From Sphingomonas panacis (lineage in GTDB: Bacteria > Pseudomonadota > Alphaproteobacteria > Sphingomonadales > Sphingomonadaceae), in assembly GCF_001717955.1 (NCBI RefSeq), contig NZ_CP014168.1, forward strand, positions 1,836,001 to 1,900,000: 64,000 nt of DNA, read 5' to 3'. This document shows, one piece after another, positions 1 through 64,000 of this stretch (position 1 is the stretch's first letter; the number at the start of each line of letters is the position of its first letter). A program made the translations under genes and the position numbers. The notes below the pieces were generated by a model that was not told the DNA's origin, did not search any database, and worked only from the letters and a program-made list of their open reading frames with translations.

Positions 1-439
1 TGGTCTTGCCGGCGGTGAGCGACGGCGGCAGCCATTGCAACGCGCTCGCCTTGGGCGCGGACGTATAGGTGACGACGATCCGCCGCGCCGCACCGATCGC
101 GACGGTCAGCGGCGCGCCCTTGTCCGGCACGATCGCGCCGACGGTGTATTTCAGCGCACGCCCCTTGGCGTCGGTGATCCGCGCGATGACGAGCCCGTCG
201 TCATCGAGCACGATCGTGCCGACACCCGGCTTGGCGAGAATATCGAGCGTCGCCGTCCCGCTCAGCCGCTGCGCGCTGAAATCGGCGGTGAGATCGAGAT
301 CGACATGAGTCACCCGCGCCTTTTCAGGCTCGGCAAAGGAAAGCGTATCCTTCGCCTCGGGCGTGGTGAGGATCGGGGCAGGCGCGTCCGCCGAGACGGC
401 GAGCGGCGCGGCGGCGAGCGCGATGAGGGTCGGGATCAT
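1..439 (-). CDS. M1 family metallopeptidase, N-terminal part (partial)
   Basis: The reading frame enters from the left edge and stays open, so only about 146 N-terminal residues are present. It begins MIPTLIALAAAPLAVSADA, a short signal peptide, which implies an exported enzyme. The following beta-rich stretch contains SALQWLPPSLTAGKT at the cut edge. This matches the ALQWL..xxTAGK segment of leukotriene-A4-hydrolase-like M1 aminopeptidases, just before the catalytic domain. The zinc motif (HEXXH) would lie outside the window, so activity cannot be judged. The start is the ATG at 439; no other in-frame start gives a better signal peptide. Family assignment rests on the N-terminal domain alone. 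Confidence 0.75.
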   Translation of the reverse strand, partial: MIPTLIALAAAPLAVSADAPAPILTTPEAKDTLSFAEPEKARVTHVDLDLTADFSAQRLSGTATLDILAKPGVGTIVLDDDGLVIARITDAKGRALKYTVGAIVPDKGAPLTVAIGAARRIVVTYTSAPKASALQWLPPSLTAGKT

Positions 440-682
440 GCGGCGGTGCTACCGCGTTTCGCGGGGCGGGCAAAGAGCTACTGACGGCTTCGAGAGGGTG
501 CCCGGCGGACGGTCTGGCGTGGCCGTTGTCGGACTGCCGGCGCCCAATGACAAACATCTACCCGAACGACACGGGATGCCGAAACCGGCCGGTCAACCAC
601 GCGCTACATTCCCGTTTGTTGACCTCCGGCAGACAGTTTCGGGAACCGCGATCGCGAAGGCGTTCCGGCAGGCTAGGCCATA

Positions 683-1915
683 TCAATCTCGCGACGGGAC
701 GGAGGTGAAGCGCCGCTTGAGCCTGAGGAAGGGCATCTCGAAATAGCGGTACAGCAGCGAGGCGACGATCACCGTCGCGGCAAAAGCGAGTGCCATGCCG
801 ATATTGTCTCGCCATCCGGGGACACCGGCGCGGGTCGTGACCTCGGTCATCCACGGCCGGGCCTTCGCGAACACGATCCAAAAGAAGATGATGTGGATAA
901 GGTACATGCCGTAAGAAATGCGCCCGAGATACACGAGCGCTTTTGGAACATAGCGCGTCGGCATGCCCAGCACGCTGACCAGCATGAGGATCGCCCCTCC
1001 CAATACCAGCAGCCATCCCGCCAACTGTTCCCCTACGCTCGATTGGGCATCGTAGGAGGTGACCCCGAACACCGAGAACGCGACCAGCCACATGCCCACG
1101 GCCACCGCAAACAGCGCGATCCGCACGATCAACGGCCAGTCCGGCTGCCGCCCGCGCAAGCCAAGCGACAGCAGTATGCCGCCGGCGAAGAATTGAAACT
1201 GCACGAAGCTGTTCGTCCACTGCCCGCTGAACGGTTGTGAAGGGGTGAACCGAGCGGCGTAATAGGCGATCACCGCATAAGCGACGACCAGCACCGCGAT
1301 GTTCACGGCGACCAGATTGCGCCGGCTCAATACGGCGAGGAATGGGATGGCGATGTAGAATTGTTCTTCTACCGACAGGCTCCACAGCGGTATGACCGGG
1401 TATTCGATCGTCCAGCCATTGAAGGTGATGAACCAGTTGCCGGCGAATGCGACGAACGAGAAAATCTCTGCCGCCGAATCCGCGCCGGCTCCAGGCACAA
1501 ACCGGTTCAATGCGGCCATCCCAAAGAACACCAGAAAGTAGAGCGGCCAGATTCGCAGGATGCGGCGGATGTAGAAAGCGCGCGTATCGACCCGACCGGT
1601 CGCCGCTATCTCGCGTTGCAGCAACTCAGTGATAAGGAACGCGCTCAACAGGAAAAAGACCGGCAGCCCGAACACGCCGCTCATCGTTACGGCATGATAC
1701 CAGGGATGCGCGACGGGATCGATCGGTGCCAGATCGTTGCGATGCGTGATGAACACGCACAGGAACGCGAAGAAGCGAAGCGCGTCCAGCTCCGGCCGGT
1801 AGTAGCGCGGCGTCTTGCGCGCCGCTGCGGTCGCGCGCGTCGTGTCTGAACCGGCGTCACCCGGGTTCGCCCCATGTGACTCCGATGCGAGGGACGTATT
1901 GGGTCTCGCCGGCAT
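683..1915 (-). CDS. acyltransferase 3 family membrane protein (OafA/YrhL-like)
   Basis: 410 residues. After a short cytoplasmic tail comes YRPELDALRFFAFLCVFITH, the hallmark start of acyltransferase-3 proteins with the conserved R-ALR and the catalytic His (ITH) in the first membrane helix. About ten hydrophobic helices follow, including the family's SLSVEEQFYIAIPFL motif near residue 170. Such proteins move acetyl or other acyl groups from the cytoplasmic pool to surface glycans, lipids or antibiotics at the inner membrane. The gene stands alone, so the substrate cannot be inferred. It lacks a C-terminal SGNH domain. Confidence 0.88.
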   Translation of the reverse strand: MPARPNTSLASESHGANPGDAGSDTTRATAAARKTPRYYRPELDALRFFAFLCVFITHRNDLAPIDPVAHPWYHAVTMSGVFGLPVFFLLSAFLITELLQREIAATGRVDTRAFYIRRILRIWPLYFLVFFGMAALNRFVPGAGADSAAEIFSFVAFAGNWFITFNGWTIEYPVIPLWSLSVEEQFYIAIPFLAVLSRRNLVAVNIAVLVVAYAVIAYYAARFTPSQPFSGQWTNSFVQFQFFAGGILLSLGLRGRQPDWPLIVRIALFAVAVGMWLVAFSVFGVTSYDAQSSVGEQLAGWLLVLGGAILMLVSVLGMPTRYVPKALVYLGRISYGMYLIHIIFFWIVFAKARPWMTEVTTRAGVPGWRDNIGMALAFAATVIVASLLYRYFEMPFLRLKRRFTSVPSRD

Positions 1916-2068
1916 ATCGTGCTTTCAAAACAATCGTGTGTCCGCAGCCGTACCGGCGCGTACCGGCGCGATGCAATACCCGCCGGTTGGCTAGGCGACC
2001 ATCGCACCTGCCGTCCCATATGCCCAGGCTCCGCGCGCGCTCACGCTCTCGAGGCTAGGAGCGGACCT

Positions 2069-2404
2069 CTACTCGACGACCTTCCATCCGCCGTCGGCGC
2101 TCTTCCCGATCTCCACGACCATCGTCTGCTTGGCTTCGGGCGCGTTGGGCAGCTTGACGGTCACGTCGACCATGCAGGCGTAGACGTCGGGCTTCGACGT
2201 GTTGCAGAGTCCCTTTTTCGAAATCGTCGCATCGCGCGCGGCGGCGGCCATCACGGCGCGTTGCGCCGGATCGTCGGTGCCGGGGTTGCGGATCATCTCC
2301 TGCCGCGCCAGATCTTCGATCTGTTTGTCGCTAGGCCCCGAAATCGCACCGCATCCCGCCACCATCAGCGAGAGCGCCGCGCCCAACATCATCGCTCTGG
2401 CCAT
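2069..2404 (-). CDS. small lipoprotein of unknown function
   Basis: 111 residues. MARAMMLGAALSLMVAGC is a lipoprotein signal peptide ending in a lipobox (VAGC), so the mature protein is predicted to be lipid-anchored at Cys18. The body (QIEDLARQEMIRNP..., CNTSKPDVYACMVDVTVKL, GGWKVVE) is a compact alpha/beta fold with two Cys residues that could form a disulfide. I do not recognise the family. The start at 2404 is preferred over an in-frame ATG 33 bases upstream because AACAGGAG lies at the right distance before it. Neighbours give no functional hint. Confidence 0.75.
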   Translation of the reverse strand: MARAMMLGAALSLMVAGCGAISGPSDKQIEDLARQEMIRNPGTDDPAQRAVMAAAARDATISKKGLCNTSKPDVYACMVDVTVKLPNAPEAKQTMVVEIGKSADGGWKVVE

Positions 2405-2726
2405 GGATTTTGCTCCTGTTAGAGGTTCGGCCCGCATATCGCGCCGCTGCTCCGTCCGCTTTCAACATCGACGCGGATCGGCCGCCCGACCGATCTACCA
2501 CCAGGTTTCGCCATTCGCTAATCACCGCCGTCGGACTGTCCTACACGCAGGGCCGATGCCATATTCCCGGCCACGCTCTTCGAGAGTGTCCGCGCCAACC
2601 ATCTCGCTCCCGCTTCATTGCGTGTGAGGGCGGTGCCCGCACGCCCGCCGCGCCCAAACGTGACACGCCCGCACGGTGCGCAGGGTGGCTGACCTTGGCC
2701 GTTTTCAGGCCGTTGCCCCTCACGCC
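2405..2726. repeat. gene-free interval holding copy 1 of a diverged ~165-bp dispersed repeat
   Basis: No convincing gene. Positions 2536-2700 share an ordered set of blocks with 15334-15496. These are ctgtcctaca at the left edge, gctcttcga, cgcgccaacc, a cgcccaaa-gtgacac block, a gcacggtg/gcaccgtg block and acctt-gcc at the right edge. The spacing is nearly the same (165 against 163 bases). Both copies are intergenic. The overlapping small open frames differ between copies, which argues against coding. Confidence 0.5.
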
Positions 2727-3104
2727 TCAAGCAAGTGTGAGGTAGATCTCCGCCTCGATCACCCACACGCCGCCGGTCTCGCGCCACTTGGCGGTGTACG
2801 CGCCAGAGGCGTTGGTCTGGCCGGCGGCGACGCCCTGCCAGCGCCCATGCTCCAACGCGATCGGCTCGACCGGCGATGCCACGATCGTCTCGGGCGTGCG
2901 CGTATACACCGTGCGCGGGGCGTGCGTGAACTCGCGCTTCCACGCGGCGAGCTGTGCCTTGCGCCCGCTCAGCACCGCGCTGTCGGTGCCGGTGACGAGC
3001 ATTGCATCGGCCGCGAGCAATGGCCCGATCGCGGCGAGATCGCCCTCGGCGAGCGCGCGGTTGAACGCCGCGCGGCGCAGCCGGATGGCGAGATCGGCGC
3101 TCAT
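2727..3104 (-). CDS. NTF2-like/DUF4440 protein
   Basis: 125 residues with the helix-rich N terminus (RAAFNRALAEGDLAAIGPLLAADAMLVTGT) and curved beta sheet (GRWQGVAAGQTNASGAYTAKWRETGGVWVIEAEIYLTL) typical of SnoaL/DUF4440 NTF2-like proteins. Members include ketosteroid-isomerase-like enzymes and small ligand-binding proteins; residues alone do not decide which this is. No signal peptide. Its ATG overlaps the stop codon of the upstream YaiI gene (ATGA), so the two are probably translated together. Confidence 0.75.
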   Translation of the reverse strand: MSADLAIRLRRAAFNRALAEGDLAAIGPLLAADAMLVTGTDSAVLSGRKAQLAAWKREFTHAPRTVYTRTPETIVASPVEPIALEHGRWQGVAAGQTNASGAYTAKWRETGGVWVIEAEIYLTLA

Positions 3105-3553
3105 CGCGCGAGCTTCACCAGCGCGGTGTCGAGCGCCTGCAAAAACCGCGAGCGATCGGTCTTGGCGAACGGCGCCGGCCCGCCGATCACGTCGCCGCCG
3201 GCGCGCAGATCGGCCATGATCGCGCGCGTCGCGATCGCGCCGCCGATCGAACTGGCGGTGAACGGCTTGCCGGTCGGCGCCAGCACGGTCGCGCCCGCCT
3301 TCAGGCAGCGGTCGGCGAGCAGGATGTCGGCGGTGATCACCACCGCGCGCGAATCCGCCCGCTCGGCGATCCAGTCGTCCGCCGCGTCGAACCCGTCCGA
3401 TACCACCACGCGGCTGACCAGCGGGTGCAACGGCACGCGAAACGGGCTGTTGCTGACGACGACGACCGGCACATCGCGGCGATAGGCGACCTTGTAGATC
3501 TCCTCCTTGACCGGGCAGGCGTCGCCATCGACGAGGATGCGGGGGGTGGTCAG
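3101..3553 (-). CDS. yaiI: YaiI/YqxD family (DUF188) protein, probable CTG start
   Basis: About 150 residues, the usual length of the family. The N terminus TTPRILVDGDACPVKEEIYKVA carries the family signature (DxDACP). Further conserved blocks are VVVSNSPFRVP, VVSDGFDAADDWIAERA, VVITADILLADRC and the C-terminal SRFLQALDTAL. The fold is PIN-like and the function is unknown. No ATG, GTG or TTG lies in frame between the conserved start and the dispersed repeat at 3582-3659, so CTG at 3553 is the best start. A longer frame would read through the repeat and into the neighbouring ABC gene. The stop overlaps the ATG of the NTF2-like gene. Confidence 0.82.
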   Translation of the reverse strand: MTTPRILVDGDACPVKEEIYKVAYRRDVPVVVVSNSPFRVPLHPLVSRVVVSDGFDAADDWIAERADSRAVVITADILLADRCLKAGATVLAPTGKPFTASSIGGAIATRAIMADLRAGGDVIGGPAPFAKTDRSRFLQALDTALVKLAR

Positions 3554-3581
3554 AGGGTTACGTCCTTGCCTGTGTTCGAAC

Positions 3582-3659
3582 CCGTTCGTGTCGAGCGAAG
3601 TCGAGACACCCTGCGCCGCGCGTGCGGCATGTCCCTCGACTTCGCTCGGGACGAACGGC
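3582..3659. repeat. dispersed hairpin repeat, family A copy 1
   Basis: Begins cccgttcgtgtcgagcgaag and ends cttcgctcgggacgaacgg, the two ends being near-perfect inverted copies. The same ends recur at 35532, 50487, 53372, 53446 and 57022. It lies between the ABC-F gene and yaiI and abuts the yaiI start. Confidence 0.85.
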
Positions 3660-3668
3660 GTCTCGCAG

Positions 3669-5528
<1,860 letters not shown>

Positions 5529-5595
5529 AAGGCTGCGCGCTTATCATGCGGTGCAGCATTCGTCACCTCCCGCCGCAACGCCGGGGGTCGGGTGT

Positions 5596-5620
5596 GGAAC
5601 ACTTCAAGGGCTGACACGTT
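5596..5620 (+). promoter_or_regulatory. EcfG-type general stress promoter (GGAAC-N16-CGTT)
   Basis: GGAAC at 5596-5600 and CGTT at 5617-5620 with exactly 16 bases between. This is the consensus for the alphaproteobacterial general stress sigma factor EcfG. The next gene on this strand begins at 5689, giving a leader of about 60 bases. Confidence 0.7.
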
Positions 5621-5688
5621 GAATCGTGCAGGACTGACGGCGAGTCGAGCGGGAGCCTCTTTCTCTCTACGGATACGAGGAGCGAACG

Positions 5689-5841
5689 ATGAACGGAGTA
5701 ATCTATTTTCGCGCGGATCATGAACTGGTCGGTCGTGTGATCGCGGAGAAACTGCGCCGCCGCACCGACCGCACGCATATCGACGACGGCTTCCGCGTGG
5801 TGCCCCGCAGCGGCGCGCGCTTCGCGGCGAACGCGGCGTAG
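5689..5841 (+). CDS. small basic protein (50 aa), predicted general-stress gene
   Basis: MNGVIYFRADHELVGRVIAE followed by KLRRRTDRTHIDDGFRVVPR and a short Ala-rich tail, stop at 5841. A strong ribosome-binding site (GAGGAG) sits just before the ATG, and an EcfG-type promoter lies 70-90 bases upstream. No membrane segment or signal peptide. It is rich in Arg, which would suit nucleic acid binding, but no family is recognised. Confidence comes from the promoter plus ribosome-binding site rather than from homology. Confidence 0.6.
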   Translation: MNGVIYFRADHELVGRVIAEKLRRRTDRTHIDDGFRVVPRSGARFAANAA

Positions 5842-5877
5842 ATCAAACCCCGAGGGCTTTCGTCCCGAGCGAACGCT

Positions 5878-7227
5878 CTAGCGCGGCAACGTGATCGTCG
5901 CGGTCAACCCGCCGCCGGCACGGTTGGCGAGCATGATGTCCCCGCCCGCCTCGCGCACGATCGCGCGCGCGAGCGCGAGGCCAAGGCCGATCCCGCCGGT
6001 ATCCTTGTTGCGCGAATGTTCGAGCCGGGTGAACGCCTCGAACACGTCGTTGAGCCGCGCCTCGGGGATGCCGGGGCCCCGGTCGCACACCGCGATCGTC
6101 ACCTGATGCGGCGCTTCGGCGAGTTGCACCTCCACCTCGCGCGCATATTTCAGCGCATTCTCGATCAGGTTGCGAAGCGCCCGCCGCATCAGCGATGGCC
6201 GCAACCGCATCCGCAGCCGCGCACGCTCCTCGAACGCGACCTCCTCGCCGAGATCGAGGAAATCGTCGACCACCGCCTCGACCAACGCCGCCAGATCGAC
6301 CTCGGTCGGCGGTTCGCTCGGGCGGCCGAGCCGGGCGAGCGAGAGGATGTCGTCGAGCGTGCGGTTCATCTCGGCGATCGTATCGGCCATGCGCGCGCGG
6401 TCGGTCTCGTCCTCGACCGATTCGATCCGCACACGCAGCGCCGCGAGCGGGGTGCGCAGATCGTGGCCGATCGCGCCGAGCATCCGGTCCTTCTCGTCGA
6501 GCATCGCCGTCACGCGCAGGCGCAGAGCGTTGAACGCGGCGATCACGTCGCGCACGTCCTGCGGCCCGCGCCCCTCGATCGGCTCGGCCGGCTCACCGGG
6601 GCGAAAACCGCGCGCCGCGCCCGCCAGCGCGCGCAGCGGCTTGGAAATCTGCCGCGCCGCGACCAGCACCGGCACCAGCACGACGATGTAAAGCACGATC
6701 GTCTGCGAAACGAGGTGCCAGAAGATCATGTCTTCGCCGCGAAACCACGGCACCGACAGCACCAGCCAGTCGCGGCCGGGCCGCTCGACCGCGATCATCA
6801 ACTCGCCGCCGGCGCGGCGGAAGCGCTCGCGGCGTTCCTTGCCGGTGTAGCGTAAGCGCTGGTCGTCGGGCGCGAGCGTGCGCACTTCCGTTTCGACCCG
6901 GCCGATTTTGATCCCCGCCTCCGAAAGCGCGGTGCGCAGGCTCCGCTCGATATCGGGGCGGTGCTCGCCCCCCGGCGCAACCGGCGAGACGGCGACGCTG
7001 CGAACACGCCCGCGATCACTCCGCGACGGATCTCCGAACGTATTGCGCTCGATCGCATCGGCGATTCGCCCGACCACCGGCCCGGTCGCGCCGTCGATCC
7101 GCGCGCGCTGGCGCTCCTGCAACAACAACGTGAAGTTGATCGCCTGCGCGACGAACAGCGCCGCCGCGATCACCAGCGCCATCTGCCCGGACAGGCTGCG
7201 CGGCCACAGGCGGGGGCGGAATTTCAA
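5878..7227 (-). CDS. sensor histidine kinase, membrane bound
   Basis: About 449 residues. A first membrane helix (MALVIAAALFVAQAINFTLLL) is followed by a periplasmic sensor region of about 120 residues and a second helix (IVLYIVVLVPVLVAA). Then come HAMP (ISKPLRALAGAARGF), HisKA with the phospho-acceptor His in AIGHDLRTPLAALRVRIE, and HATPase with N box (LRNLIENALKYA), G1 box (DRGPGIP) and GIGLGLALARAIV. It phosphorylates the OmpR-type regulator encoded just upstream. I place the start at a TTG (7227) that overlaps the regulator's stop codon. An ATG at 7269 would overlap the regulator by 46 bases and add an unconvincing basic tail. Confidence 0.9.
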   Translation of the reverse strand: MKFRPRLWPRSLSGQMALVIAAALFVAQAINFTLLLQERQRARIDGATGPVVGRIADAIERNTFGDPSRSDRGRVRSVAVSPVAPGGEHRPDIERSLRTALSEAGIKIGRVETEVRTLAPDDQRLRYTGKERRERFRRAGGELMIAVERPGRDWLVLSVPWFRGEDMIFWHLVSQTIVLYIVVLVPVLVAARQISKPLRALAGAARGFRPGEPAEPIEGRGPQDVRDVIAAFNALRLRVTAMLDEKDRMLGAIGHDLRTPLAALRVRIESVEDETDRARMADTIAEMNRTLDDILSLARLGRPSEPPTEVDLAALVEAVVDDFLDLGEEVAFEERARLRMRLRPSLMRRALRNLIENALKYAREVEVQLAEAPHQVTIAVCDRGPGIPEARLNDVFEAFTRLEHSRNKDTGGIGLGLALARAIVREAGGDIMLANRAGGGLTATITLPR

Positions 7228-7961
7228 AGCCGGGTCACTTCGGCAGCGAGCGTATAGCCGCCGCCCCACACGGTCTTGATCAGTTCGGGGTTCTTGGGGT
7301 CGGCCTCGATCTTGCGGCGCAGGCGGCTGACCTGATTGTCGATCGCGCGGTCGAACGCCGCCGCCTCGCGCCCCTGAGTCAGATCGAGGAGTTGGTCTCG
7401 CGTCAGCACCTGGCGCGGGCGCGTCACCAGCGCGTGGAGCAGATTATACTCGCCGGTCGACAGCGGCACCGAGACGCCGTCGTGGTCGACCAGCGCGCGC
7501 TCGCCCGACTTGAGCACCCACCCGGCGAACGCGAACGATCCCGCGGCGGGCGCGTGCTGGCGCACCCCGCCGGCGGCGGCGCGGCGCAGGATCACCTTGA
7601 TCCGCGCGGTCAGTTCGCGCGGCGAGAACGGTTTGACGACATAATCGTCGGCGCCGATCTCCAGCCCGACGATCCGGTCGGTCTCCTCGGTCTTGGCGGT
7701 GAGCAGGATGACGGGCGTGTCGCCGGTCGCGCGGATGTGCCGGCACAGGCTGAGGCCGTCTTCGCCCGGCATCATGATGTCGAGGATGACGAGGTCGATC
7801 GCATAGGCCGCCATCCGCATCCGCGCGCCCTCGGCATCGCCCGCCTGCGTGACGCGGAAGCCCTGCCGCGTCAGGAATTGCGCGAGCGGCTCGCGGATCG
7901 AGCGCTCGTCGTCGACGAGGAGCAGATGCGGCGTATCACCCATGGGCTCGGGGCTTAGCAT
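7224..7961 (-). CDS. OmpR-family response regulator
   Basis: 245 residues: an N-terminal receiver with VDDERS, the phospho-acceptor Asp in LVILDIMMPGEDG, T in LLTAKTE and K in VVKPFSPREL, then a C-terminal winged helix (VPLSTGEYNLLHALV, RDQLLDLTQGREAAAFDRAIDNQVSRLRRKIE). It is partner to the kinase encoded immediately downstream. Two starts are possible, 7961 and 7943. The first has AGGA about 10 bases upstream and is used here. The target genes are not evident; the EF-hand gene just upstream on the same strand is separated by a terminator-like hairpin. Confidence 0.92.
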   Translation of the reverse strand: MLSPEPMGDTPHLLLVDDERSIREPLAQFLTRQGFRVTQAGDAEGARMRMAAYAIDLVILDIMMPGEDGLSLCRHIRATGDTPVILLTAKTEETDRIVGLEIGADDYVVKPFSPRELTARIKVILRRAAAGGVRQHAPAAGSFAFAGWVLKSGERALVDHDGVSVPLSTGEYNLLHALVTRPRQVLTRDQLLDLTQGREAAAFDRAIDNQVSRLRRKIEADPKNPELIKTVWGGGYTLAAEVTRL

Positions 7962-7983
7962 AAAGCGTCATCCTGCCAAATTC

Positions 7984-8024
7984 GCCGGGCGGGCGAGGGG
8001 GAGGGGGGAACCCGCCCGCCCGGC
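7984..8024 (-). terminator. hairpin between the EF-hand gene and the two-component pair
   Basis: Perfect 12-base arms, GCCGGGCGGGCG (7984-7995) and CGCCCGCCCGGC (8013-8024), with a 17-base loop, just past the stop of the EF-hand gene. There is no U-tract, so it may be a weak or Rho-assisted terminator or an mRNA end stabiliser. Confidence 0.5.
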
Positions 8025-8031
8025 AGCCGAC

Positions 8032-8688
8032 CTATTGGCCGGCGTCGGCACCCGGCGGCGGCACGTCGCCGTGGCCATGGTGTTTGTGAGCGGCTTCAAG
8101 CTCCGCTTTGTCGACGAAGCCGTCGTGGTTGGTATCGAGCGTGTCGAAATGCTTGTCGGCCTGCGCGCGCATCTCCTCGCGGCTGATGCGGCCGTCGTGG
8201 TTGGTGTCGAGCTTCGCGAACCAGTCGCCATGATGGTGCGGCCCGCGCATCCCGCCGCCGGGCGGCGGGGGCGCACCCGCGCCCGCGCCGGCATCGCCAC
8301 CGCGCTCGCGCAAGCGCCCCTGCAACGCCGCCATCTCGTCCTTGGTGATCTTGCCGTCGTGATTGGTGTCGAGCCGCTGGAAGCGCGCTTCGGCCTCGGC
8401 CATGAACGCCTCCCGGGTGATCGCGCCGCCCTGCGCGCGCTCCGCCATGCGCCCGCGCAGTTCGTCGCCGGAGAGCTTGCCGTCGTGGTTGGCATCCATG
8501 CGCTGGAAACGCGCGGCGGACTGCGCCAGAAACTCCTCGCGGGTGATGACGCCGTCGCCATTGGTGTCTGCGCGCATCATCATGCCGCCACCGCCACCCG
8601 GAGCCTGCGCCACCGCCGCCGACCCGGCCAGCACCGTCCCGGAGAGCGCGGCGGCGAGAAAGAGCATCTTCATCGTGATCGTCCTCAT
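8032..8688 (-). CDS. exported penta-EF-hand calcium-binding protein
   Basis: About 218 residues. A signal peptide (MKMLFLAAALSGTVLAGSAAVAQA) is followed by five canonical EF-hand loops: DTNGDGVITREE, DANHDGKLSGDE, DTNHDGKITKDE, DTNHDGRISREE and DTNHDGFVDKAE. A degenerate sixth helix (GGAITREAF) lies between loops two and three. A Gly/Pro/His-rich spacer separates loops three and four. Each loop has the 1-3-5-12 acidic pattern for Ca2+. It is likely periplasmic and serves as a calcium buffer or sensor. Starts at 8688, 8673 and 8667 are possible; the ATG at 8673 has AGGACG before it. Confidence 0.88.
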   Translation of the reverse strand: MRTITMKMLFLAAALSGTVLAGSAAVAQAPGGGGGMMMRADTNGDGVITREEFLAQSAARFQRMDANHDGKLSGDELRGRMAERAQGGAITREAFMAEAEARFQRLDTNHDGKITKDEMAALQGRLRERGGDAGAGAGAPPPPGGGMRGPHHHGDWFAKLDTNHDGRISREEMRAQADKHFDTLDTNHDGFVDKAELEAAHKHHGHGDVPPPGADAGQ

Positions 8689-8795
8689 GGAGTGACCCGG
8701 CCATCTCCGGATCGTCCATGCCGGTCTATGCGCCGTCTGTACCGGAGCTATGTCATCCAGCCGCGATTGTGTCGCAATTTGTCGCGCGGGACGGG

Positions 8796-9539
8796 TTATC
8801 GAGACGCCGTGGCGATGCTCGACAGATCGGTCTCCACGTGGATCGGCACGCTGGCGTCCTTGCGCTCGGAATAGCGATCGATAAGCTGGGCGGTATGCGG
8901 GCGCAGCAGCACCGTGAAGCGGACCAGCTCCTCCATCACGTCCACGATCCGGTCGTAATAGCGCGACGGCTTCATCCGACCGGCCTCGTCGAACTCGGCG
9001 AAGGCCTTGGCGACGCTCGACTGGTTGGGGATCGTCACCATCCGCATCCAGCGGCCGAGCACGCGCAGCGTGTTGACGCTGTTGAACGATTGCGATCCCG
9101 CCGACACCTGCATGACGGCGAGCGTGCGCCCCTGCGTCGGGCGCATCCCGCCCATCGCCAGCGGCAGATGATCGATTTGCAGCTTCATGATGCCGGTGAT
9201 CTGGCCGTGCCGCTCGGGGCTGCACCACACTTGCCCTTCGGACCACATCGACAGCGTGCGCAATTCGTGGACTGCCGGGTGGTCGTCGCCCGTCACCTGA
9301 TCGGGCAGCGGCAGCGTGGCGGGGTCGAAGATGCGCGTTTCGCAGCCGAAGAAACGCAGCAGCCGCGCGGCTTCCTCGACGCAGAGCCGCGAAAACGACT
9401 GCTCGCGCAGGCTGCCGTAGAGCAGCAGGATACGCGGCGCAGGATCGCCGGCGCCAAGCCCGAACGCAGGCCGCTCGATCGCATAGCGCCGATCGAGCGC
9501 GGGCAAATGGTCGGGGTCGGGAAGATCGCGAACAGGCAT
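8796..9539 (-). CDS. arsH: ArsH, NADPH-dependent FMN reductase
   Basis: 247 residues with the flavodoxin-like FMN site [13 protein letters not shown] and the ArsH segments [22 protein letters not shown] and [20 protein letters not shown]. ArsH oxidises trivalent methylated or aromatic arsenicals with NADPH and FMN in the cytoplasm. It is the last gene of arsRCBH, and its ATG shares one base with the arsB stop codon (TGATG). Length and the N-terminal extension ([15 protein letters not shown]) match typical ArsH. Confidence 0.94.
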
Positions 9540-10828
9540 CAGGCAATCCCGATCCGCAGCGCCAGCGCCGCGAGCGTGATGAGCAGGATGGGCATGGTCA
9601 GCGTGGCCCCGACCCGGAAGTAATAGCCCCAGCCGATGCGAATCCCCTTCTGCCCCAGAACGTGCAGCCACAGCAACGTCGCGAGCGAGCCGATCGGCGT
9701 GATCTTCGGGCCGAGATCGCAGCCGATCACATTGGCGTAGATCATCGCCTGTTTGATCGCACCCGTGGCGTGAGTCGCGTCGATCGACAGCGCGCCGACC
9801 AGCACGGTCGGCATGTTGTTCATCACCGAGGAGAGCAATGCCGCGATCACGCCGGTGCCGAGCGCCGCGCCCCACACGCCACCTCGCGCGGTGCGGTCCA
9901 GCAGCGCGGCGAGATGGTCGGTCAACCCGGCGTTGCGCAGGCCGTAGACGACCAGATACATGCCGAGCGAGAAGGCCACCACTTGCCACGGCGCACCGCG
10001 CAGCACCGTGCCGGTGTGGATCACTTGGCCCCGCGCCGCGACCGCCAGCAGCAGGACCGCGCCGGCCGCCGCCACCGCGCTGACCGGCACGCCGAGCGGT
10101 TCGAGCAGGAAGAAGCCCGCCAGCAGCAGCGCGAGGACGATCCAGCCGGCGCGGAAGGTGGCGCCGTCGCGGATCGCCGCACGCGGCGCACGAAGCTGCG
10201 CCACGTCATAGCGCGCCGGTATGTCGCGCCCGAAGAACAGCAGCAGCGCGCCCAGCGTCGCGGCGATCGAGACCAGATCGACCGGCGCCATCACGCTGGC
10301 ATAGTCACCGAAGCCGAGATGGAAGAAATCGGCCGACACGATGTTGACGAGGTTCGACACGACCAGCGGCAGGCTGGCGGTATCGGCGATGAAGCCCGCC
10401 GCCATGACGAAGGCGAGCGTCGCCTTGTCACCATAGCCGAGCGCGCGCAGCATCGCGATCACGATCGGCGTCAGGATCAGCGCCGCGCCGTCATTCGCGA
10501 ACAGCGCCGACACCGCCGCGCCGAGCAGCACCACCAGCGCGAACAGCCCGCGACCGTTGCCCTTGCCCCAGCGCGCGACATGCAGCGCCGCCCATTCGAA
10601 GAACCCGGCTTCATCGAGCAGCAGGCTGATGACGATGATCGCGACGAACGCGGCGGTCGCGTTCCAGACGATCCCCCACACCACCGGCACATCGGACAGC
10701 GAGACGACGCCGGCGAGCAGCGCGACGGCGGCACCGCCCATCGCGCTCCAGCCGATGCCGAGCCCCCTGGGCTGCCAGATGACGAGCGCGATCGTCGCGA
10801 CGAAGATCGCGATCGCCAGCAGCATCAT
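9539..10828 (-). CDS. arsB: arsenite efflux permease ArsB
   Basis: 429 residues with about twelve membrane helices. The family signatures include [57 protein letters not shown] and [24 protein letters not shown], which belong to the ArsB/NhaD ion-transporter superfamily. It exports arsenite or antimonite across the inner membrane. No ArsA ATPase gene is in the cluster, so it would work as a proton-driven carrier. The start is one of two adjacent ATGs overlapping the arsC stop (ATGATG). Confidence 0.95.
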
Positions 10829-11253
10829 GCGATCCGCTGACCTGCGGCATCCACCACCTTTTCGCCGTCTTCCTTGGCGAACGCGCCGCGCTGCTGCGCC
10901 GGCAACAGATCGAGCACGGCTTCGGACGGACGGCACAGCTTCACGCCGAGCGGCGACACCACCAAAGGGCGATTGATGAGGATCGGGTGCGCCATCATCG
11001 CATCCACCAGCGCGTCGTCGGACAGGGTGGCATCGCCAAGACCCAGCTCGGCGAACGGCGTGCCTTTCTCGCGCAGCAGATCGCGCGGGGCGATGCCGGC
11101 GCGGCCGATCAGTTCGACCAGCAACGCACGCGACGGCGGCGTCTTGAGATACTCCACGACATGCGGCTCGATCCCGGCGTTGCGGATCAGCCCGAGCACG
11201 TTGCGCGACGTGCCGCACGCGGGATTGTGATAGACGATGATATCGACAGGCAT
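10825..11253 (-). CDS. arsC: arsenate reductase ArsC, glutaredoxin dependent
   Basis: 142 residues. [20 protein letters not shown] holds the catalytic Cys of the E. coli-type ArsC (HNPxCGTSRN). The basic residues expected to bind oxyanion are visible in LREKGTPF and in the segments NRPLVV and VKLCRP. It reduces arsenate to arsenite with glutathione and glutaredoxin, feeding ArsB. It lies 10 bases after arsR and overlaps arsB. Confidence 0.95.
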
Positions 11254-11263
11254 ACAGGCTCCA

Positions 11264-11593
11264 TCAGCAGCAGGTGAGGTCTGCCAGCAGCGGCACGCAC
11301 AGTTCGGCGCGGCCCTGGCAGCAGTCTTTGGCGAGGAAGATCATCAGCGCGCGCAGCGTATCGAGATTGGCGCGCTGGATGATCTGACGGCCGCGTTTCT
11401 CGGGCGTGACCAGCCCCGCCTTCACCAGCACGGCGAGGTGCGTGGAAAACGTGCTTTGCGTCAGCCCGGCGGCAGCGGCGAGGTTTCCGGTCGAAAGGCC
11501 GTCCGGTTCGTGCCGGACGAGCAGCCGGAACGTCGCCAGCCGCGTCGGATGGGCAAGCGCCGCCAGCGCGGCAAGGGCGTCGGTGTCGGTCAC
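11264..11593 (-). CDS. arsR: ArsR-family arsenic-responsive repressor
   Basis: 109 residues. The winged helix has ALAHPTRLATFRLLV and the recognition region LTQSTFSTHLAVLVKAGLV. The usual ELCVCDL arsenic site in the DNA-binding helix is missing. Instead Cys residues cluster at the C terminus: 91, 92, 99 (CCQGRAELC), 108 and 109. This resembles the Acidithiobacillus-type ArsR in which a CC plus C site near the C terminus binds As(III). The start is GTG at 11593. The promoter -10 lies only about 9 bases upstream, so the transcript may be nearly leaderless. Confidence 0.92.
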   Translation of the reverse strand: MTDTDALAALAALAHPTRLATFRLLVRHEPDGLSTGNLAAAAGLTQSTFSTHLAVLVKAGLVTPEKRGRQIIQRANLDTLRALMIFLAKDCCQGRAELCVPLLADLTCC

Positions 11594-11594
11594 C

Positions 11595-11628
11595 CATCGG
11601 GATTATCCGATGGATTGAGCGCCGTCAA
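11595..11628 (-). promoter_or_regulatory. ars promoter with overlapping ArsR operator
   Basis: On the minus strand TTGACG (11628-11623) and GATAAT (11607-11602) form -35/-10-like boxes, though 15 bases apart is short. The palindrome CATCGG-N6-CCGATG (11595-11612) covers the -10 and the expected transcription start, just where an ArsR repressor would block polymerase. Confidence 0.6.
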
Positions 11629-11762
11629 TCGGGAAGGCCGCTCACACCAACCCGGACGTGCTCGCGATGTGGGAACGCTATGGCGCGGTCTATGGGCCGC
11701 TCCATGAGCGTCCCGAGGCGCGCGATATGTTCGCGCGGCTCGAGCCCATCGACCTGGCCTGA
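11619..11762 (+). pseudogene. orphan C-terminal coding remnant
   Basis: An open frame without a proper start encodes the tail NPDVLAMWERYGAVYGPLHE plus RPEARDMFARLEPIDLA and a TGA. The composition and codon use look protein-coding, but only about 45 residues remain and no family is recognised. It begins right at the ars promoter, as if a gene had been cut when the ars operon arrived or by deletion. Confidence 0.3.
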
Positions 11763-12097
11763 CACACGGACTTCCCCGATCAACCATCACCAGCGCCGCC
11801 GTCGCGCTCCACGGCGCCGATCCCGGCCCCGTGTCTGACGTGGACGGGGTAGAGCAGCTTTCGCTTTTTCTGGTCGCTTTTTGAGGACCCGTTGCTTCGG
11901 CAGCTCCCGCCGACTTCGGACGTTCTGCTCCCCTCCCCGGAAGGGAGGGGGCGGGGGTGGGTTGCTCTCCGTACTATGCAACGGAATCCTCATGCGACGC
12001 CCGATCAGCGTCCCGCGTGACGGCAAACGCCCAGTGTAGCCGTTTGCGCTCTCCTTAAGATTTCCCCGCCGCGGGAGGCAGGGGGAGCCGCTGTCGG
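11763..12097. other. gene-free interval with a G/C-rich repeat
   Basis: No gene seen. Around 11930-11955 the run cccctccccggaagggaggg forms a short inverted repeat of the kind scattered between alphaproteobacterial genes. The open frames here are rich in Arg/Pro and lack ribosome-binding sites. Confidence 0.4.
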
Positions 12098-12811
12098 TTA
12101 CGGGGTCAGCTGGTTGACCTTGACGGTCTTTCCGTCGGTCAGAATCGAGAGGTAGCCATTTTCCTTGATGTCGTTGGAGGCCAGGCGGCCGTCGAGGTCG
12201 ACGCGAAGCGTGTGGATGTCGCTGAAGCGGGGGGAGAGCAACCTGACGCCCGACCAGGCATAGTGGCTGTAGACGCTGCTCAGCTTGGCCTTCTGGCTTT
12301 CCATGACCGAGGTCAGGCCGGCGGCGTTGACCTTCGACAGCGGGATCAAAATGTCGTCAAGCTTGAACTTCGACGCATCGCCGCCGGACACGCTGATCTC
12401 CACCGGAGCGGGCTTACCGAAGGTGCCGGTGTGGGTGTCCATCGAAATGCTCAGCAGCTTCCGAGGATCCTCCGGGTTCTGATATTTGACCGAGCAGGTC
12501 GTCAGCTCACCCTCCGGCTCGTCGTCGCTGGCGTCGATCTTGCTGCCCGGGCTGAAGAAGGAGTTGATCTCCGATACCTTCACATCGGCGCCGAGTTGCT
12601 TGGCGATGGCGCGGAAGCAGACGTCGGGGCCCTGGGCCAGGGTGGGCGCCGCGGTCTTCGGCGCGTCCCCGGTCGGCGTGTCGGACGAGGAGGCGAGGAC
12701 GCCGGTGTCCGATGTCGCGTTGGACGCGGTGTTTCCGCCACCACAGGCCGACAGGCCGAGCGACAGGCCGATGGCCAGGGCGAACGCGGTGGGCTGCGGC
12801 CTGGGGATCAT
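12098..12811 (-). CDS. hypothetical lipoprotein
   Basis: 237 residues. MIPRPQPTAFALAIGLSLGL leads to a lipobox (LSAC) with Cys23, then a flexible Gly/Asn/Ser/Thr linker of about 40 residues. The globular part has two Cys residues (DVCFRAIAKQLG and LTTCSVKYQNPED) that may pair. The middle carries mixed beta/helix segments and the C terminus is ILTDGKTVKVNQLTP. No family recognised. AGAGGA precedes this ATG by nine bases, which favours 12811 over the ATG at 12820. It stands alone on this strand. Confidence 0.72.
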   Translation of the reverse strand: MIPRPQPTAFALAIGLSLGLSACGGGNTASNATSDTGVLASSSDTPTGDAPKTAAPTLAQGPDVCFRAIAKQLGADVKVSEINSFFSPGSKIDASDDEPEGELTTCSVKYQNPEDPRKLLSISMDTHTGTFGKPAPVEISVSGGDASKFKLDDILIPLSKVNAAGLTSVMESQKAKLSSVYSHYAWSGVRLLSPRFSDIHTLRVDLDGRLASNDIKENGYLSILTDGKTVKVNQLTP

Positions 12812-13597
12812 GTCGGGCATTCCTCTGATGGTTGGGATTTCCCCTGTCCTAATGGCCGGCGATGCGATGTGTCGACCGCAAAGCCCGGTTTCATTACAGA
12901 TCGTCGCTCGTGGCGGTGCGGCCCAGCAGGGCGCGGATGCGCCACAGTCGGTCGCACCATTGAAGGTCAGCGATGTTCGGGAGGAAAAGCGGCCTGACGG
13001 CTGTCGCCCAATCCACGTCGTTCAGAGTCGCAATCGTCGGACGTGAAACCTGCCGTTGGTTCATCTCCGACGCGAAGGCTGGAATGACGAGGCCTGGGGA
13101 CAAAGCGGTCACTAAACTCGTCGGACGCGAACGGCGGGATCGGATAGAAGCAGACGCTCGCAGCGTGGATCTCCAGACGGCAAACGCTCGGATGTGGCCG
13201 CCTCGGGAACGCCTTTAGGGTAGGTGCGATCGGACCGGTTTTCCGCTTTGCCCGTCATTAGCAACCACTCGCGTTGGACCGTTCACAGGCACCCACCCGT
13301 TTGTTGAACACTCTCCCTGTCTAACTGTCTGAGAGCGCATGTTTTTGCAGCATCATAGGGAACGGGAAGCACCTGTACGGAAAACGTCCGCTTGTTGAAC
13401 GCCTAGAGTGGCTTCGGCCGGGCCGCCCTCCAATGGCTACTCCTTGGCATAACTCTGTATCCGAGCGGAATTTTGAGAATTTGAATGGGAACGGATTTTG
13501 GGAAAACCGTACCGAGTCAGGGACTGCACGGCCGTTATGAGCGAACATCCCGGCCAAGTTCCTTTACGGGCACGGGGCCGCTCCCTAAATCGCCAAA
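12812..13597. other. gene-poor interval of about 780 bases
   Basis: No gene I can support. Small open frames at 12894-13112 (minus) and 13321-13557 (minus) lack ribosome-binding sites and recognisable domains. The motif ccg(t/c)ttgttgaac occurs twice here (about 13301 and 13388), and a similar cccgtttgttgac lies at about 612. It is probably decayed intergenic repeats. Confidence 0.35.
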
Positions 13598-14149
13598 ATG
13601 AAGATCATAACCGCCATGCTGCTGCTTCCAATCGCAGCCGGCGCACAGCCCCCTGCGTCGCAGGGCCGCCACAGTGAGACCACAGTAATGACAGACGCCG
13701 CCAACGCAATCGCCGTAGATCACACAGGTTTCGCGGTGTCCTCATTGGACGAAGCCGTTCGCTTCTGGACCGAAGCGCTTGGATTCACGCTTGAGCGGCG
13801 TTCTGAAATGGGGGGTGACTTCCTCCATCAGGTGACCGGTGTCGATGATCCGAATGTGAAAACGGCGATCGTAAGAGCGCCAAACGGCTTCGTGGTGGAA
13901 CTGTTACAATATTCCAAGGGCCGCCAGAATGGGGCCGTGCCGAATAGCGCGGGTGCGATCGGAGCCGCCCACTTGGCTCTGACCGTGACGGATATCCACG
14001 CCGCCATCGCCCGCATCGAAGCCGCAGGATGGAAGTCGAAGGGAAGTCCGCAGTCGATCCCCGGCGGCCCGAGGAAGGGAACGCTGGTGGCTTATGTCTC
14101 AGGCCCCGACCATATTACGATAGAATTCATGCAGCCTCCAGTCCAATGA
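13598..14149 (+). CDS. VOC superfamily protein (glyoxalase/bleomycin-resistance fold) with signal peptide
   Basis: 183 residues. MKIITAMLLLPIAAGAQ looks like a signal peptide. The VOC domain (about 38-180) has two beta-alpha-beta-beta-beta repeats: VDHTGFAVSSLDEAVRFWTEALGF... and AAHLALTVTDIHAAIARIEAAGW..., ending DHITIEFMQPP. Potential metal ligands are the His at the start of each repeat and the Glu in VVELLQ and TIEFMQ. If translation starts at the internal ATG (13688) the protein would be cytosolic. The substrate is unknown. Confidence 0.78.
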   Translation: MKIITAMLLLPIAAGAQPPASQGRHSETTVMTDAANAIAVDHTGFAVSSLDEAVRFWTEALGFTLERRSEMGGDFLHQVTGVDDPNVKTAIVRAPNGFVVELLQYSKGRQNGAVPNSAGAIGAAHLALTVTDIHAAIARIEAAGWKSKGSPQSIPGGPRKGTLVAYVSGPDHITIEFMQPPVQ

Positions 14150-14225
14150 CTGAGAGATCCAGCGCGGACTGCGATAGCCATGGTTCAACGCTAACCGCCT
14201 AATTTCTCCAAGCGGATACTGATCT

Positions 14226-14620
14226 ATGATGCGTGTGCTGAACCTTCTTTTAGCCGCCGCAATGTTTGTGCCCATGACTCCCATTGTCGCGGCTCAACGC
14301 GCGAAGCCTTCCAACCGCGGCCAGACGGCTAATCCGTCGGAACAGCAGCGGAAATGCCGACTCGAGGTCGACGGCAAGATAAGGTGGCAGGTCGCTGCTG
14401 GGTCTATCCAATGGGAGCCGGCGACTACACCCTGAACACCCGGGATCATGGCAAGCCGCATTACCCACACTTCGCGATGGTGTCGTCGAACGGCGACGGC
14501 ACAGCCGATGTGACTTGGAATGCTGATCCTACTGATGATCGCGCCTCCGATTCACTCGGCAAGGCTCGCAAACGGGGCGGGTGCTGGGTGAACGAGCGAG
14601 TCCGCGTCTGCGCTCGATAA
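14226..14620 (+). pseudogene. frameshifted small exported protein
   Basis: Frame 1 starts MMRVLNLLLAAAMFVPMTPI (signal peptide) and runs to about CRLEVDGK near 14382. The sequence then continues sensibly in another frame as KVAGRCWVYPMGAGDYTLNT, ending GGCWVNERVRVCAR at 14620. The two halves fit one compact Cys-containing secreted domain of about 130 residues. Frame 1 on its own turns into an unlikely tail and stops at 14435. The junction near 14380-14390 needs a one-base loss or two-base gain, so this is either a true frameshift or a sequencing error. Confidence 0.6.
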
Positions 14621-14778
14621 GCTCCGCCACGTCCGCTTTACCTAGCTACTCTCCCGAAAGCCGCCTGTCCGCTCCCCACCAATTTTCCCCGTCACCGCTG
14701 GCGATCGGCGTCCGGTCAAAGCGGCCCGTCGGCAGTCGCCCAATTGCGGTCATAGGTGGGTTGTCGCATATATCTGCA

Positions 14779-15189
14779 ATGTCCGACGGCCCCACCAAGT
14801 CAGAGCGGATGGAAGTCCGCCGTGCAGTCGGTAATCGCAAGGTGCCCCAGGTCGCCACGTTGCCCTTGCATCAAGGTCCTGATTGCCTCTGGCCACACGC
14901 CTGTTTCGAATGCCGTAAGTCGTGGAAGCGACCAGAAGAGTCCACGGCCAAGTGCCCGGAATGTGGGGGCGATCTCCGGTGGATGGGGCGCGCTTTCAAG
15001 GTTCCCAAGAAAGGCGACGCCGAACAGTGGGCGAAAGTTGGGGCGCTCTGGTTCGCCGGGTTCCGTTTTCTCAATCACACGCGCTGGCGCGACGCGGAGC
15101 CATTCCCCGCCCGTTTGCGGGAGGTCGAGGATTTTGTGCGGCGAAACCCTCACCATCCGTTCCGAACGCAAGGTGCGAACGGCAGTTAG
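14779..15189 (+). CDS. zinc-ribbon protein of unknown function
   Basis: 136 residues. After a polar N terminus, a two-knuckle zinc ribbon (CFECRKSW... and CPECGG, residues about 45-70) is followed by a conserved-looking block (RWMGRAFKVPKKGDAEQW). The C-terminal half is aromatic and Arg rich: FAGFRFLNHTRWRDAEPFP and RNPHHPFRT. No signal peptide. The start ATG at 14779 is the first good one. The upstream part of the open frame runs into the pseudogene tail. Function unknown; nucleic acid binding is only a guess from the ribbon. Confidence 0.65.
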   Translation: MSDGPTKSERMEVRRAVGNRKVPQVATLPLHQGPDCLWPHACFECRKSWKRPEESTAKCPECGGDLRWMGRAFKVPKKGDAEQWAKVGALWFAGFRFLNHTRWRDAEPFPARLREVEDFVRRNPHHPFRTQGANGS

Positions 15190-15515
15190 CCACCAGACCC
15201 GGCCATTCCCGAAACATCATCGACTCCGCGAACGCGGGGGCTGGGCAACAGCAATCATTGTCCCCGGCCTCCCCGAAAGACGCTGGATCGCCCACGGCCA
15301 CCGTTCGCGCTTCCATCAGCATCGCGGGTAAACCTGTCCTACAGCCGCCGCTTTCGCCATGCTGCGCGCCATGCTCTTCGACCGTCCCGCGCCAACCGTC
15401 ACGGCCCATTCCCGCCGATTACCGGGCTGTACCCGCGCATCGACACGCCCAAAAGTGACACCTCCCGCACCGTGGCCTCGGTGGGCAACCTTAGCCATGA
15501 TATGCGGATCGCACT
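15190..15515. repeat. gene-free interval holding copy 2 of the ~165-bp dispersed repeat
   Basis: No gene seen. Positions 15334-15496 match 2536-2700 in block order and spacing (see that entry), starting ctgtcctaca and ending accttagcc. The blocks keep identity while the sequence between them has drifted, which is unlike a recent transposition. Confidence 0.5.
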
Positions 15516-16727
15516 CTACGCTGGCGCGATGCCCTCCCGCTGCACCACCCGCGTCGCGACGATCACCGCTGCCACCGCCGCCAGCGCCGCCGCCAGCAGG
15601 AAGGCCGCGCCGGGCGTGCCATGCTCCGTCCCGAACGCCAGCGTCTGCGTCATCGCGAGCGGGCCGATCACCTCGGCGACGCTGCCCAGGCTCGCCATCC
15701 CGCCCTGCAATGCGCCCTGGTTGGAGGAATCGACGCTGCGTGACAGCAAAGCGTTGATGCCGGGGAAGACCAGCCCGGTGAGCGATCCCAGCGCGATCAG
15801 CGCGAACACCATCCAGCCCGCGGTCGCGAAATTGATCGCGACGAAGGTGGCGACCGCCACCGCCATGCCGATCATCACCGTGCGCGCCTCGCCGAAGCGT
15901 CGGATCACGCGGCCGGTGAGGAACACCTGGGTCAGTGCCATCGTCACCCCCGATGCCGCGAGCGACAGGCCGACCATATGCGGGCTCCAGCCGAAGCGGA
16001 TCTCGCACCAGAACGCCCATGTGGCGGGATAGACCATCTGGCCGAGCTGCCAGAGGAACGCGACGACCAGCAGCGGGGTCGCGCCGCCGGCGTGGAACAC
16101 CGGCTTGAACGCGCCGAACGCATTGGCGCGGCGCCAGTCGAACGCGCGGCGGTCGGCGGGCGCGAGCGTCTCGGGCATCGCCACGGCCATCCACACCGCG
16201 TTCAGCACTGCGAGCGCAGCCGCCACGACGAACGGCGCGCGCGGCCCGAACCCGGCAAGCAGCCCGCCGATCGCCGGCCCGATGATGAACCCCGCGCCGA
16301 ACGCCGCGCCCATCAACCCGAAGGTCTCGCCGCGTTTCTCAGGCGGCGTCACATCGGCGAGCACGGCGTTGGCGGGGCCATAGATCGCGCCCGCCACCCC
16401 GGCGAAGATTCGCCCCAGGAACAGCCAGCCGACCGTCGGCGCGAACGCCATCAGCCCGTAATCGACCGCGAAGGCGATCATCGCCGCGAGCAGCACCGGC
16501 CGCCGCCCGAAGCGATCACCGAGGCTCCCGAAGATCGGCCCGGCGAAGAATTGCGCGGCGGCGAACGCGATCAGCAGCGCGCCGCCGGTGCGTGCCGCGT
16601 CGGAGAGGGTGCCGCCCTTCAACTGCACGATCAGCGTCGGCAGCACCGGCATGACGATGCCGAAGCCGATCGTATCGATCAGCACGGCCGCCAGAACGAT
16701 CGGCACCGCGCGATGTTCGAACCGCAT
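15516..16727 (-). CDS. MFS efflux transporter, TetA/TCR type
   Basis: 403 residues with twelve predicted helices. The start RAVPIVLAAVLIDTIGFGIVMPVLPTLI and the loop 2-3 motif GSLGDRFGRRPVLL are the tetracycline-resistance (TCR/TetA) branch of the major facilitator superfamily. Motif C-like sequence GAAFGAGFIIGPAIGGLLAGF lies in helix 5. It would export a drug or metabolite in exchange for protons. There is no TetR-type regulator next to it, so a housekeeping or unknown substrate is as likely as tetracycline. Confidence 0.88.
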   Translation of the reverse strand: MRFEHRAVPIVLAAVLIDTIGFGIVMPVLPTLIVQLKGGTLSDAARTGGALLIAFAAAQFFAGPIFGSLGDRFGRRPVLLAAMIAFAVDYGLMAFAPTVGWLFLGRIFAGVAGAIYGPANAVLADVTPPEKRGETFGLMGAAFGAGFIIGPAIGGLLAGFGPRAPFVVAAALAVLNAVWMAVAMPETLAPADRRAFDWRRANAFGAFKPVFHAGGATPLLVVAFLWQLGQMVYPATWAFWCEIRFGWSPHMVGLSLAASGVTMALTQVFLTGRVIRRFGEARTVMIGMAVAVATFVAINFATAGWMVFALIALGSLTGLVFPGINALLSRSVDSSNQGALQGGMASLGSVAEVIGPLAMTQTLAFGTEHGTPGAAFLLAAALAAVAAVIVATRVVQREGIAPA

Positions 16728-16780
16728 TCTTCTGAAAACCTCCGCCCCGCGAACCCGGCGCTACCACGGTTGGACGGGGT

Positions 16781-17566
16781 TTAGAACAGCAGCTTGGTGC
16801 CCACCACGAACAGCGTCACCGCCAGGATCGCGCGCAGCACGCCGTCGGGCACGCGCGCCGAGAGCAAGCTGCCGATGACGATGCCGGGCACCGATCCGAT
16901 CAGCAGGCTGCCAAGCAGCCCGAAATCGACCGCGCCCATCGCCCAGTGGCCGATGCCGGCGATCAGCGTCAGCGGCACCGCATGCGCGATGTCCGATCCG
17001 ACCAGCCGGTTGGTCGGCAAATGCGGATAGAGCGCAAGCAGCGCGGTCATGCCGATCGCACCCGCGCCGACGGAGGTGAGCGACACCAGCACGCCGAGCA
17101 GTACGCCGAGCGTGATCGTCAGCGTGGCGATGCGGCGCGTGCTGAGCGCGGCAATCGCCGGCGCGATCCGGCGGACGATCTGGGTGCGGAACAGCATCGC
17201 GATCGCCGTCGCGATCAGCGTCAGACCGAGGACGATCGTCACGACCTCGACCATCCCGCCATAATGTCTGCCGGCATAGCCGAGCACGACCAGCGTCAGC
17301 ACCGTGGCGGGCACGCTGCCGATGGCGAGCAATCGCACCACCCGCCAGTCGACGGTGCGGTTGAAGCCGTGGACGCCGGTCCCCACGCTCTTGGTCGCGG
17401 AGGCGTAGAGCAGGTCGGTGCCGACCGCGGTGACGGGATGGAAGTTGAACAGCAGCACGAGCAGGGGCGTCATCAGCGATCCGCCGCCCACGCCTGTCAG
17501 CCCGACGAGCGTGCCGATGGCCAGGCCAGCCACCGAGTAGAGCGGGTTGATACCGGCAAGAATCAT
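16781..17566 (-). CDS. TauE/SafE (DUF81) family membrane transporter
   Basis: 261 residues with about eight helices. The repeated family motif is visible as AIGTLVGLTGVGGGSLMTPLLVLLF (helix 1-2) and VLVSLTSVGAGAIGMTALLAL (helix 5). Members export sulfite, sulfoacetate or other organosulfonates. GAAGG just before the ATG at 17566 fixes the start; a longer frame beginning at 17602 has no ribosome-binding site. No sulfur genes are adjacent, so the substrate is open. Confidence 0.88.
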   Translation of the reverse strand: MILAGINPLYSVAGLAIGTLVGLTGVGGGSLMTPLLVLLFNFHPVTAVGTDLLYASATKSVGTGVHGFNRTVDWRVVRLLAIGSVPATVLTLVVLGYAGRHYGGMVEVVTIVLGLTLIATAIAMLFRTQIVRRIAPAIAALSTRRIATLTITLGVLLGVLVSLTSVGAGAIGMTALLALYPHLPTNRLVGSDIAHAVPLTLIAGIGHWAMGAVDFGLLGSLLIGSVPGIVIGSLLSARVPDGVLRAILAVTLFVVGTKLLF

Positions 17567-17795
17567 TCGCGAGCCTTCGAAACGTCGGGCCCGCCCATGC
17601 ACTGCGCGCCACCGAGCCGCAACAAACAGAAGCTTGCCTCCCTGTGCATGCCGGTATCATCGTCACCGACAGAGCGAGGGTAGCGCTCCCACAATACTTT
17701 CGCCCAATAGATCGCGTAATGTCGGACAAACGCGAGTTGAATTGCGCCGTTACAAAGACGTTGCAACGCACAATCAAAAGAGGGATCATCCAGCG

Positions 17796-17996
17796 ATGGT
17801 CGAAATCGTTCGCGAGTCGCTGGCAGCACATCTTCGATCGATGTCGATCGACAATTTCTCGATTTCGGGAAACACCGTCCGCATCGGGCGGACACATTGG
17901 GCGGCCAGCATCTGTCGCTGTGGCGACCCGGCTTGCGATGGCTGGGCGCTTGAGCCTTTGGTCCCGCCGAGCTTCGGCGCGGTTCAACGCCGGTAG
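17796..17996 (+). CDS. small Cys-containing hypothetical protein (66 aa)
   Basis: MVEIVRESLAAHLRSMSIDN begins the protein, and the C-terminal half has SICRCGDPACDGWALEPL. Three Cys in C-x-C-x4-C spacing could bind a metal. AGAGGG lies about eight bases upstream of the ATG. No membrane segment. Family not recognised; the CGDPACDGW block looks too specific for a random frame. Confidence 0.5.
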   Translation: MVEIVRESLAAHLRSMSIDNFSISGNTVRIGRTHWAASICRCGDPACDGWALEPLVPPSFGAVQRR

Positions 17997-18052
17997 GCAT
18001 TACACTCGGCGCGCTGACGCCGTTCATCGGCAGTAAACATCGCGTTTGTCGC

Positions 18053-18077
18053 GGAACCGTAATCAAATATGCACGTT
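18053..18077 (+). promoter_or_regulatory. EcfG-type general stress promoter (GGAAC-N16-CGTT)
   Basis: GGAAC at 18053-18057 and CGTT at 18074-18077, 16 bases apart, the same spacing as the site at 5596. The next gene on this strand starts at 18189, so the transcript would carry a leader of roughly 105 bases. Confidence 0.68.
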
Positions 18078-18188
18078 TCTTCATGAAGGCGCGCGTCATC
18101 AAAACGTGCAACGTGTGTTAAAAACGGCGTGATAAAAAACAATGTCGATCGGCAGAATCGCCATCGGCGGGTCGAGTAGGAGAGCGGT

Positions 18189-18326
18189 ATGGGTCGCGGG
18201 AAAGAGTCATCTGTGGAATTCGCGCCGGACGAACTGGCTGGTGCGGGCGTTCTCGGTGGCGTGGTACTCGGTGGTGCGATCAGCCTGGTGATCTGGGCCG
18301 GCATCGTCAGCTTCTTCGTTTTCTGA
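18189..18326 (+). CDS. single-helix membrane small protein (45 aa), predicted general-stress gene
   Basis: MGRGKESSVEFAPDELAGAG is followed by one hydrophobic helix (VLGGVVLGGAISLVIWAGIV) and SFFVF at the end. The Gly-zipper-like pattern in the helix would allow oligomerisation. AGGAGAG sits at ideal distance before the ATG, and an EcfG-type promoter lies upstream. It is too short for most gene finders. Function unknown. Confidence 0.62.
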   Translation: MGRGKESSVEFAPDELAGAGVLGGVVLGGAISLVIWAGIVSFFVF

Positions 18327-18352
18327 CCCTGCTGCCGCTCACGGCTTGCCCG

Positions 18353-18760
18353 TCAAGCCGTGAGCGGCTGGACGAACTCGATCTGAATTCCGCGCGTATC
18401 GACCGGATTGACGAAATTGCACAGGAAATCGCCCGCGCCTTTCACCGGCTCGGGTTCCAGCATGCGCAGGCCACGCGCCGCGCACCAGTCCATCGTCGCG
18501 CGCAGATCCTCCACCTGATAGGCGAAATGGTGGACGCCGCCGGCGCCCTTGTTGAACTTCGCCAGCACGCTGTCGGCATCGGGCACGACCAGTTCGATCA
18601 CCGCGCCTGCTGCGGCGACGGTGAAGATGCACCAGCAACCCCAGCGTTCGACATGGCCGCGATAGCTTTCGACCAGCCCCATCTTCGCCATGAAGTCGTT
18701 GGCATCGGCAAGATCCGGGCAGATGATGCCGACGTGGTGCAGAGTATAGGTTTCGAACAT
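18353..18760 (-). CDS. VOC family protein
   Basis: 135 residues. Two VOC half-domains: LHHVGIICPDLADANDFMAKMGLVES... and VHHFAYQVEDLRATMDWCAARGLRML..., ending GIQIEFVQPL. The HHVG and VHHFAY His residues and the Glu residues in VIELV and QIEFVQ are the expected metal ligands of methylmalonyl-CoA-epimerase-like proteins. Its ATG shares a base with the stop of the SGNH gene (TAATG), so it is translated as part of the MBOAT-SGNH operon. What a VOC enzyme does in a surface acylation operon is unclear. Confidence 0.83.
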   Translation of the reverse strand: MFETYTLHHVGIICPDLADANDFMAKMGLVESYRGHVERWGCWCIFTVAAAGAVIELVVPDADSVLAKFNKGAGGVHHFAYQVEDLRATMDWCAARGLRMLEPEPVKGAGDFLCNFVNPVDTRGIQIEFVQPLTA

Positions 18761-19845
18761 TACCGGACCCGATCATTCGACACGAAATGAAGCTGGCCGC
18801 GCTTCTCCCCCGTCGCGAGCCACCCGGCCAGCCAGCGCGACACCTTGGTCGATCCGTTGCGATTGAGGTGCGCGTAATCGGAATAACTGCTCGCGTCGCG
18901 CGCGATCACGCCGATATTCAGGATGAAGCCGCGCGCGCGGTAGAAATCCACATCGGCGATCGGCTGGTCATGCCCGTAGATCGGCAGATACAGGAAGCCG
19001 GTCTGGACATGGTGCGCGTGCGCCAGCGCGATTGTTGCGCGCGTATAATGGCGTTCGATGACATATTCATACTCGCGCAGTCGCGCCGGCAGGAAGATCG
19101 GGTTGCGCCGCGCGACCTTGCCCTTCGCGGCCTTGGCCAGTTCGTCCGCGGTGTGGATCGTATCGCGATCGACCCAGTTGCCGTGGACCGACCAGTGGCT
19201 CAGCGTCCCATCATGCTCGGCGCCAGCATAGCGTTTCGGATCGAAGCGGCGATGCACGCCGAACAGACCCGGCATCTGTGTCTGGAGGAATAGCGAAAGC
19301 TGGCGATAGGGTTGGTAGGCGACGTTGTCGAAATACTTCGGGTTGAGCAGCATCGGCGCGCGCAGCACGTCGCCGGTGTCGGCGACGTCGCGGAAGGCCG
19401 GGTGCCCGGTGCGCGAGGCGTGCTCGATCAGCGAATAGAGGATCAGCTTCACCTCGGGATGCGTCGCCAGCAACTCCTTGGTCATCTCGTAATGGAGGTT
19501 GCGGCCGTCCTGCGGCAGCGAGAGGTTGGCGACATGCACCGGCCGTCCGAGCTTCGCGGCGAGGAGCGCTTCGACCTGCGGGCCGCTCACGCCGACCTCG
19601 GTGCGCGACGCGCCGATGATCGCGATGTCGATCGGCGTGCGATCATAATGAAGCCGGTCATAGACCCAGCCGAGCGGCAGCATCGCCGTGCCGCCGAACT
19701 GCTGGTAGCGGATGTAGCGGTCATGCGGCAGCAGCGTCGCGCCGACACAGCAGGCGAGGAAGGCGAGCACGAACAGCGCGAGCAGCCCGCGCCGCGCGGG
19801 AAGCGCGGGTGCCGGGGCATTCAGGGTGTCGGTCGGCTGCGCCAC
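18760..19845 (-). CDS. membrane-anchored SGNH/DltD-like protein
   Basis: About 361 residues. An N-terminal membrane helix (GLLALFVLAFLACCVGATLL) leads to a periplasmic domain. DIAIIGASRTEVGVSGPQVE is a nucleophile-Ser block (GASR), and SYSDYAHLNRNGSTKVSRWL near the C terminus supplies the Asp-x-x-His pair of SGNH hydrolases. Proteins of this kind hand acyl groups from an MBOAT transferase to extracellular polysaccharide. The start is a GTG at 19845 with GAGGGGG before it, nine bases after the MBOAT stop. A longer frame would overlap the MBOAT gene. Confidence 0.78.
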   Translation of the reverse strand: MAQPTDTLNAPAPALPARRGLLALFVLAFLACCVGATLLPHDRYIRYQQFGGTAMLPLGWVYDRLHYDRTPIDIAIIGASRTEVGVSGPQVEALLAAKLGRPVHVANLSLPQDGRNLHYEMTKELLATHPEVKLILYSLIEHASRTGHPAFRDVADTGDVLRAPMLLNPKYFDNVAYQPYRQLSLFLQTQMPGLFGVHRRFDPKRYAGAEHDGTLSHWSVHGNWVDRDTIHTADELAKAAKGKVARRNPIFLPARLREYEYVIERHYTRATIALAHAHHVQTGFLYLPIYGHDQPIADVDFYRARGFILNIGVIARDASSYSDYAHLNRNGSTKVSRWLAGWLATGEKRGQLHFVSNDRVR

Positions 19846-19853
19846 GGTCCCCC

Positions 19854-21389
19854 TCAAAAATTGAAGTATATGAAGTTTGTGGTGCCGCGCATCATCAGCA
19901 CGAAGCCCACGAACAGAAGCACCGAGGATGCGATCGTCCAGCCGGCGGTGAGCCGCCATTCGATCGCCGCGCGCGGCGGATCGACCTTACGCCACTTCGC
20001 CCATTCGAGCACCGGCTCATAGTGCGTGAGAATCGCCTGCGTGTTGGGGGCGAGGTAGATGATCGCGTAAATGACCGCGAGGATCGCCAGCGTCGCCCCG
20101 AGTCCGCCCGGCCACGCCACGATCGCGTCGCCGCCCACGCCGAGCATCGCGCCGTACATCCGGCCGACCACGTCGAGCGACGGCGCGCGGAACGCCACCA
20201 CCGCGACCACAAACGCGACCAGCGTCAGCGCGCGGTACATCGGCTCGACATATAAAGGCGGCGGTCCTTTACGCGCCTTGCGCGCCTTGCGGTGAGTCAT
20301 CCGCCAATATTCGTTCACGGCCATGTAGACGCCCTGCATCACGCCGAACATCACGAACGTCCACCCCGCGCCGTGCCACACGCCGATCACCACCATCGAC
20401 AGCATGATCGGCACCGCGAACGACAGCAGGAAGCTCGCGAATTTGCCCGCCGCGTGATCCGCCGAGAACCGCGCAAGCGGGATCGTCAGCGGCTGGAAGA
20501 TATAGCTTTGCGCCCAGCGGCTCAGCGTCACGTGCCAGCGCCGCCACAGCTCGATGATGCTCGATGCGCGCAGCGGCGAATGGAAATTGAGCGGCAGCAC
20601 CACGCCGAACATCCGCGCGGTGCCGATCGCCATGTCCGAATAGCCCGAGAAATCGAAATAAATCTGCGCGGTATAGGCGAAGGCGGCGATCCAGCATGCC
20701 ATCATGCCCGGCGTCGCCCCGGTCGCGGCGGCGTCGAACACCGGCGCCGCCAGTGTCGCGACCGTATCGGCGATCACCACCTTCTTGAACAGCCCGATCG
20801 CGAAGATCGTCAGCCCGATCAGGATGTTGGCGCTCGCCGCACCGGGCGGGCGGACACGCAATTGCGGCACCAGTTCCTCATAGCGAACGATTGGACCGGC
20901 GAGCAGTTGCGGGAAGAACAGCACGAACCCGGCGTAATCGACCGCTCGCTTCATCTCGAACCGCCCGCGCGCGAGATCGACCAGGAAGCCGATCTGCTGG
21001 AAGGTGAAGAACGAGATTCCCAGCGGCAGCGCGATGTGTCGGAGCGGCAGATCCAGCCCGAACAACCCGCCGGCACCGACGATCACCGCCGCGAAATATT
21101 TGAAGTAGAACAGCAAGGCGAGATCGAAGCCGATACCCACCACCAGCGGCCAGCGCGCCGACCGGCCAACCCGCCGCCGCGCCGTGATCCAGCGCGCCAC
21201 CGCATAATTCACCGCCACCGACACCAGCAGCAACACAAGGAATTTTTTGCCGCCGATCGTATAGAACAGGATCGTCAGCGCGATCAGGAACGGCTGGCGC
21301 CAGCGTTCCGCGCGCGCGAACAGGAGATGGTACAGGATCAGCGCGGCCGGCAGGAACAGCAGCAAAAAACCCGCCGAATTGAACAACAT
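19854..21389 (-). CDS. MBOAT family O-acyltransferase (AlgI/DltB-like)
   Basis: 511 residues, about eleven helices. Recognisable MBOAT segments: LPLGISFFTFQQIGFLVDLARG, FFPQLLAGPIVRYEELVPQL, FDFSGYSDMAIGTARMFG, SIIELWRRWHVTLSRWAQSYIF and the catalytic His in IGVWHGAGWTFVMFG. Such proteins move acyl groups across the inner membrane for O-acetylation of exopolysaccharide, as AlgI does for alginate. It is first in an operon with the SGNH and VOC genes. No polysaccharide synthesis genes are in the window, so the target glycan is unknown. Confidence 0.92.
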   Translation of the reverse strand: MLFNSAGFLLLFLPAALILYHLLFARAERWRQPFLIALTILFYTIGGKKFLVLLLVSVAVNYAVARWITARRRVGRSARWPLVVGIGFDLALLFYFKYFAAVIVGAGGLFGLDLPLRHIALPLGISFFTFQQIGFLVDLARGRFEMKRAVDYAGFVLFFPQLLAGPIVRYEELVPQLRVRPPGAASANILIGLTIFAIGLFKKVVIADTVATLAAPVFDAAATGATPGMMACWIAAFAYTAQIYFDFSGYSDMAIGTARMFGVVLPLNFHSPLRASSIIELWRRWHVTLSRWAQSYIFQPLTIPLARFSADHAAGKFASFLLSFAVPIMLSMVVIGVWHGAGWTFVMFGVMQGVYMAVNEYWRMTHRKARKARKGPPPLYVEPMYRALTLVAFVVAVVAFRAPSLDVVGRMYGAMLGVGGDAIVAWPGGLGATLAILAVIYAIIYLAPNTQAILTHYEPVLEWAKWRKVDPPRAAIEWRLTAGWTIASSVLLFVGFVLMMRGTTNFIYFNF

Positions 21390-21602
21390 CGATCGCGCTG
21401 CCCGCCAAGCCGTTGAATGCCGTGGCCGTATGGACCCTATGATCCATCGGCCCTAAGGCACACTGGTGCGGCCAAGCGCGCGATTTGTCCAGCCGCCCGC
21501 TTGCGGATTTCCGCAACGCCGCGGCGTTGCCCCTTGCAACGCAGCATGGTTATACTCTGCCGACGGCCACGCGACGCGCGGGTTCCGGCGACTGGAGATG
21601 AC

Positions 21603-22544
21603 ATGACCGAAACCGGCTCGCGGGTCGCCCTGCGCACGATTACGGAGACCGTCGGCACCGCATGGCCTGAGCATCAAGGCTTCATCGCCAAGAGCCTCGC
21701 CGGTCGCTCCGACGCGGTGCTCGACGTGTCGGAACGGCTCAGCGACGCGATCCTCAAGCTAGCGCCCGATATCGAGGGCGGCTTGCCCGCGCTCGTCGCG
21801 GATTACCGCTTCCTGTGCGAAGAGATCGTGCTCCCCGAGGAAATGCATTTCCGCCGCTATGACAGCTACCGTCTGAGCCGCTTCGAGGACGCCAACCGCG
21901 AATGCTATGCCAACGCGCCGTTCATGAACCGCTACATGAACGGGTTGCTCCTCTCCGACGTTTTATGGTCGAACCACGCGCACGCCTTCGCTTATTTCGT
22001 CGATCACTACCTGCCGCGCCTGCCCGCCGGCGGCAGGCACCTCGAGATCGGCCCCGGCCACGGCCTGTTGCTCTATTTCGCCGCCGCCTCCGGGCATTTG
22101 TCCCGAATCGCCGCATGGGACGTCAGCCCGACCAGCATCGCCAAGACCCGCCACGCGCTCGACCTGCTCGGCGTCACCGCGCCGGTCGAACTGACACTGC
22201 AGGATCTGTTCGCCGCCGCCGCGCCGGGTGAGGACGCCTTGTTCGACGGCATCGTCATGAGCGAGATTCTCGAACATCTCGAACAACCCGTCGCCGCGCT
22301 CCAGTCGGCGGCGCGCTGGCTCGCGCCCGGCGGCTTGCTGTGGATCAACGTCCCCGCCAACAGCCCGGCGCCCGACCATATCTTCCTGTTCGAAGGCCTC
22401 GACCACGCGCAGGCGATCGCGCGCGAGGCGGGGCTGGAGGTGATCGACGCGGTCGCCTTCCCGATGTCCGGCACCACGCTCGCGCGCGCGGAGAAGCACA
22501 AATTGTCGATCAGTTGCTCGGTGCTGGCGCGGCGGCCGGGCTGA
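21603..22544 (+). CDS. class I SAM-dependent methyltransferase
   Basis: 313 residues. The SAM-binding motif I is HLEIGPGHGLLLYFAA, followed by acidic motif II (IAAWDVSPTSI), DGIVMSEILEHLEQP and LAPGGLLWINVP. An N-terminal helical domain of about 150 residues precedes it. GGAG lies before the ATG at 21603. It is divergent from the MBOAT operon, and its 3' end overlaps the LysR gene tail to tail by 35 bases. Substrate unknown; a small-molecule or lipid substrate would fit the fold. Confidence 0.85.
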   Translation: MTETGSRVALRTITETVGTAWPEHQGFIAKSLAGRSDAVLDVSERLSDAILKLAPDIEGGLPALVADYRFLCEEIVLPEEMHFRRYDSYRLSRFEDANRECYANAPFMNRYMNGLLLSDVLWSNHAHAFAYFVDHYLPRLPAGGRHLEIGPGHGLLLYFAAASGHLSRIAAWDVSPTSIAKTRHALDLLGVTAPVELTLQDLFAAAAPGEDALFDGIVMSEILEHLEQPVAALQSAARWLAPGGLLWINVPANSPAPDHIFLFEGLDHAQAIAREAGLEVIDAVAFPMSGTTLARAEKHKLSISCSVLARRPG

Positions 22545-23439
22545 TCTCCTCGATCTCATCCGCCACCCGCATCTCCAGCGCGATTTCGCGGAGCGCGCGC
22601 ATCATCGCGCTGCGCTTTCGATCGCTTTGGCAGACCAGATAGCTGCGCAACCGATAAACGCGCGGGCCGGTGTCCAGCGGGCGGTATAGGATGCGCGGAT
22701 CGGGCGGGCATTCCGAGGTGAGGAAGACGCTGATGCCCAGCCCAAGCGCGATCCCCTCGCGGATCGTCTCGCGGCTTTGCAATTCGAGCGTCGCACGCGG
22801 CCGCACTTCGGCATCGCCGAGCGCGCGTTCGGTGAAGGCGCGTGTCTTCGAGGTCGGCTCGCGCAGGATCAGCGTCTCGTCGGCGAGCGCGCGGATCGGG
22901 ACGCTGGCGTGGCGTGCGAGCGGATGGTCGTGGCGCATCGCGCAGGCGAGGCGATCGGTGAACAACGGATCGTAACTGAACGCCCCTTGCGCAGGCGGGT
23001 CGCTGGCGACGGCGGCGTCGATCTCGGCGTCGTCGAGCCAGCGCATCACTTCGCGCGCGTTGCCCATGCGGATCTGGATGCCGGTATCGGGATGGCGGCG
23101 GTGGAATTGCTCGACGAGTTGCGCGGCATAGAGCGGCGAGTCCGAACCGAGCCGGAGCGCCCCGCCGGCCGGGTCGGCGGTGTCGCCGAGCAGATCGTCG
23201 ATATCCGCTGCGGTGGCGAACAATTTGCGCGTCAGCGCAAGCAGATCGCGGCCGGCGGGCGACAGGCGCAGCGGCGCCTTGCGGCTTTCGAACAACGTCA
23301 CGCCGTAGCGGCTTTCGAGCGCCTTGAGCTGCTGCGACAAGGTTGGCTGCGACACGTTGAGCCGCCGCGCCGCCCGCGACACGCCGCCTTCCACCGCGAT
23401 CGCATGGAACGCGCGCAGGTGCTGATGATTCGCTGCCAT
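22510..23439 (-). CDS. LysR-family regulator, probable activator of the phosphonate genes
   Basis: 309 residues: N-terminal helix-turn-helix (HAIAVEGGVSRAARRLNVSQPTLSQQLKALESRYG) and a periplasmic-binding-protein-like effector domain (LRLGSDSPLYAAQLVEQF... and LGLGISVFLTSE). It is divergent from the FAD oxidase-phnX-transporter operon, the usual layout for a LysR activator and its target. LysR regulators commonly sit beside 2-aminoethylphosphonate degradation genes, so its ligand may be this phosphonate or phosphonoacetaldehyde. The intergenic space has two palindromes that may be its binding sites. Confidence 0.88.
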   Translation of the reverse strand: MAANHQHLRAFHAIAVEGGVSRAARRLNVSQPTLSQQLKALESRYGVTLFESRKAPLRLSPAGRDLLALTRKLFATAADIDDLLGDTADPAGGALRLGSDSPLYAAQLVEQFHRRHPDTGIQIRMGNAREVMRWLDDAEIDAAVASDPPAQGAFSYDPLFTDRLACAMRHDHPLARHASVPIRALADETLILREPTSKTRAFTERALGDAEVRPRATLELQSRETIREGIALGLGISVFLTSECPPDPRILYRPLDTGPRVYRLRSYLVCQSDRKRSAMMRALREIALEMRVADEIEEISPAAAPAPSN

Positions 23440-23450
23440 CGGGACTTCCG

Positions 23451-23512
23451 TCTACCGTAGAGTGGTGACGGTTGCGTGACGATCTCGCGCGATGTCGATA
23501 GGTTTCACCTAT
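23451..23512. promoter_or_regulatory. two palindromes, likely LysR regulator sites
   Basis: TCTACCGTAGA (23451-23461, perfect) and ATAGGTTTCACCTAT (23498-23512, perfect with a 3-base centre) lie between the LysR gene and the FAD oxidase gene. The second has the T-N11-A form of LysR boxes. Confidence 0.5.
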
Positions 23513-23592
23513 ATGCCGCATTCAAGCAAACGCTTGGCACGGGCGGGGCTTTCCGCGCGAGGGCGATCCCCTGTTTGCGCAGGGAGCGGATC

Positions 23593-24732
23593 GTGGCGGA
23601 AGACCAGTATGACATTGCCATCGTCGGCGCCGGCATTGTCGGGCTGGCGCATGCGCTCGCCGCCGCGCGCGCGGGCCTGCGGGCCGTTGTGATCGATCGC
23701 GACGCGCAGGTGAACGGCGCGTCGATCCGCAATTTCGGTTTCGTCACCGTTACCGGGCAGGAAAATGGCGCGCCGTGGCGTCGCGCGCGCCGCTCGCGCG
23801 ATGTGTGGGCTGAGGTCGCGCCACAGGCGGGCATCCCCATCGAGCACACCGGCCTCGCCATGGTCGCGCAGCGGCGCGAGGCGCTGGCGGTGCTCGAAGC
23901 CTTCATGGCGACCGACATGGCCGAAGGCTGCGAGTTGCTGGAAGGCGCTGCCGCGCGCGCGCGACTTGGCGAAGTCCGCCCGCGCGATCTGGCCGGCGCC
24001 TTGTTCAGCGGTATCGATCTGCGCGTCGAATCGCGCACCGCCATTCCCAGACTGGCCGCCTGGCTGACCGAGTGCCACAATGTCACGTTCCGGCGCGGCG
24101 TCGCGGTCAACGCGGTCGAATCCGCGCGGGTGACGACCAGCGCCGGCAGCATCGCCGCCGGCACGATCATCGTCTGCCCCGGCGACGATCTCGCCACCCT
24201 GTTCCCCGATGCGCTGGCGCGCGCCGGCGTCACGCGCTGCAAGCTCCAGATGCTGCGGCTCGCCGATCCCGGCTTCCGTCTCCCCTCGGCGGTGATGTCC
24301 GATCTGGGGCTGGTGCGCTATCGCGGCTATGCGGCGCTGCCTGCCGCTGCCGCGCTCTCCGCGCGGCTCGAGGCCGAGCAGGGCGATCACCTCGCCAACG
24401 GCGTCCATCTCATTGTCGCGCAGAACGCCGACGGCAGCTTGATCGTCGGCGACAGCCACCATTATGCCGCCACCCCGGACCCGTTCGGTTCGAGCGAGGT
24501 CGACGCGCTTATCCTCGACGAATTCGCCGCCGTGTTCGGGCTCGTGCCCCCGGTGCTCGAACGCTGGACCGGCACTTATGCGTCCGCATCGGGGCACAGC
24601 CTCGTCGAAACGCCGATGGACGGCGTGCGGCTCGTCGTCGTCACCAGCGGCACCGGCGCCTCGACCGCCTTCGCGCTCGCCGAGGAGGTGATCGGCGGCA
24701 TCATCAACATCCAACTGGGAGCTTCCGTATGA
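23593..24732 (+). CDS. FAD-dependent amine oxidase of phosphonate operons (TIGR03364-like)
   Basis: 379 residues. The N terminus (YDIAIVGAGIVGLAHALAAARAG...VIDRD) is the FAD/Rossmann site of the DAO/glycine-oxidase family. GASIRNFGFVTVTGQ, near the flavin, and GDSHHYAATPDPFGSSEVD towards the C terminus match the TIGR03364 group found next to phnX. Relatives oxidise 2-aminoethylphosphonate or N-methyl forms to phosphonoacetaldehyde, the substrate of the next enzyme. No PhnW transaminase is present, so this enzyme probably replaces it. The start is GTG at 23593 with AGGGAG upstream; the frame also stays open upstream to 23476. Confidence 0.85.
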   Translation: MAEDQYDIAIVGAGIVGLAHALAAARAGLRAVVIDRDAQVNGASIRNFGFVTVTGQENGAPWRRARRSRDVWAEVAPQAGIPIEHTGLAMVAQRREALAVLEAFMATDMAEGCELLEGAAARARLGEVRPRDLAGALFSGIDLRVESRTAIPRLAAWLTECHNVTFRRGVAVNAVESARVTTSAGSIAAGTIIVCPGDDLATLFPDALARAGVTRCKLQMLRLADPGFRLPSAVMSDLGLVRYRGYAALPAAAALSARLEAEQGDHLANGVHLIVAQNADGSLIVGDSHHYAATPDPFGSSEVDALILDEFAAVFGLVPPVLERWTGTYASASGHSLVETPMDGVRLVVVTSGTGASTAFALAEEVIGGIINIQLGASV

Positions 24733-25538
24733 GCCTCGCGATCAAGGCCGTGATTTTCGACTGGGCCGGCACGATGATCGATTTCGGCTCGCGCGCCCCC
24801 GTCATCGCGCTGCTACGGCTGTTCGAGGATGCGGGCGTGCCGATCACCGAGGCGGATGCACGCGCCGACATGGGCCGCGCCAAGCGCGACCACATCCGCG
24901 CGATCCTCGCGGCGCCGCATATCGCGGCGGGCTGGCAGGCGGTGTACGATGCGCCACCCGGCGAGGAGGACGTGTCGCGATTGCACGATGCGGTCGAGCC
25001 GATCATGCGTGCCGCCGCCGCCGATTGTGCGCTGCTCGTCCCCGGGGCTGCGGAGATCGCGGCGCGGCTGCGCGACGCGGGCGTGCGGATCGGCTCCTGC
25101 ACCGGCTACACCCGTGCGATGATGGCCGACATCCTGCCGCGCGCCGCCGAACAGGGCTATGCGCCCGAGGTCGTGGTCTGTTCGGGCGAGACGGCGGAAG
25201 GGCGGCCATCGCCGCTGATGGCGTGGAAAATCCTGGTCGAGCTCGGCGTCTGGCCGTCGTCGGCGTGCGTGAAAGTGGACGATGCCTGCGTCGGCATCCG
25301 CGAGGGGCAAGAAGCGGGGATGTGGACGGTCGGGTTGGCCGCATCCGGCAACGGCGTCGGGCTGGATGCCGCCGATCTGGCCGCGCTCCCGGCCGATGCG
25401 CGCGCACGCCGCATCGCCGACGCGGCGGAAGCGCTCTACGAGGCGGGAGCCGACTACGTCGTCGACAGCGTCGCCGATGTGTGGCCGGTGCTCGACGCAA
25501 TCTCGATCCGCATCGCAGCCGGCGAAAAGCCGGCATGA
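24729..25538 (+). CDS. phnX: phosphonoacetaldehyde hydrolase
   Basis: 269 residues of the HAD superfamily. The nucleophile motif FDWAGT (Asp11), the Schiff-base Lys in MGRAKRDH (Lys52), SCTGYTRAMM and VKVDDACVGIREGQEAGMWTVGL follow the PhnX pattern. It breaks phosphonoacetaldehyde into acetaldehyde and phosphate. Start and stop overlap both neighbours by ATGA, so FAD oxidase, PhnX and transporter are one translational unit. Confidence 0.95.
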   Translation: MSLAIKAVIFDWAGTMIDFGSRAPVIALLRLFEDAGVPITEADARADMGRAKRDHIRAILAAPHIAAGWQAVYDAPPGEEDVSRLHDAVEPIMRAAAADCALLVPGAAEIAARLRDAGVRIGSCTGYTRAMMADILPRAAEQGYAPEVVVCSGETAEGRPSPLMAWKILVELGVWPSSACVKVDDACVGIREGQEAGMWTVGLAASGNGVGLDAADLAALPADARARRIADAAEALYEAGADYVVDSVADVWPVLDAISIRIAAGEKPA

Positions 25539-26839
25539 GCGCTCACGACAGCGCGGTGACGCGCTGGCTGCGCACCGCGCCGCCGGTCTTGTTCGCCCTG
25601 TACGGCGGACTCGCCGGCTTCGGCGCCTATTCGGCGATGTACGCGTTCCGCAAACCCTTCACCGCCGCGAGCTATGAGCATATCGCGAACTGGCCGTTCG
25701 CGATCGATTTCAAGGTCGCGCTCGTCATCGCACAGGTGGCGGGCTACGCGCTCTCCAAGGTGATCGGCATCAAGATCGTCTCGGAAATGCCGCCCGCGCG
25801 CCGCGCCGTCGGCATTCTCACGCTGATCGGCGTGGCGGAACTCGCGCTGGTCGGCTTTGCGACGCTGCCGGCGGTGGTCGGCATCGCGGCCTTGTTCCTC
25901 AACGGGCTGATGCTCGGGATGATCTGGGGGCTGGTGTTCGGCTTCCTCGAAGGACGGCGGCTATCCGAAGTGCTCGGCGCGATGCTGTGCGCGAGCTTCA
26001 TCCTGTCCTCCGGGCTGGTCAAATCGGCGGGTGAGGCGCTGATCCTGTCGGGCTGGGCGAGCGAGCGCTGGATGCCCGCCGCGACGGGCCTCGCCTTCAC
26101 GCCGCTCCTGCTGCTCGCGGTGTGGGCGCTCGCGCAACTGCCACCGCCCGATGCGCGCGACGAGGCCGAGCGCGCCCCGCGCGTGCCGATGGGCCGCGAC
26201 CAACGCGCACGGCTGTTCGCCACCTATGCGCCGTCGCTGATCGCGCTGATCGGCGTCTATGTCATGCTCACCGCACTTCGCGATTTCCGCGACAATTTCG
26301 CCGCCGAGATCTGGCGGGAACTGGGCTTCGCCGGCGAGGCCGGGATCTTCACCGTATCCGAACTGCCCGTCGCGGTGGTGGTGCTGGTGTCGATGGGGAT
26401 GCTGATCCGCGTGCGCGACAATCGCGCGGCGGTGTTCTGGAACCTTGCGCTGATCGCACTGGGTTTCGCGCTGCTCGGCCTCGCGACCGCCGCGTTCCAG
26501 TTCGGCCTGATCGGCCCGGTCGCGTGGATGATCGTGATCGGCGCCGGGCTGTATTTCGCGTACACCCCGTTCAACGCTTTGCTGTTTGACCGGCTGATGG
26601 CGACCGCGTCGGTGGCGGGCAATGCCGGTTTTCTGATCTACGTCGCCGATGCCTGCGGCTATGTCGGCAGCGTCGCGTTGCTGCTGTTCCGCAGCTTCGC
26701 GCACGTCTCGCTCGACTGGAGCAACTTCCTGTGTGCGGTGTGCTACGGCGCGTGCGGGCTGGGGCTGGCCGGCACCGCGTTCGGCGCGCTCGCCTTCCGT
26801 CACACGGTGGATGCGCAGGAACGTGCGCTGGAGCCGTAA
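25535..26839 (+). CDS. MFS-like transporter, DUF5690 family
   Basis: 434 residues with about twelve helices. LYGGLAGFGAYSAMYAFRKP in helix 1 and the loop ending LVFGFLEGRRLSEVLGAMLC are characteristic; I assign DUF5690 with moderate certainty. It is the third gene of the phnX operon and so a good candidate to import the phosphonate or a related amine across the inner membrane. No ABC-type phosphonate importer (phnCDE) is visible. It ends two bases from the convergent GntR gene. Confidence 0.8.
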   Translation: MSAHDSAVTRWLRTAPPVLFALYGGLAGFGAYSAMYAFRKPFTAASYEHIANWPFAIDFKVALVIAQVAGYALSKVIGIKIVSEMPPARRAVGILTLIGVAELALVGFATLPAVVGIAALFLNGLMLGMIWGLVFGFLEGRRLSEVLGAMLCASFILSSGLVKSAGEALILSGWASERWMPAATGLAFTPLLLLAVWALAQLPPPDARDEAERAPRVPMGRDQRARLFATYAPSLIALIGVYVMLTALRDFRDNFAAEIWRELGFAGEAGIFTVSELPVAVVVLVSMGMLIRVRDNRAAVFWNLALIALGFALLGLATAAFQFGLIGPVAWMIVIGAGLYFAYTPFNALLFDRLMATASVAGNAGFLIYVADACGYVGSVALLLFRSFAHVSLDWSNFLCAVCYGACGLGLAGTAFGALAFRHTVDAQERALEP

Positions 26840-26840
26840 A

Positions 26841-27596
26841 TTACCCCCGCACACTCAAATCGACATGCACGCGGATCGCGTCATGGCGCCAATATTCCTG
26901 ATCGTATTCGACCACGCGCCCGCCCGCATCGAAGCTGGTGCGCACCACCAGCAGCCCCGGCGTGCCCGATTTGACGCCGAGTTCGTCCGCCACCGTCTTG
27001 ATGAGCGCGCACGGCCGCATATCGACCCGGTTTCGGATTACCGTCGCGCCATATTCGCGGGTGAGCACCTGAGTCAGCGAACCGTCGAGCGAATGGTCGA
27101 GCAGCCCGGGCGCCAGCGCCGGGTCGACCGTGATTTTCTCGACGAGCACCGGCCGCCCGTCGATCGAGCGCAGCCGCCCGATCACATAGAGCAGCGTCCC
27201 CGGCGCAACGCGGAAGATGTCGGAGACGGCGGCGGTGGCGGGGGCGCTCTCCTTGCTCACCGTGCGAGTCGCGGGGCGGCGACCCTGTTCGGCGACATAG
27301 GTCATGAACCCGCTCCACCGTGTCGGATCATAAGTGACGGCGGGCGGAGACACGTACCAGCCGCTGCGCTCGCGCCGGTAGATCAGCCCCTCGGCCTCCA
27401 GCTGGAACAGCGCCTCGCGGACCGTGCCGCGCGCAGTGCCCGCGCCAGTCTGTAGCTGGCGTTCGGAAGGGAGCTTCGCCCCGGCGGCGAGTTGCCCCGC
27501 CTCGATGCTGGTCGCGATCTGGTCGCGCAACGCGATATAATGCGGGCCGCCGCCCTCAGGCGGGGCGAGCGGGATCATGCTGTCGGGGCGCGCCAT
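26841..27596 (-). CDS. GntR-family (HutC/UTRA) regulator
   Basis: About 251 residues. The winged helix (YIALRDQIATSIEAGQLAAGAKLPSERQLQ...GTVREALFQLEAEGLI) is followed by a UTRA ligand domain (LLYVIGRLRSIDGRPVLVEKITVD ... DELGVKSGTPGLLVVRTSFDAGGRVVEYDQEYWRHDAIRV). HutC-subfamily members recognise GT-N-TA-N-AC; matching palindromes lie before the TonB receptor gene and between the HD and phospholipase genes. The start at 27596 is preferred because the first codons of a longer frame (27632) lie inside a hairpin. PhnF-like function is inference. Confidence 0.88.
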   Translation of the reverse strand: MARPDSMIPLAPPEGGGPHYIALRDQIATSIEAGQLAAGAKLPSERQLQTGAGTARGTVREALFQLEAEGLIYRRERSGWYVSPPAVTYDPTRWSGFMTYVAEQGRRPATRTVSKESAPATAAVSDIFRVAPGTLLYVIGRLRSIDGRPVLVEKITVDPALAPGLLDHSLDGSLTQVLTREYGATVIRNRVDMRPCALIKTVADELGVKSGTPGLLVVRTSFDAGGRVVEYDQEYWRHDAIRVHVDLSVRG

Positions 27597-27620
27597 GCGC
27601 GCGATCTTGGGCGGGGCGGA

Positions 27621-27648
27621 GGCGGGAGGCAAGCCTTTGCCTCCCGCC
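27621..27648 (-). terminator. hairpin after the TonB receptor gene
   Basis: Perfect 12-base arms (GGCGGGAGGCAA and TTGCCTCCCGCC) with a 4-base loop, 11 bases past the receptor stop. No U-tract follows on the minus strand, so partial termination or mRNA stabilisation between receptor and regulator is likely. Confidence 0.55.
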
Positions 27649-27658
27649 CATCACGCGA

Positions 27659-30508
27659 TCAGAACCGCGCGCTCGCGCGGACGATCACGTTGCGGCCCGG
27701 CTCCATATAGTCCTTGAGGTAGCTCGGGTTGTCGCCCTTGGTCGTCCAATATTTCCAGTCGTCGAGCAGATTGCTGACATCCACGTCGATCGCGAAACGG
27801 TCATTGATGTTGTAGCGCGTGTGCAGATCGACGCTGCGGTTGTGCTGCACCCATTTGTCGACGGCATTGTCGCGCAGGCTCTCGATATACTTGCCGCGAT
27901 AATTGTACGACAGCTTCGCCTCGAACCCGTATTTCTGGTAGGTGAGCGAAGCGTTGTAGAGCACCCCCGGCGTGTTGATGAGCGGGATCTTCCTGCCCAT
28001 CCGGTAGGCCTGGCCGGTGTCGCCCTCGCTATGCTGGATCGTCACATTGCCCTCGAAGCCGAACCCGTCGAACGGCGCCGGCAGCCCCTGGAACTGCTTC
28101 ACGATCGCTGCTTCGAACCCATAGACGATCGCGTCCTTGCCGTTCTGCGGCTGGCTGATCTCGACCGTGCCGACCGAGGTATCGGCGTTGACCTGGCTAC
28201 CGTTGGTGAAGATGAAATTGCTGATCGATTTGTAATAGCCTGCGATGCTGACGATGCTGGTGCGATCGGGATAATATTCCGCCGAAACATCGAGGTTGAC
28301 CGCGCGCGCCGCCTTCAGATTGGGGTTGCCCCGGCTGATCGCGGTGATCTCGTTCTGCGCGTTGCGCGCGACGCTCTGCCCGCCCGAGAGATAGCCATAT
28401 TCGGGCGGCGAATAGCCGGTCCACAGCGCGAGGTGATAGACCTGCTTGTCGGTGGGCCGCCAGATCAGGTTCGCGCTCGGCAACACCACCGTATAGCTGT
28501 TGGTGGTGCTGTCGAAGCCGCTGTTGTCTCCATCGTCGGACCAGAATATGTTCTTGGTCTCGCGGTGTTCGGCGCGCACGCCGATCGTCGCCTGAACCGC
28601 GCCCTGCTTCAAATGCGCGAGCAGATAGCCAGCGGTGACCTTTTCGGTGTTCCTGTTGTCGTTCGACAGCAGATCGGTCGCCGAGGGCAGGCCGTTGTTG
28701 CCGAGCGCTTGCGCCGCGTTGATCGCCGCCCGCACCTTGGCCGGATCGAAGATCGCGCCGTAATAATATTCGCCGTGCAGGATGTCGGGCACGTCGCGCT
28801 GGATCAGCCCCGACGCGGCGAGGCTCTTGCCGTCGAGCGCGGTGCCGGTGAAATCGCCGCTCCACAACGGCGTATAGTTATAGACGCGGCGCGAGCGGTT
28901 GAACTGCGCGCCCGCTTTCAGATACTCCAGCCACCCATCGAAATCATAGCGCACGTCGAGCTTGGCGTTGATCCGGTTGTCAGTCTGCTTGTCGCGGCTG
29001 TGGCTGGCGCCGTCGAACGGCAGCAGCGTCGGGTCGTACTGGACGTTGGCGGCGGCGCCGGTCGGGCTGGCCTGCGGAAAGCGCGGATCGGCCGAGACCC
29101 AGTCGAGCCCCTGCGACAGCAATGCCGGCGCGCATTTGTCGCAATTGTATGCGATCGAATAATTGTCCGGGTTCTCGCGCACGCCGTAGCTGTAGCTGCC
29201 CTGGTAGTCGACATGCAGCCTGTCGAAATCGCTGTGCCCGCCACCGCTCACCGTCGCGAGCGTCTGGTTCGAATTGATCGTGCCGAAGTTGCGCGCGAAC
29301 TGAAACGCCTTGGGGTCCCACACGCCCGAACGGCCGTTGAGCGACCAATATTGGCTCGAGTTGGCATCGTGCCCGGTGATGATTCCGTCGCCATCGGCAT
29401 CGACGATCTGTGACGTGGAATAGCCATAGCGGCTATAGGTGACGCCGCCGATGGTGGTCGTGCCGATGACGCTGTTCTCGGGCTGAGCGAGGCCGGTGTC
29501 GTTCTGGTTAACCTGGGTCAGCCGTGCGGTCTTGCGGCTGCGGTAATCGGTTACGTCATTGCTGCCGCGCTGTTCCTGCCGCGAGACCTGACCGCGCAGA
29601 TACAGCTGCGTGGTGTCGCCACGCCAGTCGAGCGAGAGGTTGCCGCCATAGCGCGTGTTCTTGACGCGGCGGAAATCGAGATCGATCCCGGGCAAGTGCA
29701 TGTTACGCTGGTCGATCACCTCAGTCGAATTGGCGCGCCACTGGTTCGGTTCCCACTCGCCGTCATTCTCGGTCTCCTGCCCGTCGCCGTGGGTCACGCC
29801 GTAATTGGCCGAGGCGAATACCCCGAAGCGATCATCGGCGAAGCGGTGCGCGAAATCGCCCTGGACGGTGTAATTCTCCGCCGGCAGCTTCGCGGATTTG
29901 GCGCGATCGTTGAACCCGCCGCTACCGTAGAGGCGGAACGTCGTCGGGTTCTTGAAATCGAACGCGCTCGGCGTGCGGAAATCGATCGTCCCGCCGATCG
30001 CGTCGCCGTCCTGATCGGGCGTCAGCGTCTTGGTGACGGTGACCGAGGCGAGGCCATAAGGCGGCAGTACGGTGAGCGACACGTCACGCGTGCTCGGGTC
30101 GGTGTTGGCGACGCGCACGCCGTTGATCATCACCGCATTGTACGTGCCCGACAGGCCGCGCACGGTGACATATTCGCCCTCGCCGGTATCCTGATTGACG
30201 ATCGTCGAGACGCCGGGGATTCGCGCGAGCGAATCCGCCACGGTGGCGTCCGGGAGCTTGCCGAGATCGTCGGCGGAGATCACGTCGATCACCCGGTCGG
30301 ACGCGCGCTTGTCTTCCAGCGCGCGCGCGGTGCTAAGCCGCTGACCGCTGACGACGACATCGTTCGCCGTGTCGGCATCGGCGGCGGGTGGAGCGGCGGC
30401 GTCGGCGCGCGCGACCGCCGGTGTGAACAGCGCGGCTGCCAGCGCGGGCAAAGCGGCGGATCGGAGCGCGCGCGCCCGGCGCGCGCTGTGGAACGGCATC
30501 GTCATCAT
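27659..30508 (-). CDS. TonB-dependent outer membrane receptor (TIGR01782 type)
   Basis: 949 residues. Signal peptide (RSAALPALAAALFTPAVARA), TonB box region (ANDVVVSGQRLS), plug with LGKLPDATVADSLARIPGVS, GEYVTVRGLSGTYNAVMING and DQDGDAIGGTIDFRTPSAFDF, then a 22-strand barrel ending in Phe (VRASARF). This is the TonB-Xanth-Caul class used for carbohydrates and other large substrates. AAGGGGGG precedes the ATG at 30508. It shares a strand with the GntR gene, lies beside the phosphonate operon and has a HutC-type operator upstream, so it may import the phosphonate compound. Substrate not proven. Confidence 0.93.
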   Translation of the reverse strand: MMTMPFHSARRARALRSAALPALAAALFTPAVARADAAAPPAADADTANDVVVSGQRLSTARALEDKRASDRVIDVISADDLGKLPDATVADSLARIPGVSTIVNQDTGEGEYVTVRGLSGTYNAVMINGVRVANTDPSTRDVSLTVLPPYGLASVTVTKTLTPDQDGDAIGGTIDFRTPSAFDFKNPTTFRLYGSGGFNDRAKSAKLPAENYTVQGDFAHRFADDRFGVFASANYGVTHGDGQETENDGEWEPNQWRANSTEVIDQRNMHLPGIDLDFRRVKNTRYGGNLSLDWRGDTTQLYLRGQVSRQEQRGSNDVTDYRSRKTARLTQVNQNDTGLAQPENSVIGTTTIGGVTYSRYGYSTSQIVDADGDGIITGHDANSSQYWSLNGRSGVWDPKAFQFARNFGTINSNQTLATVSGGGHSDFDRLHVDYQGSYSYGVRENPDNYSIAYNCDKCAPALLSQGLDWVSADPRFPQASPTGAAANVQYDPTLLPFDGASHSRDKQTDNRINAKLDVRYDFDGWLEYLKAGAQFNRSRRVYNYTPLWSGDFTGTALDGKSLAASGLIQRDVPDILHGEYYYGAIFDPAKVRAAINAAQALGNNGLPSATDLLSNDNRNTEKVTAGYLLAHLKQGAVQATIGVRAEHRETKNIFWSDDGDNSGFDSTTNSYTVVLPSANLIWRPTDKQVYHLALWTGYSPPEYGYLSGGQSVARNAQNEITAISRGNPNLKAARAVNLDVSAEYYPDRTSIVSIAGYYKSISNFIFTNGSQVNADTSVGTVEISQPQNGKDAIVYGFEAAIVKQFQGLPAPFDGFGFEGNVTIQHSEGDTGQAYRMGRKIPLINTPGVLYNASLTYQKYGFEAKLSYNYRGKYIESLRDNAVDKWVQHNRSVDLHTRYNINDRFAIDVDVSNLLDDWKYWTTKGDNPSYLKDYMEPGRNVIVRASARF

Positions 30509-30669
30509 GTCCCCCCTTCGGGATGTGAGAATATCAAGCTCGAGCCGGACACCGACCGGGCACAGACACACCGCTCTCGTCGCCGGCGCGGGTGCGCCTG
30601 CGGGTCGGGAGCGTCGCAGTCTGATCCCTTTCCCCGGTGGGGCCGGGCGAGTCGGTTTTTCCGGCTAAA

Positions 30670-30685
30670 ACTGGTCTAAACCAGA
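30670..30685. promoter_or_regulatory. HutC/GntR-type operator before the TonB receptor gene
   Basis: ACTGGTCTAAACCAGA holds perfect arms CTGGT/ACCAG around CTAA and fits the HutC-subfamily pattern GT-N-TA-N-AC. It is 160 bases upstream of the receptor start. Ten of its twelve core bases match the site at 31999. Confidence 0.65.
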
Positions 30686-30794
30686 TGTGATGACGGCATG
30701 GTTACAAGCGCGGTGCCGGATGGAAATAATTTGATACGGCCGCGATCGCCGAACCCCTCGACCGTAGTGTCGGCACGGTCCTAAAGGCGGTGGC

Positions 30795-31337
30795 ATGGCG
30801 CGCGTGATTCTGTTCAACAAACCCTATGGCATGCTGAGCCAGTTCACCGATCGCGGAACGGCGGATGCGCGCGCGACTCTCTCGGACTTCATCGATCTGC
30901 CCGGCGTCTACCCGGCGGGGCGGCTGGATCGCGACAGCGAGGGGCTGCTTGTGCTGACCGACGACGGCCGCCTCCAGGCCCGGATCGCCGATCCCAAGTT
31001 CAAGTTGCCCAAGACCTATCTCGTCCACGTCGAAGGGGAGGTCGATGCCGGTGCGCTCGATCGGCTGAGAGCCGGCGTCGTGCTCAAGGATGGGGTGACC
31101 CGGCCCGCTGAAGCCGAGCGAATCGAGGCTCCGGCACTCTGGCCGCGGGATCCGCCGATCCGCGTCCGCGCGAACATCCCCGATTGCTGGCTGAGGTTGA
31201 CGATCCGCGAAGGCCGCAACCGGCAGGTCCGGCGCATGACGGCGGCGGTCGGCTACCCGACGCTCCGGCTGATCCGCTGGAGCATCGGCGACTGGACCGC
31301 CGCCGGCCTCGCGCCCGGCGAATGGCGCGAGGCGTAA
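30795..31337 (+). CDS. rluE: 23S rRNA pseudouridine synthase, RluE-like
   Basis: 180 residues. [11 protein letters not shown], the catalytic Asp motif [17 protein letters not shown] and [23 protein letters not shown] are the RsuA/RluE signatures. The protein lacks the N-terminal S4 domain, as RluE does. It converts a uridine in domain V of 23S rRNA to pseudouridine. It sits between the receptor and the HD gene but is a housekeeping gene with no link to them. AAGGCGG precedes the ATG. Confidence 0.92.
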
Positions 31338-31356
31338 CGGCCCCGCGCGCGCCCGA

Positions 31357-31929
31357 TCAACGCGCCGCGCGCGTGTCGTAACCCGAACCGACCAGTCGCT
31401 CGAGCAGCGGCCGGTACGAATCCAGCGTCGGCACCACCCAATCCTTGCGCTTGCCGCCATCGTCGCAGCGGCGCAGCAGAACCGCCTCGGCGAAATACGG
31501 CTCCGCCTCGAACGTCGCACGCTCCTTCGCCGTCATCGCGCCGCCCTGCAATGTCAGGCTGAGCCACGAGGCCGCGCTGAGCGAGGTCTGATAGCCAGGC
31601 TCGATCGCGCACAGATAGCGTTTGGCGTCGACGTGAAGCCGCACCGGCTCGGTCACGGCGGGCGGGAAGTGCGCCTTGAGCAACGTGTTGCCGAGCATTT
31701 CGTGGCGCATGTCGATGCCGTGGCGCTCGGCGGCATGGCCCGCGTCGCCGATCAACTGGCCCACGTCGTGGAGCAACCCCGCGGCAATCAGCGGCGAGTC
31801 GCCACCAGCCTGCCGCACCAGTTCGGCGACCTGGAGTGCGTGCTGTATCTGGGTGGCGTTCTCGCCATAATGTTCGTCGCCCGCCGCCGCGAACAGCGCG
31901 TAAATCTCGTCGATCACCTGTGTCGTCAT
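31357..31929 (-). CDS. PhnZ-like HD-domain protein (phosphonate-associated, TIGR03276 type)
   Basis: 190 residues. The sequence YGENATQIQH, LLHDVG, RHEMLG, LHVDAKRYL and RRCDDGGK gives His30, His54, Asp55, His76, His99 and Asp156. Their spacing follows the diiron ligands of PhnZ as I recall them (34, 58, 59, 80, 104, 161). PhnZ-type enzymes cleave hydroxylated phosphonates oxidatively; TIGR03276 members occur in phosphonate operons. No PhnY hydroxylase gene is near. GAGGACG precedes the ATG at 31929. It is divergent from the phospholipase gene, with a HutC-type operator between them. A longer upstream frame overlaps the phospholipase gene and is not used. Confidence 0.85.
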   Translation of the reverse strand: MTTQVIDEIYALFAAAGDEHYGENATQIQHALQVAELVRQAGGDSPLIAAGLLHDVGQLIGDAGHAAERHGIDMRHEMLGNTLLKAHFPPAVTEPVRLHVDAKRYLCAIEPGYQTSLSAASWLSLTLQGGAMTAKERATFEAEPYFAEAVLLRRCDDGGKRKDWVVPTLDSYRPLLERLVGSGYDTRAAR

Positions 31930-31998
31930 CAGCGTCCTCGATTGGCCGGATAGGCTGGGGCGCGTCGAGCCGCCCCGATGTCGTGGTTTTGTCACTTT

Positions 31999-32010
31999 TG
32001 GACTATACCA
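31999..32010. promoter_or_regulatory. second HutC/GntR-type operator, HD protein/phospholipase intergenic region
   Basis: TGGACTATACCA, nearly palindromic, shares 10 of 12 bases with the core TGGTCTAAACCA at 30672. It sits in the 129-base gap between the divergent HD and phospholipase genes and could control both. Confidence 0.55.
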
Positions 32011-32058
32011 GTGGCCAGCGCCGATAGCGGCAAAGATCGAGGCTGAAAAGGCAAAAGC

Positions 32059-34164
32059 ATGGACCGGTCGAAACGGGATTTTCTGCGCATGGCGGGGGCG
32101 GGGGCAGCGGCGGCATCGCTTCCGGGGTTGATCGGCCGCGCGCTCGCGGTTCCGGCCAATCGCCGCACGCGCTCGATCATGGATGTCGAGCATATCGTCG
32201 TGTTCATGCAGGAGAATCGCGCGTTCGATCAGTATTTCGGCATGCTGAGCGGCGTGCGCGGCTTCGGCGATCCGCGTCCGCTCCGGCTGAAAGGCGGCGC
32301 GAGCGTTTGGCGCCAGCCCTCGCGCGAGCACCCCGACGGCTATGTCATGCCGTATCACGGTGATTCGAAGGTCAGCCGCGCGTTCCTCGTCGACGGCGCC
32401 GATCAGTCGCACCAGGGCAACATGACGATCTTCAATCAGGGCCGCTATGATCGCTGGGGCGCGAGCGGCGAACTCCACAACCGCATGCTGCATTACACGG
32501 CGGGCGATCTGCCCTTCTATTACGCGCTCGCCGACGCCTTCACCGTCTGCGACGCCTATCACTGCTCGACGATGACTCAGACCTATCCCAACCGGCTGCA
32601 CCTCTTCACCGGCTGCAACGGCGGCGGCACGGTCGGCGGTGATCCGCAGATGCACAATTACGGCGAGGACGAAACGCCGAGCGCCGACATGCGCGAGGAC
32701 AAGCCGCTCCGCCCCGACGCCTACCGCTGGACGACCTATGCCGAGCGACTGGAGAAAGCCGGGGTAAGCTGGAAGGTCTATCAGGAATACGACAATTTCG
32801 GCGACAACCTGCTTTCCGTGTTCCCCGCCTTCCGCCCGTGCGCGCCCGAGTCGCCGCTATACCGGCGCGGCCGGTCATGGGTAAGCGAGCACAAGGCTGG
32901 CGCGGACCGCACCCGCTCCGACGGCGAGCAGCTCGTCGCCGCGTTCCGTGACGATCTCGCGAACGGTACGCTGCCGCAGGTCTCGTGGATCGTCACCGCC
33001 GCCGCTCTGTCCGAACATCCGAACGCGGAGCCGTCGCGCGGCGAGCATGTCGCGGCCGAGCTGATCGCGGCGCTGGTCGATCACCCGGAGATGTTCGCCA
33101 AGACCGCGTTCATCATCAACTACGACGAAGCCGGCGGCTTCTACGATCACATGGCGCCGCCGGTACCCCCGGTCGCGGGCTATCGCGGCCATTCGACCGT
33201 GCCGATTGACGGTGAGACCAAGGATTGGGGGCAGGGCGCGGTCGCCAACACAGGCACGCATCCGATCGGCCTCGGCATCCGTGTGCCCGCGATCATCGTC
33301 TCGCCGTGGACGCGCGGCGGCTATGTCTGCTCGGAGCTGTTCGATCATACCTCCGTGCTCCGGTTCATGGAAAAGCGCTTCGGGGTCGCCGAACCCAATA
33401 TCAGCGCATGGCGTCGCGCGGTCTGTGGCGATCTCACCTCCGCGTTCGATTTCGCCGGAGCCGATGTCGCCGCGCCCGATCTCCCGCAAACGCGCGATTT
33501 CCTCGATCGCATAGCGCGCTCCAAGGCCGGCACCGCGCTCACCATCCCGGGCGTGCAAACCCCGCCCCGGCAAATGCCCGGCCAGCGGCCCGCGCGCCCG
33601 CTCGCTTACGCGCTCGACATCAACGCCGCGTTGTCGAACGGCCGCTTGAGAATCGACATGGCCAACACGGGCCGCACCGGCGCGGTGTTTTCGGTTCACG
33701 ACAATCATGACAGGCAAGCGCCGTGGCACTTTACCATCGGCGCAGGCGCACGCCATGCCGCCGACGACTGGCACCGCGTCGGCGACACCGCCTATGACCT
33801 GACGGTGCATGGCCCCGACGGCTTCTACCGCCGCTTCGCCGGAACGCTCGACGCCACGACCGAAGCGACGCTCCGGCGACACGCGGACGCCGTCGATCTG
33901 ACGCTCGCCAACCACGGCAGCGAAGCGTGCGTGTTCGTGATCGCTCTCGATCCCGCCTATTCCGGCGTCGACCGTTCCCGCCGTATCACCGTCGCACCCG
34001 GCAAGCGCGCTACCGACCGCTGGTCTTTGGCGGCGAGCGACGGCTGGTACGATCTCAGCGTGGGCCGCGAGGGCGATGCCGCCTTCCTGCGCCGCTTCGC
34101 GGGGCGCCTCGCGGGCGGTCGCAAGACCGATCCCGGAATCGGCGCGATGCGGCTCGACGCGTGA
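32059..34164 (+). CDS. phosphocholine-specific phospholipase C (PlcN/PlcH-like)
   Basis: 701 residues. N-terminal twin-arginine-like signal (RSKRDFLRMAGAGAAAASLPG) with Lys-Arg instead of Arg-Arg. The phosphoesterase domain has VEHIVVFMQENRAFDQYFG (metal-site Glu-Asn), THPIGLGIRVPAIIVSPWTRGG and FDHTSVLRFMEKRF. Two C-terminal DUF756 repeats (about 515-600 and 610-690) complete the Pseudomonas-type architecture. It hydrolyses phosphatidylcholine or related lipids to diacylglycerol and phosphorylated head group, outside the cytoplasm. It neighbours the HD oxygenase and dipeptidase genes. Confidence 0.92.
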   Translation: MDRSKRDFLRMAGAGAAAASLPGLIGRALAVPANRRTRSIMDVEHIVVFMQENRAFDQYFGMLSGVRGFGDPRPLRLKGGASVWRQPSREHPDGYVMPYHGDSKVSRAFLVDGADQSHQGNMTIFNQGRYDRWGASGELHNRMLHYTAGDLPFYYALADAFTVCDAYHCSTMTQTYPNRLHLFTGCNGGGTVGGDPQMHNYGEDETPSADMREDKPLRPDAYRWTTYAERLEKAGVSWKVYQEYDNFGDNLLSVFPAFRPCAPESPLYRRGRSWVSEHKAGADRTRSDGEQLVAAFRDDLANGTLPQVSWIVTAAALSEHPNAEPSRGEHVAAELIAALVDHPEMFAKTAFIINYDEAGGFYDHMAPPVPPVAGYRGHSTVPIDGETKDWGQGAVANTGTHPIGLGIRVPAIIVSPWTRGGYVCSELFDHTSVLRFMEKRFGVAEPNISAWRRAVCGDLTSAFDFAGADVAAPDLPQTRDFLDRIARSKAGTALTIPGVQTPPRQMPGQRPARPLAYALDINAALSNGRLRIDMANTGRTGAVFSVHDNHDRQAPWHFTIGAGARHAADDWHRVGDTAYDLTVHGPDGFYRRFAGTLDATTEATLRRHADAVDLTLANHGSEACVFVIALDPAYSGVDRSRRITVAPGKRATDRWSLAASDGWYDLSVGREGDAAFLRRFAGRLAGGRKTDPGIGAMRLDA

Positions 34165-34241
34165 ATCGCGCGATCCATCGCTTGACGAACCGCGCCGTCA
34201 CCCCGACGATGCTGCACGTGCAAACATAAAGGGGCAGCGCT

Positions 34242-35510
34242 GTGGTCAACGGACGAAATCGACACATTACGGCGCTGCTGGCGAGCGCGGCCTTGCTGAT
34301 CGGCGGCGCAGGGTATGCGGCGAGCCGGAAAGCGCCCGCCGATCCGGCGCGCGCAATCCATGAGACGCTGATCGTGCTCGACACGCATTTCGACACCCCC
34401 GCCAATCTCGGCCGCCCCGGCTGGAGCATCATGGACCGCCATGCGACCGTGACCGACGGCGATCAGGTCGATTATCCGCGCATGGTGCAAGGCGGCGTCG
34501 ATGGCGGCTTCTTCGCGATCTACACGCCCTCCGGCCCGCGCACGCCGGTCGGCGATCGTGCCGCGCGCGATTTCGGCATCCAGCGCGCGGTGCAGATTCG
34601 CGAGATGGCGGCGAAGCACAGCGACGTGTTCGCACTCGCGCTCACCGCCGACGATGCCGCGAAAGCCGTGGCGGCGCACAAGCGTTTCGTGTTCCTGAGC
34701 ATGGAGAACGGCTATCCGTTCGAAGGCGACCTGACGCTGATGCGGACCTTCCGTGGTCTCGGCGTGACGATGATGGGCCTGGTCCACTTCAAGAACAACG
34801 ATCTCGCCGACAGCGCGACCGATACGCCCGAATGGCACGGTCTTTCGCCCAAGGGGAAGGAAGCCGTCGCCGAGGCCAACAAGCTCGGCGTCGTGATCGA
34901 CGTCAGCCACGCGTCGGACGATGTGCTACGCCAGACCGTGATGCTGTCGAGCGCGCCGATCATCCTGTCGCATTCGGGCATGCGCGCGATCCACAATCAC
35001 CCGCGCAACGTGTCGGACGAAGACGCGAAGCTGGTCGCGGCCAAGGGCGGCGTCATCCAGATCAACGCGTATAGCGGCTATATGGTCGATCCCCCCGCCG
35101 CCAGTGCCGCCCGCGACGCGGCGATGAAGGAGTTGATGGCGAGCTACGAAAAAGCCGATACGATGACCGTCGCCGAACGCCGCGCGCTGATCGCCCGGCG
35201 CAAGGCAATCGAGACGCAATTCCCCGCGCCGCGCGCGAATTTCGATATGTTCATGCAGCATTTGCTTCACGCCATCAAAGTCGTCGGGATCGACCATGTC
35301 GGCATCAGCGGCGATTTCGACGGCGGCGGCGGCCTCGACGGTCTGGAGGATATCACCGCCTATCCCAAGGTGACGGCGGCGTTGCTCAAGGCAGGTTATA
35401 GCCCGGCCGACATCGGCAAGATCTGGGGCGGCAACGCGCTGCGCGTCCTGCGCGCCGCACAGTCGCTGGCCGATCCGGCGGTACTGCCCAAGGTGCCGGT
35501 GACGAACTGA
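34242..35510 (+). CDS. membrane dipeptidase (peptidase M19), exported
   Basis: 422 residues, GTG start at 34242 with AGGGG upstream. The signal peptide is HITALLASAALLIGGAGYAA. The zinc residues of M19 appear in order: LDTHFDTP (H-x-D), FLSMENGYPF (bridging Glu), VIDVSHASDDV and ILSHSGMRAIHNHPRN (His pair), and GIDHVGISGDFDGGGGL (Asp). It cleaves dipeptides, including those with D-residues, in the periplasm. It follows the phospholipase gene by 77 bases and may be cotranscribed. Confidence 0.93.
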   Translation: MVNGRNRHITALLASAALLIGGAGYAASRKAPADPARAIHETLIVLDTHFDTPANLGRPGWSIMDRHATVTDGDQVDYPRMVQGGVDGGFFAIYTPSGPRTPVGDRAARDFGIQRAVQIREMAAKHSDVFALALTADDAAKAVAAHKRFVFLSMENGYPFEGDLTLMRTFRGLGVTMMGLVHFKNNDLADSATDTPEWHGLSPKGKEAVAEANKLGVVIDVSHASDDVLRQTVMLSSAPIILSHSGMRAIHNHPRNVSDEDAKLVAAKGGVIQINAYSGYMVDPPAASAARDAAMKELMASYEKADTMTVAERRALIARRKAIETQFPAPRANFDMFMQHLLHAIKVVGIDHVGISGDFDGGGGLDGLEDITAYPKVTAALLKAGYSPADIGKIWGGNALRVLRAAQSLADPAVLPKVPVTN

Positions 35511-35531
35511 GGTAGCCGCACCCACCTCCAA

Positions 35532-35664
35532 CCCGTTCGTGTCGAGCCCTTCGGCTGGCTGGCAAGCCAGCCGCTCAGGATAAACTTCGGCCCAAAGGGC
35601 CGAAGTCGAGACACATGCCACAGCGTTCGAGGCACGTCCCTCGACTTCGCTCGGGACGAACGGG
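35532..35664. repeat. dispersed hairpin repeat, family A copy 2 (long form)
   Basis: Ends cccgttcgtgtcgagc and cttcgctcgggacgaacggg as in the other copies. Inside are two further stem-loops (ggctggcaagccagcc and cttcggcccaaagggccgaag). It lies between the dipeptidase gene and the convergent hybrid kinase gene. Confidence 0.8.
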
Positions 35665-35682
35665 GGTGGGGGCGTTCTCGCC

Positions 35683-37662
35683 CTACTGAACCCGATCAAG
35701 CAGATCGCGCACCTTGGCCGCGAGCGTGTGATAGGTGAACGGCTTGGAGATCAGGTCCACCCCCGGCTCCAGCCGCCCGTCGCGCATGATCGCCTCGCGC
35801 GTATAGCCGGAGGCGTAGAGCACCCGTATGTCCCCCTGCAGCGCTCGCACGCGCACCGCGAGATCCTGCCCGGACATTTGCGGCATCACCACGTCGGTCA
35901 GCAGCAGCGAGATCGGCGTTTCCTGCCGTTCGAGCAGCCGCAGCGCCGCCGCGCCATCATGCGCCTCGACCACGCGGTAGCCGAGTTCGCGCAGGATGCC
36001 GACGGTATAGGCGCGGACATCGTCATCATCCTCGACGACGAGGATCGTTTCGGAGAGCTTGCCCGGCTGCGCGGTCGGCGCCTCGATATCCTCGTGGCGT
36101 TCGCTGGCGTCGGCGAACTGGCGCTGCAGGAAAATCGATACGCACGTGCCTCGGCCGGGCGTCGAATCGATGTCGATATGCCCGCCGCTCTGCTTGACGA
36201 AGCCGTAGACCATCGACAGCCCGAGGCCGGTGCCCTTGCCGACCTCCTTGGTGGTGAAGAACGGGTCGAACACCTTGGTGATCGTCTCGGCGGTCATGCC
36301 GATGCCGGTATCGGTCACCTGGATCATCACATAGGCGCCATCGGGTACGCCCGCGACCGGCTCGCCGCCCGTACCGACCGTCACGTTGCGCGCCGCGATC
36401 GTCAGCGATCCGCCGTCGGGCATCGCATCGCGCGCGTTGACTGCCAAGTTGAGGATGACGTTTTCGAGCTGGTGCGGATCGGCCTCGATGCTCCACAGGT
36501 CGGCGGCGGGCGCGATCTGGATCGCGATCGCCTCGGGGATCGAGCGCGTCAGCAGGTCGGACATGCCCGACAGCAGTCGGTCGATCTCGATCCGTTTGGG
36601 GTCGAGCGGCTGGCGGCGCGAGAAGGCGAGCAGCCGCTGGGTGAGCGAGGCGGCGCGATCCGCCCCCTTGAGCGCATTCTCCAGCGCACGCCGCGCGCGT
36701 GGGTCAGTCGCCGGGTCGAAGCGGCGCAACACCGTGTCGATATTGCCGATGATGATCGTCAGCAGATTGTTGAAATCATGCGCGATCCCGCCGGTGAGCT
36801 GGCCGACCGCCTCCATCTTCTGCGCCTGGCGCAACGCATCCTCGGCTTCCTGCCGTTCGGCGATCACACTCGCCACGCGCATCTCGAGCGTTTCGTTGAG
36901 TTCGCGCAGCCGCGCTTCCTGCTCCTTGGCAAGCGTCACGTCGTAGATCACGCCGACCAGCCGATAGCCCGAGCCTTCGCGCAGGATCTCGCCACGCCGC
37001 GCGATCCAGCGTTCGCCGCCGTCATCCGCGCGCCGCACGCGGAAAACGTGGTCGAGCGTCTCGGGCGGCGGCCCGCGATTGGGGTCCGGGATCAACGGCA
37101 CGTCGCCGTCGCTGAGCACGCCGTTGATCGTCCGCACCGGCAGCGCCTGCGCGGGATGCAGCCCGAGCAGCCGGCAGAATTCCTCGGATACGGTCGCGGT
37201 GGCGAAGCCGTCGCTATATTCGAAGCTGCCGACCCCGCCCGCCGATTGCGCGATGCGCAGCCGTTCCTCGGCGCGCTTGCGTTCGGTGACATCGACGAGC
37301 AGCCCGGTGAAGCGCACCGGCTCGTCATGCGGGTCTAGGTGGCTTTGCCCGCGCGCGTGCATCCACAACGTCGTGCCGGCGGGCGTGACGATGCGGAACT
37401 CCTTGGAGAACAGCTCGGCCCCTGCGAGGATCGCCGCCACCGCGATCCGCATGCGCGGGCGGTCGTCGGGGTGGACCGCGGCGAAGAAGCGCGCGGTCGG
37501 CAGGTCGGACAAACCGGCGGCGGGATCGAGGCCGTAGAGTTCGGCGAAGCGCTGATCGACTCGCAGCCGGTCGGCGACGATGTCCCAGTCCCACGTTCCG
37601 CTCGCGCCCGCCGCCGCGAGCATCGCGAGCAGCCGTTCCGCTTCGATGGCGGCGTCAGGCAT
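35683..37662 (-). CDS. PAS-PAS hybrid sensor histidine kinase with receiver
   Basis: About 659 residues, soluble. Two PAS domains (about 15-130 and 140-255), a coiled coil, HisKA with the phospho-His in QLTGGIAHDFNNLLTIIIGN, HATPase (NLAVNARDAMPDGG, DTGIGMTAETITKVFDPFFTTK, GTGLGLSMVYGFVKQSGG) and a C-terminal receiver (VEDDDDVRAY, Asp in LLLTDVVMPQMSG, K in SKPF). The ATG at 37662 overlaps the cheC stop region, making it the last gene of the chemosensory operon. The PAS cores show no LOV Cys. What it senses is unknown; the receiver may take phosphate from its own kinase. Confidence 0.92.
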   Translation of the reverse strand: MPDAAIEAERLLAMLAAAGASGTWDWDIVADRLRVDQRFAELYGLDPAAGLSDLPTARFFAAVHPDDRPRMRIAVAAILAGAELFSKEFRIVTPAGTTLWMHARGQSHLDPHDEPVRFTGLLVDVTERKRAEERLRIAQSAGGVGSFEYSDGFATATVSEEFCRLLGLHPAQALPVRTINGVLSDGDVPLIPDPNRGPPPETLDHVFRVRRADDGGERWIARRGEILREGSGYRLVGVIYDVTLAKEQEARLRELNETLEMRVASVIAERQEAEDALRQAQKMEAVGQLTGGIAHDFNNLLTIIIGNIDTVLRRFDPATDPRARRALENALKGADRAASLTQRLLAFSRRQPLDPKRIEIDRLLSGMSDLLTRSIPEAIAIQIAPAADLWSIEADPHQLENVILNLAVNARDAMPDGGSLTIAARNVTVGTGGEPVAGVPDGAYVMIQVTDTGIGMTAETITKVFDPFFTTKEVGKGTGLGLSMVYGFVKQSGGHIDIDSTPGRGTCVSIFLQRQFADASERHEDIEAPTAQPGKLSETILVVEDDDDVRAYTVGILRELGYRVVEAHDGAAALRLLERQETPISLLLTDVVMPQMSGQDLAVRVRALQGDIRVLYASGYTREAIMRDGRLEPGVDLISKPFTYHTLAAKVRDLLDRVQ

Positions 37663-38293
37663 CGTCGCCAACCACGCGTGCGATGAAATCATCGAGCAGC
37701 GCGCGCAGCGTCTCCAGTGCGGGCAGGTCCATGATCATCGCGATATAGCCGCGGATGTCGAGTCGGCGCACCGCGAAATCGATGTAGAGGAACAGCACCA
37801 GCCCGTCGCTCGGCTCGGCCCCATCGACTTCGAACAGCATCGCCCCCGATCCGCGCAGCACCTCCGGGATCGTCATCGACAGCGAACTCTTGAGCAGATT
37901 GGCCATCGTCGCGAGGCACGAATTGAGGATGACGTTGCCCGTCTCGACCAGCGCCTCGCGCTCGATCTCGATCACCTCTTCGGGCGAAAGCTCGCCGCGC
38001 GTCACCGCGCGCACCAGTTCGAGGCTGTTGGCCTCGGGGAAGATCAACAGCGCGCGGCCGGAGAAGGGGCCGGTGAAATCCTGCCGGACCGCGATCAGAT
38101 CGGTCGCTTCGCGCTCGGTGATGAGCCGCGCGGCCCGCTGCTGGCTGACCACGTCGATCGACGGCACCGACAGGATGACATGGTCGCCGATCATCTTGCG
38201 CAGGTTGGAGGCCGCGCGGCTGACGCCGATGTTGACGATCTCGGTCAGCGCGTCGCGCTCGAGATCGCCGAGCGCCACCCCCTCTGGCATCAT
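37655..38293 (-). CDS. cheC: CheC-family chemotaxis phosphatase
   Basis: 212 residues. Two CheC active-site repeats are visible: LTEIVNIGVSRAASNLRKM and VETGNVILNSCLATMANLL, each with the E-x2-N core. CheC dephosphorylates CheY-P. It overlaps the upstream cheY stop by ATGA and would act on that CheY, giving the pathway its off-switch. The C-terminal segment (GLVLFLYIDFAVRRLDIRGYIAMIM) closes the pseudo-symmetrical fold. Confidence 0.85.
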   Translation of the reverse strand: MMPEGVALGDLERDALTEIVNIGVSRAASNLRKMIGDHVILSVPSIDVVSQQRAARLITEREATDLIAVRQDFTGPFSGRALLIFPEANSLELVRAVTRGELSPEEVIEIEREALVETGNVILNSCLATMANLLKSSLSMTIPEVLRGSGAMLFEVDGAEPSDGLVLFLYIDFAVRRLDIRGYIAMIMDLPALETLRALLDDFIARVVGDDA

Positions 38294-38673
38294 GATCGCG
38301 CCGCGCGCAGCCGCAACGCGGCTCCCGACAGAAAGCCTTCGAGCCCCTCGGTCGTGACCGGCTTGGCGACGAACGCCGCGCCCACCGCGCGCGCGCGCGC
38401 GACGATCTCATCCTGAATGTTGGCGGTGATGATCGCGATCGGCATGTCGGGAAAGCGCGCCCGCAATGCGCCGGCGAGCTCGAGCCCGTCCATCTCGGTC
38501 ATGTTAAAATCGATCAGCGCGAGATCGAACGACGCCTGATCGACGAGGTCTAGCGCCTGCGCGCCGCTGCCAGCCTCGACCTTGGACCAGTCGGGCTGAA
38601 GCGCGGCGAGCGCCTTGCCGGCGACGATCCGCGCAAGCTTGCTGTCATCGACGATCAGGACGTTTACCGGCAT
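38290..38673 (-). CDS. cheY: CheY-like single-domain response regulator
   Basis: 127 residues, receiver only: acidic pair in VLIVDDSKLAR, phospho-acceptor Asp in LALIDFNMTEMDGLE, Thr in IAIITANIQDE and Lys in FVAKPVTTEG. GGAG lies before the ATG at 38673; a longer in-frame start at 38709 is less likely. It is coupled to cheC. It has no output domain, so it acts by protein contact. Confidence 0.88.
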   Translation of the reverse strand: MPVNVLIVDDSKLARIVAGKALAALQPDWSKVEAGSGAQALDLVDQASFDLALIDFNMTEMDGLELAGALRARFPDMPIAIITANIQDEIVARARAVGAAFVAKPVTTEGLEGFLSGAALRLRAARS

Positions 38674-38759
38674 TGAGAACTCCGAAGCGCCCCCGTGGGC
38701 AGATGGCACGCGTATACCGCCGGCTTAGGCAAAGTCGTGACGGGATGGACTGATCCAGA

Positions 38760-38987
38760 TCAAAGTGCGAGAAGAAACCGCACCGCGCCCAAATCAGCGG
38801 GAACATCCGCCAACGGCGCCCGTGCGGCGATCAGCACCTGTACCACCGCCATGTGCAGCCGCGTCACCCCAGCGAGCGACACGATCGCGCCGGCATCGTC
38901 CTGCAAGGCGAGCAGCAGCGGTTCGGCGTCCTCGACCAGACAGCGGCCGGCGAGATGGACCATTCCGGCTTCGACACGGACGCTCAT
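38760..38987 (-). CDS. STAS-domain protein
   Basis: 75 residues. The single domain (MSVRVEAGMVHLAGRCLVED...GAIVSLAGVTRLHMAVVQVLIAA) has the STAS beta-alpha order, though the usual phospho-Ser of DSxG is replaced (TRLHMA), so it may not be a phosphorylation switch. Its start overlaps the cheA stop (ATGA). Small STAS proteins appear in some alternative chemosensory clusters; their role is unknown. Confidence 0.7.
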   Translation of the reverse strand: MSVRVEAGMVHLAGRCLVEDAEPLLLALQDDAGAIVSLAGVTRLHMAVVQVLIAARAPLADVPADLGAVRFLLAL

Positions 38988-40867
38988 GCCACCAACTCGG
39001 GCAGGTCGAGCACCAGCAGCACGTCGCCGCTGCCGGTCAGCGCGGTGCCGGTGACGCCGGGCACCGCCGCGAGCACGCCACTGGGGGGACGCACCAACGT
39101 GTCGATCCGCTCGCCGAAGCCATCGACACGCAGCGCCACCAGCGCGCCGTCCGCCTGCGTGACGAGCAGCCGCGCGCCGCCGCCGGCTGGTCCGGCGCCG
39201 CCGAGCAACGTGGCGAGATCGAGCACCGGCACGGTCCGGTCGCGCAGCACGACGGCAGTGCCGGTGCCGAGCGGGCGCAGCGCGTCCGCGCCGACCTTGA
39301 CCGTCTCGACGATCTGGTCGAGCGACACGCCGTAGCGGTCGCCACCCACCTCGACGACGAGGATCTGCGTGGTGATGGCGTGGACCGGCAATCGTAGCCG
39401 AAAAAGGGTGCCCGCGCCGGGCGTGCTGTCGATTTCGATGCTCCCGCGCAGCCGCTCGATCGCGGCGAGCGCGGCATCCATGCCGACACCGCGCCCCGAA
39501 ACGCCGGTGACGGCGGCCGCGGTCGAGAAGCCGGCGCGGAAGATCAGCCGGATCGCCTGCGCGTCGCTCAGCGCCTCCGCCGCCGCGCCGTCGATCAGCC
39601 CCCGCGCGATGGCGGTGGTGCGGATTCGTGCGGGGTCGATGCCGGCACCGTCGTCGCCGAGCGTCACGACGATCTGCCCGCCTTCGCGCGCAATCTGAAG
39701 CGACAGCGCGCCCTCGGCGGGTTTGCCGGCGGCGGCGCGGATGGCGCTATCCTCGATACCGTGGTCGATCGCGTTGCGGACGAGGTGAAGCAGCGGCTCG
39801 AACAGGCCTTCGGCGATCTGCCGGTCGACCTCGGTGGTGTGCCCGCGCATATCGAATCGCACTGCCTTGCCGAGTTGCTCGGCGATCTCGCGGACCAGCC
39901 GGGGCAGGCGGCGCAGCGTCGGTTCGAGCGACACCATCCGCACCGCCGAGACGGTGCGCAGCAACGCCGCGACAGAGCGGCCGATCTGCGCCTGCGCGGC
40001 CCGAACTTCCAGCGCGGCGGCGGCATCGATCCGGTCGAGCCGCGCGGCGATCGGCGCGAGCGTGTTGGCCGCCACCACCAGTTCGCCGAGGTCATCTCCG
40101 AGCGCGTCGATTCGCGCGGCGTCCACGCGCAGCACTGCCGTGGCGGCGCTGGTGCTCTCGGCGGCGGCAACCGGCGCCGCGCGCTGCGCGATCGCGGCGA
40201 TTTCGACTTGGTCGGAGACCATGCGGAACGCGGCGCGCACCGCCGCGACCGGGGCGCCGCTCAGACCCTCCAGCCGGGTGGCGCACTGGAACGGCTCCAG
40301 CGCGTCGAGCGCCGGCCACGCGCCCGCCGCCGGCTGCGCGGTCAGGGCGAGCAGATCGGGCACCGCACCGACGATGGCGAGCGGATCGTCACCGCGAAAG
40401 AAGCAGTCGGCATCGGGCGTATATCGGAACGCGGTCTGCGGCACGGCGCCATCGCCAAGACGCGCGGCGGTATATAGCGCCTCGGCCCAATCGGCCTCGG
40501 GCGCGGTTTCGGCGAGCACCGCCGCCGCCGTCGCCTCGGCCACGATCGCGTCGCCGCGTTCGAGCGCGTCGATCCAGCGATCGGTCTGGTCGAGCGTCGC
40601 CACCAGCGTCGCCACCGCCCCCGCATCGAGCGGGGCGGTGCCCTTGCGCGCGCGCTCCAGAACATCCTCGGCGGCGTGGAGCAGCGTTTCGGCCGGCGCC
40701 ATGTCGAACAGCCCGACCGACCCCTTCAGCGTGTGGACCGCGCGAAACGCGCTGTCGATCGCGCGCGCATCGGCGGGGTCGCGTGCCAGCGTCGCGAGAT
40801 CGGCCTGCGCCTGCGCGACGAGATCGCGGCCTTCGATCAAAAATTGTTCGAGCAGGTCATCCATCAC
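38984..40867 (-). CDS. cheA: chemotaxis histidine kinase CheA
   Basis: 627 residues. P1/Hpt domain with phospho-His in AFRAVHTLKGSVGLF (about 45), an unusual linker domain (about 140-230), P3 dimerisation (LVVAANTLAPIAARL), P4 kinase with LLHLVRNAIDHGIED, GDDGAGIDP and GRGVGMDAA, and P5 CheW-like C-terminal domain (ILVVEVGGDRYGVSLDQIVE...). It autophosphorylates on P1 and passes phosphate to CheY and CheB. It overlaps cheR and the STAS gene. Confidence 0.94.
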   Translation of the reverse strand: MMDDLLEQFLIEGRDLVAQAQADLATLARDPADARAIDSAFRAVHTLKGSVGLFDMAPAETLLHAAEDVLERARKGTAPLDAGAVATLVATLDQTDRWIDALERGDAIVAEATAAAVLAETAPEADWAEALYTAARLGDGAVPQTAFRYTPDADCFFRGDDPLAIVGAVPDLLALTAQPAAGAWPALDALEPFQCATRLEGLSGAPVAAVRAAFRMVSDQVEIAAIAQRAAPVAAAESTSAATAVLRVDAARIDALGDDLGELVVAANTLAPIAARLDRIDAAAALEVRAAQAQIGRSVAALLRTVSAVRMVSLEPTLRRLPRLVREIAEQLGKAVRFDMRGHTTEVDRQIAEGLFEPLLHLVRNAIDHGIEDSAIRAAAGKPAEGALSLQIAREGGQIVVTLGDDGAGIDPARIRTTAIARGLIDGAAAEALSDAQAIRLIFRAGFSTAAAVTGVSGRGVGMDAALAAIERLRGSIEIDSTPGAGTLFRLRLPVHAITTQILVVEVGGDRYGVSLDQIVETVKVGADALRPLGTGTAVVLRDRTVPVLDLATLLGGAGPAGGGARLLVTQADGALVALRVDGFGERIDTLVRPPSGVLAAVPGVTGTALTGSGDVLLVLDLPELVA

Positions 40868-41697
40868 GCGCGACGATAGACGATCGCATCGTCAAGGCGA
40901 ACGGTCGTGAACCTGTCCGAAATGCGCGCCATCGATTCGCTGTGCCCGAGCGCGAGATAGCCGCCGGGATTGAGCCGCTCGAACAGATTGTCCGCCGCAA
41001 GGGTACGCGCGGCATCGTCGAAATAGATCAGCAGGTTGCGGCACAGGATCACGTCGAACAGGCCCTGATCGACCAACGTCGCGCGGTCGACCAGATTGGC
41101 GACGGTGAACTGCACCGATTCGCGCAGATCGGCGATGATGCGCCGGGTTTGGCGATGTTCGGGCTCGAAATAGCCGGCGATCAGTGGCTCCGGCAGCCGC
41201 GCCAGCGCGCGCGCGGAGTACCGCCCCTCGCGCGCCATCGCGAGCGCATGGGTGTCGATGTCCGATCCGACGATCTCGATATTGTACGCATCGACCAGCC
41301 GCCAGTTCTCCAGCAGCCAGATCGCGATCGAATAGGCTTCCTCTCCGGTCGAGCACGGCATCGACCAGATACGGATTCGGTCGCCCGGCCGCCGCTCCGC
41401 AGCCAGGGCTGGCAGGATCTGCCGGGCAAGCGCCGCGAACTGATGCTCCTCGCGGTAGAAATAGGTCTCGTTGATCGTGAAGGCGTTGATGAGCGCTTCG
41501 CGCTCGCCAAGGTCCGCGGCGGCGAAGGCGAGATACGCGCGCGACGTGTCGCGGCCGGTGCGTTTCATCCGCTCGGCGATGCGGCGTTCGATATAATAGC
41601 GCTTGGTCTCACCGAAGGTCATACCGGTCCAGCGGTAGATCAGATCGCTGGTGCGGGTGAGGTCGTCGTCAGCGAGCCGGGCCGGCGACTCGCTCAT
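40864..41697 (-). CDS. cheR: chemotaxis methyltransferase CheR
   Basis: 277 residues. An N-terminal helical domain (LIYRWTGMTFGETKRYYIERRI) precedes the SAM domain: TINETYFYREEHQF, MPCSTGEEAYSIAIWLLE, EIVGSDIDTHAL, FDVILCRNLLIYFDD and LNPGGYLALGHSES. It methylates Glu residues on the receptor. No TPR or pentapeptide-binding extension is visible. Overlaps cheB and cheA. Confidence 0.94.
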   Translation of the reverse strand: MSESPARLADDDLTRTSDLIYRWTGMTFGETKRYYIERRIAERMKRTGRDTSRAYLAFAAADLGEREALINAFTINETYFYREEHQFAALARQILPALAAERRPGDRIRIWSMPCSTGEEAYSIAIWLLENWRLVDAYNIEIVGSDIDTHALAMAREGRYSARALARLPEPLIAGYFEPEHRQTRRIIADLRESVQFTVANLVDRATLVDQGLFDVILCRNLLIYFDDAARTLAADNLFERLNPGGYLALGHSESMARISDRFTTVRLDDAIVYRRA

Positions 41698-42788
41698 GTC
41701 GCGAAAAGGCCGGCGAGCGCGGGCGCGATGCGATCGAGCGGCAGCGTCTCGCTCGCGCCACCCGCCGCGACCAGCGCGCCGGGCATGCCCCAGACGATCG
41801 CCGTCTCGGCGCTTTCGGCGATGGTGTGGCCACCGCCACGGTATAGGTCGGCCATCGCGTTCGCTCCGTCATTGCCCATGCCGGTCATCAACACGCCAAC
41901 GAGGCGTTCGGGGGCGAGCGACGTGACGGCGCTTTCGACGAGTCGATCGACGCTCGGATGCCACAGCCGCGCCGGATCGCTCGGCGCGGACATCGCGACG
42001 AGCGCGCCGGCGCGGCGCGAGACGATCACATCGGCATCGCCGCGCCCGATATAGGCGCGCCCGGGTTCGAGCGGCACCGCTGCCGATACTTCGACCACGT
42101 CGAGCGCGCAGAGCCGGTCGAGCCGCCGCGCCAGCGCGCCGGTGAAGCTCGCCGGCATGTGCTGCGCGATGACGATCGGCCAGGGGAAATCCGCTTCCAG
42201 TCCGCCGAGCAGCGCGTCGAGTGCGGGCGGGCCACCCGTCGAGCAGCCGACCAGCACGAGCCCGGCGGGCGCCGCGGCGCGCGTCGGCGGGCGCACGCTG
42301 GCGGCACGGGCGCGCGGCGCGGTCTTCGGGCCGGGCAGGGCAATCCCGCCGGCGCGCGCGCGCACGCGCTCGGTCAGCCGAGTCGCACGCGATACGCGCG
42401 CGGTCGCGGCGGCGCGAACCTTGTCGACCAGCACTGGCGCGAGCGAATCGATCTCCAGAGAGATCGCGCCGCGCGGCTTGGCGATGAAATCGACCGCGCC
42501 GAGCGCCATCGCCTCCAGTGTCTCGTCGGCGCCCTCGGCGGTCAGCGCGGAGACCATGACCACCGGGCAGGGGCGCAGCAGCATGATCCGGTCGAGACAG
42601 GCGAGTCCGTCCATCTCCGGCATGTGGATGTCGAGCGTGATGACGTCGGGCGCGAAGTCGCTCAGCAGCGCCACCGCCTCGGCACCCGAACGCGCGATCG
42701 CGACCTCGAAATCGCCCGCGCCTTCGAAGATGTCACCCAGCAGTCGCCGCATCAGCGGCGAATCATCGACGATCAGCAATCTGGTCAC
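41694..42788 (-). CDS. cheB: chemotaxis methylesterase CheB
   Basis: 364 residues. Receiver (VDDSPLMRRLL, Asp in VITLDIHMPEMDGL, K in IAKP), an Ala/Arg-rich linker, and a methylesterase domain with the catalytic Ser in VLVGCSTGGPPAL, His in IAQHMPASFTGALA and Asp in LMTGMGNDGANAM. It removes receptor methyl groups for adaptation. The downstream CheR makes the pair complete. Confidence 0.95.
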   Translation of the reverse strand: MTRLLIVDDSPLMRRLLGDIFEGAGDFEVAIARSGAEAVALLSDFAPDVITLDIHMPEMDGLACLDRIMLLRPCPVVMVSALTAEGADETLEAMALGAVDFIAKPRGAISLEIDSLAPVLVDKVRAAATARVSRATRLTERVRARAGGIALPGPKTAPRARAASVRPPTRAAAPAGLVLVGCSTGGPPALDALLGGLEADFPWPIVIAQHMPASFTGALARRLDRLCALDVVEVSAAVPLEPGRAYIGRGDADVIVSRRAGALVAMSAPSDPARLWHPSVDRLVESAVTSLAPERLVGVLMTGMGNDGANAMADLYRGGGHTIAESAETAIVWGMPGALVAAGGASETLPLDRIAPALAGLFAT

Positions 42789-44158
42789 GGCTGTGCGGCC
42801 ACGCCTTCCGGCCCGAGTGCGGCGAGCATGTCCTGTTCGGCGCGGTCGAGCATGTCGCGCGGCGAGACGATCAGCACGATCCGCTGCTCGTCGGCGAAAT
42901 TGGCGACTCGCTCGAACACCCGCGTTTCCGCGCCGCCGAGCTCGGGCGCGTCGCGAAGCGCCGATACCGGCACGCGCAGCACCTCGGGCGCGGCATCGAC
43001 GGTGAAGCCGACTCGCATCGCGCCGAGCCGGACGACGATGATCCGCCGCTTGCCACCCTGCGCCGCGACGCCGCTGAACCGCCGCACCTGATCGACCACC
43101 GGCACCACCGCGCCGCGCAGGTTCATCACGCCCTGAACGAACGCCGGCGCCTTGGGGAGCCGGGTCAGCGTCTCGGGCACCTGCACCACTTCGTCGATCG
43201 CGGCGACGGGAAGGCCGAACTCGCCGTCGCCGACGCGGAACAGCAGGAATTGCTCGGCCGGCTCGTCTCGCGCGTTCGCCATCACCGGCTTTTCCTCCCT
43301 CGATTGCAGCAGCCGCGCGGTCATCGCGTCGCTCAGCAGATGGTCGACCGCGAGCACCGACACCAGCCGGCGCCCGCCGTCGAGCCGGCAGATCGCCTGA
43401 ATACGCGCCTCGCCGCCGCCCCGGTTGAACACCGGGGGCACGGCATCCACGCCGCCCTCGGGCACGCGCTCGATCGTCCGCATCGCATCGACGACGAGAC
43501 CGAAGCGGTGCGCGCCGATCCGCACGACGATCACCCGCGTCCGCGCGCCGGCGGCGGCACCCGGCAGGCCGAGCAGCGCGGCGAGCGAGAGCAGCGGCAG
43601 CAACGTGTCGCGCACTGCGATGCTGCCGACCACCGCCGCCTCGGCGCGCGGCAGCAACGTCACCTCGCGCGGCAGCCGCAGCACCTCCTCGACGGCGCCG
43701 AGCGGCAGCGCGAACTCCTGCCCGCCGACTGCGAAAACGAGCAGCGCGATTTCGTCGCGCCGTTCGGCGGCACGCGCGATCGCGACGACCGTGTGTCCGC
43801 CGCGCCGTCCGGTGGTGCGCGCGAAGCCGGCCGCGATCAGCGGCGCCAGCGCCACCGGCTCGGCAGCGCCATCGGCCTCGCGCGCGATCCCCTCGACCGA
43901 ATCGACCGCGATGCCGACCGGATCGCCGTCCTCGACCAGCAGAATCCGCGCTTCCCCGCCGCGCGGCCGCGCCAGCAACGTCGCGAACGACAGCACCGGC
44001 AGCACCGCGCCCCGGAAATTGCCGATCCCGATCAGGCTCGCCGGGGCATGCGGCACGCGCGTCAGGCGCGGCACGCGCACCACCTCGCGCACGCTCGCCG
44101 CCGGAATCGCGAAGCGCGCGCCGTCGACCCGGAACGTCAGGCTTGGCTCACTCGCCAT
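42785..44158 (-). CDS. cheW: triple-domain CheW coupling protein
   Basis: 457 residues made of three CheW domains in a row: about 4-135 (LTFRVDGARFAIPAASVREVV...GNFRGAVLPVLSFATLL), about 150-300 (LLVFAVGGQEFALPLGAVEEVL...SIAVRDTLLPLLSLAALL) and about 315-455 (LLFRVGDGEFGLPVAAIDEVV...MNLRGAVVPVVDQV). CheW proteins are normally one domain and link receptor to CheA. Three fused copies could crosslink receptor trimers or bind several CheA molecules. The ATG at 44158 follows the receptor stop by four bases. Confidence 0.92.
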   Translation of the reverse strand: MASEPSLTFRVDGARFAIPAASVREVVRVPRLTRVPHAPASLIGIGNFRGAVLPVLSFATLLARPRGGEARILLVEDGDPVGIAVDSVEGIAREADGAAEPVALAPLIAAGFARTTGRRGGHTVVAIARAAERRDEIALLVFAVGGQEFALPLGAVEEVLRLPREVTLLPRAEAAVVGSIAVRDTLLPLLSLAALLGLPGAAAGARTRVIVVRIGAHRFGLVVDAMRTIERVPEGGVDAVPPVFNRGGGEARIQAICRLDGGRRLVSVLAVDHLLSDAMTARLLQSREEKPVMANARDEPAEQFLLFRVGDGEFGLPVAAIDEVVQVPETLTRLPKAPAFVQGVMNLRGAVVPVVDQVRRFSGVAAQGGKRRIIVVRLGAMRVGFTVDAAPEVLRVPVSALRDAPELGGAETRVFERVANFADEQRIVLIVSPRDMLDRAEQDMLAALGPEGVAAQP

Positions 44159-44162
44159 CCGC

Positions 44163-46085
44163 CTATCCGGCCGTATCGACCAGCGCGGCGGCGAGCGACG
44201 CGATCTCCTCGATCGCCGCCGCCAGCATCTCGGCACCCTGCGACTGCTGGCGCGCCGCCGCGCCCGCCTCGCGGCTCGCGCCAGCGGAAAGCTCGGCGGC
44301 CTGCGCGATCTGCTCGGCGCCGCTGCGCACCTCGCGCACCGACAGCAGGATCGCCTCCGCGCCGGTCAGGATCGCGGCATTGGCCTCGCGCGCGGCGTCG
44401 AGATCGGCGGCGATCGTGCGCGTGCGCTCGATTACCACGCGGCTGCGCCCCATCTCGATCTCGGCGGTGGCGACGACCTGATCGAGATCGCGCCGCACCG
44501 CGCCGACCTGATCCTGGATACCGCGCACGACATCCTTGGCGCGATCCGCCGCGGAAGCCGATTCGCGCGACAATGTGCGGATATCGCCCGAGACATTGGC
44601 GAAGCCGCGCCCGGCGTCGCCCGCGCGCGTCGCCTCGACCGCGCCGCTCACCGCGAGCATGCTGGTCTGCACCGACACGAGCGCGAGGCCATCGGTGATC
44701 TTCTCGATCTGCCGCGCCGTCCCGCCGAGCGTGCCGAGCAGATCGAGCACCGCGCGTACCTCCGCCACCGACGCGGCGACCCCGTCGGTCAGCCGCTCGA
44801 CCACCGCGCGTCCGTCCGTCACCGACGCCGAAACCGCGACGATCCGCTCCACGGCAGTATGCGCGCGCGTTCGCGCCAGGTCGGCGGTCTTCTCGATCTG
44901 CGCCATCGCCGTGCTCGACTGGAGCGTCGCCGCCGCCTGCGCCTGCGCACCGCGCCCGATCTGCTCGATTGCGACCAGGATTTCGCCCGATGCGCCCGAA
45001 AGCTCCTGCACCGTCGCCGACAATTGCTCGGCGGCGGTTGCGACCTGCTCGATCGCGAGCGCATCGGTGGCGTCCGCGCGCAGATCCTGCGTGAGCGAAC
45101 CGAGTTGTTCGGCGGTCTGCTGGCTTTGCTCCAGCGCGGCGCTCTGCTGTTCGAGCGCCTGTTGCGCCTGCGCCGCCGCCGCCGATTGCTGCTCGGCGGC
45201 GCTGGCGACCTGTTCGGAGCCGCGCTCGGCCTCGCGCAACGCGCTGTCCGCCTCGATCGAGGCATCGACCATCTCGCGCACGCCCTCGCCGAGTGTGGCG
45301 AGATCGCCCCGCGCCGAGTCGAGTTGCGCAACCACCTGCCGGCCGGTCTCCGCCTCGCTGACGGCGAGCGCCGCGCCCGAGCGGACTCGCGCGGCGATAT
45401 CCTGAACCGCCCGCGTCACCGTGCCGGCGAGCGTCTGCATCTCGCCCGCGCTCATCTCGGAGGTTTCGGCGAGCGCGCGCACCTCGTCGGCGACAACCGC
45501 GAAGCCCTGGCCGTCGTCGCCCGCGCGCGCCGCCTCGATCGTCGCGTTGAGCGCGAGCAGGCTGGTCTGGTCGGAAATTTCGGTGATCGCGCCGCCGATC
45601 CCGTCGATCCGCGTCGCCGCGTCTTCAAGCGCGGCGATGATCTCGACCGTCGCGAGCTGGCGCTCCGCGTTGCGCTCGATCGCGATCACCGATCCGTCGA
45701 TCTGCGCGCCGACCTCGACGAACGCGGCCTGCACCGTCTCGGTCTGACGGCGCGAGGCCTCGGCGCGCTCGCGCGCGTCACGGAAGTTTTCGCCGAGTGC
45801 GCCGATCGACCCAAGCGATTCCTGCGCCGCGCCGGCGGCTTCCTCGGCACCGCTCGCGATCTGGTCCATCGCGCGTTGCAGTTCCGCCGCCGCCGCCGAG
45901 GCTTCGCCGATCCCGCTCGCGAGTTCCTGAGTCGCCTGATCGATCCGCTCGACCGCGGTGCCCGACGGTTGCGAGCGTCTGGCGGGCTTGCGCGCGCCAG
46001 ACGTGACCGCGACGTCCGGCGTCGGTTCGGCGGCGGGGGCCGCGCCGCCGCGCGCGCTGAGGGTCGATTTCTTGACGAGCGCCAT
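44163..46085 (-). CDS. soluble chemoreceptor with two signalling tips
   Basis: 640 residues, no membrane helix and no ligand-binding domain. A flexible N terminus (1-45) leads to a very long Ala/Glu/Gln-rich coiled coil. Tip 1 (about 165-206: [20 protein letters not shown] then [20 protein letters not shown]) is a canonical MCP hairpin. Tip 2 (about 461-506: [20 protein letters not shown] then [20 protein letters not shown]) repeats it about 297 residues later in diverged form. Runs of Glu/Gln pairs ([14 protein letters not shown]) are possible methylation sites. There is no C-terminal pentapeptide. It is first in the chemosensory operon. Confidence 0.9.
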
Positions 46086-46186
46086 GGCGTTACTCTGCGT
46101 GGACGAAGGGGTGTCGCGCGGGCATAGGACAAGCTTTCCGCCGATACCAGCGTGCGCGGCGGATGGCGGCTTTGTGTCGCGCCGGG

Positions 46187-46212
46187 GGAACCCTTTGCCT
46201 GTTTCACACGTC
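46187..46212 (+). promoter_or_regulatory. possible EcfG-type promoter before otsB
   Basis: GGAAC (46187-46191), 17 bases, then CGTC (46209-46212). The -10 differs from CGTT by one base, so this is a weaker candidate than those at 5596 and 18053. Trehalose genes belong to the general stress regulon in several Alphaproteobacteria. Confidence 0.35.
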
Positions 46213-46290
46213 CAGCCGGTAGAGCGCCTCGTGTTCGCAGCGTAACGACATGCTAACTGGTGCTTCGTGCCGATCCTGAAGGAGAACCGA

Positions 46291-47046
46291 ATGTCCGCCG
46301 CCACGGACGCAGTGACCTTGCCCGCGCCGCCGCCGACTCTGCTCGAGTCCGCCAGCCTGTTCCTCGATTTCGACGGTACGTTGGTCGATCTCGCCGATCG
46401 CCCCGACAGCGTCGCGGTCGATACGGACCTGACCGACCTGCTCGCCGCGCTCGCGCGCCGTCTGGAGGGCCGCGTCGCGGTCGTCAGCGGGCGCTCGATC
46501 GCGCAGATCGACGCGTTGCTCGGTCCCGTCGCGCACACGCTGGCGGTATCGGGTAGCCACGGCTGCGAACACCGCTGGCACGGCATTGTCGCGCAGCCGG
46601 AGCGCCCCGCCAGCCTGACCGATGTCGCCGCGGCGATGCACGCCGCCGCCGCCGGGCGGGGCGGCGTGATCGTCGAGGCGAAGAGCTTCGGCGTGGCACT
46701 CCACTACCGGCTGGCGCCCGCGTTCGCGGCGGAGGCGCTCGGCCTCGCCGAGACGCTCGCCACGCGGCACGATCTCGCGATCCAGCACGGCAAGATGATG
46801 GTCGAACTGCGCGTGCCCGGCAGCGACAAGGGCGTCGCGGTCGCGCGGCTGATGCAGCGGCCCGACATGGCCGGCACCACGCCGATCTTCATCGGTGACG
46901 ACCTTACCGACGAACCCGCCTTCGTCGCGGCGCGCGATGCAGGTGGCCACGCCATCCTCGTCGGCGATGCGCGCGCGAGCGCGGCCGATTATGGCCTGCC
47001 CGATCCCGCCGCCGTGCGGGCGTGGCTACAGGAGAAAATTGCATGA
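46291..47046 (+). CDS. otsB: trehalose-6-phosphate phosphatase
   Basis: 251 residues, HAD superfamily. Nucleophile motif [32 protein letters not shown], the trehalose-phosphatase segment [13 protein letters not shown], and [22 protein letters not shown] precedes the ATG at 46291; an upstream in-frame ATG (46267) lacks this. It removes phosphate from trehalose 6-phosphate made by OtsA, two genes downstream. The stop overlaps the next start (ATGA). Confidence 0.95.
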
Positions 47047-48839
47047 CCGCGACGCTCGATCTCTGGCCGATCGGCAATTGCCAGGTATCCGCTCTGGTCG
47101 ATCGCGCCGGACGTTTTTCCTGGGGGTGCGTGCCGCGCGTCGATGGCGATCCGGTGTTCTGCTCGCTGCTCGACGACGCGCCGAGGGGCGGGGAGGGCGC
47201 GCGCGGTTTTTGGGAGATCGATCTCGAAAACGGCACGAAGACGACTCAGCAGTACATGCGCAACACGCCGATCCTCGTCACCCGGCATGAGGATGACGCC
47301 GGCAACGCGATCGAAGTCACCGATTTTTCTCCACGCTACGTCCGCGAGGGGCGGACCTATCGCCCGGTCGCGTTCGTGCGAATCGTCCGCCCGGTGGCGG
47401 GCAGCCCGCGCATGCGCATGCGGCTTCGCCCGGCGCGCGACTGGGGCAGCGCGGACCCCGAGCGGACGCAAGGCTCCAACCATATCCGCTATCTCAACAA
47501 CGCGATGACGCTGCGGCTCAGCACCAACGCGCCGGTTGGCTGGATTCAGGAAGAGCGGCTGTTCCGCATCGAACGCCCGCTCTATTTCTTCCTGGGCCCC
47601 GACGAGAGCTTCAGCGGCGAACTGCCCGCCACGATCGAGATGATGCTTGAGCGCACCGCCGCCGAGTGGCGGCAATGGGTGCGCGGCCTCGCCACCCCGC
47701 TCGAATGGCAGGAGGCGGTGATCCGCTCGGCGATCACGCTCAAACTGTGCCAGCACGAGGAGACCGGCGCGATCGTCGCCGCGCTCACCACCTCGATTCC
47801 CGAACATGCCAACAGCGAGCGCAACTGGGACTATCGCTACTGCTGGATTCGCGACGCCTATTATACGGTGCAGGCGCTCAACCGGCTCGGCGCGCTCGAC
47901 GTGCTGGAGGGGTATCTCGAATATCTGCGCAATATCGTCGACAGCGCGCGCGGTGGGCATATCCAGCCACTCTACGGCGTCGGCGGCGAGGCGACGCTGG
48001 AGGAGCGCGTCGCCCCCGGCCTCAACGGCTATCGCGGCATGGGGCCGGTGCGGGTCGGCAACCAGGCCTATGAACAGATCCAGCACGACGCCTATGGCCA
48101 GATCATCCTGTGCAACGCGCAGGCGTTCTTCGACCACCGGCTGTTCCGCGTCGCCACCGTCGAGGATTTTCGCGCGCTGGAAACCGTCGGGGAGCGTGCG
48201 TGGGATTCTTACGACAAGCCCGATGCCGGGCTGTGGGAATTGCGCACGCGAAGCCACGTCCACACCTATTCGGCGGCGATGTGCTGGGCGGCGTGTGATC
48301 GGCTCGCCAACGCCGCCTGGGCGCTTGGCCTCGAAGAGCGCCGCGCCTTCTGGTGCGACCGCGCCACCATCATGCGCGAGACGATCGAGGCGGCGGCGTG
48401 GCGCGAGGATACCCGCCGCCTCTCCGCGACGTTCGGCGGCGACGATCTCGATGCCAGCCTGATCCAGCTTCTCGACCTGCGCTTCCTCGCGCCGGATGAT
48501 CCGCGCTTCCGCAGCACGCTCGAAGCGGTCGAGGTCGGGTTGCGGCGCGGCTCGAACATGCTCCGCTACGATACCGAGGACGATTTCGGCCTGCCCGAGA
48601 CCGCGTTCAACGTCTGCACCTTCTGGCTGATCGAGGCGCTCCACGCGACCGGCCGCGATTTGGACGCACGCGCGCTGTTCGAGGAAATGGTGTCGCGCCG
48701 TACCGCCGCCGGGCTGCTGTCCGAGGATATCGATCCGGTCAGCGGCGAATTGTGGGGCAATTATCCGCAGACCTATTCGCTGGTCGGCCTCATCAATTGT
48801 GCCGGCTTGCTCAGTAAACCCTGGAGTTCCGTGCGATGA
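47043..48839 (+). CDS. glycoside hydrolase family 15 protein (trehalase or glucoamylase like)
   Basis: 598 residues. The N-terminal beta-sandwich (LDLWPIGNCQVSALVDRAGRFSWGCVPR) is the trehalase-like domain of bacterial GH15 proteins. The (alpha/alpha)6 catalytic barrel has NWDYRYCWIRDAYYTVQALN and, for the acidic residues, PDAGLWELRTRSHVHTYSAAM and TFWLIEALHATGRD. Some GH15 members of this architecture are trehalases. It lies between otsB and otsA with four-base overlaps on both sides, so degradation or glucan trimming is coupled to trehalose synthesis. No signal peptide. Confidence 0.9.
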   Translation: MTATLDLWPIGNCQVSALVDRAGRFSWGCVPRVDGDPVFCSLLDDAPRGGEGARGFWEIDLENGTKTTQQYMRNTPILVTRHEDDAGNAIEVTDFSPRYVREGRTYRPVAFVRIVRPVAGSPRMRMRLRPARDWGSADPERTQGSNHIRYLNNAMTLRLSTNAPVGWIQEERLFRIERPLYFFLGPDESFSGELPATIEMMLERTAAEWRQWVRGLATPLEWQEAVIRSAITLKLCQHEETGAIVAALTTSIPEHANSERNWDYRYCWIRDAYYTVQALNRLGALDVLEGYLEYLRNIVDSARGGHIQPLYGVGGEATLEERVAPGLNGYRGMGPVRVGNQAYEQIQHDAYGQIILCNAQAFFDHRLFRVATVEDFRALETVGERAWDSYDKPDAGLWELRTRSHVHTYSAAMCWAACDRLANAAWALGLEERRAFWCDRATIMRETIEAAAWREDTRRLSATFGGDDLDASLIQLLDLRFLAPDDPRFRSTLEAVEVGLRRGSNMLRYDTEDDFGLPETAFNVCTFWLIEALHATGRDLDARALFEEMVSRRTAAGLLSEDIDPVSGELWGNYPQTYSLVGLINCAGLLSKPWSSVR

Positions 48840-50221
48840 GCAGGCTCGTCATCATTTCCAACCGCGTTTCGGCGCCGAGCGGCGGCGGCGCGCAGGGCGG
48901 GCTCGCGGTCGCACTGTCCGCCGCCTTGCGCGAAAGCAACGGCATCTGGTTCGGCTGGTCGGGCGAGGAGATCGAGACCTTCACCGGCAACATCAATTTC
49001 CAGCGCAACCAGGGCGTCGCCACCGCGACGATCGACCTGGAGGCGCAGGATATCGACGAATATTACAACGGCTTCGCCAACCGCACCCTGTGGCCGCTGT
49101 TCCATTACCGGATCGACCTCGCCGAATATGAGCGCGGCTTCGCCGGCGGCTACGAACGCGTCAACGCGCGCTTCGCCGAAACGGTGGTGCCGTTGATCGA
49201 GGAGGAGGATCTCGTCTGGGTCAACGATTATCATCTGATCCCGCTCGGGCGCGAGTTGCGCGCGCGCGGCTGCGAGAACCGGATCGGCTTCTTCCTCCAC
49301 ATCCCCTGGCCACCGACGCGGCTGCTGATGTCGCTGCCGAGCCACCGCGAACTGGTCGAGTCCTTGTTCGCCTATGACGTGATTGGCTTCCAGACCGAGG
49401 ATTCGCTCGATGCGTTCCGCGGTTATGCGCGCTCGCAATTCGATGCGGAGATCGATGAAGCGGGCGTGATGACCTATGACGGCCACAGCGTCCGCCTGAT
49501 CGCCGATCCGATCGGCATCGACACCGCCGATTTCCGGGGAAGCGCCACCAGCGAGACCGCGCGCGAGCGCTTTTCCCGGATGCGCGAGAGCGCGGACGGC
49601 CGCACGATGATGATCGGCGTCGACCGGCTCGATTATTCCAAGGGGTTGCAGGAGCGCTTCCTCGGGTACGAGCGCTTCTTGTCGGCCAACCCGGAGCAGC
49701 AGGGCAAGGTGTTCCTGCTCCAGATCGCGCCGCCCTCGCGCGGCGAAGTGCAGAGCTATCAGGAGATCCGCGCGACGCTCGATTCGCTGTCGGGGCGGAT
49801 CAACGGCGAGTTCTCGAACGTCGAATGGGTGCCGATCCGCTACGTCAACAAGGGCTATCCGCGCGAGCAGCTCGCCGGCATGTACCGCGCCGCCCGCGTC
49901 GCGCTGGTGACGCCGCTTCGTGACGGCATGAACCTCGTCGCCAAGGAATATGTCGCCGCGCAGGATGAGAGCGATCCCGGCGTCCTGATCCTGTCGCGCT
50001 TCGCCGGCGCCGCCGAGCAACTGACCGATGCGATCCTCGTCAACCCGCACAGCCCGGAGGAAGTCTCAGACGCGATCGCCACGGCGCTGGCGATGCCGCT
50101 TGCGGAACGCGTCGCCCGCTGGCGGGCGATGATGGACAATATCGAACAGCAGGACGTGTTCTGGTGGCGTCGCCGCTTTACCGACATGCTGGAGGCGACA
50201 TCGCACGAGGCGACGGCGTAA
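48836..50221 (+). CDS. otsA: trehalose-6-phosphate synthase
   Basis: 461 residues, GT20 family. SNRVSAPSGGGAQGGLAVAL binds the donor; WVNDYHLIPLGRELRARG, FFLHIPWPPTRLL, GVDRLDYSKGLQERFLGYER (Arg and Lys for phosphate) and REQLAGMYRAARVALVTPLRDGMNLVAKEYVA are the standard OtsA motifs. It joins UDP-glucose and glucose 6-phosphate. Last gene of otsB-GH15-otsA. Confidence 0.96.
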   Translation: MSRLVIISNRVSAPSGGGAQGGLAVALSAALRESNGIWFGWSGEEIETFTGNINFQRNQGVATATIDLEAQDIDEYYNGFANRTLWPLFHYRIDLAEYERGFAGGYERVNARFAETVVPLIEEEDLVWVNDYHLIPLGRELRARGCENRIGFFLHIPWPPTRLLMSLPSHRELVESLFAYDVIGFQTEDSLDAFRGYARSQFDAEIDEAGVMTYDGHSVRLIADPIGIDTADFRGSATSETARERFSRMRESADGRTMMIGVDRLDYSKGLQERFLGYERFLSANPEQQGKVFLLQIAPPSRGEVQSYQEIRATLDSLSGRINGEFSNVEWVPIRYVNKGYPREQLAGMYRAARVALVTPLRDGMNLVAKEYVAAQDESDPGVLILSRFAGAAEQLTDAILVNPHSPEEVSDAIATALAMPLAERVARWRAMMDNIEQQDVFWWRRRFTDMLEATSHEATA

Positions 50222-50301
50222 TCGGCGTCGCCCCGAAAAAGGACGACGTTAACCATGATATTCGATGGCCGAAATCGTAAACGGCGCGTTAACCTCTCGC
50301 T

Positions 50302-50469
50302 ATGCAGATTCGCCATCGCAACGCGGCCGCTGTGCCGCGCCACCCCTTCCGCCAGTCGATCGCGCGGGCGCACGCCGCGCGCCCGGATCGCAACGAAGAC
50401 GCCGACATCAAGCTCTTCGTGCTGAGCTTCACGGCGTTCTTCATCTGCTTCTACACGTTCATTTTTTGA
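50302..50469 (+). CDS. single-helix membrane small protein (55 aa)
   Basis: MQIRHRNAAAVPRHPFRQSI begins a basic N terminus, followed by RNEDADIKLF and a C-terminal hydrophobic helix (VLSFTAFFICFYTFIF), so the protein is probably tail-anchored. Codon use matches neighbouring genes. The ribosome-binding site is poor. It lies 80 bases after otsA, within the same strand run; cotranscription is possible. Function unknown. Confidence 0.5.
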   Translation: MQIRHRNAAAVPRHPFRQSIARAHAARPDRNEDADIKLFVLSFTAFFICFYTFIF

Positions 50470-50486
50470 AGGCGCGCTGATCCCAA

Positions 50487-50558
50487 CCCGTTCGTGTCGA
50501 GCGAAGTCGAGGGACAAGCGCAGAGCGCAGGTGTCTCGACTTCGCTCGACACGAACGG
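50487..50558. repeat. dispersed hairpin repeat, family A copy 3
   Basis: cccgttcgtgtcgagcgaag at the left and cttcgctcgacacgaacgg at the right form a long inverted repeat, almost identical to the copy at 3582. It follows the small membrane protein gene and could act as a terminator for otsA and that gene. Confidence 0.85.
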
Positions 50559-50590
50559 ATCGAGAAAAGTGCAAGGCGCTTCAACCCGCC

Positions 50591-50670
50591 GTCACCCCAG
50601 CGCACGCTGGGGTCTGTCGCGGCTCCTGTCATGACCTCCCCACCAAGACTCCAGCGTCCGCTGGGGTGAC
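50591..50670. repeat. inverted repeat element, family D
   Basis: GTCACCCCAGCG (50591-50602) and CGCTGGGGTGAC (50659-50670) are perfect inverted copies. A second ccagcg-x-acgctgg hairpin is nested at the left end. It is intergenic, next to a family A copy. Confidence 0.75.
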
Positions 50671-50700
50671 GATGGGGCGGGCGGGTTTGTCAGAACCCCC

Positions 50701-51990
50701 TCAATCGCACGCCAGATGCAGCTTGTACGCGAGCCACGCCGAGACCGGTGACATCGCGGCGACCACGAACAGCATGTTCTCGGGCGTGACCCCGGCCGAT
50801 GCCAGCCCCTGCACGAACACCGCGCCGATCACCATCGCACCCGAATTGACGACATTGTTCGCCGCCACCGTGCGCGCGGTCTGGTCCTTGGTCACGGTCG
50901 TCGTCAGGAATGCGTAGAGCGGCACCACGAACATGCCGCCGGTTACCGCCACCGCCATCAGCACGATGACGATCAGCACGCCGTGCGGGATCTCCAGAAA
51001 CGCCGTCAGGTTGTACAGCGTCTCCGCCGGCGCGTGCGGGAAGGTGCGCGTCAGCAGCGAGAAGACGACGATGCACGCGCCCATCGCCAGCACGCAGAAC
51101 GGCGCGAACTTGGCCGAGGTCTTGCCGCCAAGCATCGCGTTGATCGCCACCGAGCCGACCGCGACGCCGATCGAGAACAAGGCGATCACGAAGGTCGAGA
51201 CGTGCTTGTCGGCGGTCAGCACGTTCTTCACCAGCGGCGGGAAGATGATGATGAGCACTGCGCCCATCGTCCAGAAGAAGCTGATCGCGCAGATCGCGAG
51301 GAACAGCCGCGGGATGTGCATCGTCGCGTTGATGAGCCGCCACGACGAGGTGAGCGGGTTGAAATTGACCGTGAGCTTCGGCCCCATCCGCGGCGCCGGC
51401 GGCACCAGCAGCGCCATCAGCCAGCCGATCGCCGCAACCACCAGCACCGTGATCGCGGTGCCGCGCACCGACAGCAGCCCGGCCGAGACCGTCCCCATCA
51501 GGATCGCCAGATAGGTCGCCGCCTCGACGAGGCCGGTGCCGCCGAGCACCTCATGATCCTCCAGATGCTGTGGCAGGATCGCATATTTGATCGGCCCGAA
51601 GAACGCCGAATGCACCCCCAGACACAGCACCGCCAGCAGCATCATGACCAGCCCGAGCGTGGTCAGCCCCGAACTCGCCACCAGCAACCCGCCCGCGCCG
51701 AGCAGCATGATGCCGACCTCGGCGGTCTTGACGATGCGGATGATCCTCGCTTTGTCGTGTGTGTCGGCCAATTGCCCCGACAGCGCGGAGAGCAGAAAGA
51801 ACGGCAGGATTCCGATCGCGGTGGCGAGCGCGTTGAAATTCTGCTCGCCGGCGGGATGGTGGAAAATCTGATAGGTGGCGAACAATACCATCGCCGTCTT
51901 GAACAGATTGTCGTTGAATGCTCCCAGAAACTGCGTCGTGAAAAGCGGCAGGAACCGGCGCTCTTTCAGCAAGCCGAGCGCGTTGAGCAT
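50701..51990 (-). CDS. MFS transporter, LplT-like
   Basis: 429 residues, about twelve helices. LFTTQFLGAFNDNLFKTAMV at the start and SALSGQLADTHDKARII in the first loop are typical of the lysophospholipid transporter LplT family; GVHSAFFGPIKYAILPQHL is also characteristic. It would flip lysophospholipids inward for repair. In many bacteria it is joined to acyltransferase and acyl-ACP synthetase domains (Aas); here it is alone. The start is the ATG at 51990; the upstream extension of the frame is not needed. Confidence 0.85.
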   Translation of the reverse strand: MLNALGLLKERRFLPLFTTQFLGAFNDNLFKTAMVLFATYQIFHHPAGEQNFNALATAIGILPFFLLSALSGQLADTHDKARIIRIVKTAEVGIMLLGAGGLLVASSGLTTLGLVMMLLAVLCLGVHSAFFGPIKYAILPQHLEDHEVLGGTGLVEAATYLAILMGTVSAGLLSVRGTAITVLVVAAIGWLMALLVPPAPRMGPKLTVNFNPLTSSWRLINATMHIPRLFLAICAISFFWTMGAVLIIIFPPLVKNVLTADKHVSTFVIALFSIGVAVGSVAINAMLGGKTSAKFAPFCVLAMGACIVVFSLLTRTFPHAPAETLYNLTAFLEIPHGVLIVIVLMAVAVTGGMFVVPLYAFLTTTVTKDQTARTVAANNVVNSGAMVIGAVFVQGLASAGVTPENMLFVVAAMSPVSAWLAYKLHLACD

Positions 51991-52114
51991 GTTAAGGTCC
52001 GTGGTCTGTGAATGGCGAAAAGATGGCAACGCATAGACGACGCCGCAAGGGAGCGGCAACCTACTTGTCACGCACGGCTTTCGCTGGCGCGGGCAGGGGG
52101 CTAGAGCGGCAGCG

Positions 52115-52666
52115 ATGCTGACGCTCCCCAACCTGCTCACTCTGTCGCGAATCGTCGCGGTGCCCCTGCTCGTCTGGGCCTTGTGGTGGCCGGCCTGGGC
52201 GCCCGGCTATGCGATCGGCTTCGCGCTCTACTGCCTGATGGGCATCACCGATTATTTCGACGGCTATCTCGCCCGCGCGCAAGGCACGGTGTCGAAGCTC
52301 GGCATCTTCCTCGATCCGATCGCCGACAAGATCATGGTGGCGGCGGTGGTGCTGCTGCTCGTCGCCGATCACGACATCGCCGGCTGGAGTCTCATCGCCG
52401 GGCTCATCATCCTGCTGCGCGAGATCGCGGTGTCGGGCCTGCGCGAGTTCCTCGCGCAGTTGCAGGTGTCGGTGCCGGTGTCGCGGCTGGCGAAGTGGAA
52501 GACGACGCTGCAACTCGTCTCGCTCGGCGGGCTGATCCTTGCCGGCGCGCTGCCGGCGTGGCCGTGGCTGCAAACGCTCAGCCTCATCGCGCTTTGGGGC
52601 GCGGCGGCGCTCACGCTCCTCACCGGCTGGGATTATCTCCGCGTCGGCCTGAAGCACATGGACTGA
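52115..52666 (+). CDS. pgsA: CDP-diacylglycerol-glycerol-3-phosphate 3-phosphatidyltransferase
   Basis: 183 residues with four to five helices. The CDP-alcohol phosphotransferase motif D-x2-DG-x2-AR-x8-G-x3-D-x3-D is complete (DYFDGYLARAQGTVSKLG then IFLDPIAD). LTLPNLLTLSRIVAVPLLVW is the usual PgsA start. It makes phosphatidylglycerol phosphate at the inner membrane. Its stop overlaps the moaD start. Confidence 0.95.
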   Translation: MLTLPNLLTLSRIVAVPLLVWALWWPAWAPGYAIGFALYCLMGITDYFDGYLARAQGTVSKLGIFLDPIADKIMVAAVVLLLVADHDIAGWSLIAGLIILLREIAVSGLREFLAQLQVSVPVSRLAKWKTTLQLVSLGGLILAGALPAWPWLQTLSLIALWGAAALTLLTGWDYLRVGLKHMD

Positions 52667-52923
52667 TGGCCACCGAGATCCTCTATTTCGCCTGGGTGCG
52701 CGAGAAGATCGGCACGGGTGCCGAGACGCTCGATCTGCCCGCCGGCCTCGCGAGCGTCGGCGATCTGGTCGGGTGGCTCGCCGGTCGCAGCCCCGGCCAC
52801 GCCGAGGCGTTCGCCGATCCCGCGCGGTTGCGCGCGGCGGTCGATCAGACCTTCGTCGCGCTCGACGCGCCGCTTGGGCGGCCGCGCGAAGTCGCGATCT
52901 TCCCGCCGGTGACGGGCGGATGA
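52666..52923 (+). CDS. moaD: molybdopterin synthase small subunit
   Basis: 85 residues, ubiquitin-like fold ending in Gly-Gly (FPPVTGG), which is thiocarboxylated to carry sulfur. ILYFAWVREKIG at the start is typical MoaD. ATG overlaps the pgsA stop (TGATG), and its stop overlaps moaE (ATGA). Confidence 0.94.
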   Translation: MATEILYFAWVREKIGTGAETLDLPAGLASVGDLVGWLAGRSPGHAEAFADPARLRAAVDQTFVALDAPLGRPREVAIFPPVTGG

Positions 52924-53366
52924 TCGCGGTCACGGTCGATCCCGCGCCGATCGACATCGGCGCCGAACATGCCGCGCTCGCCGCAGGCGGGGCAGGGGGG
53001 ATCGCGACCTTCGCCGGCCTCGTCCGCGCCGACGATGGCGTCGAGGCGCTGACGCTCGAACATTATCCCGGTGCGACCGAAGCGGCGTTGAGCGCGCTCG
53101 CCGAAGCGGCTGTGGCGCGCTGGGACCTGACGGCGGCGCGGATCACGCACCGCGTCGGGCGGATGGTTCCCGGCGATACGGTGGTGTTCGTCGCCACCGC
53201 CGCGCGTCACCGCGCCGCCGCGCTGGAGGCCTGCGCCTTCCTGATCGACCGCATCAAGACCGAGGCGCCGTTCTGGAAAAAGGAAAGCCTCGCCGGCGCC
53301 GAGCGCTGGGTGGAGCCGCGCGGCAGCGACGACGCCGCCGCCGCGCGGTGGAACGAGAACACTTAA
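52920..53366 (+). CDS. moaE: molybdopterin synthase large subunit
   Basis: 148 residues. GGIATFAGLVR, LEHYPGATE, ITHRVGRMVPGDTVVFVATAARHR and the active-site Lys segment IKTEAPFWKKE are MoaE hallmarks. With MoaD it inserts two sulfurs into precursor Z to make molybdopterin. Confidence 0.95.
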   Translation: MIAVTVDPAPIDIGAEHAALAAGGAGGIATFAGLVRADDGVEALTLEHYPGATEAALSALAEAAVARWDLTAARITHRVGRMVPGDTVVFVATAARHRAAALEACAFLIDRIKTEAPFWKKESLAGAERWVEPRGSDDAAAARWNENT

Positions 53367-53371
53367 CCTCA

Positions 53372-53421
53372 TCCGTTCGTCCCGAGCGCAGGGTGTCTCG
53401 ACTTCGCTCGACACGAACGGG
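53372..53421. repeat. dispersed hairpin repeat, family A copy 4 (short)
   Basis: Starts tccgttcgtcccgagc and ends cttcgctcgacacgaacggg. It follows moaE directly and may serve as its terminator. Confidence 0.75.
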
Positions 53422-53445
53422 GAGTGGGACGGTTCAAAATCAACA

Positions 53446-53527
53446 CCGTTCGCCCTGAGCCTGTCGAAGGGCGTGCCGCAGGCGACCCGCCCGTGGCACG
53501 TGCTTCGACGTCGCCCAGCACGAACGG
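53446..53527. repeat. dispersed hairpin repeat, family A copy 5 (diverged)
   Basis: Ends ccgttcgccctgagcctgtc and cagcacgaacgga, with inner arms cgtgccgcagg and tggcacgtgc. It lies just past the fasciclin gene stop on the other strand. Confidence 0.6.
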
Positions 53528-53540
53528 AGAAGGTGTGCTG

Positions 53541-54209
53541 TTACCCGAGCTTCGGCAGCAGCACGCCGTTGACGACATGCACCACACCGTTCGACTGCAT
53601 CACGTCGCCGGTCGAGATATAGCTCTTGTTGCCGTTGACGTCCGACAGTTCGATGACGTTGTTGTTGACCGTCACCTTGAGCGGCTCACCCTCGACCGTG
53701 GTCAGCGTGGTGGTGCCGCCAGCGGCGGTGGCCTGTGCCTGCAACTGCGCGATCGTGATCTTGCCGGGCACGACGTGATAGGTCAGCACCTTGGTCAGCG
53801 TCGCCTTGTTGGCGGGCTTGAGCAAAGTGTCGACCGTGCCGGGCGCGAGCCGCGCGAAAGCGTCGTCGGTCGGCGCGAACACCGTGAACGGGCCGGGGCC
53901 TGAGAGCGTCTCGACGAGGCCGGCGGCGGTCACCGCCTTGACCAGGGTCGACAGGTTGGGCGCGGCCGCAGCGTTGACCGGGATCGGCTTGGTCGCGTCC
54001 ATCGCGGCACCGCCGACGCTCGGGTTGGGTGCTGCGGCGGCGTTCGCGGCCGGCGGCGTCGCGGTCGTGCCCTGCGGAGCGGCGGGGGCGGCGGTGCCCG
54101 GCGCGGCCGGAGTCGCGGCCCCGGTCGGAGCGGTGGTCTGGGCGGCGCCGGCGCTCGCGATCATCAGCGCGCCGATCGCGGCGAGAGAGATTTGAGTGGT
54201 GCGGATCAT
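53541..54209 (-). CDS. secreted fasciclin-domain protein
   Basis: 222 residues. Signal peptide (TTQISLAAIGALMIASAGAAQ), an Ala/Pro/Thr-rich linker (about 25-75), then one FAS1 domain: VDTLLKPANKATLTKVLTYHVV, GPFTVFAPTDDAFARL and NGVVHVVNGVLLP. FAS1 domains mediate adhesion or binding to matrix and small molecules. TTGGAGA precedes the ATG at 54209. Probably periplasmic or surface exposed. Confidence 0.92.
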   Translation of the reverse strand: MIRTTQISLAAIGALMIASAGAAQTTAPTGAATPAAPGTAAPAAPQGTTATPPAANAAAAPNPSVGGAAMDATKPIPVNAAAAPNLSTLVKAVTAAGLVETLSGPGPFTVFAPTDDAFARLAPGTVDTLLKPANKATLTKVLTYHVVPGKITIAQLQAQATAAGGTTTLTTVEGEPLKVTVNNNVIELSDVNGNKSYISTGDVMQSNGVVHVVNGVLLPKLG

Positions 54210-54294
54210 CGGTTTCTCCAAGTATTACGGGTGGCGCGGGTGAATGCGCTCCCCGGAAATACGGATCAGAGCCGAAATGGTTTCGTCCGCGTCA

Positions 54295-55197
54295 TCAATG
54301 CGCTTGGGTCAGCGCGTCGGCGAGCAACTGGAAATCCTTCTCGCGCGGGCTTGCGCGCCGCCACACCAGAGCGATCTTGCGCGACGGATTCGCCGCCGAC
54401 AACGGGCGCGCGACGAGGTGGGTATGGTCGAGAATCCCGGCGTTGAGCGCCATTTCGGGCAGCATCGTCACACCCAGCCCATTGTCGACCATCTGCACGA
54501 TCGTGTGCAACGACGTGCCGAGCATCGTCGCCTCGGCGCGCAGTTCTGGCCGGTTGCACGCGGCGAGTGCATGGTCCTTGAGGCAATGCCCGTCCTCCAG
54601 CAGCAGCAGCCGCGTCTCGTCGATCGCCTCGGCGCCCACGCTGACACCGCTCGCGCCGATCTCCGCTTCGGGTCCGGCTAGGAACAGCCGGTCCTCGAAC
54701 AGCACCTGCGACGTCACCTCGCCGCAGGCATAGGGCAGCGCGAGCAGCACGCAGTCGGTGCGGCCGTGGTTCAGCCCCTCGCACGCCGGGCCGCTCGCCT
54801 CTTCGCGCAGGAACAGCCGCAGTTCGGGATAATCGCGGCGCAGCCGTGGCAGGATGCGCGGCAGCATGAACGGCGCGATCGTCGGGATCACGCTCATCCG
54901 CATGTCACCCGACAGCGGCCGCCCGGCCGCCCGCGCCATGTCGCCGAGTTCCTCCGCCTCACGCAAGATGCGCCGCGCCTTCTCGGCGATCCGGTCGCCC
55001 AGCGGCGTGAAGCGCACCACCCGCCGCGTCCGCTCGACCAGCACCACGCCGATCAGCGTCTCCAGCTCGCGGATGCCGGCCGAGAGGGTCGATTGCGTGA
55101 CGAAACACGCATCCGCCGCGCGCCCGAAATGGCCGCTGTCCTGAAGCGCGACCAGATACTGGAGCTGTTTCAGCGTCGGGAGGTAGGTGGCAGCCAG
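54295..55197 (-). CDS. oxyR: OxyR hydrogen peroxide regulator, probable CTG start
   Basis: About 300 residues, LysR family. TYLPTLKQLQYLVALQDSGHFGRAADACFVTQSTLSAGI is the OxyR DNA-binding region. The redox Cys pair of OxyR fits LEDGHCLKDHALAAC (about nine residues apart). It lies downstream of ahpF on the same strand. No ATG, GTG or TTG is available before the conserved N terminus; CTG at 55197 gives (M)AATYLPTLKQ, with GGAG at the correct distance. The dispersed repeats begin 18 bases upstream. Confidence 0.9.
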   Translation of the reverse strand: MAATYLPTLKQLQYLVALQDSGHFGRAADACFVTQSTLSAGIRELETLIGVVLVERTRRVVRFTPLGDRIAEKARRILREAEELGDMARAAGRPLSGDMRMSVIPTIAPFMLPRILPRLRRDYPELRLFLREEASGPACEGLNHGRTDCVLLALPYACGEVTSQVLFEDRLFLAGPEAEIGASGVSVGAEAIDETRLLLLEDGHCLKDHALAACNRPELRAEATMLGTSLHTIVQMVDNGLGVTMLPEMALNAGILDHTHLVARPLSAANPSRKIALVWRRASPREKDFQLLADALTQAH

Positions 55198-55214
55198 TGT
55201 GTTGCTCCGTAAAA

Positions 55215-55302
55215 CGTCGCCCCGGCGAAGGCCGGGGCCGCTGCGTACTTTGGCGATCCGGGTGCCCCAAACGCAGCGGCCCCGGCCTGCGCCGGGGCGA
55301 CG
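55215..55302. repeat. inverted repeat element, family B
   Basis: cgtcgccccggcgaaggccg at the left and gcgccggggcgacg at the right pair as an inverted repeat, with inner ggggccgctgcg/cgcagcggcccc. It lies between ahpF and oxyR. Confidence 0.8.
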
Positions 55303-55312
55303 ATATCTATCC

Positions 55313-55390
55313 GTTCTCCCGCGCAAGCGGGAGTCCAGAGCCACCGACGCAGCGCTCGGGGCTCTGGACTCCCGCTTGCGCGGGAGAACA
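55313..55390. repeat. inverted repeat element, family C copy 1
   Basis: gttctcccgcgcaagcggga and tcccgcttgcgcgggagaac are perfect inverted arms with inner ccagagcc/ggctctgg. A second copy is at 60860. It lies just after the ahpF stop. Confidence 0.85.
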
Positions 55391-55396
55391 GCGGGC

Positions 55397-56989
55397 TTAC
55401 TCCGCCGCGACCAGTTCCTGCTCCGCCGCCTCGACCGGCTCGTTGCGGATCAGGTAATCGAACGCCGAGAGCGCAGCCTTCGCGCCGTCGCCCGCCGCGA
55501 TGACGATCTGCTTGTACGGCACCGTCGTCGCGTCGCCCGCTGCGAAGATGCCGGGGCGCGAGGTTTCGCCGCGATGATCGACCTCGATCTCGCCACGCGG
55601 CGACAAGGCGACCGTGTCGCGCAGGAACTCGGTGTTCGGCACCAGCCCGATCTGGACGAAGATGCCTTCCAGTTCGATCTGATGCAGCGTGTCGTGGTTG
55701 CGATCCTTGTAGACCAGCCCCGAAACCTTCTCGCCGTCGCCCAGCACTTCGGTGGTCAGCGCCGAGGTGATGATCTTGACGTTGGGCAGGCTGGCAAGCT
55801 TGCGCTGGAGCACTGCATCGGCGCGCAGATCGGTGTCGAATTCGATCAGCGTGACGTGCGCGACGATCCCGGCGAGATCGATCGCGGCTTCGACGCCCGA
55901 ATTGCCGCCGCCGATCACCGCGACGCGCTTGCCCTTGAACAGCGGGCCGTCGCAATGCGGGCAGTACGCCACGCCCTTGTTCTTGTACGTGTCCTCGCCG
56001 GGCACGTTCATCTGCCGCCAGCGCGCGCCGGTCGAAAGGATCAGCGTCCGCGTCTTCAGGCTCGCACCATTGGCGAGTTGCACCTCATGGAGACCACCGG
56101 CTTCGCTCGCCGGGATCACCTTCTCGGCGCGCTGGAGGTTCATGATGTCGACGTCATAGTCGCGGACATGGCGCTCGAGATCGGCGGCGAACTTGGGGCC
56201 TTCGGTGTGTGGCACCGAGGCGAAGTTCTCGATCCCCATCGTGTCGAGCACCTGCCCGCCGAACCGATCGGCGACAACGCCGGTGCGGATGCCCTTGCGC
56301 GCGGTGTAGATCGCAGCCGCCGCACCGGCGGGGCCACCACCCACGATCAGCACGTCGAACGGCGCCTTGGTCTTGATCTTCTCGGCGGCGCGGCTTTCCG
56401 CGGCGGTGTCGATCTTGGCGACGATCTGCTCCAGTTCCATGCGGCCGCTGGCGAACGGCGCACCGTTGAGGAACACGGTCGGCACCGCCATCACCTTGCG
56501 CTCCTCGACCTCGGCCTTGAACAAGGCGCCGTCGATCGCGGTGTGCTTGATGCGCGGGTTGAGCACCGCCATCAGGTTGAGCGCCTGGACCACGTCGGGG
56601 CAGTTCTGGCAGGTCAGCGAGAAATAGGTCTCGAAGGTGAAATCGCCGTCGAGATTCTTGACCTGCTCGATCAGGTCTGCCGCCGCCTTCGACGGATGTC
56701 CGCCGACCTGGAGCAGCGCGAGCACGAGGCTGGTGAATTCATGCCCCATCGGCAGACCGGCGAAGCGCACGCCGATATCGGTGCCGACGCGGCGGATCAT
56801 GAAGCTCGGTTTGCGCGCATCGACGCCGTCGACGACGGTGATCTTGTCGGAAAGCGCGGCGATATCGTTCAGCAGCGCACCCATTTCCTTCGACTTGGGC
56901 GAGTCGTCGAGCGACGCGACCAGCTCGATCGGCTGCGTGATGTTGACCAGATAGGTCTTGAGCTGCTGTGTCACATTGGCATCAAGCAT
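55397..56989 (-). CDS. ahpF: alkyl hydroperoxide reductase subunit F
   Basis: 530 residues. An N-terminal thioredoxin-like pair has [12 protein letters not shown] (CxxC). The thioredoxin-reductase part has [17 protein letters not shown] (FAD), the redox [21 protein letters not shown] (NADH) and [15 protein letters not shown]. It reduces AhpC with NADH. AAGGAG lies before the ATG at 56989. Confidence 0.96.
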
Positions 56990-57021
56990 GGGGAAACTCC
57001 TTGTTGAATGAGCCCCGCTAC

Positions 57022-57081
57022 CCCGTTCGTCCCGAGCGAAGTCGAGGGATGATGTCCCCCGACTTCGCTCGGGACGAACGG
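57022..57081. repeat. dispersed hairpin repeat, family A copy 6
   Basis: ccccgttcgtcccgagcgaa and ttcgctcgggacgaacgg are inverted arms, in the gap between ahpC and ahpF. Confidence 0.85.
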
Positions 57082-57113
57082 ACATGCGGTGGCGGTCCTA
57101 CTTAAAGCAAAAT

Positions 57114-57145
57114 GGCCCGGGGCGGACGGCAGTCCACCCCGGGCC
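57114..57145 (-). terminator. intrinsic terminator between ahpC and ahpF
   Basis: 13-base arms with one mismatch (GGCCCGGGGCGGA and TCCACCCCGGGCC), six-base loop. On the minus strand it is followed by ATTTTGCTTT. It lies 27 bases past the ahpC stop and would reduce read-through into ahpF. Confidence 0.75.
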
Positions 57146-57171
57146 ACACGGCGACCCTACGGGGCTATGGG

Positions 57172-57735
57172 TTAGATCTTGCCGACGAGATCGAAGGAGG
57201 GAGCGAGCGTCTCTTCGCCCTCTTCCCACTTGGCCGGGCAGACTTCGCCGGGGTGCGAAGCCCAGTACTGAGCGGCCTTGATCTTGCGCAGCAGTTCGGC
57301 TGCGTTGCGGCCCACGCCCTCGGGCGTGATCTCGACGAGCTGAACCACGCCGTCGGGATCGGCGACGAAGGTGCCGCGGTCGGCAAGGCCGACGCCTTCA
57401 CGCAGGATGTCGAAATTGTTCGAGATCACGTGGTTCTGGTCGCCCAGCATGTAATAGTTGATCTTGCCGATCGCGGGCGAGGTGTCGTGCCAGGCCTTGT
57501 GGCTGAAGTGCGTGTCGGTCGAAACCGAATACACCTCCACGCCCATCTTCTGGAGCGTCGGGTAGATGTCGGCGAGGTCTTCCAGCTCGGTCGGGCACAC
57601 GAAGGTGAAGTCTGCCGGATAGAAGAAGAATACCGACCACTTGCCCTTCACGTCGGCATCCGAGACGTCGACGAACTTGCCTTCCTTGTACGCGGTCGCG
57701 GTGAACGGTTTGATCGTCTTGCCTATGATCGACAT
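57172..57735 (-). CDS. ahpC: alkyl hydroperoxide reductase subunit C (peroxiredoxin)
   Basis: 187 residues. Peroxidatic Cys in [14 protein letters not shown] and resolving Cys in [11 protein letters not shown], both with standard 2-Cys Prx context. AAAGGAG precedes the ATG at 57735. It reduces peroxides in the cytoplasm, recycled by AhpF and probably activated by OxyR. Longer upstream frames are not required. Confidence 0.97.
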
Positions 57736-57922
57736 GCAATATTCTCCTTTGCAGTGGACGAGACCGATATAGGCCAGCCGCGCGCCCACGGGAAATTGGG
57801 AAGTTCGTTCTGATCGATCGAGCGAAACGATCAGTGCAGAGATATTGAGTGATTTTGCAAGCGCAAGAGCGCGGCTCGCCGAATGCAACCACTCCCCGCC
57901 CTCTCAGGAAGGCGAGAGGAGG

Positions 57923-58555
57923 TCAGCGCAGCCCGAGAAACTTGTGCGTTTGCAGGCTCAGCCGCCATTTGGGCCGGGCCATCGCCAGCGCGATCGCCGC
58001 CGCCTGATTGTCGGCCGCGGCCGCGTCGTCCATCGGCTGGACGAGGAAATTGGCGAAGTCCCAGCTTTCCAGCACTTCGGGATCGCTGCCCGCCTGCGGC
58101 CACACCAGCTTCAACTCGTCGCCCGACCGCTGCACCACCGTGCTGCCAGCCTTGGGGCTGACGCATACCCAGTCGATGCCGGGATGGACGGGCAGGGTGC
58201 CGTTGGTCTCGATCGCGATCGTGAACCCGCCCGCGTGCAGCGCGTCGACCAGCGCATCGTCGACCTGCAACATCGGCTCGCCGCCGGTCAGCACCACGAA
58301 GCGCGCTTCCGGGCGGTCGCCCCAAAAACCCGCCACCGCCGCCGCCAGCGCATCCGCATCGGCGAAGCGCCCGCCGCCGAGGCCGTTGATCCCGACGAAA
58401 TCGGTGTCGCAGAATGAGCAGATCGCAGTCGCGCGATCCTCCTCACGGCCCGACCAGAGATTGCACCCGGCAAACCGCACGAACACCGCGCGACGCCCGG
58501 CATTGACCCCTTCGCCCTGCAGCGTGAGGAACATTTCCTTGACGGCGTAGGACAT
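57923..58555 (-). CDS. queE: 7-carboxy-7-deazaguanine synthase, CX14CX2C type
   Basis: 210 residues, radical SAM fold. The [4Fe-4S] cysteines are in C-x14-C-x2-C (CNLWSGREEDRATAIC then SFC) instead of the usual CX3CX2C, a variant known from Burkholderia QueE. LTLQGEGVNAGRRAVFVRFAG and VVLTGGEPMLQ, SIETNGT-like IAIETNGTLP are standard. It makes CDG for queuosine. ATG overlaps the queC stop (TGATG). Confidence 0.94.
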   Translation of the reverse strand: MSYAVKEMFLTLQGEGVNAGRRAVFVRFAGCNLWSGREEDRATAICSFCDTDFVGINGLGGGRFADADALAAAVAGFWGDRPEARFVVLTGGEPMLQVDDALVDALHAGGFTIAIETNGTLPVHPGIDWVCVSPKAGSTVVQRSGDELKLVWPQAGSDPEVLESWDFANFLVQPMDDAAAADNQAAAIALAMARPKWRLSLQTHKFLGLR

Positions 58556-59238
58556 CAGGCCGCGTAGGCGGTCGGGTCGGGCAGCCCCGCCTCGATGAAG
58601 CCCTTCGCGCGCAGCCGGCAACTGTCGCACCGGCCGCAATGCAGGCCTTCCTGCGTGGGATCGTAGCACGACCAGCTCATGCCGGCGTCGAGCCCGAGCC
58701 GAGCCGCCTCGCGCACGATATCGGCCTTGGTCATATGTTGGAGCGGCGCCTGGATGCGGAACGGTGCGCCCTCGACTCCAGCCTTGGTCGCGACCTCGGC
58801 CATGTCTTCGAACGCCTTGATGAACTCAGGCCGGCAATCGGGATAGCCCGAATAATCGAGCGCGTTGACGCCGATATACAGGTCGCGCGCGCCCGCCGCC
58901 TCGGCCCAGCCGAGCGCGAGGCTGAGGAAGATCGTGTTGCGCGCGGGCACGTAGGTGACGGGAATCCCGTCGCCGACGCCGTCCTTGGGCACGTCGATGT
59001 CGGCGGTCAGCGCCGATCCGCCGAAGGCCGACAGGTCGAGCGGCAGCACGACATGCCGTTCCGCGCCCAGCACGCTCGCGATTCGCCGCGCCGCCGCCAG
59101 TTCGATCTGATGGCGCTGGTTGTAATCGATCGACAGCGCGAGCAGCCGGTGCCCGTCCTCGCGCGCGCGCGCCGCCGAAACCATCGAATCGAGCCCGCCC
59201 GAAATCAGGGCGACCGCCAGGGTGTTGCCGCGTGTCAT
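58555..59238 (-). CDS. queC: 7-cyano-7-deazaguanine synthase
   Basis: 227 residues. PP-loop [55 protein letters not shown] and the C-terminal zinc site ([17 protein letters not shown]). It turns CDG into preQ0 with ATP and ammonia. ATG at 59238 gives the usual N terminus. Operon queC-queE. Confidence 0.96.
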
Positions 59239-59312
59239 GATCGTCTCAAGTCTAGGGAATGGGGGCGAGCCGCGCAATCCGCCTGAGAAAAACGCGCCGC
59301 CCAAGAAAAATG

Positions 59313-59332
59313 GGCCGCCCTTGGGCGGCCCA
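59313..59332 (-). terminator. intrinsic terminator before queC, minus strand
   Basis: GGGCCGCC-ttg-like loop-GGCGGCCC hairpin; on the minus strand it is followed by ATTTTTC. It ends transcription of the DUF3617-like gene before queC. Confidence 0.7.
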
Positions 59333-59339
59333 GCGGTTG

Positions 59340-59360
59340 CCCGTCACCGGGCTTTTTGGG
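59340..59360 (+). terminator. short hairpin with T-tract on the plus strand
   Basis: GCCCG-tcac-CGGGC followed by TTTTTGGG reads as an intrinsic terminator on the plus strand, although no plus-strand gene precedes it. It may protect against antisense transcription. Confidence 0.45.
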
Positions 59361-59417
59361 AAAAAGCATGCCAAAAGCACACTCTTGTCATCTTAATCAC
59401 ACTGCCTTTGCAAAGGG

Positions 59418-59846
59418 TTAACGCGATGCGGTGGAGCGTGCCGGACAAGCGCCGACGCGCCTTCCCTGATAATTCAAGTCGAAAGGTGCGCCCCCGGCGA
59501 TGCCTTGTGTATCAATATCGAACGATCTGGGGGTGGTGATCGTCACCACGGTGCGGCCATGCCCGCCGCTCGCGCACCGGTAGCTGACCGTCGTGCCGTC
59601 GGGGCCGTCCGCCATCACGAACCGCGCGCAGGAAACGCCGGGATGCTGCATCTGAAGCAGGATTGCGGGATCGGCGATGCACACCGATCGCGGCGCCGCG
59701 GTCGACCCGACCACGCTGATCTCATACTGGCCGCGCTCGATCCGAGACAGTGCCACCGACGCACCCGAATCGGGTGCCGCCATCGCTGCCCCGCCGGCCA
59801 TCACCAGCGCGGCGAACCCCGCGCATATCATCCGCCAACGCCGCAT
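59418..59846 (-). CDS. exported DUF3617-like protein
   Basis: 142 residues. MRRWRMICAGFAALVMAGGA is a signal peptide. The mature part has the order seen in DUF3617 proteins: a YEISV strand, a VCIADPAILLQMQHPGVSCARFV segment with two Cys, TVSYRCASGGHGR, and FDIDTQGIAGGAPF. Four Cys residues could form two disulfides. GGGGA precedes the ATG at 59846. Function unknown. Confidence 0.72.
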   Translation of the reverse strand: MRRWRMICAGFAALVMAGGAAMAAPDSGASVALSRIERGQYEISVVGSTAAPRSVCIADPAILLQMQHPGVSCARFVMADGPDGTTVSYRCASGGHGRTVVTITTPRSFDIDTQGIAGGAPFDLNYQGRRVGACPARSTASR

Positions 59847-59937
59847 CGTTCGAATCCCCAAGTCCACGCCTTACCCACCGCAGGCGCAACCGCTTGGTAC
59901 AGAATGTGGGGGATTCTGTGGCGAGATTCAATGTCGT

Positions 59938-60840
59938 TCAGGAATCGCAACGATTCGCGACGGATACCGGGAACTTCTGCGCGCAAAACGCGCAATCGAC
60001 CGTGATCACCCCCGAATCATCGGCCATTTCGCGCTGGTCCTCGTCGGAAAACTTGGCGAGCACCTGCGCGATATAGTCGGGCGAGCAACGGCACCCGCGC
60101 ACGATCGGCTGGCGCGCGAGGATGCGAACCTCGGGTTCCTCGTTGAACAGCCGCCAGATCAGGGTTTCGAGCGGCAGCGCGGTATCGGTCAGCTCGTCGG
60201 CGCCCATCGTGCCGCCGAGCACCGCGACATGCTCCCATTCGGGATGGTCCTGCCGCACGTGCAGCCGCTCGCGGCCTTCCTCGCCCTCGGGCAGATGCTG
60301 GAGGAACAGGCCGCCCGTCACGCGGTTACCAGGCGCGACGCCGAGCCGGATCAGCGTCGGGATCTGTTCGGACTGGAGGAAATAGGCAGACGCCGCATCG
60401 GCCAGTGATTCGCCATCGAGCGGAACGATGCCCTGATACCGCTCGCCCGTGGTCGCCTGATCGAAGGTGATCGCGAGATAGCCGGTGCCGAACAGCGAAA
60501 ACAGGCTCGGTGCGATCGGCGCATCGGCGAGCCGGCCGGCGTCATATTGCACATAGCCACGCAGTTCGCCGCCGCGATAATCGCACACCAACAGGCTGAC
60601 GATGCCGTTCTCGGTCTGCGCCTGAAGCGTGAGCTGGCCGCCCGCATCTTTCAGCGTCGAGCCGATCAGCGCGGTCAGCGTCAACGCCTCGGCCAGCAGA
60701 GCCTCGATCGGGGCGGGATATGCGTGTGCCGAGAGGATGCGATCGACCACCGGGCCGAGCCGAACGACGCGCCCGCGCGCGTGGCGGCCGGGGATCGTGA
60801 AACCCAGTGCGAGGTCGAGATCGGGGGAGGTGTCAGGCAT
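59938..60840 (-). CDS. hslO: Hsp33 redox-regulated chaperone
   Basis: 300 residues. The C-terminal zinc/redox switch has RGCRCSPDYI and VDCAFCAQKF (CXC...CX2C), and the body has ALTLTALIGSTLK, GELRGYVQYD and FLQSEQIPTLIRLGV. Oxidation of the four Cys releases zinc and activates holdase activity in the cytoplasm. The start is the ATG at 60840; the codon before it is TTG. Confidence 0.95.
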   Translation of the reverse strand: MPDTSPDLDLALGFTIPGRHARGRVVRLGPVVDRILSAHAYPAPIEALLAEALTLTALIGSTLKDAGGQLTLQAQTENGIVSLLVCDYRGGELRGYVQYDAGRLADAPIAPSLFSLFGTGYLAITFDQATTGERYQGIVPLDGESLADAASAYFLQSEQIPTLIRLGVAPGNRVTGGLFLQHLPEGEEGRERLHVRQDHPEWEHVAVLGGTMGADELTDTALPLETLIWRLFNEEPEVRILARQPIVRGCRCSPDYIAQVLAKFSDEDQREMADDSGVITVDCAFCAQKFPVSVANRCDS

Positions 60841-60859
60841 CAACGTCTTTCATGAAGCT

Positions 60860-60937
60860 GTTCCCCCGCGCAAGCGGGGGGCCAGAGCCAAGCAGCGCGG
60901 CGCTCGTTGCTCTGGACCCCCGCTTGCGCGGGGGAAC
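60860..60937. repeat. inverted repeat element, family C copy 2
   Basis: gttcccccgcgcaagcgggg and cccccgcttgcgcgggggaac are inverted arms with inner ccagagc/gctctgg, the same design as 55313. It lies between argF and hslO. Confidence 0.85.
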
Positions 60938-60974
60938 GGGAAAGACGCGAATGTGGGGGACCGGCCCCCCGCGA

Positions 60975-61895
60975 TCAACCGATCTGCCCGAAGCACCAAC
61001 GCAGCACCGCTTTCTGCGCGTGCAGCCGGTTCTCCGCCTCGGGCCAGATCAGCGACTGCGGGCCGTCTATCACCGCGTCGGTCACTTCCTCGCCGCGGTG
61101 CGCTGGCAGGCAGTGGAGGAATTTCGCGTCGGGCTTGGCGCGCGCCATCAGGTCTTCGGTCACCTGAAACGGCATCATCGCGGCGAGCTTGGTCTCGGCA
61201 TGCGCCTGGCCCATCGAGATCCAGGTGTCGGTGACGAGGATGTCGGCACCCTCGGCCGCCTCGCGCGGATCGCCGACCACACGCGCACGCCCGAGCCCAA
61301 GCGCGAGATCGCTTTCGGGCGGCATGAAGCCCTGCGGACACGCCGCCACCACGTCGAAGTGCATCAGCCCCGCCGCTTCGATGATCGAGGCGAGCACGTT
61401 GTTGCCGTCGCCGAACCACGCCACCTTGAGCCCGGGCAGCGCCTTGCCCGTCTCGAGGATGGTGAGCAGGTCCGCCATGATCTGGCACGGATGCGACGCG
61501 TCGGTCAGGCCGTTGATGACCGGCACGCTGGCATACTGCGCCATCTCCTCGACCTTGGCATGGTCGTCGGTGCGCAGCATGATCGCGTCGCAATAGCCCG
61601 ACAGCACGCGCGCGGTATCCGCCACCGTTTCGCCGCGCCCGAGCTGGGTCGAGCCGCTGTCGAGCACGATCGACGAACCGCCAAGCTGCCGGATCGCCAT
61701 GTCGAAGCTGACCCGCGTGCGAGTCGAATTCTTCTCGAACACCATCGCGAGCGCGTGGCCGGCGAGCGGCGCGTCGGCATCGGCCCTGCCCTTGGGCAAG
61801 CCGGCGCGCGCCGCCTTGCGATCGAGCGCATCGGCCAGCATCGCCGCGATGCCATCCGCGCCCGCGTCAGAAAGATTGAGGAAGTGACGGGTCAT
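60975..61895 (-). CDS. argF: ornithine carbamoyltransferase
   Basis: 306 residues. Carbamoyl-phosphate site [42 protein letters not shown] and the ornithine-binding [17 protein letters not shown]. It forms citrulline in arginine synthesis. It follows argD by 82 bases holding a REP-like element. Confidence 0.97.
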
Positions 61896-61900
61896 CTTTC

Positions 61901-61950
61901 CTTCTCCCCTTGTGGGAGAAGGTGGCGCGAAGCGCCGGATGAGGGGGAGT
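61901..61950. repeat. REP-like element between argD and argF
   Basis: cttctccccttgtgggagaag hairpin followed by gtggcgcgaagcgccggatg, a short palindromic intergenic element common in Proteobacteria. Confidence 0.65.
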
Positions 61951-61977
61951 AGGGAAGGGCGACCTCGCCCGTCCCCC

Positions 61978-63171
61978 TCACGCCGCGACCGGCGCGTAAC
62001 TCCGCGCCGCCTCGCTCAACTTCTCGATCGCCTCGGCGATATGGCTGTCCTCGATCACCAGCGGCGGCAGCACGCGCACCACGTTCTCGCCCGCCGACAC
62101 GGTCAGCAGCCCATGCGCGTCGCGCGCATGCGCGACGAAATCGCGCGCCACCACGGCATCCTTGAGCTTGATGCCGAGCATCAGCCCCTTGCCGCGCACG
62201 CTGTCGAACACGTCGTCGTGATTGGGGATCATCTGCTCGAGCGCACCGCGCAGCCGCTCGCCCATCGCGGTGACATTCTCCAGGAAGCCCGGCTCGAGCA
62301 TCACATCGAGCACCGCCTCGCCCGCCGCCATCGCCAGCGGGTTGCCGCCATAGGTCGATCCATGCGTGCCGAACACCATGCCCTTCGCCGCTTCCTCGGT
62401 GGCGAGGCACGCGCCGAGCGGGAAGCCGCCGCCGATACCCTTGGCGACCGACATGATGTCGGGGGTAATGCCGTAATGCTCATACGCCCACATCTTGCCG
62501 GTGCGCCCATAGCCGCACTGAACCTCGTCGAGCACCAGCAGCAGCCCGTGTTCGTCGCACGCCTTGCGCAAGCCCTGGATGAACTCGGGGCTACCGGCAG
62601 ACACGCCGCCTTCGCCCTGGATCGTCTCGACCATGAAGCCAGCCGTCGTCTCGTCGATCAGCGCGAGCGCCGCATCGAGATCGTTGAACGGCGCATACGC
62701 GAAGCCCGGCAGCAGCGGCTCGAACCCGTCGCGCATCTTCGGCTGGTTGGTCGCGCTGATCGCCCCCATCGTCCGCCCGTGAAAGGCGTTGTTGAAGGTG
62801 ATGAGCGTGGTGCGCTCGGGATTGCCATTGACGAAATGGTAGCGCCGCGCGGTCTTGATCGCGCATTCCACCGCCTCGGTGCCCGAATTGGTGAAGAACA
62901 CCGTGTCGGCGAAGCTGTTGTCGACGATGCGCTGCGCGAGATGCTCGCCCTGCGGAGACCCGTAGAGGTTCGAGACGTGCATCAGCGTCGCCGCCTGATC
63001 GGCGATCGCCTTCACCAGATGCGGGTGGCCGTGGCCGAGCGCGTTGACCGCGATACCGGCCGCGAAATCGAGATACCGCTCGCCGTTCTCGCCGATCAGA
63101 TAGCAGCCCTCGCCTCGCACCGGGCGCACGCCGCACCGCGGGTACACTGGCATGAGTGGGGTGATCGGCAT
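61978..63171 (-). CDS. argD: acetylornithine aminotransferase
   Basis: 397 residues, PLP class III aminotransferase. [47 protein letters not shown] and the PLP Lys in [15 protein letters not shown]. It makes acetylornithine and can also act in lysine synthesis. GAGGAG precedes the ATG at 63171. An upstream extension of the frame runs through the leader terminator and is not used. Confidence 0.96.
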
Positions 63172-63199
63172 GATGACGCGCTCCTCGCAGAAACAAAAA

Positions 63200-63223
63200 C
63201 GGCGGCCCGTGCTGGGGCCGCCG
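63200..63223 (-). terminator. intrinsic terminator in the argD leader
   Basis: Perfect nine-base arms (CGGCGGCCC/GGGCCGCCG, six-base loop); on the minus strand GTTTTTGTTTC follows. It lies 29 bases upstream of the argD ATG and no minus-strand gene precedes it, so it looks like an attenuator. Confidence 0.7.
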
Positions 63224-63388
63224 GAGTGGATATGTACTTGGCGAGATTGGTAAGCGTCAACCTCGTCATAGCAGCGCGGGATGTCACGAAGCGCTGCTGC
63301 GCTGCACAAGTCGATTCCATCCTAGAACATGATGATGTCACTATATATCCTGCCGCTGGAAGGAATGATGGCTACAGGGGTAAGTCTC

Positions 63389-64000
63389 ATGAAGAAGATT
63401 TATACCGTTCGTCCCGGCGATACTCTCGGCAGCATCGCGCGCGGTTTGAACATACGTGTCAACGACTTGCTTGGCTTGAACCCGCAGATCACCAATCCCA
63501 ACCTCATCCGCTCGGGCCAACAGATCGTTCTTCCCGACGGCAGCGACCGGAGCGCGCTGTTGGTCGGCGCCGCGACCGAAACCGCCGGCGAGGGCGATCC
63601 GCTGTGGCTTTCGCTCGCCTTGCGGGAGGAGGATGCCGGCGTCGCCGAGTTCAATCCCGGCAGCAATCCCCGCATCGTCGAATATCTCGCGACCTGCAAA
63701 GGCTTGAGCGCGGCGCAACGCAGCGACGACAACACCGCCTGGTGCTCGGCCTTCGTCAACTGGTGCATGGTCAACGCGGGCAAGAAAGGCACCGATTCGG
63801 CCTGGGCGCTCGACTGGCGGGGCTGGGGCGTCGAAGACTCGTCGCCCGGGCGCGGCAGCGTCGTGGTGTGGGAGCGGATCGTGGGCGGCAAGGTGCTCGG
63901 CCACGTCTCGTACCTGCTCGACGATCAGGGCGCGAAATTGCTCGTGCTGGGCGGCAACCAGTCGAACCGCGTGCATCGCGCGGCTTACCCGAGGAACGGC
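63389..64000 (+). CDS. LysM-domain protein with TIGR02594/CHAP-like domain (partial)
   Basis: 204 residues before the window ends. LysM domain (MKKIYTVRPGDTLGSIARGL...LNPQITNPNLIRSGQQIVLP, 1-50) and, from about 90, a TIGR02594-type NlpC/P60-CHAP-like domain with the Cys in DDNTAWCSAFVNWCMV and the His in KVLGHVSYLLDD. This family cleaves or binds peptidoglycan; some members are phage or secretion-associated. No signal peptide is visible. AGGGG precedes the ATG at 63389; alternative ATGs at 63365 and 63368 follow GGAAGGA closely. Confidence 0.8.
   Translation, partial: MKKIYTVRPGDTLGSIARGLNIRVNDLLGLNPQITNPNLIRSGQQIVLPDGSDRSALLVGAATETAGEGDPLWLSLALREEDAGVAEFNPGSNPRIVEYLATCKGLSAAQRSDDNTAWCSAFVNWCMVNAGKKGTDSAWALDWRGWGVEDSSPGRGSVVVWERIVGGKVLGHVSYLLDDQGAKLLVLGGNQSNRVHRAAYPRNG

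Follow-up and report, generated by a model that had tools for sequence, protein, structure and literature searches.

A conserved PhnR-type palindrome upstream of TonB receptor, PhnZ-like oxygenase and phospholipase C genes: evidence for a predicted aminophosphonate regulon in Sphingomonas panacis and its relatives

Background

The use of 2-aminoethylphosphonate (AEP) in Salmonella is reportedly governed by phnRSTUVWX, the regulon of PhnR (TIGR03337). AEP occurs in the sphingophosphonolipids of marine gastropods, and the PC-PLC family of phospholipases C (TIGR03396) is of the PlcH/PlcN type. The gastropod sphingophosphonolipids also contain N-methyl-AEP, and the study that reports this describes PbfD oxidases that convert N-methyl-AEP and, for some of these enzymes, AEP to phosphonoacetaldehyde, thereby replacing an absent PhnW (PMC10590968). 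A second enzyme, PhnZ, is described in another report as converting (R)-1-hydroxy-AEP to glycine and phosphate, the 1-hydroxy compound being known from a polysaccharide of Acanthamoeba and from phospholipids of Bdellovibrio stolpii (PMC8154272). As for uptake, AepP is characterized as a GlpT-like 2AEP permease of the MFS type (PMC8316502). Part of the phosphonate in nature is tied up in lipids and glycans, and the catabolic clusters described in the parts of these sources used here start from the free compound. A regulon in which phospholipases and TonB receptors share an operator with the genes of C-P bond cleavage would provide the first step that is lacking, and would moreover suggest a transporter family (DUF5690) and a source, open to testing, from which PhnZ could obtain its 1-hydroxy substrate.

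Here we analyse a locus of Sphingomonas panacis that lies within a stretch of 64,000 nucleotides (the window). An original prediction, made from the letters of this stretch, had proposed that two similar palindromes join a TonB receptor, a PhnZ-like enzyme and a phospholipase C (PLC) in one regulon. Co-regulation of the TonB receptor and the PhnZ-like / PLC pair is strongly supported by conserved sites, and we consider it fairly probable, on the same comparative grounds, that the genes form a PhnR regulon by which aminophosphonates bound to lipids or glycans are taken up and mineralised. Our search of the open-access literature found no paper on a PhnR regulon joining these genes.

Results and Discussion

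The locus and its proteins

The following features of the window enter the argument:

22510 to 23439, minus strand: LysR regulator of the aminoethylphosphonate type (TIGR03339, 250 bits, under the cut-off of 341)
23593 to 24732, plus strand: PbfD-type FAD oxidoreductase (TIGR03364, 419 bits, cut-off 285)
24729 to 25538, plus strand: PhnX, phosphonoacetaldehyde hydrolase (TIGR01422, 329.8 bits, cut-off 220)
25535 to 26839, plus strand: DUF5690 protein, a predicted MFS transporter (PF18943, 486 bits)
26841 to 27596, minus strand: PhnR-like GntR/UTRA regulator (PF00392 and PF07702 both exceed their cut-offs; translated here from 27596, with a longer reading frame from 27632)
27659 to 30508, minus strand: TonB-dependent receptor (TIGR01782, 588 bits, cut-off 310; plug and barrel domains)
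30670 to 30685, without strand: candidate PhnR-type operator 1, ACTGGTCTAAACCAGA, with its core at 30672 to 30683
31357 to 31929, minus strand: PhnZ-like HD-domain oxygenase (TIGR03276, 203.5 bits, below the cut-off of 214.6)
31999 to 32010, without strand: candidate PhnR-type operator 2, TGGACTATACCA, in the divergent PhnZ / PLC intergenic region
32059 to 34164, plus strand: phospholipase C of the PC-PLC family (PF04185 and PF05506; TIGR03396, 731 bits, cut-off 580)

The regulator had been described as HutC-type and as the only one of its kind in view. It is the sole UTRA protein of the window (the genome has four), and the class assignment stands; the narrower name PhnR-like fits it better, since the PhnR model TIGR03337 is its best family by 162 bits, with 250.1 bits against 88 for the HutC model. 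By its sequence it is thus a PhnR-like protein of HutC/UTRA type within the PhnR clade, its score lying under the curated cut-off of 296.75 bits that formal TIGR03337 membership takes. Its gene is linked in the locus to the aminoethylphosphonate genes encoding PhnX, PbfD and the PhnZ-like protein, and it directly follows the TonB receptor gene in the same orientation; given the shared strand and the gap of about 60 bp, the two probably form one transcription unit. Orthologs (E-value at most 1e-40, calculated per genome) are present in 9 of 298 sampled genomes of the family, its own included, and the other eight are 70–77% identical to it.

The PhnZ-like protein has TmpB (6npa, 1.4e-33) as its nearest solved structure, followed by PhnZ. 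Its H, HD, H, H and D residues, which we take to be the metal site, and a Tyr-Gly-Glu motif, presumably the substrate motif, are invariant in nine sequences including that of the window, and we assume for it the diiron chemistry of its family. The Tyr-Glu spacing of Y-G-E is one residue shorter than in the Y-x-G-E of PhnZ and TmpB. The PLC matches positions 2–681 of the 688 in the TIGR03396 profile, and 9gy2 and 9gye are solved relatives. It is probably exported, its signal peptide being only weakly Tat-like (20.4 bits, under the cut-off of 22.7), and it could be specific for phosphocholine head groups, the TIGR03396 score fitting phosphatidylcholine or sphingomyelin as substrate.

On the other side of the regulator, the LysR gene is divergent from an operon of FAD oxidase, PhnX and DUF5690. 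PhnW has no match over cut-off in this genome (75 bits versus 400.8), so the FAD (PbfD) route is needed. The structure model of DUF5690 (mean pLDDT 79) has the MFS fold. Human G6PT1/SLC37A4, which transports organophosphates, accounts for each of its first ten Foldseek matches; GlpT stands at rank 22, and other MFS proteins tie with G6PT1 by Z-score. At the sequence level, the DUF5690 profile gave no match to solved chains at E-values up to 10, and the open-access literature yielded nothing on the family. Since AepP is a GlpT-related AEP permease, a transporter reading is plausible, and on the modelled fold we regard DUF5690 as a candidate new family of phosphonate transporters. In genomes without PhnR we found it in four loci, two of them beside PbfD and PhnX and two not.

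The candidate operators and the question of chance

Both palindromes are present at 30670–30685 and 31999–32010, as had been claimed. Their cores, TGGTCTAAACCA and TGGACTATACCA, agree at 10 of 12 positions; the pattern GT-N-TA-N-AC, a rule taken over from the original prediction, is matched in full by the first and with one change by the second. Operator 1 precedes the likely start of the TonB receptor by about 164 bp, and operator 2 is 48 bp before the PLC start. The only sigma-70-like match in a promoter scan of 30300–32200 is on the plus strand at 30701–30730, immediately behind site 1; site 2 has none.

Chance resemblance has in its favour that the pattern was picked post hoc and that 12-mers of this kind arise by chance. 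The combined pattern TGGWCTAWACCA matches the 5.32-Mb genome exactly at these two sites only, the pattern itself being derived from them. With up to two mismatches, the window holds 8 matches (7 places, one on both strands) versus 1.95 expected; with one mismatch, the genome holds 20, versus 25 for a reversed-pattern control. The 3-kb pieces around 18 inexact genome matches contain no site of at least 15 bits on the matrix described below (best 10.0). Because they are post hoc, such counts were set aside, and, TGGWCTAWACCA being derived from the sites themselves, evidence independent of them was sought. Separately, TGGTCTATGCCA has six copies in the genome, of which five occur in nearly the same context (L013, L014, L015, L022 and L023, near 1460–1560); these five similar places look like one multi-copy repeated coding element.

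We therefore built a symmetric weight matrix from 22 sites of the eight relatives with an orthologous regulator, excluding the window. Members of the same gene set occur in all eight of their loci. A palindrome differing from TGGTCTAGACCA at no more than two positions precedes the TonB receptor in six of the seven loci that have a receptor there (the seventh, in L040, has a site of 21.4 bits by the matrix), PLC and/or PhnZ in all eight, and DUF5690 in seven of eight. The resulting matrix is palindromic, in agreement with a palindromic site of the GT-N-TA-N-AC type. On the 64-kb window it places operator 1 first (23.65 bits) and operator 2 second (20.01 bits), with 10.74 bits at rank 3, and 30 first-order Markov sequences of the same length reach 14.37 bits at best. 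With this independent matrix, a position conserved in tens of loci and the negative controls given below, the chance reading is refuted by the orthologous regions, and we give it next to no probability.

Controls lacking the regulator, and the identity of the binding protein

Four PLC homologs of 46–47% identity and four PhnZ homologs of 47–57% identity, from genomes in which the regulator has no ortholog, have no site of at least 15 bits in their loci, the best score, 14.2 bits, lying inside a PLC gene. Two DUF5690-PbfD-PhnX loci likewise without the ortholog (L165 and L166) have no site of even 13 bits. Altogether, 12 PLC, PhnZ or DUF5690 loci from 12 ortholog-free genomes, three of which still give regulator matches of 29–31% identity, contain no site of at least 15 bits (best 14.2). 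Conversely, PLC orthologs of at least 67% identity were found in 8 of 296 genomes searched, all among the nine with the regulator. In one relative (G288), PhnZ and a different TonB receptor are on a contig other than that of the regulator and have sites of 27.7 and 23.7 bits; the regulator lies 120 kb inside its own 374-kb contig, counted from the closer end. The site therefore follows the genes and not only the neighbourhood.

These data also bear on which protein would bind. The genome encodes four UTRA proteins and related regulators can share palindromes of such form, so that a HutC/UTRA regulator other than the neighbouring PhnR-like protein might be thought of. Against this, the 3.4-kb pieces around the other three UTRA regulators contain no site of at least 15 bits (best 12.5), the 12 ortholog-free loci have none either, and loci gathered through the PhnR-like protein itself (L079–L135, below) carry sites in 54 of 57 cases. 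We hold another regulator to be very improbable, and read the palindromes as putative operators of the PhnR-like protein.

A wider survey of regulator-linked loci

When named genomes were searched with an alignment of the regulator, 231 relatives were found, of which the best 80 loci were kept and divided into two groups by record title. The first group (57 loci, L079–L135) comes from Sphingomonadales, Caulobacterales, Gluconacetobacter and Niveispirillum, with metagenome-assembled genomes of other alphaproteobacterial names and one locus named only 'uncultured bacterium'. The second (23 loci, L136–L158) is mostly gammaproteobacterial, with regulators of 41–44% identity, and includes L154 from Pseudochelatococcus. 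Upstream sites were counted in 50 loci, namely the 57 less six contigs identical to training loci and less L079, with one threshold and one distance throughout (at least 15 bits within 450 bp upstream). Genes missing more than 40 N-terminal residues (130 for TonB receptors in this count), or starting less than 300 bp from the end of a locus, were dropped.

The original prediction had asked for the motif to recur beside these genes in related genomes and named its absence from the orthologous intergenic regions as the outcome that would speak against it. The scan gave the opposite of absence. A site is kept upstream of nearly every ortholog: 33 of 34 PLC genes, 38 of 39 PhnZ genes, and 13 of 13 orthologous TonB receptors (at least 50% identity), in which it lies 70–215 bp upstream. 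The single PLC/PhnZ exception, L109, has a core TGGTATAGACCA at 14.6 bits. Sites precede 12 of the 22 less related TonB receptors and 2 of the 11 PLC paralogs below 50% identity. DUF5690 has one in 17 of 33 cases, PbfD in 1 of 30 and PhnX in 0 of 29, low values being expected for the last two where these genes follow another in an operon; the figures for the regulator genes are 14 of 49 and for LysR 0 of 3. Together with the site-free control loci, this conservation supports the proposal of one regulon containing the TonB receptor, the PhnZ-like enzyme and the PLC.

With training contigs and L079 still included, at least one site is present in 54 of the 57 loci (none in three), a match to PhnZ, PhnX or PbfD in 49, a PLC together with a C-P enzyme (any of these three) in 38 of 40 PLC loci, and TGGACTATACCA, the commonest core at PLC promoters, in 28 of 42 site-gene pairs; on the same basis, there are 126 sites in 1.05 Mb, against 2.35 on average and 24 at most with 40 column-permuted matrices. 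The remaining 8 of the 57 loci have no C-P gene within the fetched flanks, and two of these (L120 and L130) have a PLC. When PhnZ / PLC spacers are anchored on their best matrix match, a procedure that favours the site columns, conservation is 98% in the 12 columns of the site and 51% in the flanks (35 spacers with enough flank, out of 38 that include the window, L079 and training contigs). Loci combining the site with cluster genes are found in Sphingomonadales, Caulobacterales and Gluconacetobacter; Niveispirillum has it together with PLC and TonB receptor. The second group has a site in 20 of 23 loci, and before PhnW in all 12 loci with that gene.

The catabolic operon departs from this pattern in the window. 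Relatives often have a third site before DUF5690-PbfD-PhnX, whereas a matrix scan of 23000–24000 found no operator before the FAD oxidase operon of the window (best -1.3 bits). In both the window and L079, PbfD, PhnX and DUF5690 follow one another in this order, with an AEP-type LysR gene divergent from them; LysR matches lie beside these genes in L079 and L099. It seems from this arrangement that the uptake half stays under the PhnR-like protein and that the catabolic operon has moved to another regulator.

Two neighbours were considered as conserved members and rejected: the RluE-like pseudouridine synthase (30795–31337) and the M19 peptidase (34242–35510) each have a match only in L079 among the best 80 of 231 loci and in none of the eight ortholog loci. 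A site lies 111 bp upstream of RluE in both the window and L079, and the intergenic sequence after the M19 gene (35520–35670) appears by eye inverted and repeat-like.

Partners of PhnZ and of the phospholipase

A PhyH-type partner (PhnY*) was found in two gammaproteobacterial loci only; searching the alphaproteobacterial loci with one gammaproteobacterial homolog as probe, which divergent forms may escape, revealed no PhnY*-like gene beside PhnZ, and the one PhyH match in this genome (43.5 bits) is far from the window. In the alphaproteobacterial loci the PhnZ substrate would therefore be ready-made or come from an unseen enzyme. In Neptunomonas (L146, 11995–13447) a site of this type precedes a PhnZ-like gene and, behind it, a gene for a PhyH-type dioxygenase, an arrangement consistent with a PhnY*-PhnZ pair under predicted PhnR control; this PhnZ-like protein, too, is under the TIGR03276 cut-off (204.2 bits).

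Further hydrolases are found close to sites of this kind in some relatives. In seven relatives' loci, a PI-PLC/PAP2 protein has a 12-bp TGG-N6-CCA core near its start, which reaches 15 bits in three of the seven; Ca-dependent PI-PLC and PAP2 domains were scanned in two of these proteins, and L094 matched only in part. PI-PLC-C1 plus PAP2 proteins lie near PhnR-type palindromes at L088 (2941–4890) and L130 (10680–12629), both domain-scanned, and at L108 (18019–19965), assigned by similarity. In 12 non-identical loci, a gene for a PAP2 protein alone directly follows the PLC gene in the same orientation. Upstream of a laminin-G metallophosphoesterase in L039 there is a 29-bit site, itself a training site; the homologs of this enzyme in L034 and L041 have no site of their own.

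Such partners fit a broad attack on phospholipids, and the PLC passes a phosphocholine-specific model. True PhnR operators might accordingly control a regulon for free aminophosphonates, to which a general phospholipase was added in order to exploit ordinary phosphate esters whenever phosphonate indicates that organic phosphorus or eukaryotic debris is at hand; the gammaproteobacterial PhnW-PhnX loci, which have no PLC match in the fetched flanks, agree with this. What weighs against it is that PLC and a C-P enzyme share 38 of 40 PLC loci, that PLC homologs of 46–47% identity from four genomes without a PhnR ortholog are site-free, and that none of ten annotated neighbouring proteins is a phosphate-regulon or choline gene. 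We judge this explanation rather unlikely, and favour a regulon directed at bound aminophosphonates.

A proposed phosphonolipid regulon

From site conservation, gene linkage and protein families, which are read directly from the sequences, we infer the following course of events for the favoured regulon. 1) The two palindromes would be operators bound by the PhnR-like repressor encoded at 26841–27596, and would co-regulate the TonB receptor, with phnR probably in the same unit, and the divergent PhnZ-like / PLC pair. 2) A phosphonate ligand would induce the system by releasing PhnR repression. 3) The PLC would hydrolyse a phosphonolipid (ceramide aminoethylphosphonate, for example) at its alcohol-phosphonate ester and yield head groups of the aminoethylphosphonate type; as a matter of chemistry, a PLC acting on a phosphonolipid would release exactly the substrates of PbfD and PhnZ. 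4) The TonB receptor would import a large ligand or fragments. Free AEP should pass porins, and the presence of a TonB receptor therefore points to a larger ligand. 5) DUF5690 would move the head group across the inner membrane. 6) PbfD oxidase and PhnX would convert (N-methyl-)aminoethylphosphonate to acetaldehyde and phosphate, and PhnZ the 1-hydroxy form to glycine and phosphate.

A more specific version is offered tentatively, as somewhat less likely than not. It envisages a dedicated regulon for feeding on phosphonolipid or lipophosphonoglycan, from outer membrane to cytoplasm, in which PhnR would sense an aminophosphonate, PLCs would unload the membranes of protists, invertebrates or bacteria, TonB receptors would take a large ligand, DUF5690 would be a new transporter family, and PhnZ would work without PhnY* on natural 1-hydroxy-aminoethylphosphonate. 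Bacteria with these sites may thus feed on the unusual phosphonate lipids of other organisms.

Comparison with known systems

The PhnR regulons of the Oceanospirillum/Marinobacterium loci are among the closest known systems: they share the regulator clade and the TGG-N6-CCA palindrome before phosphonate genes, and PhnX is common to both. In contrast to them, the window locus has no PhnW and no ABC transporter was seen in it; it adds a TonB receptor, a PLC, a PhnZ-like oxygenase, a PbfD oxidase and DUF5690. With the PbfD-PhnX oxidative-hydrolytic AEP route, as set out in the sections drawn on here, it shares a TIGR03364 oxidase beside PhnX without PhnW, whereas a word search of the main text of that paper gives no 'tonb', 'phospholipase' or 'regulator' (PMC10590968). 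The comparison with the PhnY*-PhnZ / TmpA-TmpB route is similarly mixed: the PhnZ-like enzyme of the window has the same H, HD, H, H and D residues, but the alphaproteobacterial loci lack a PhnY*-like neighbour detectable with one gammaproteobacterial probe, and the Y-G-E of the window is one residue shorter. AepP (PMC8316502) resembles DUF5690, as predicted here, in being an MFS transporter tied to AEP genes, and the DUF5690 model, closest to G6PT1/SLC37A4, also matches GlpT; DUF5690 is nonetheless a different Pfam family. Finally, the PLC of the window matches the PC-PLC family (TIGR03396) over cut-off at nearly its whole length, and differs in sharing predicted operators with genes for C-P bond cleavage.
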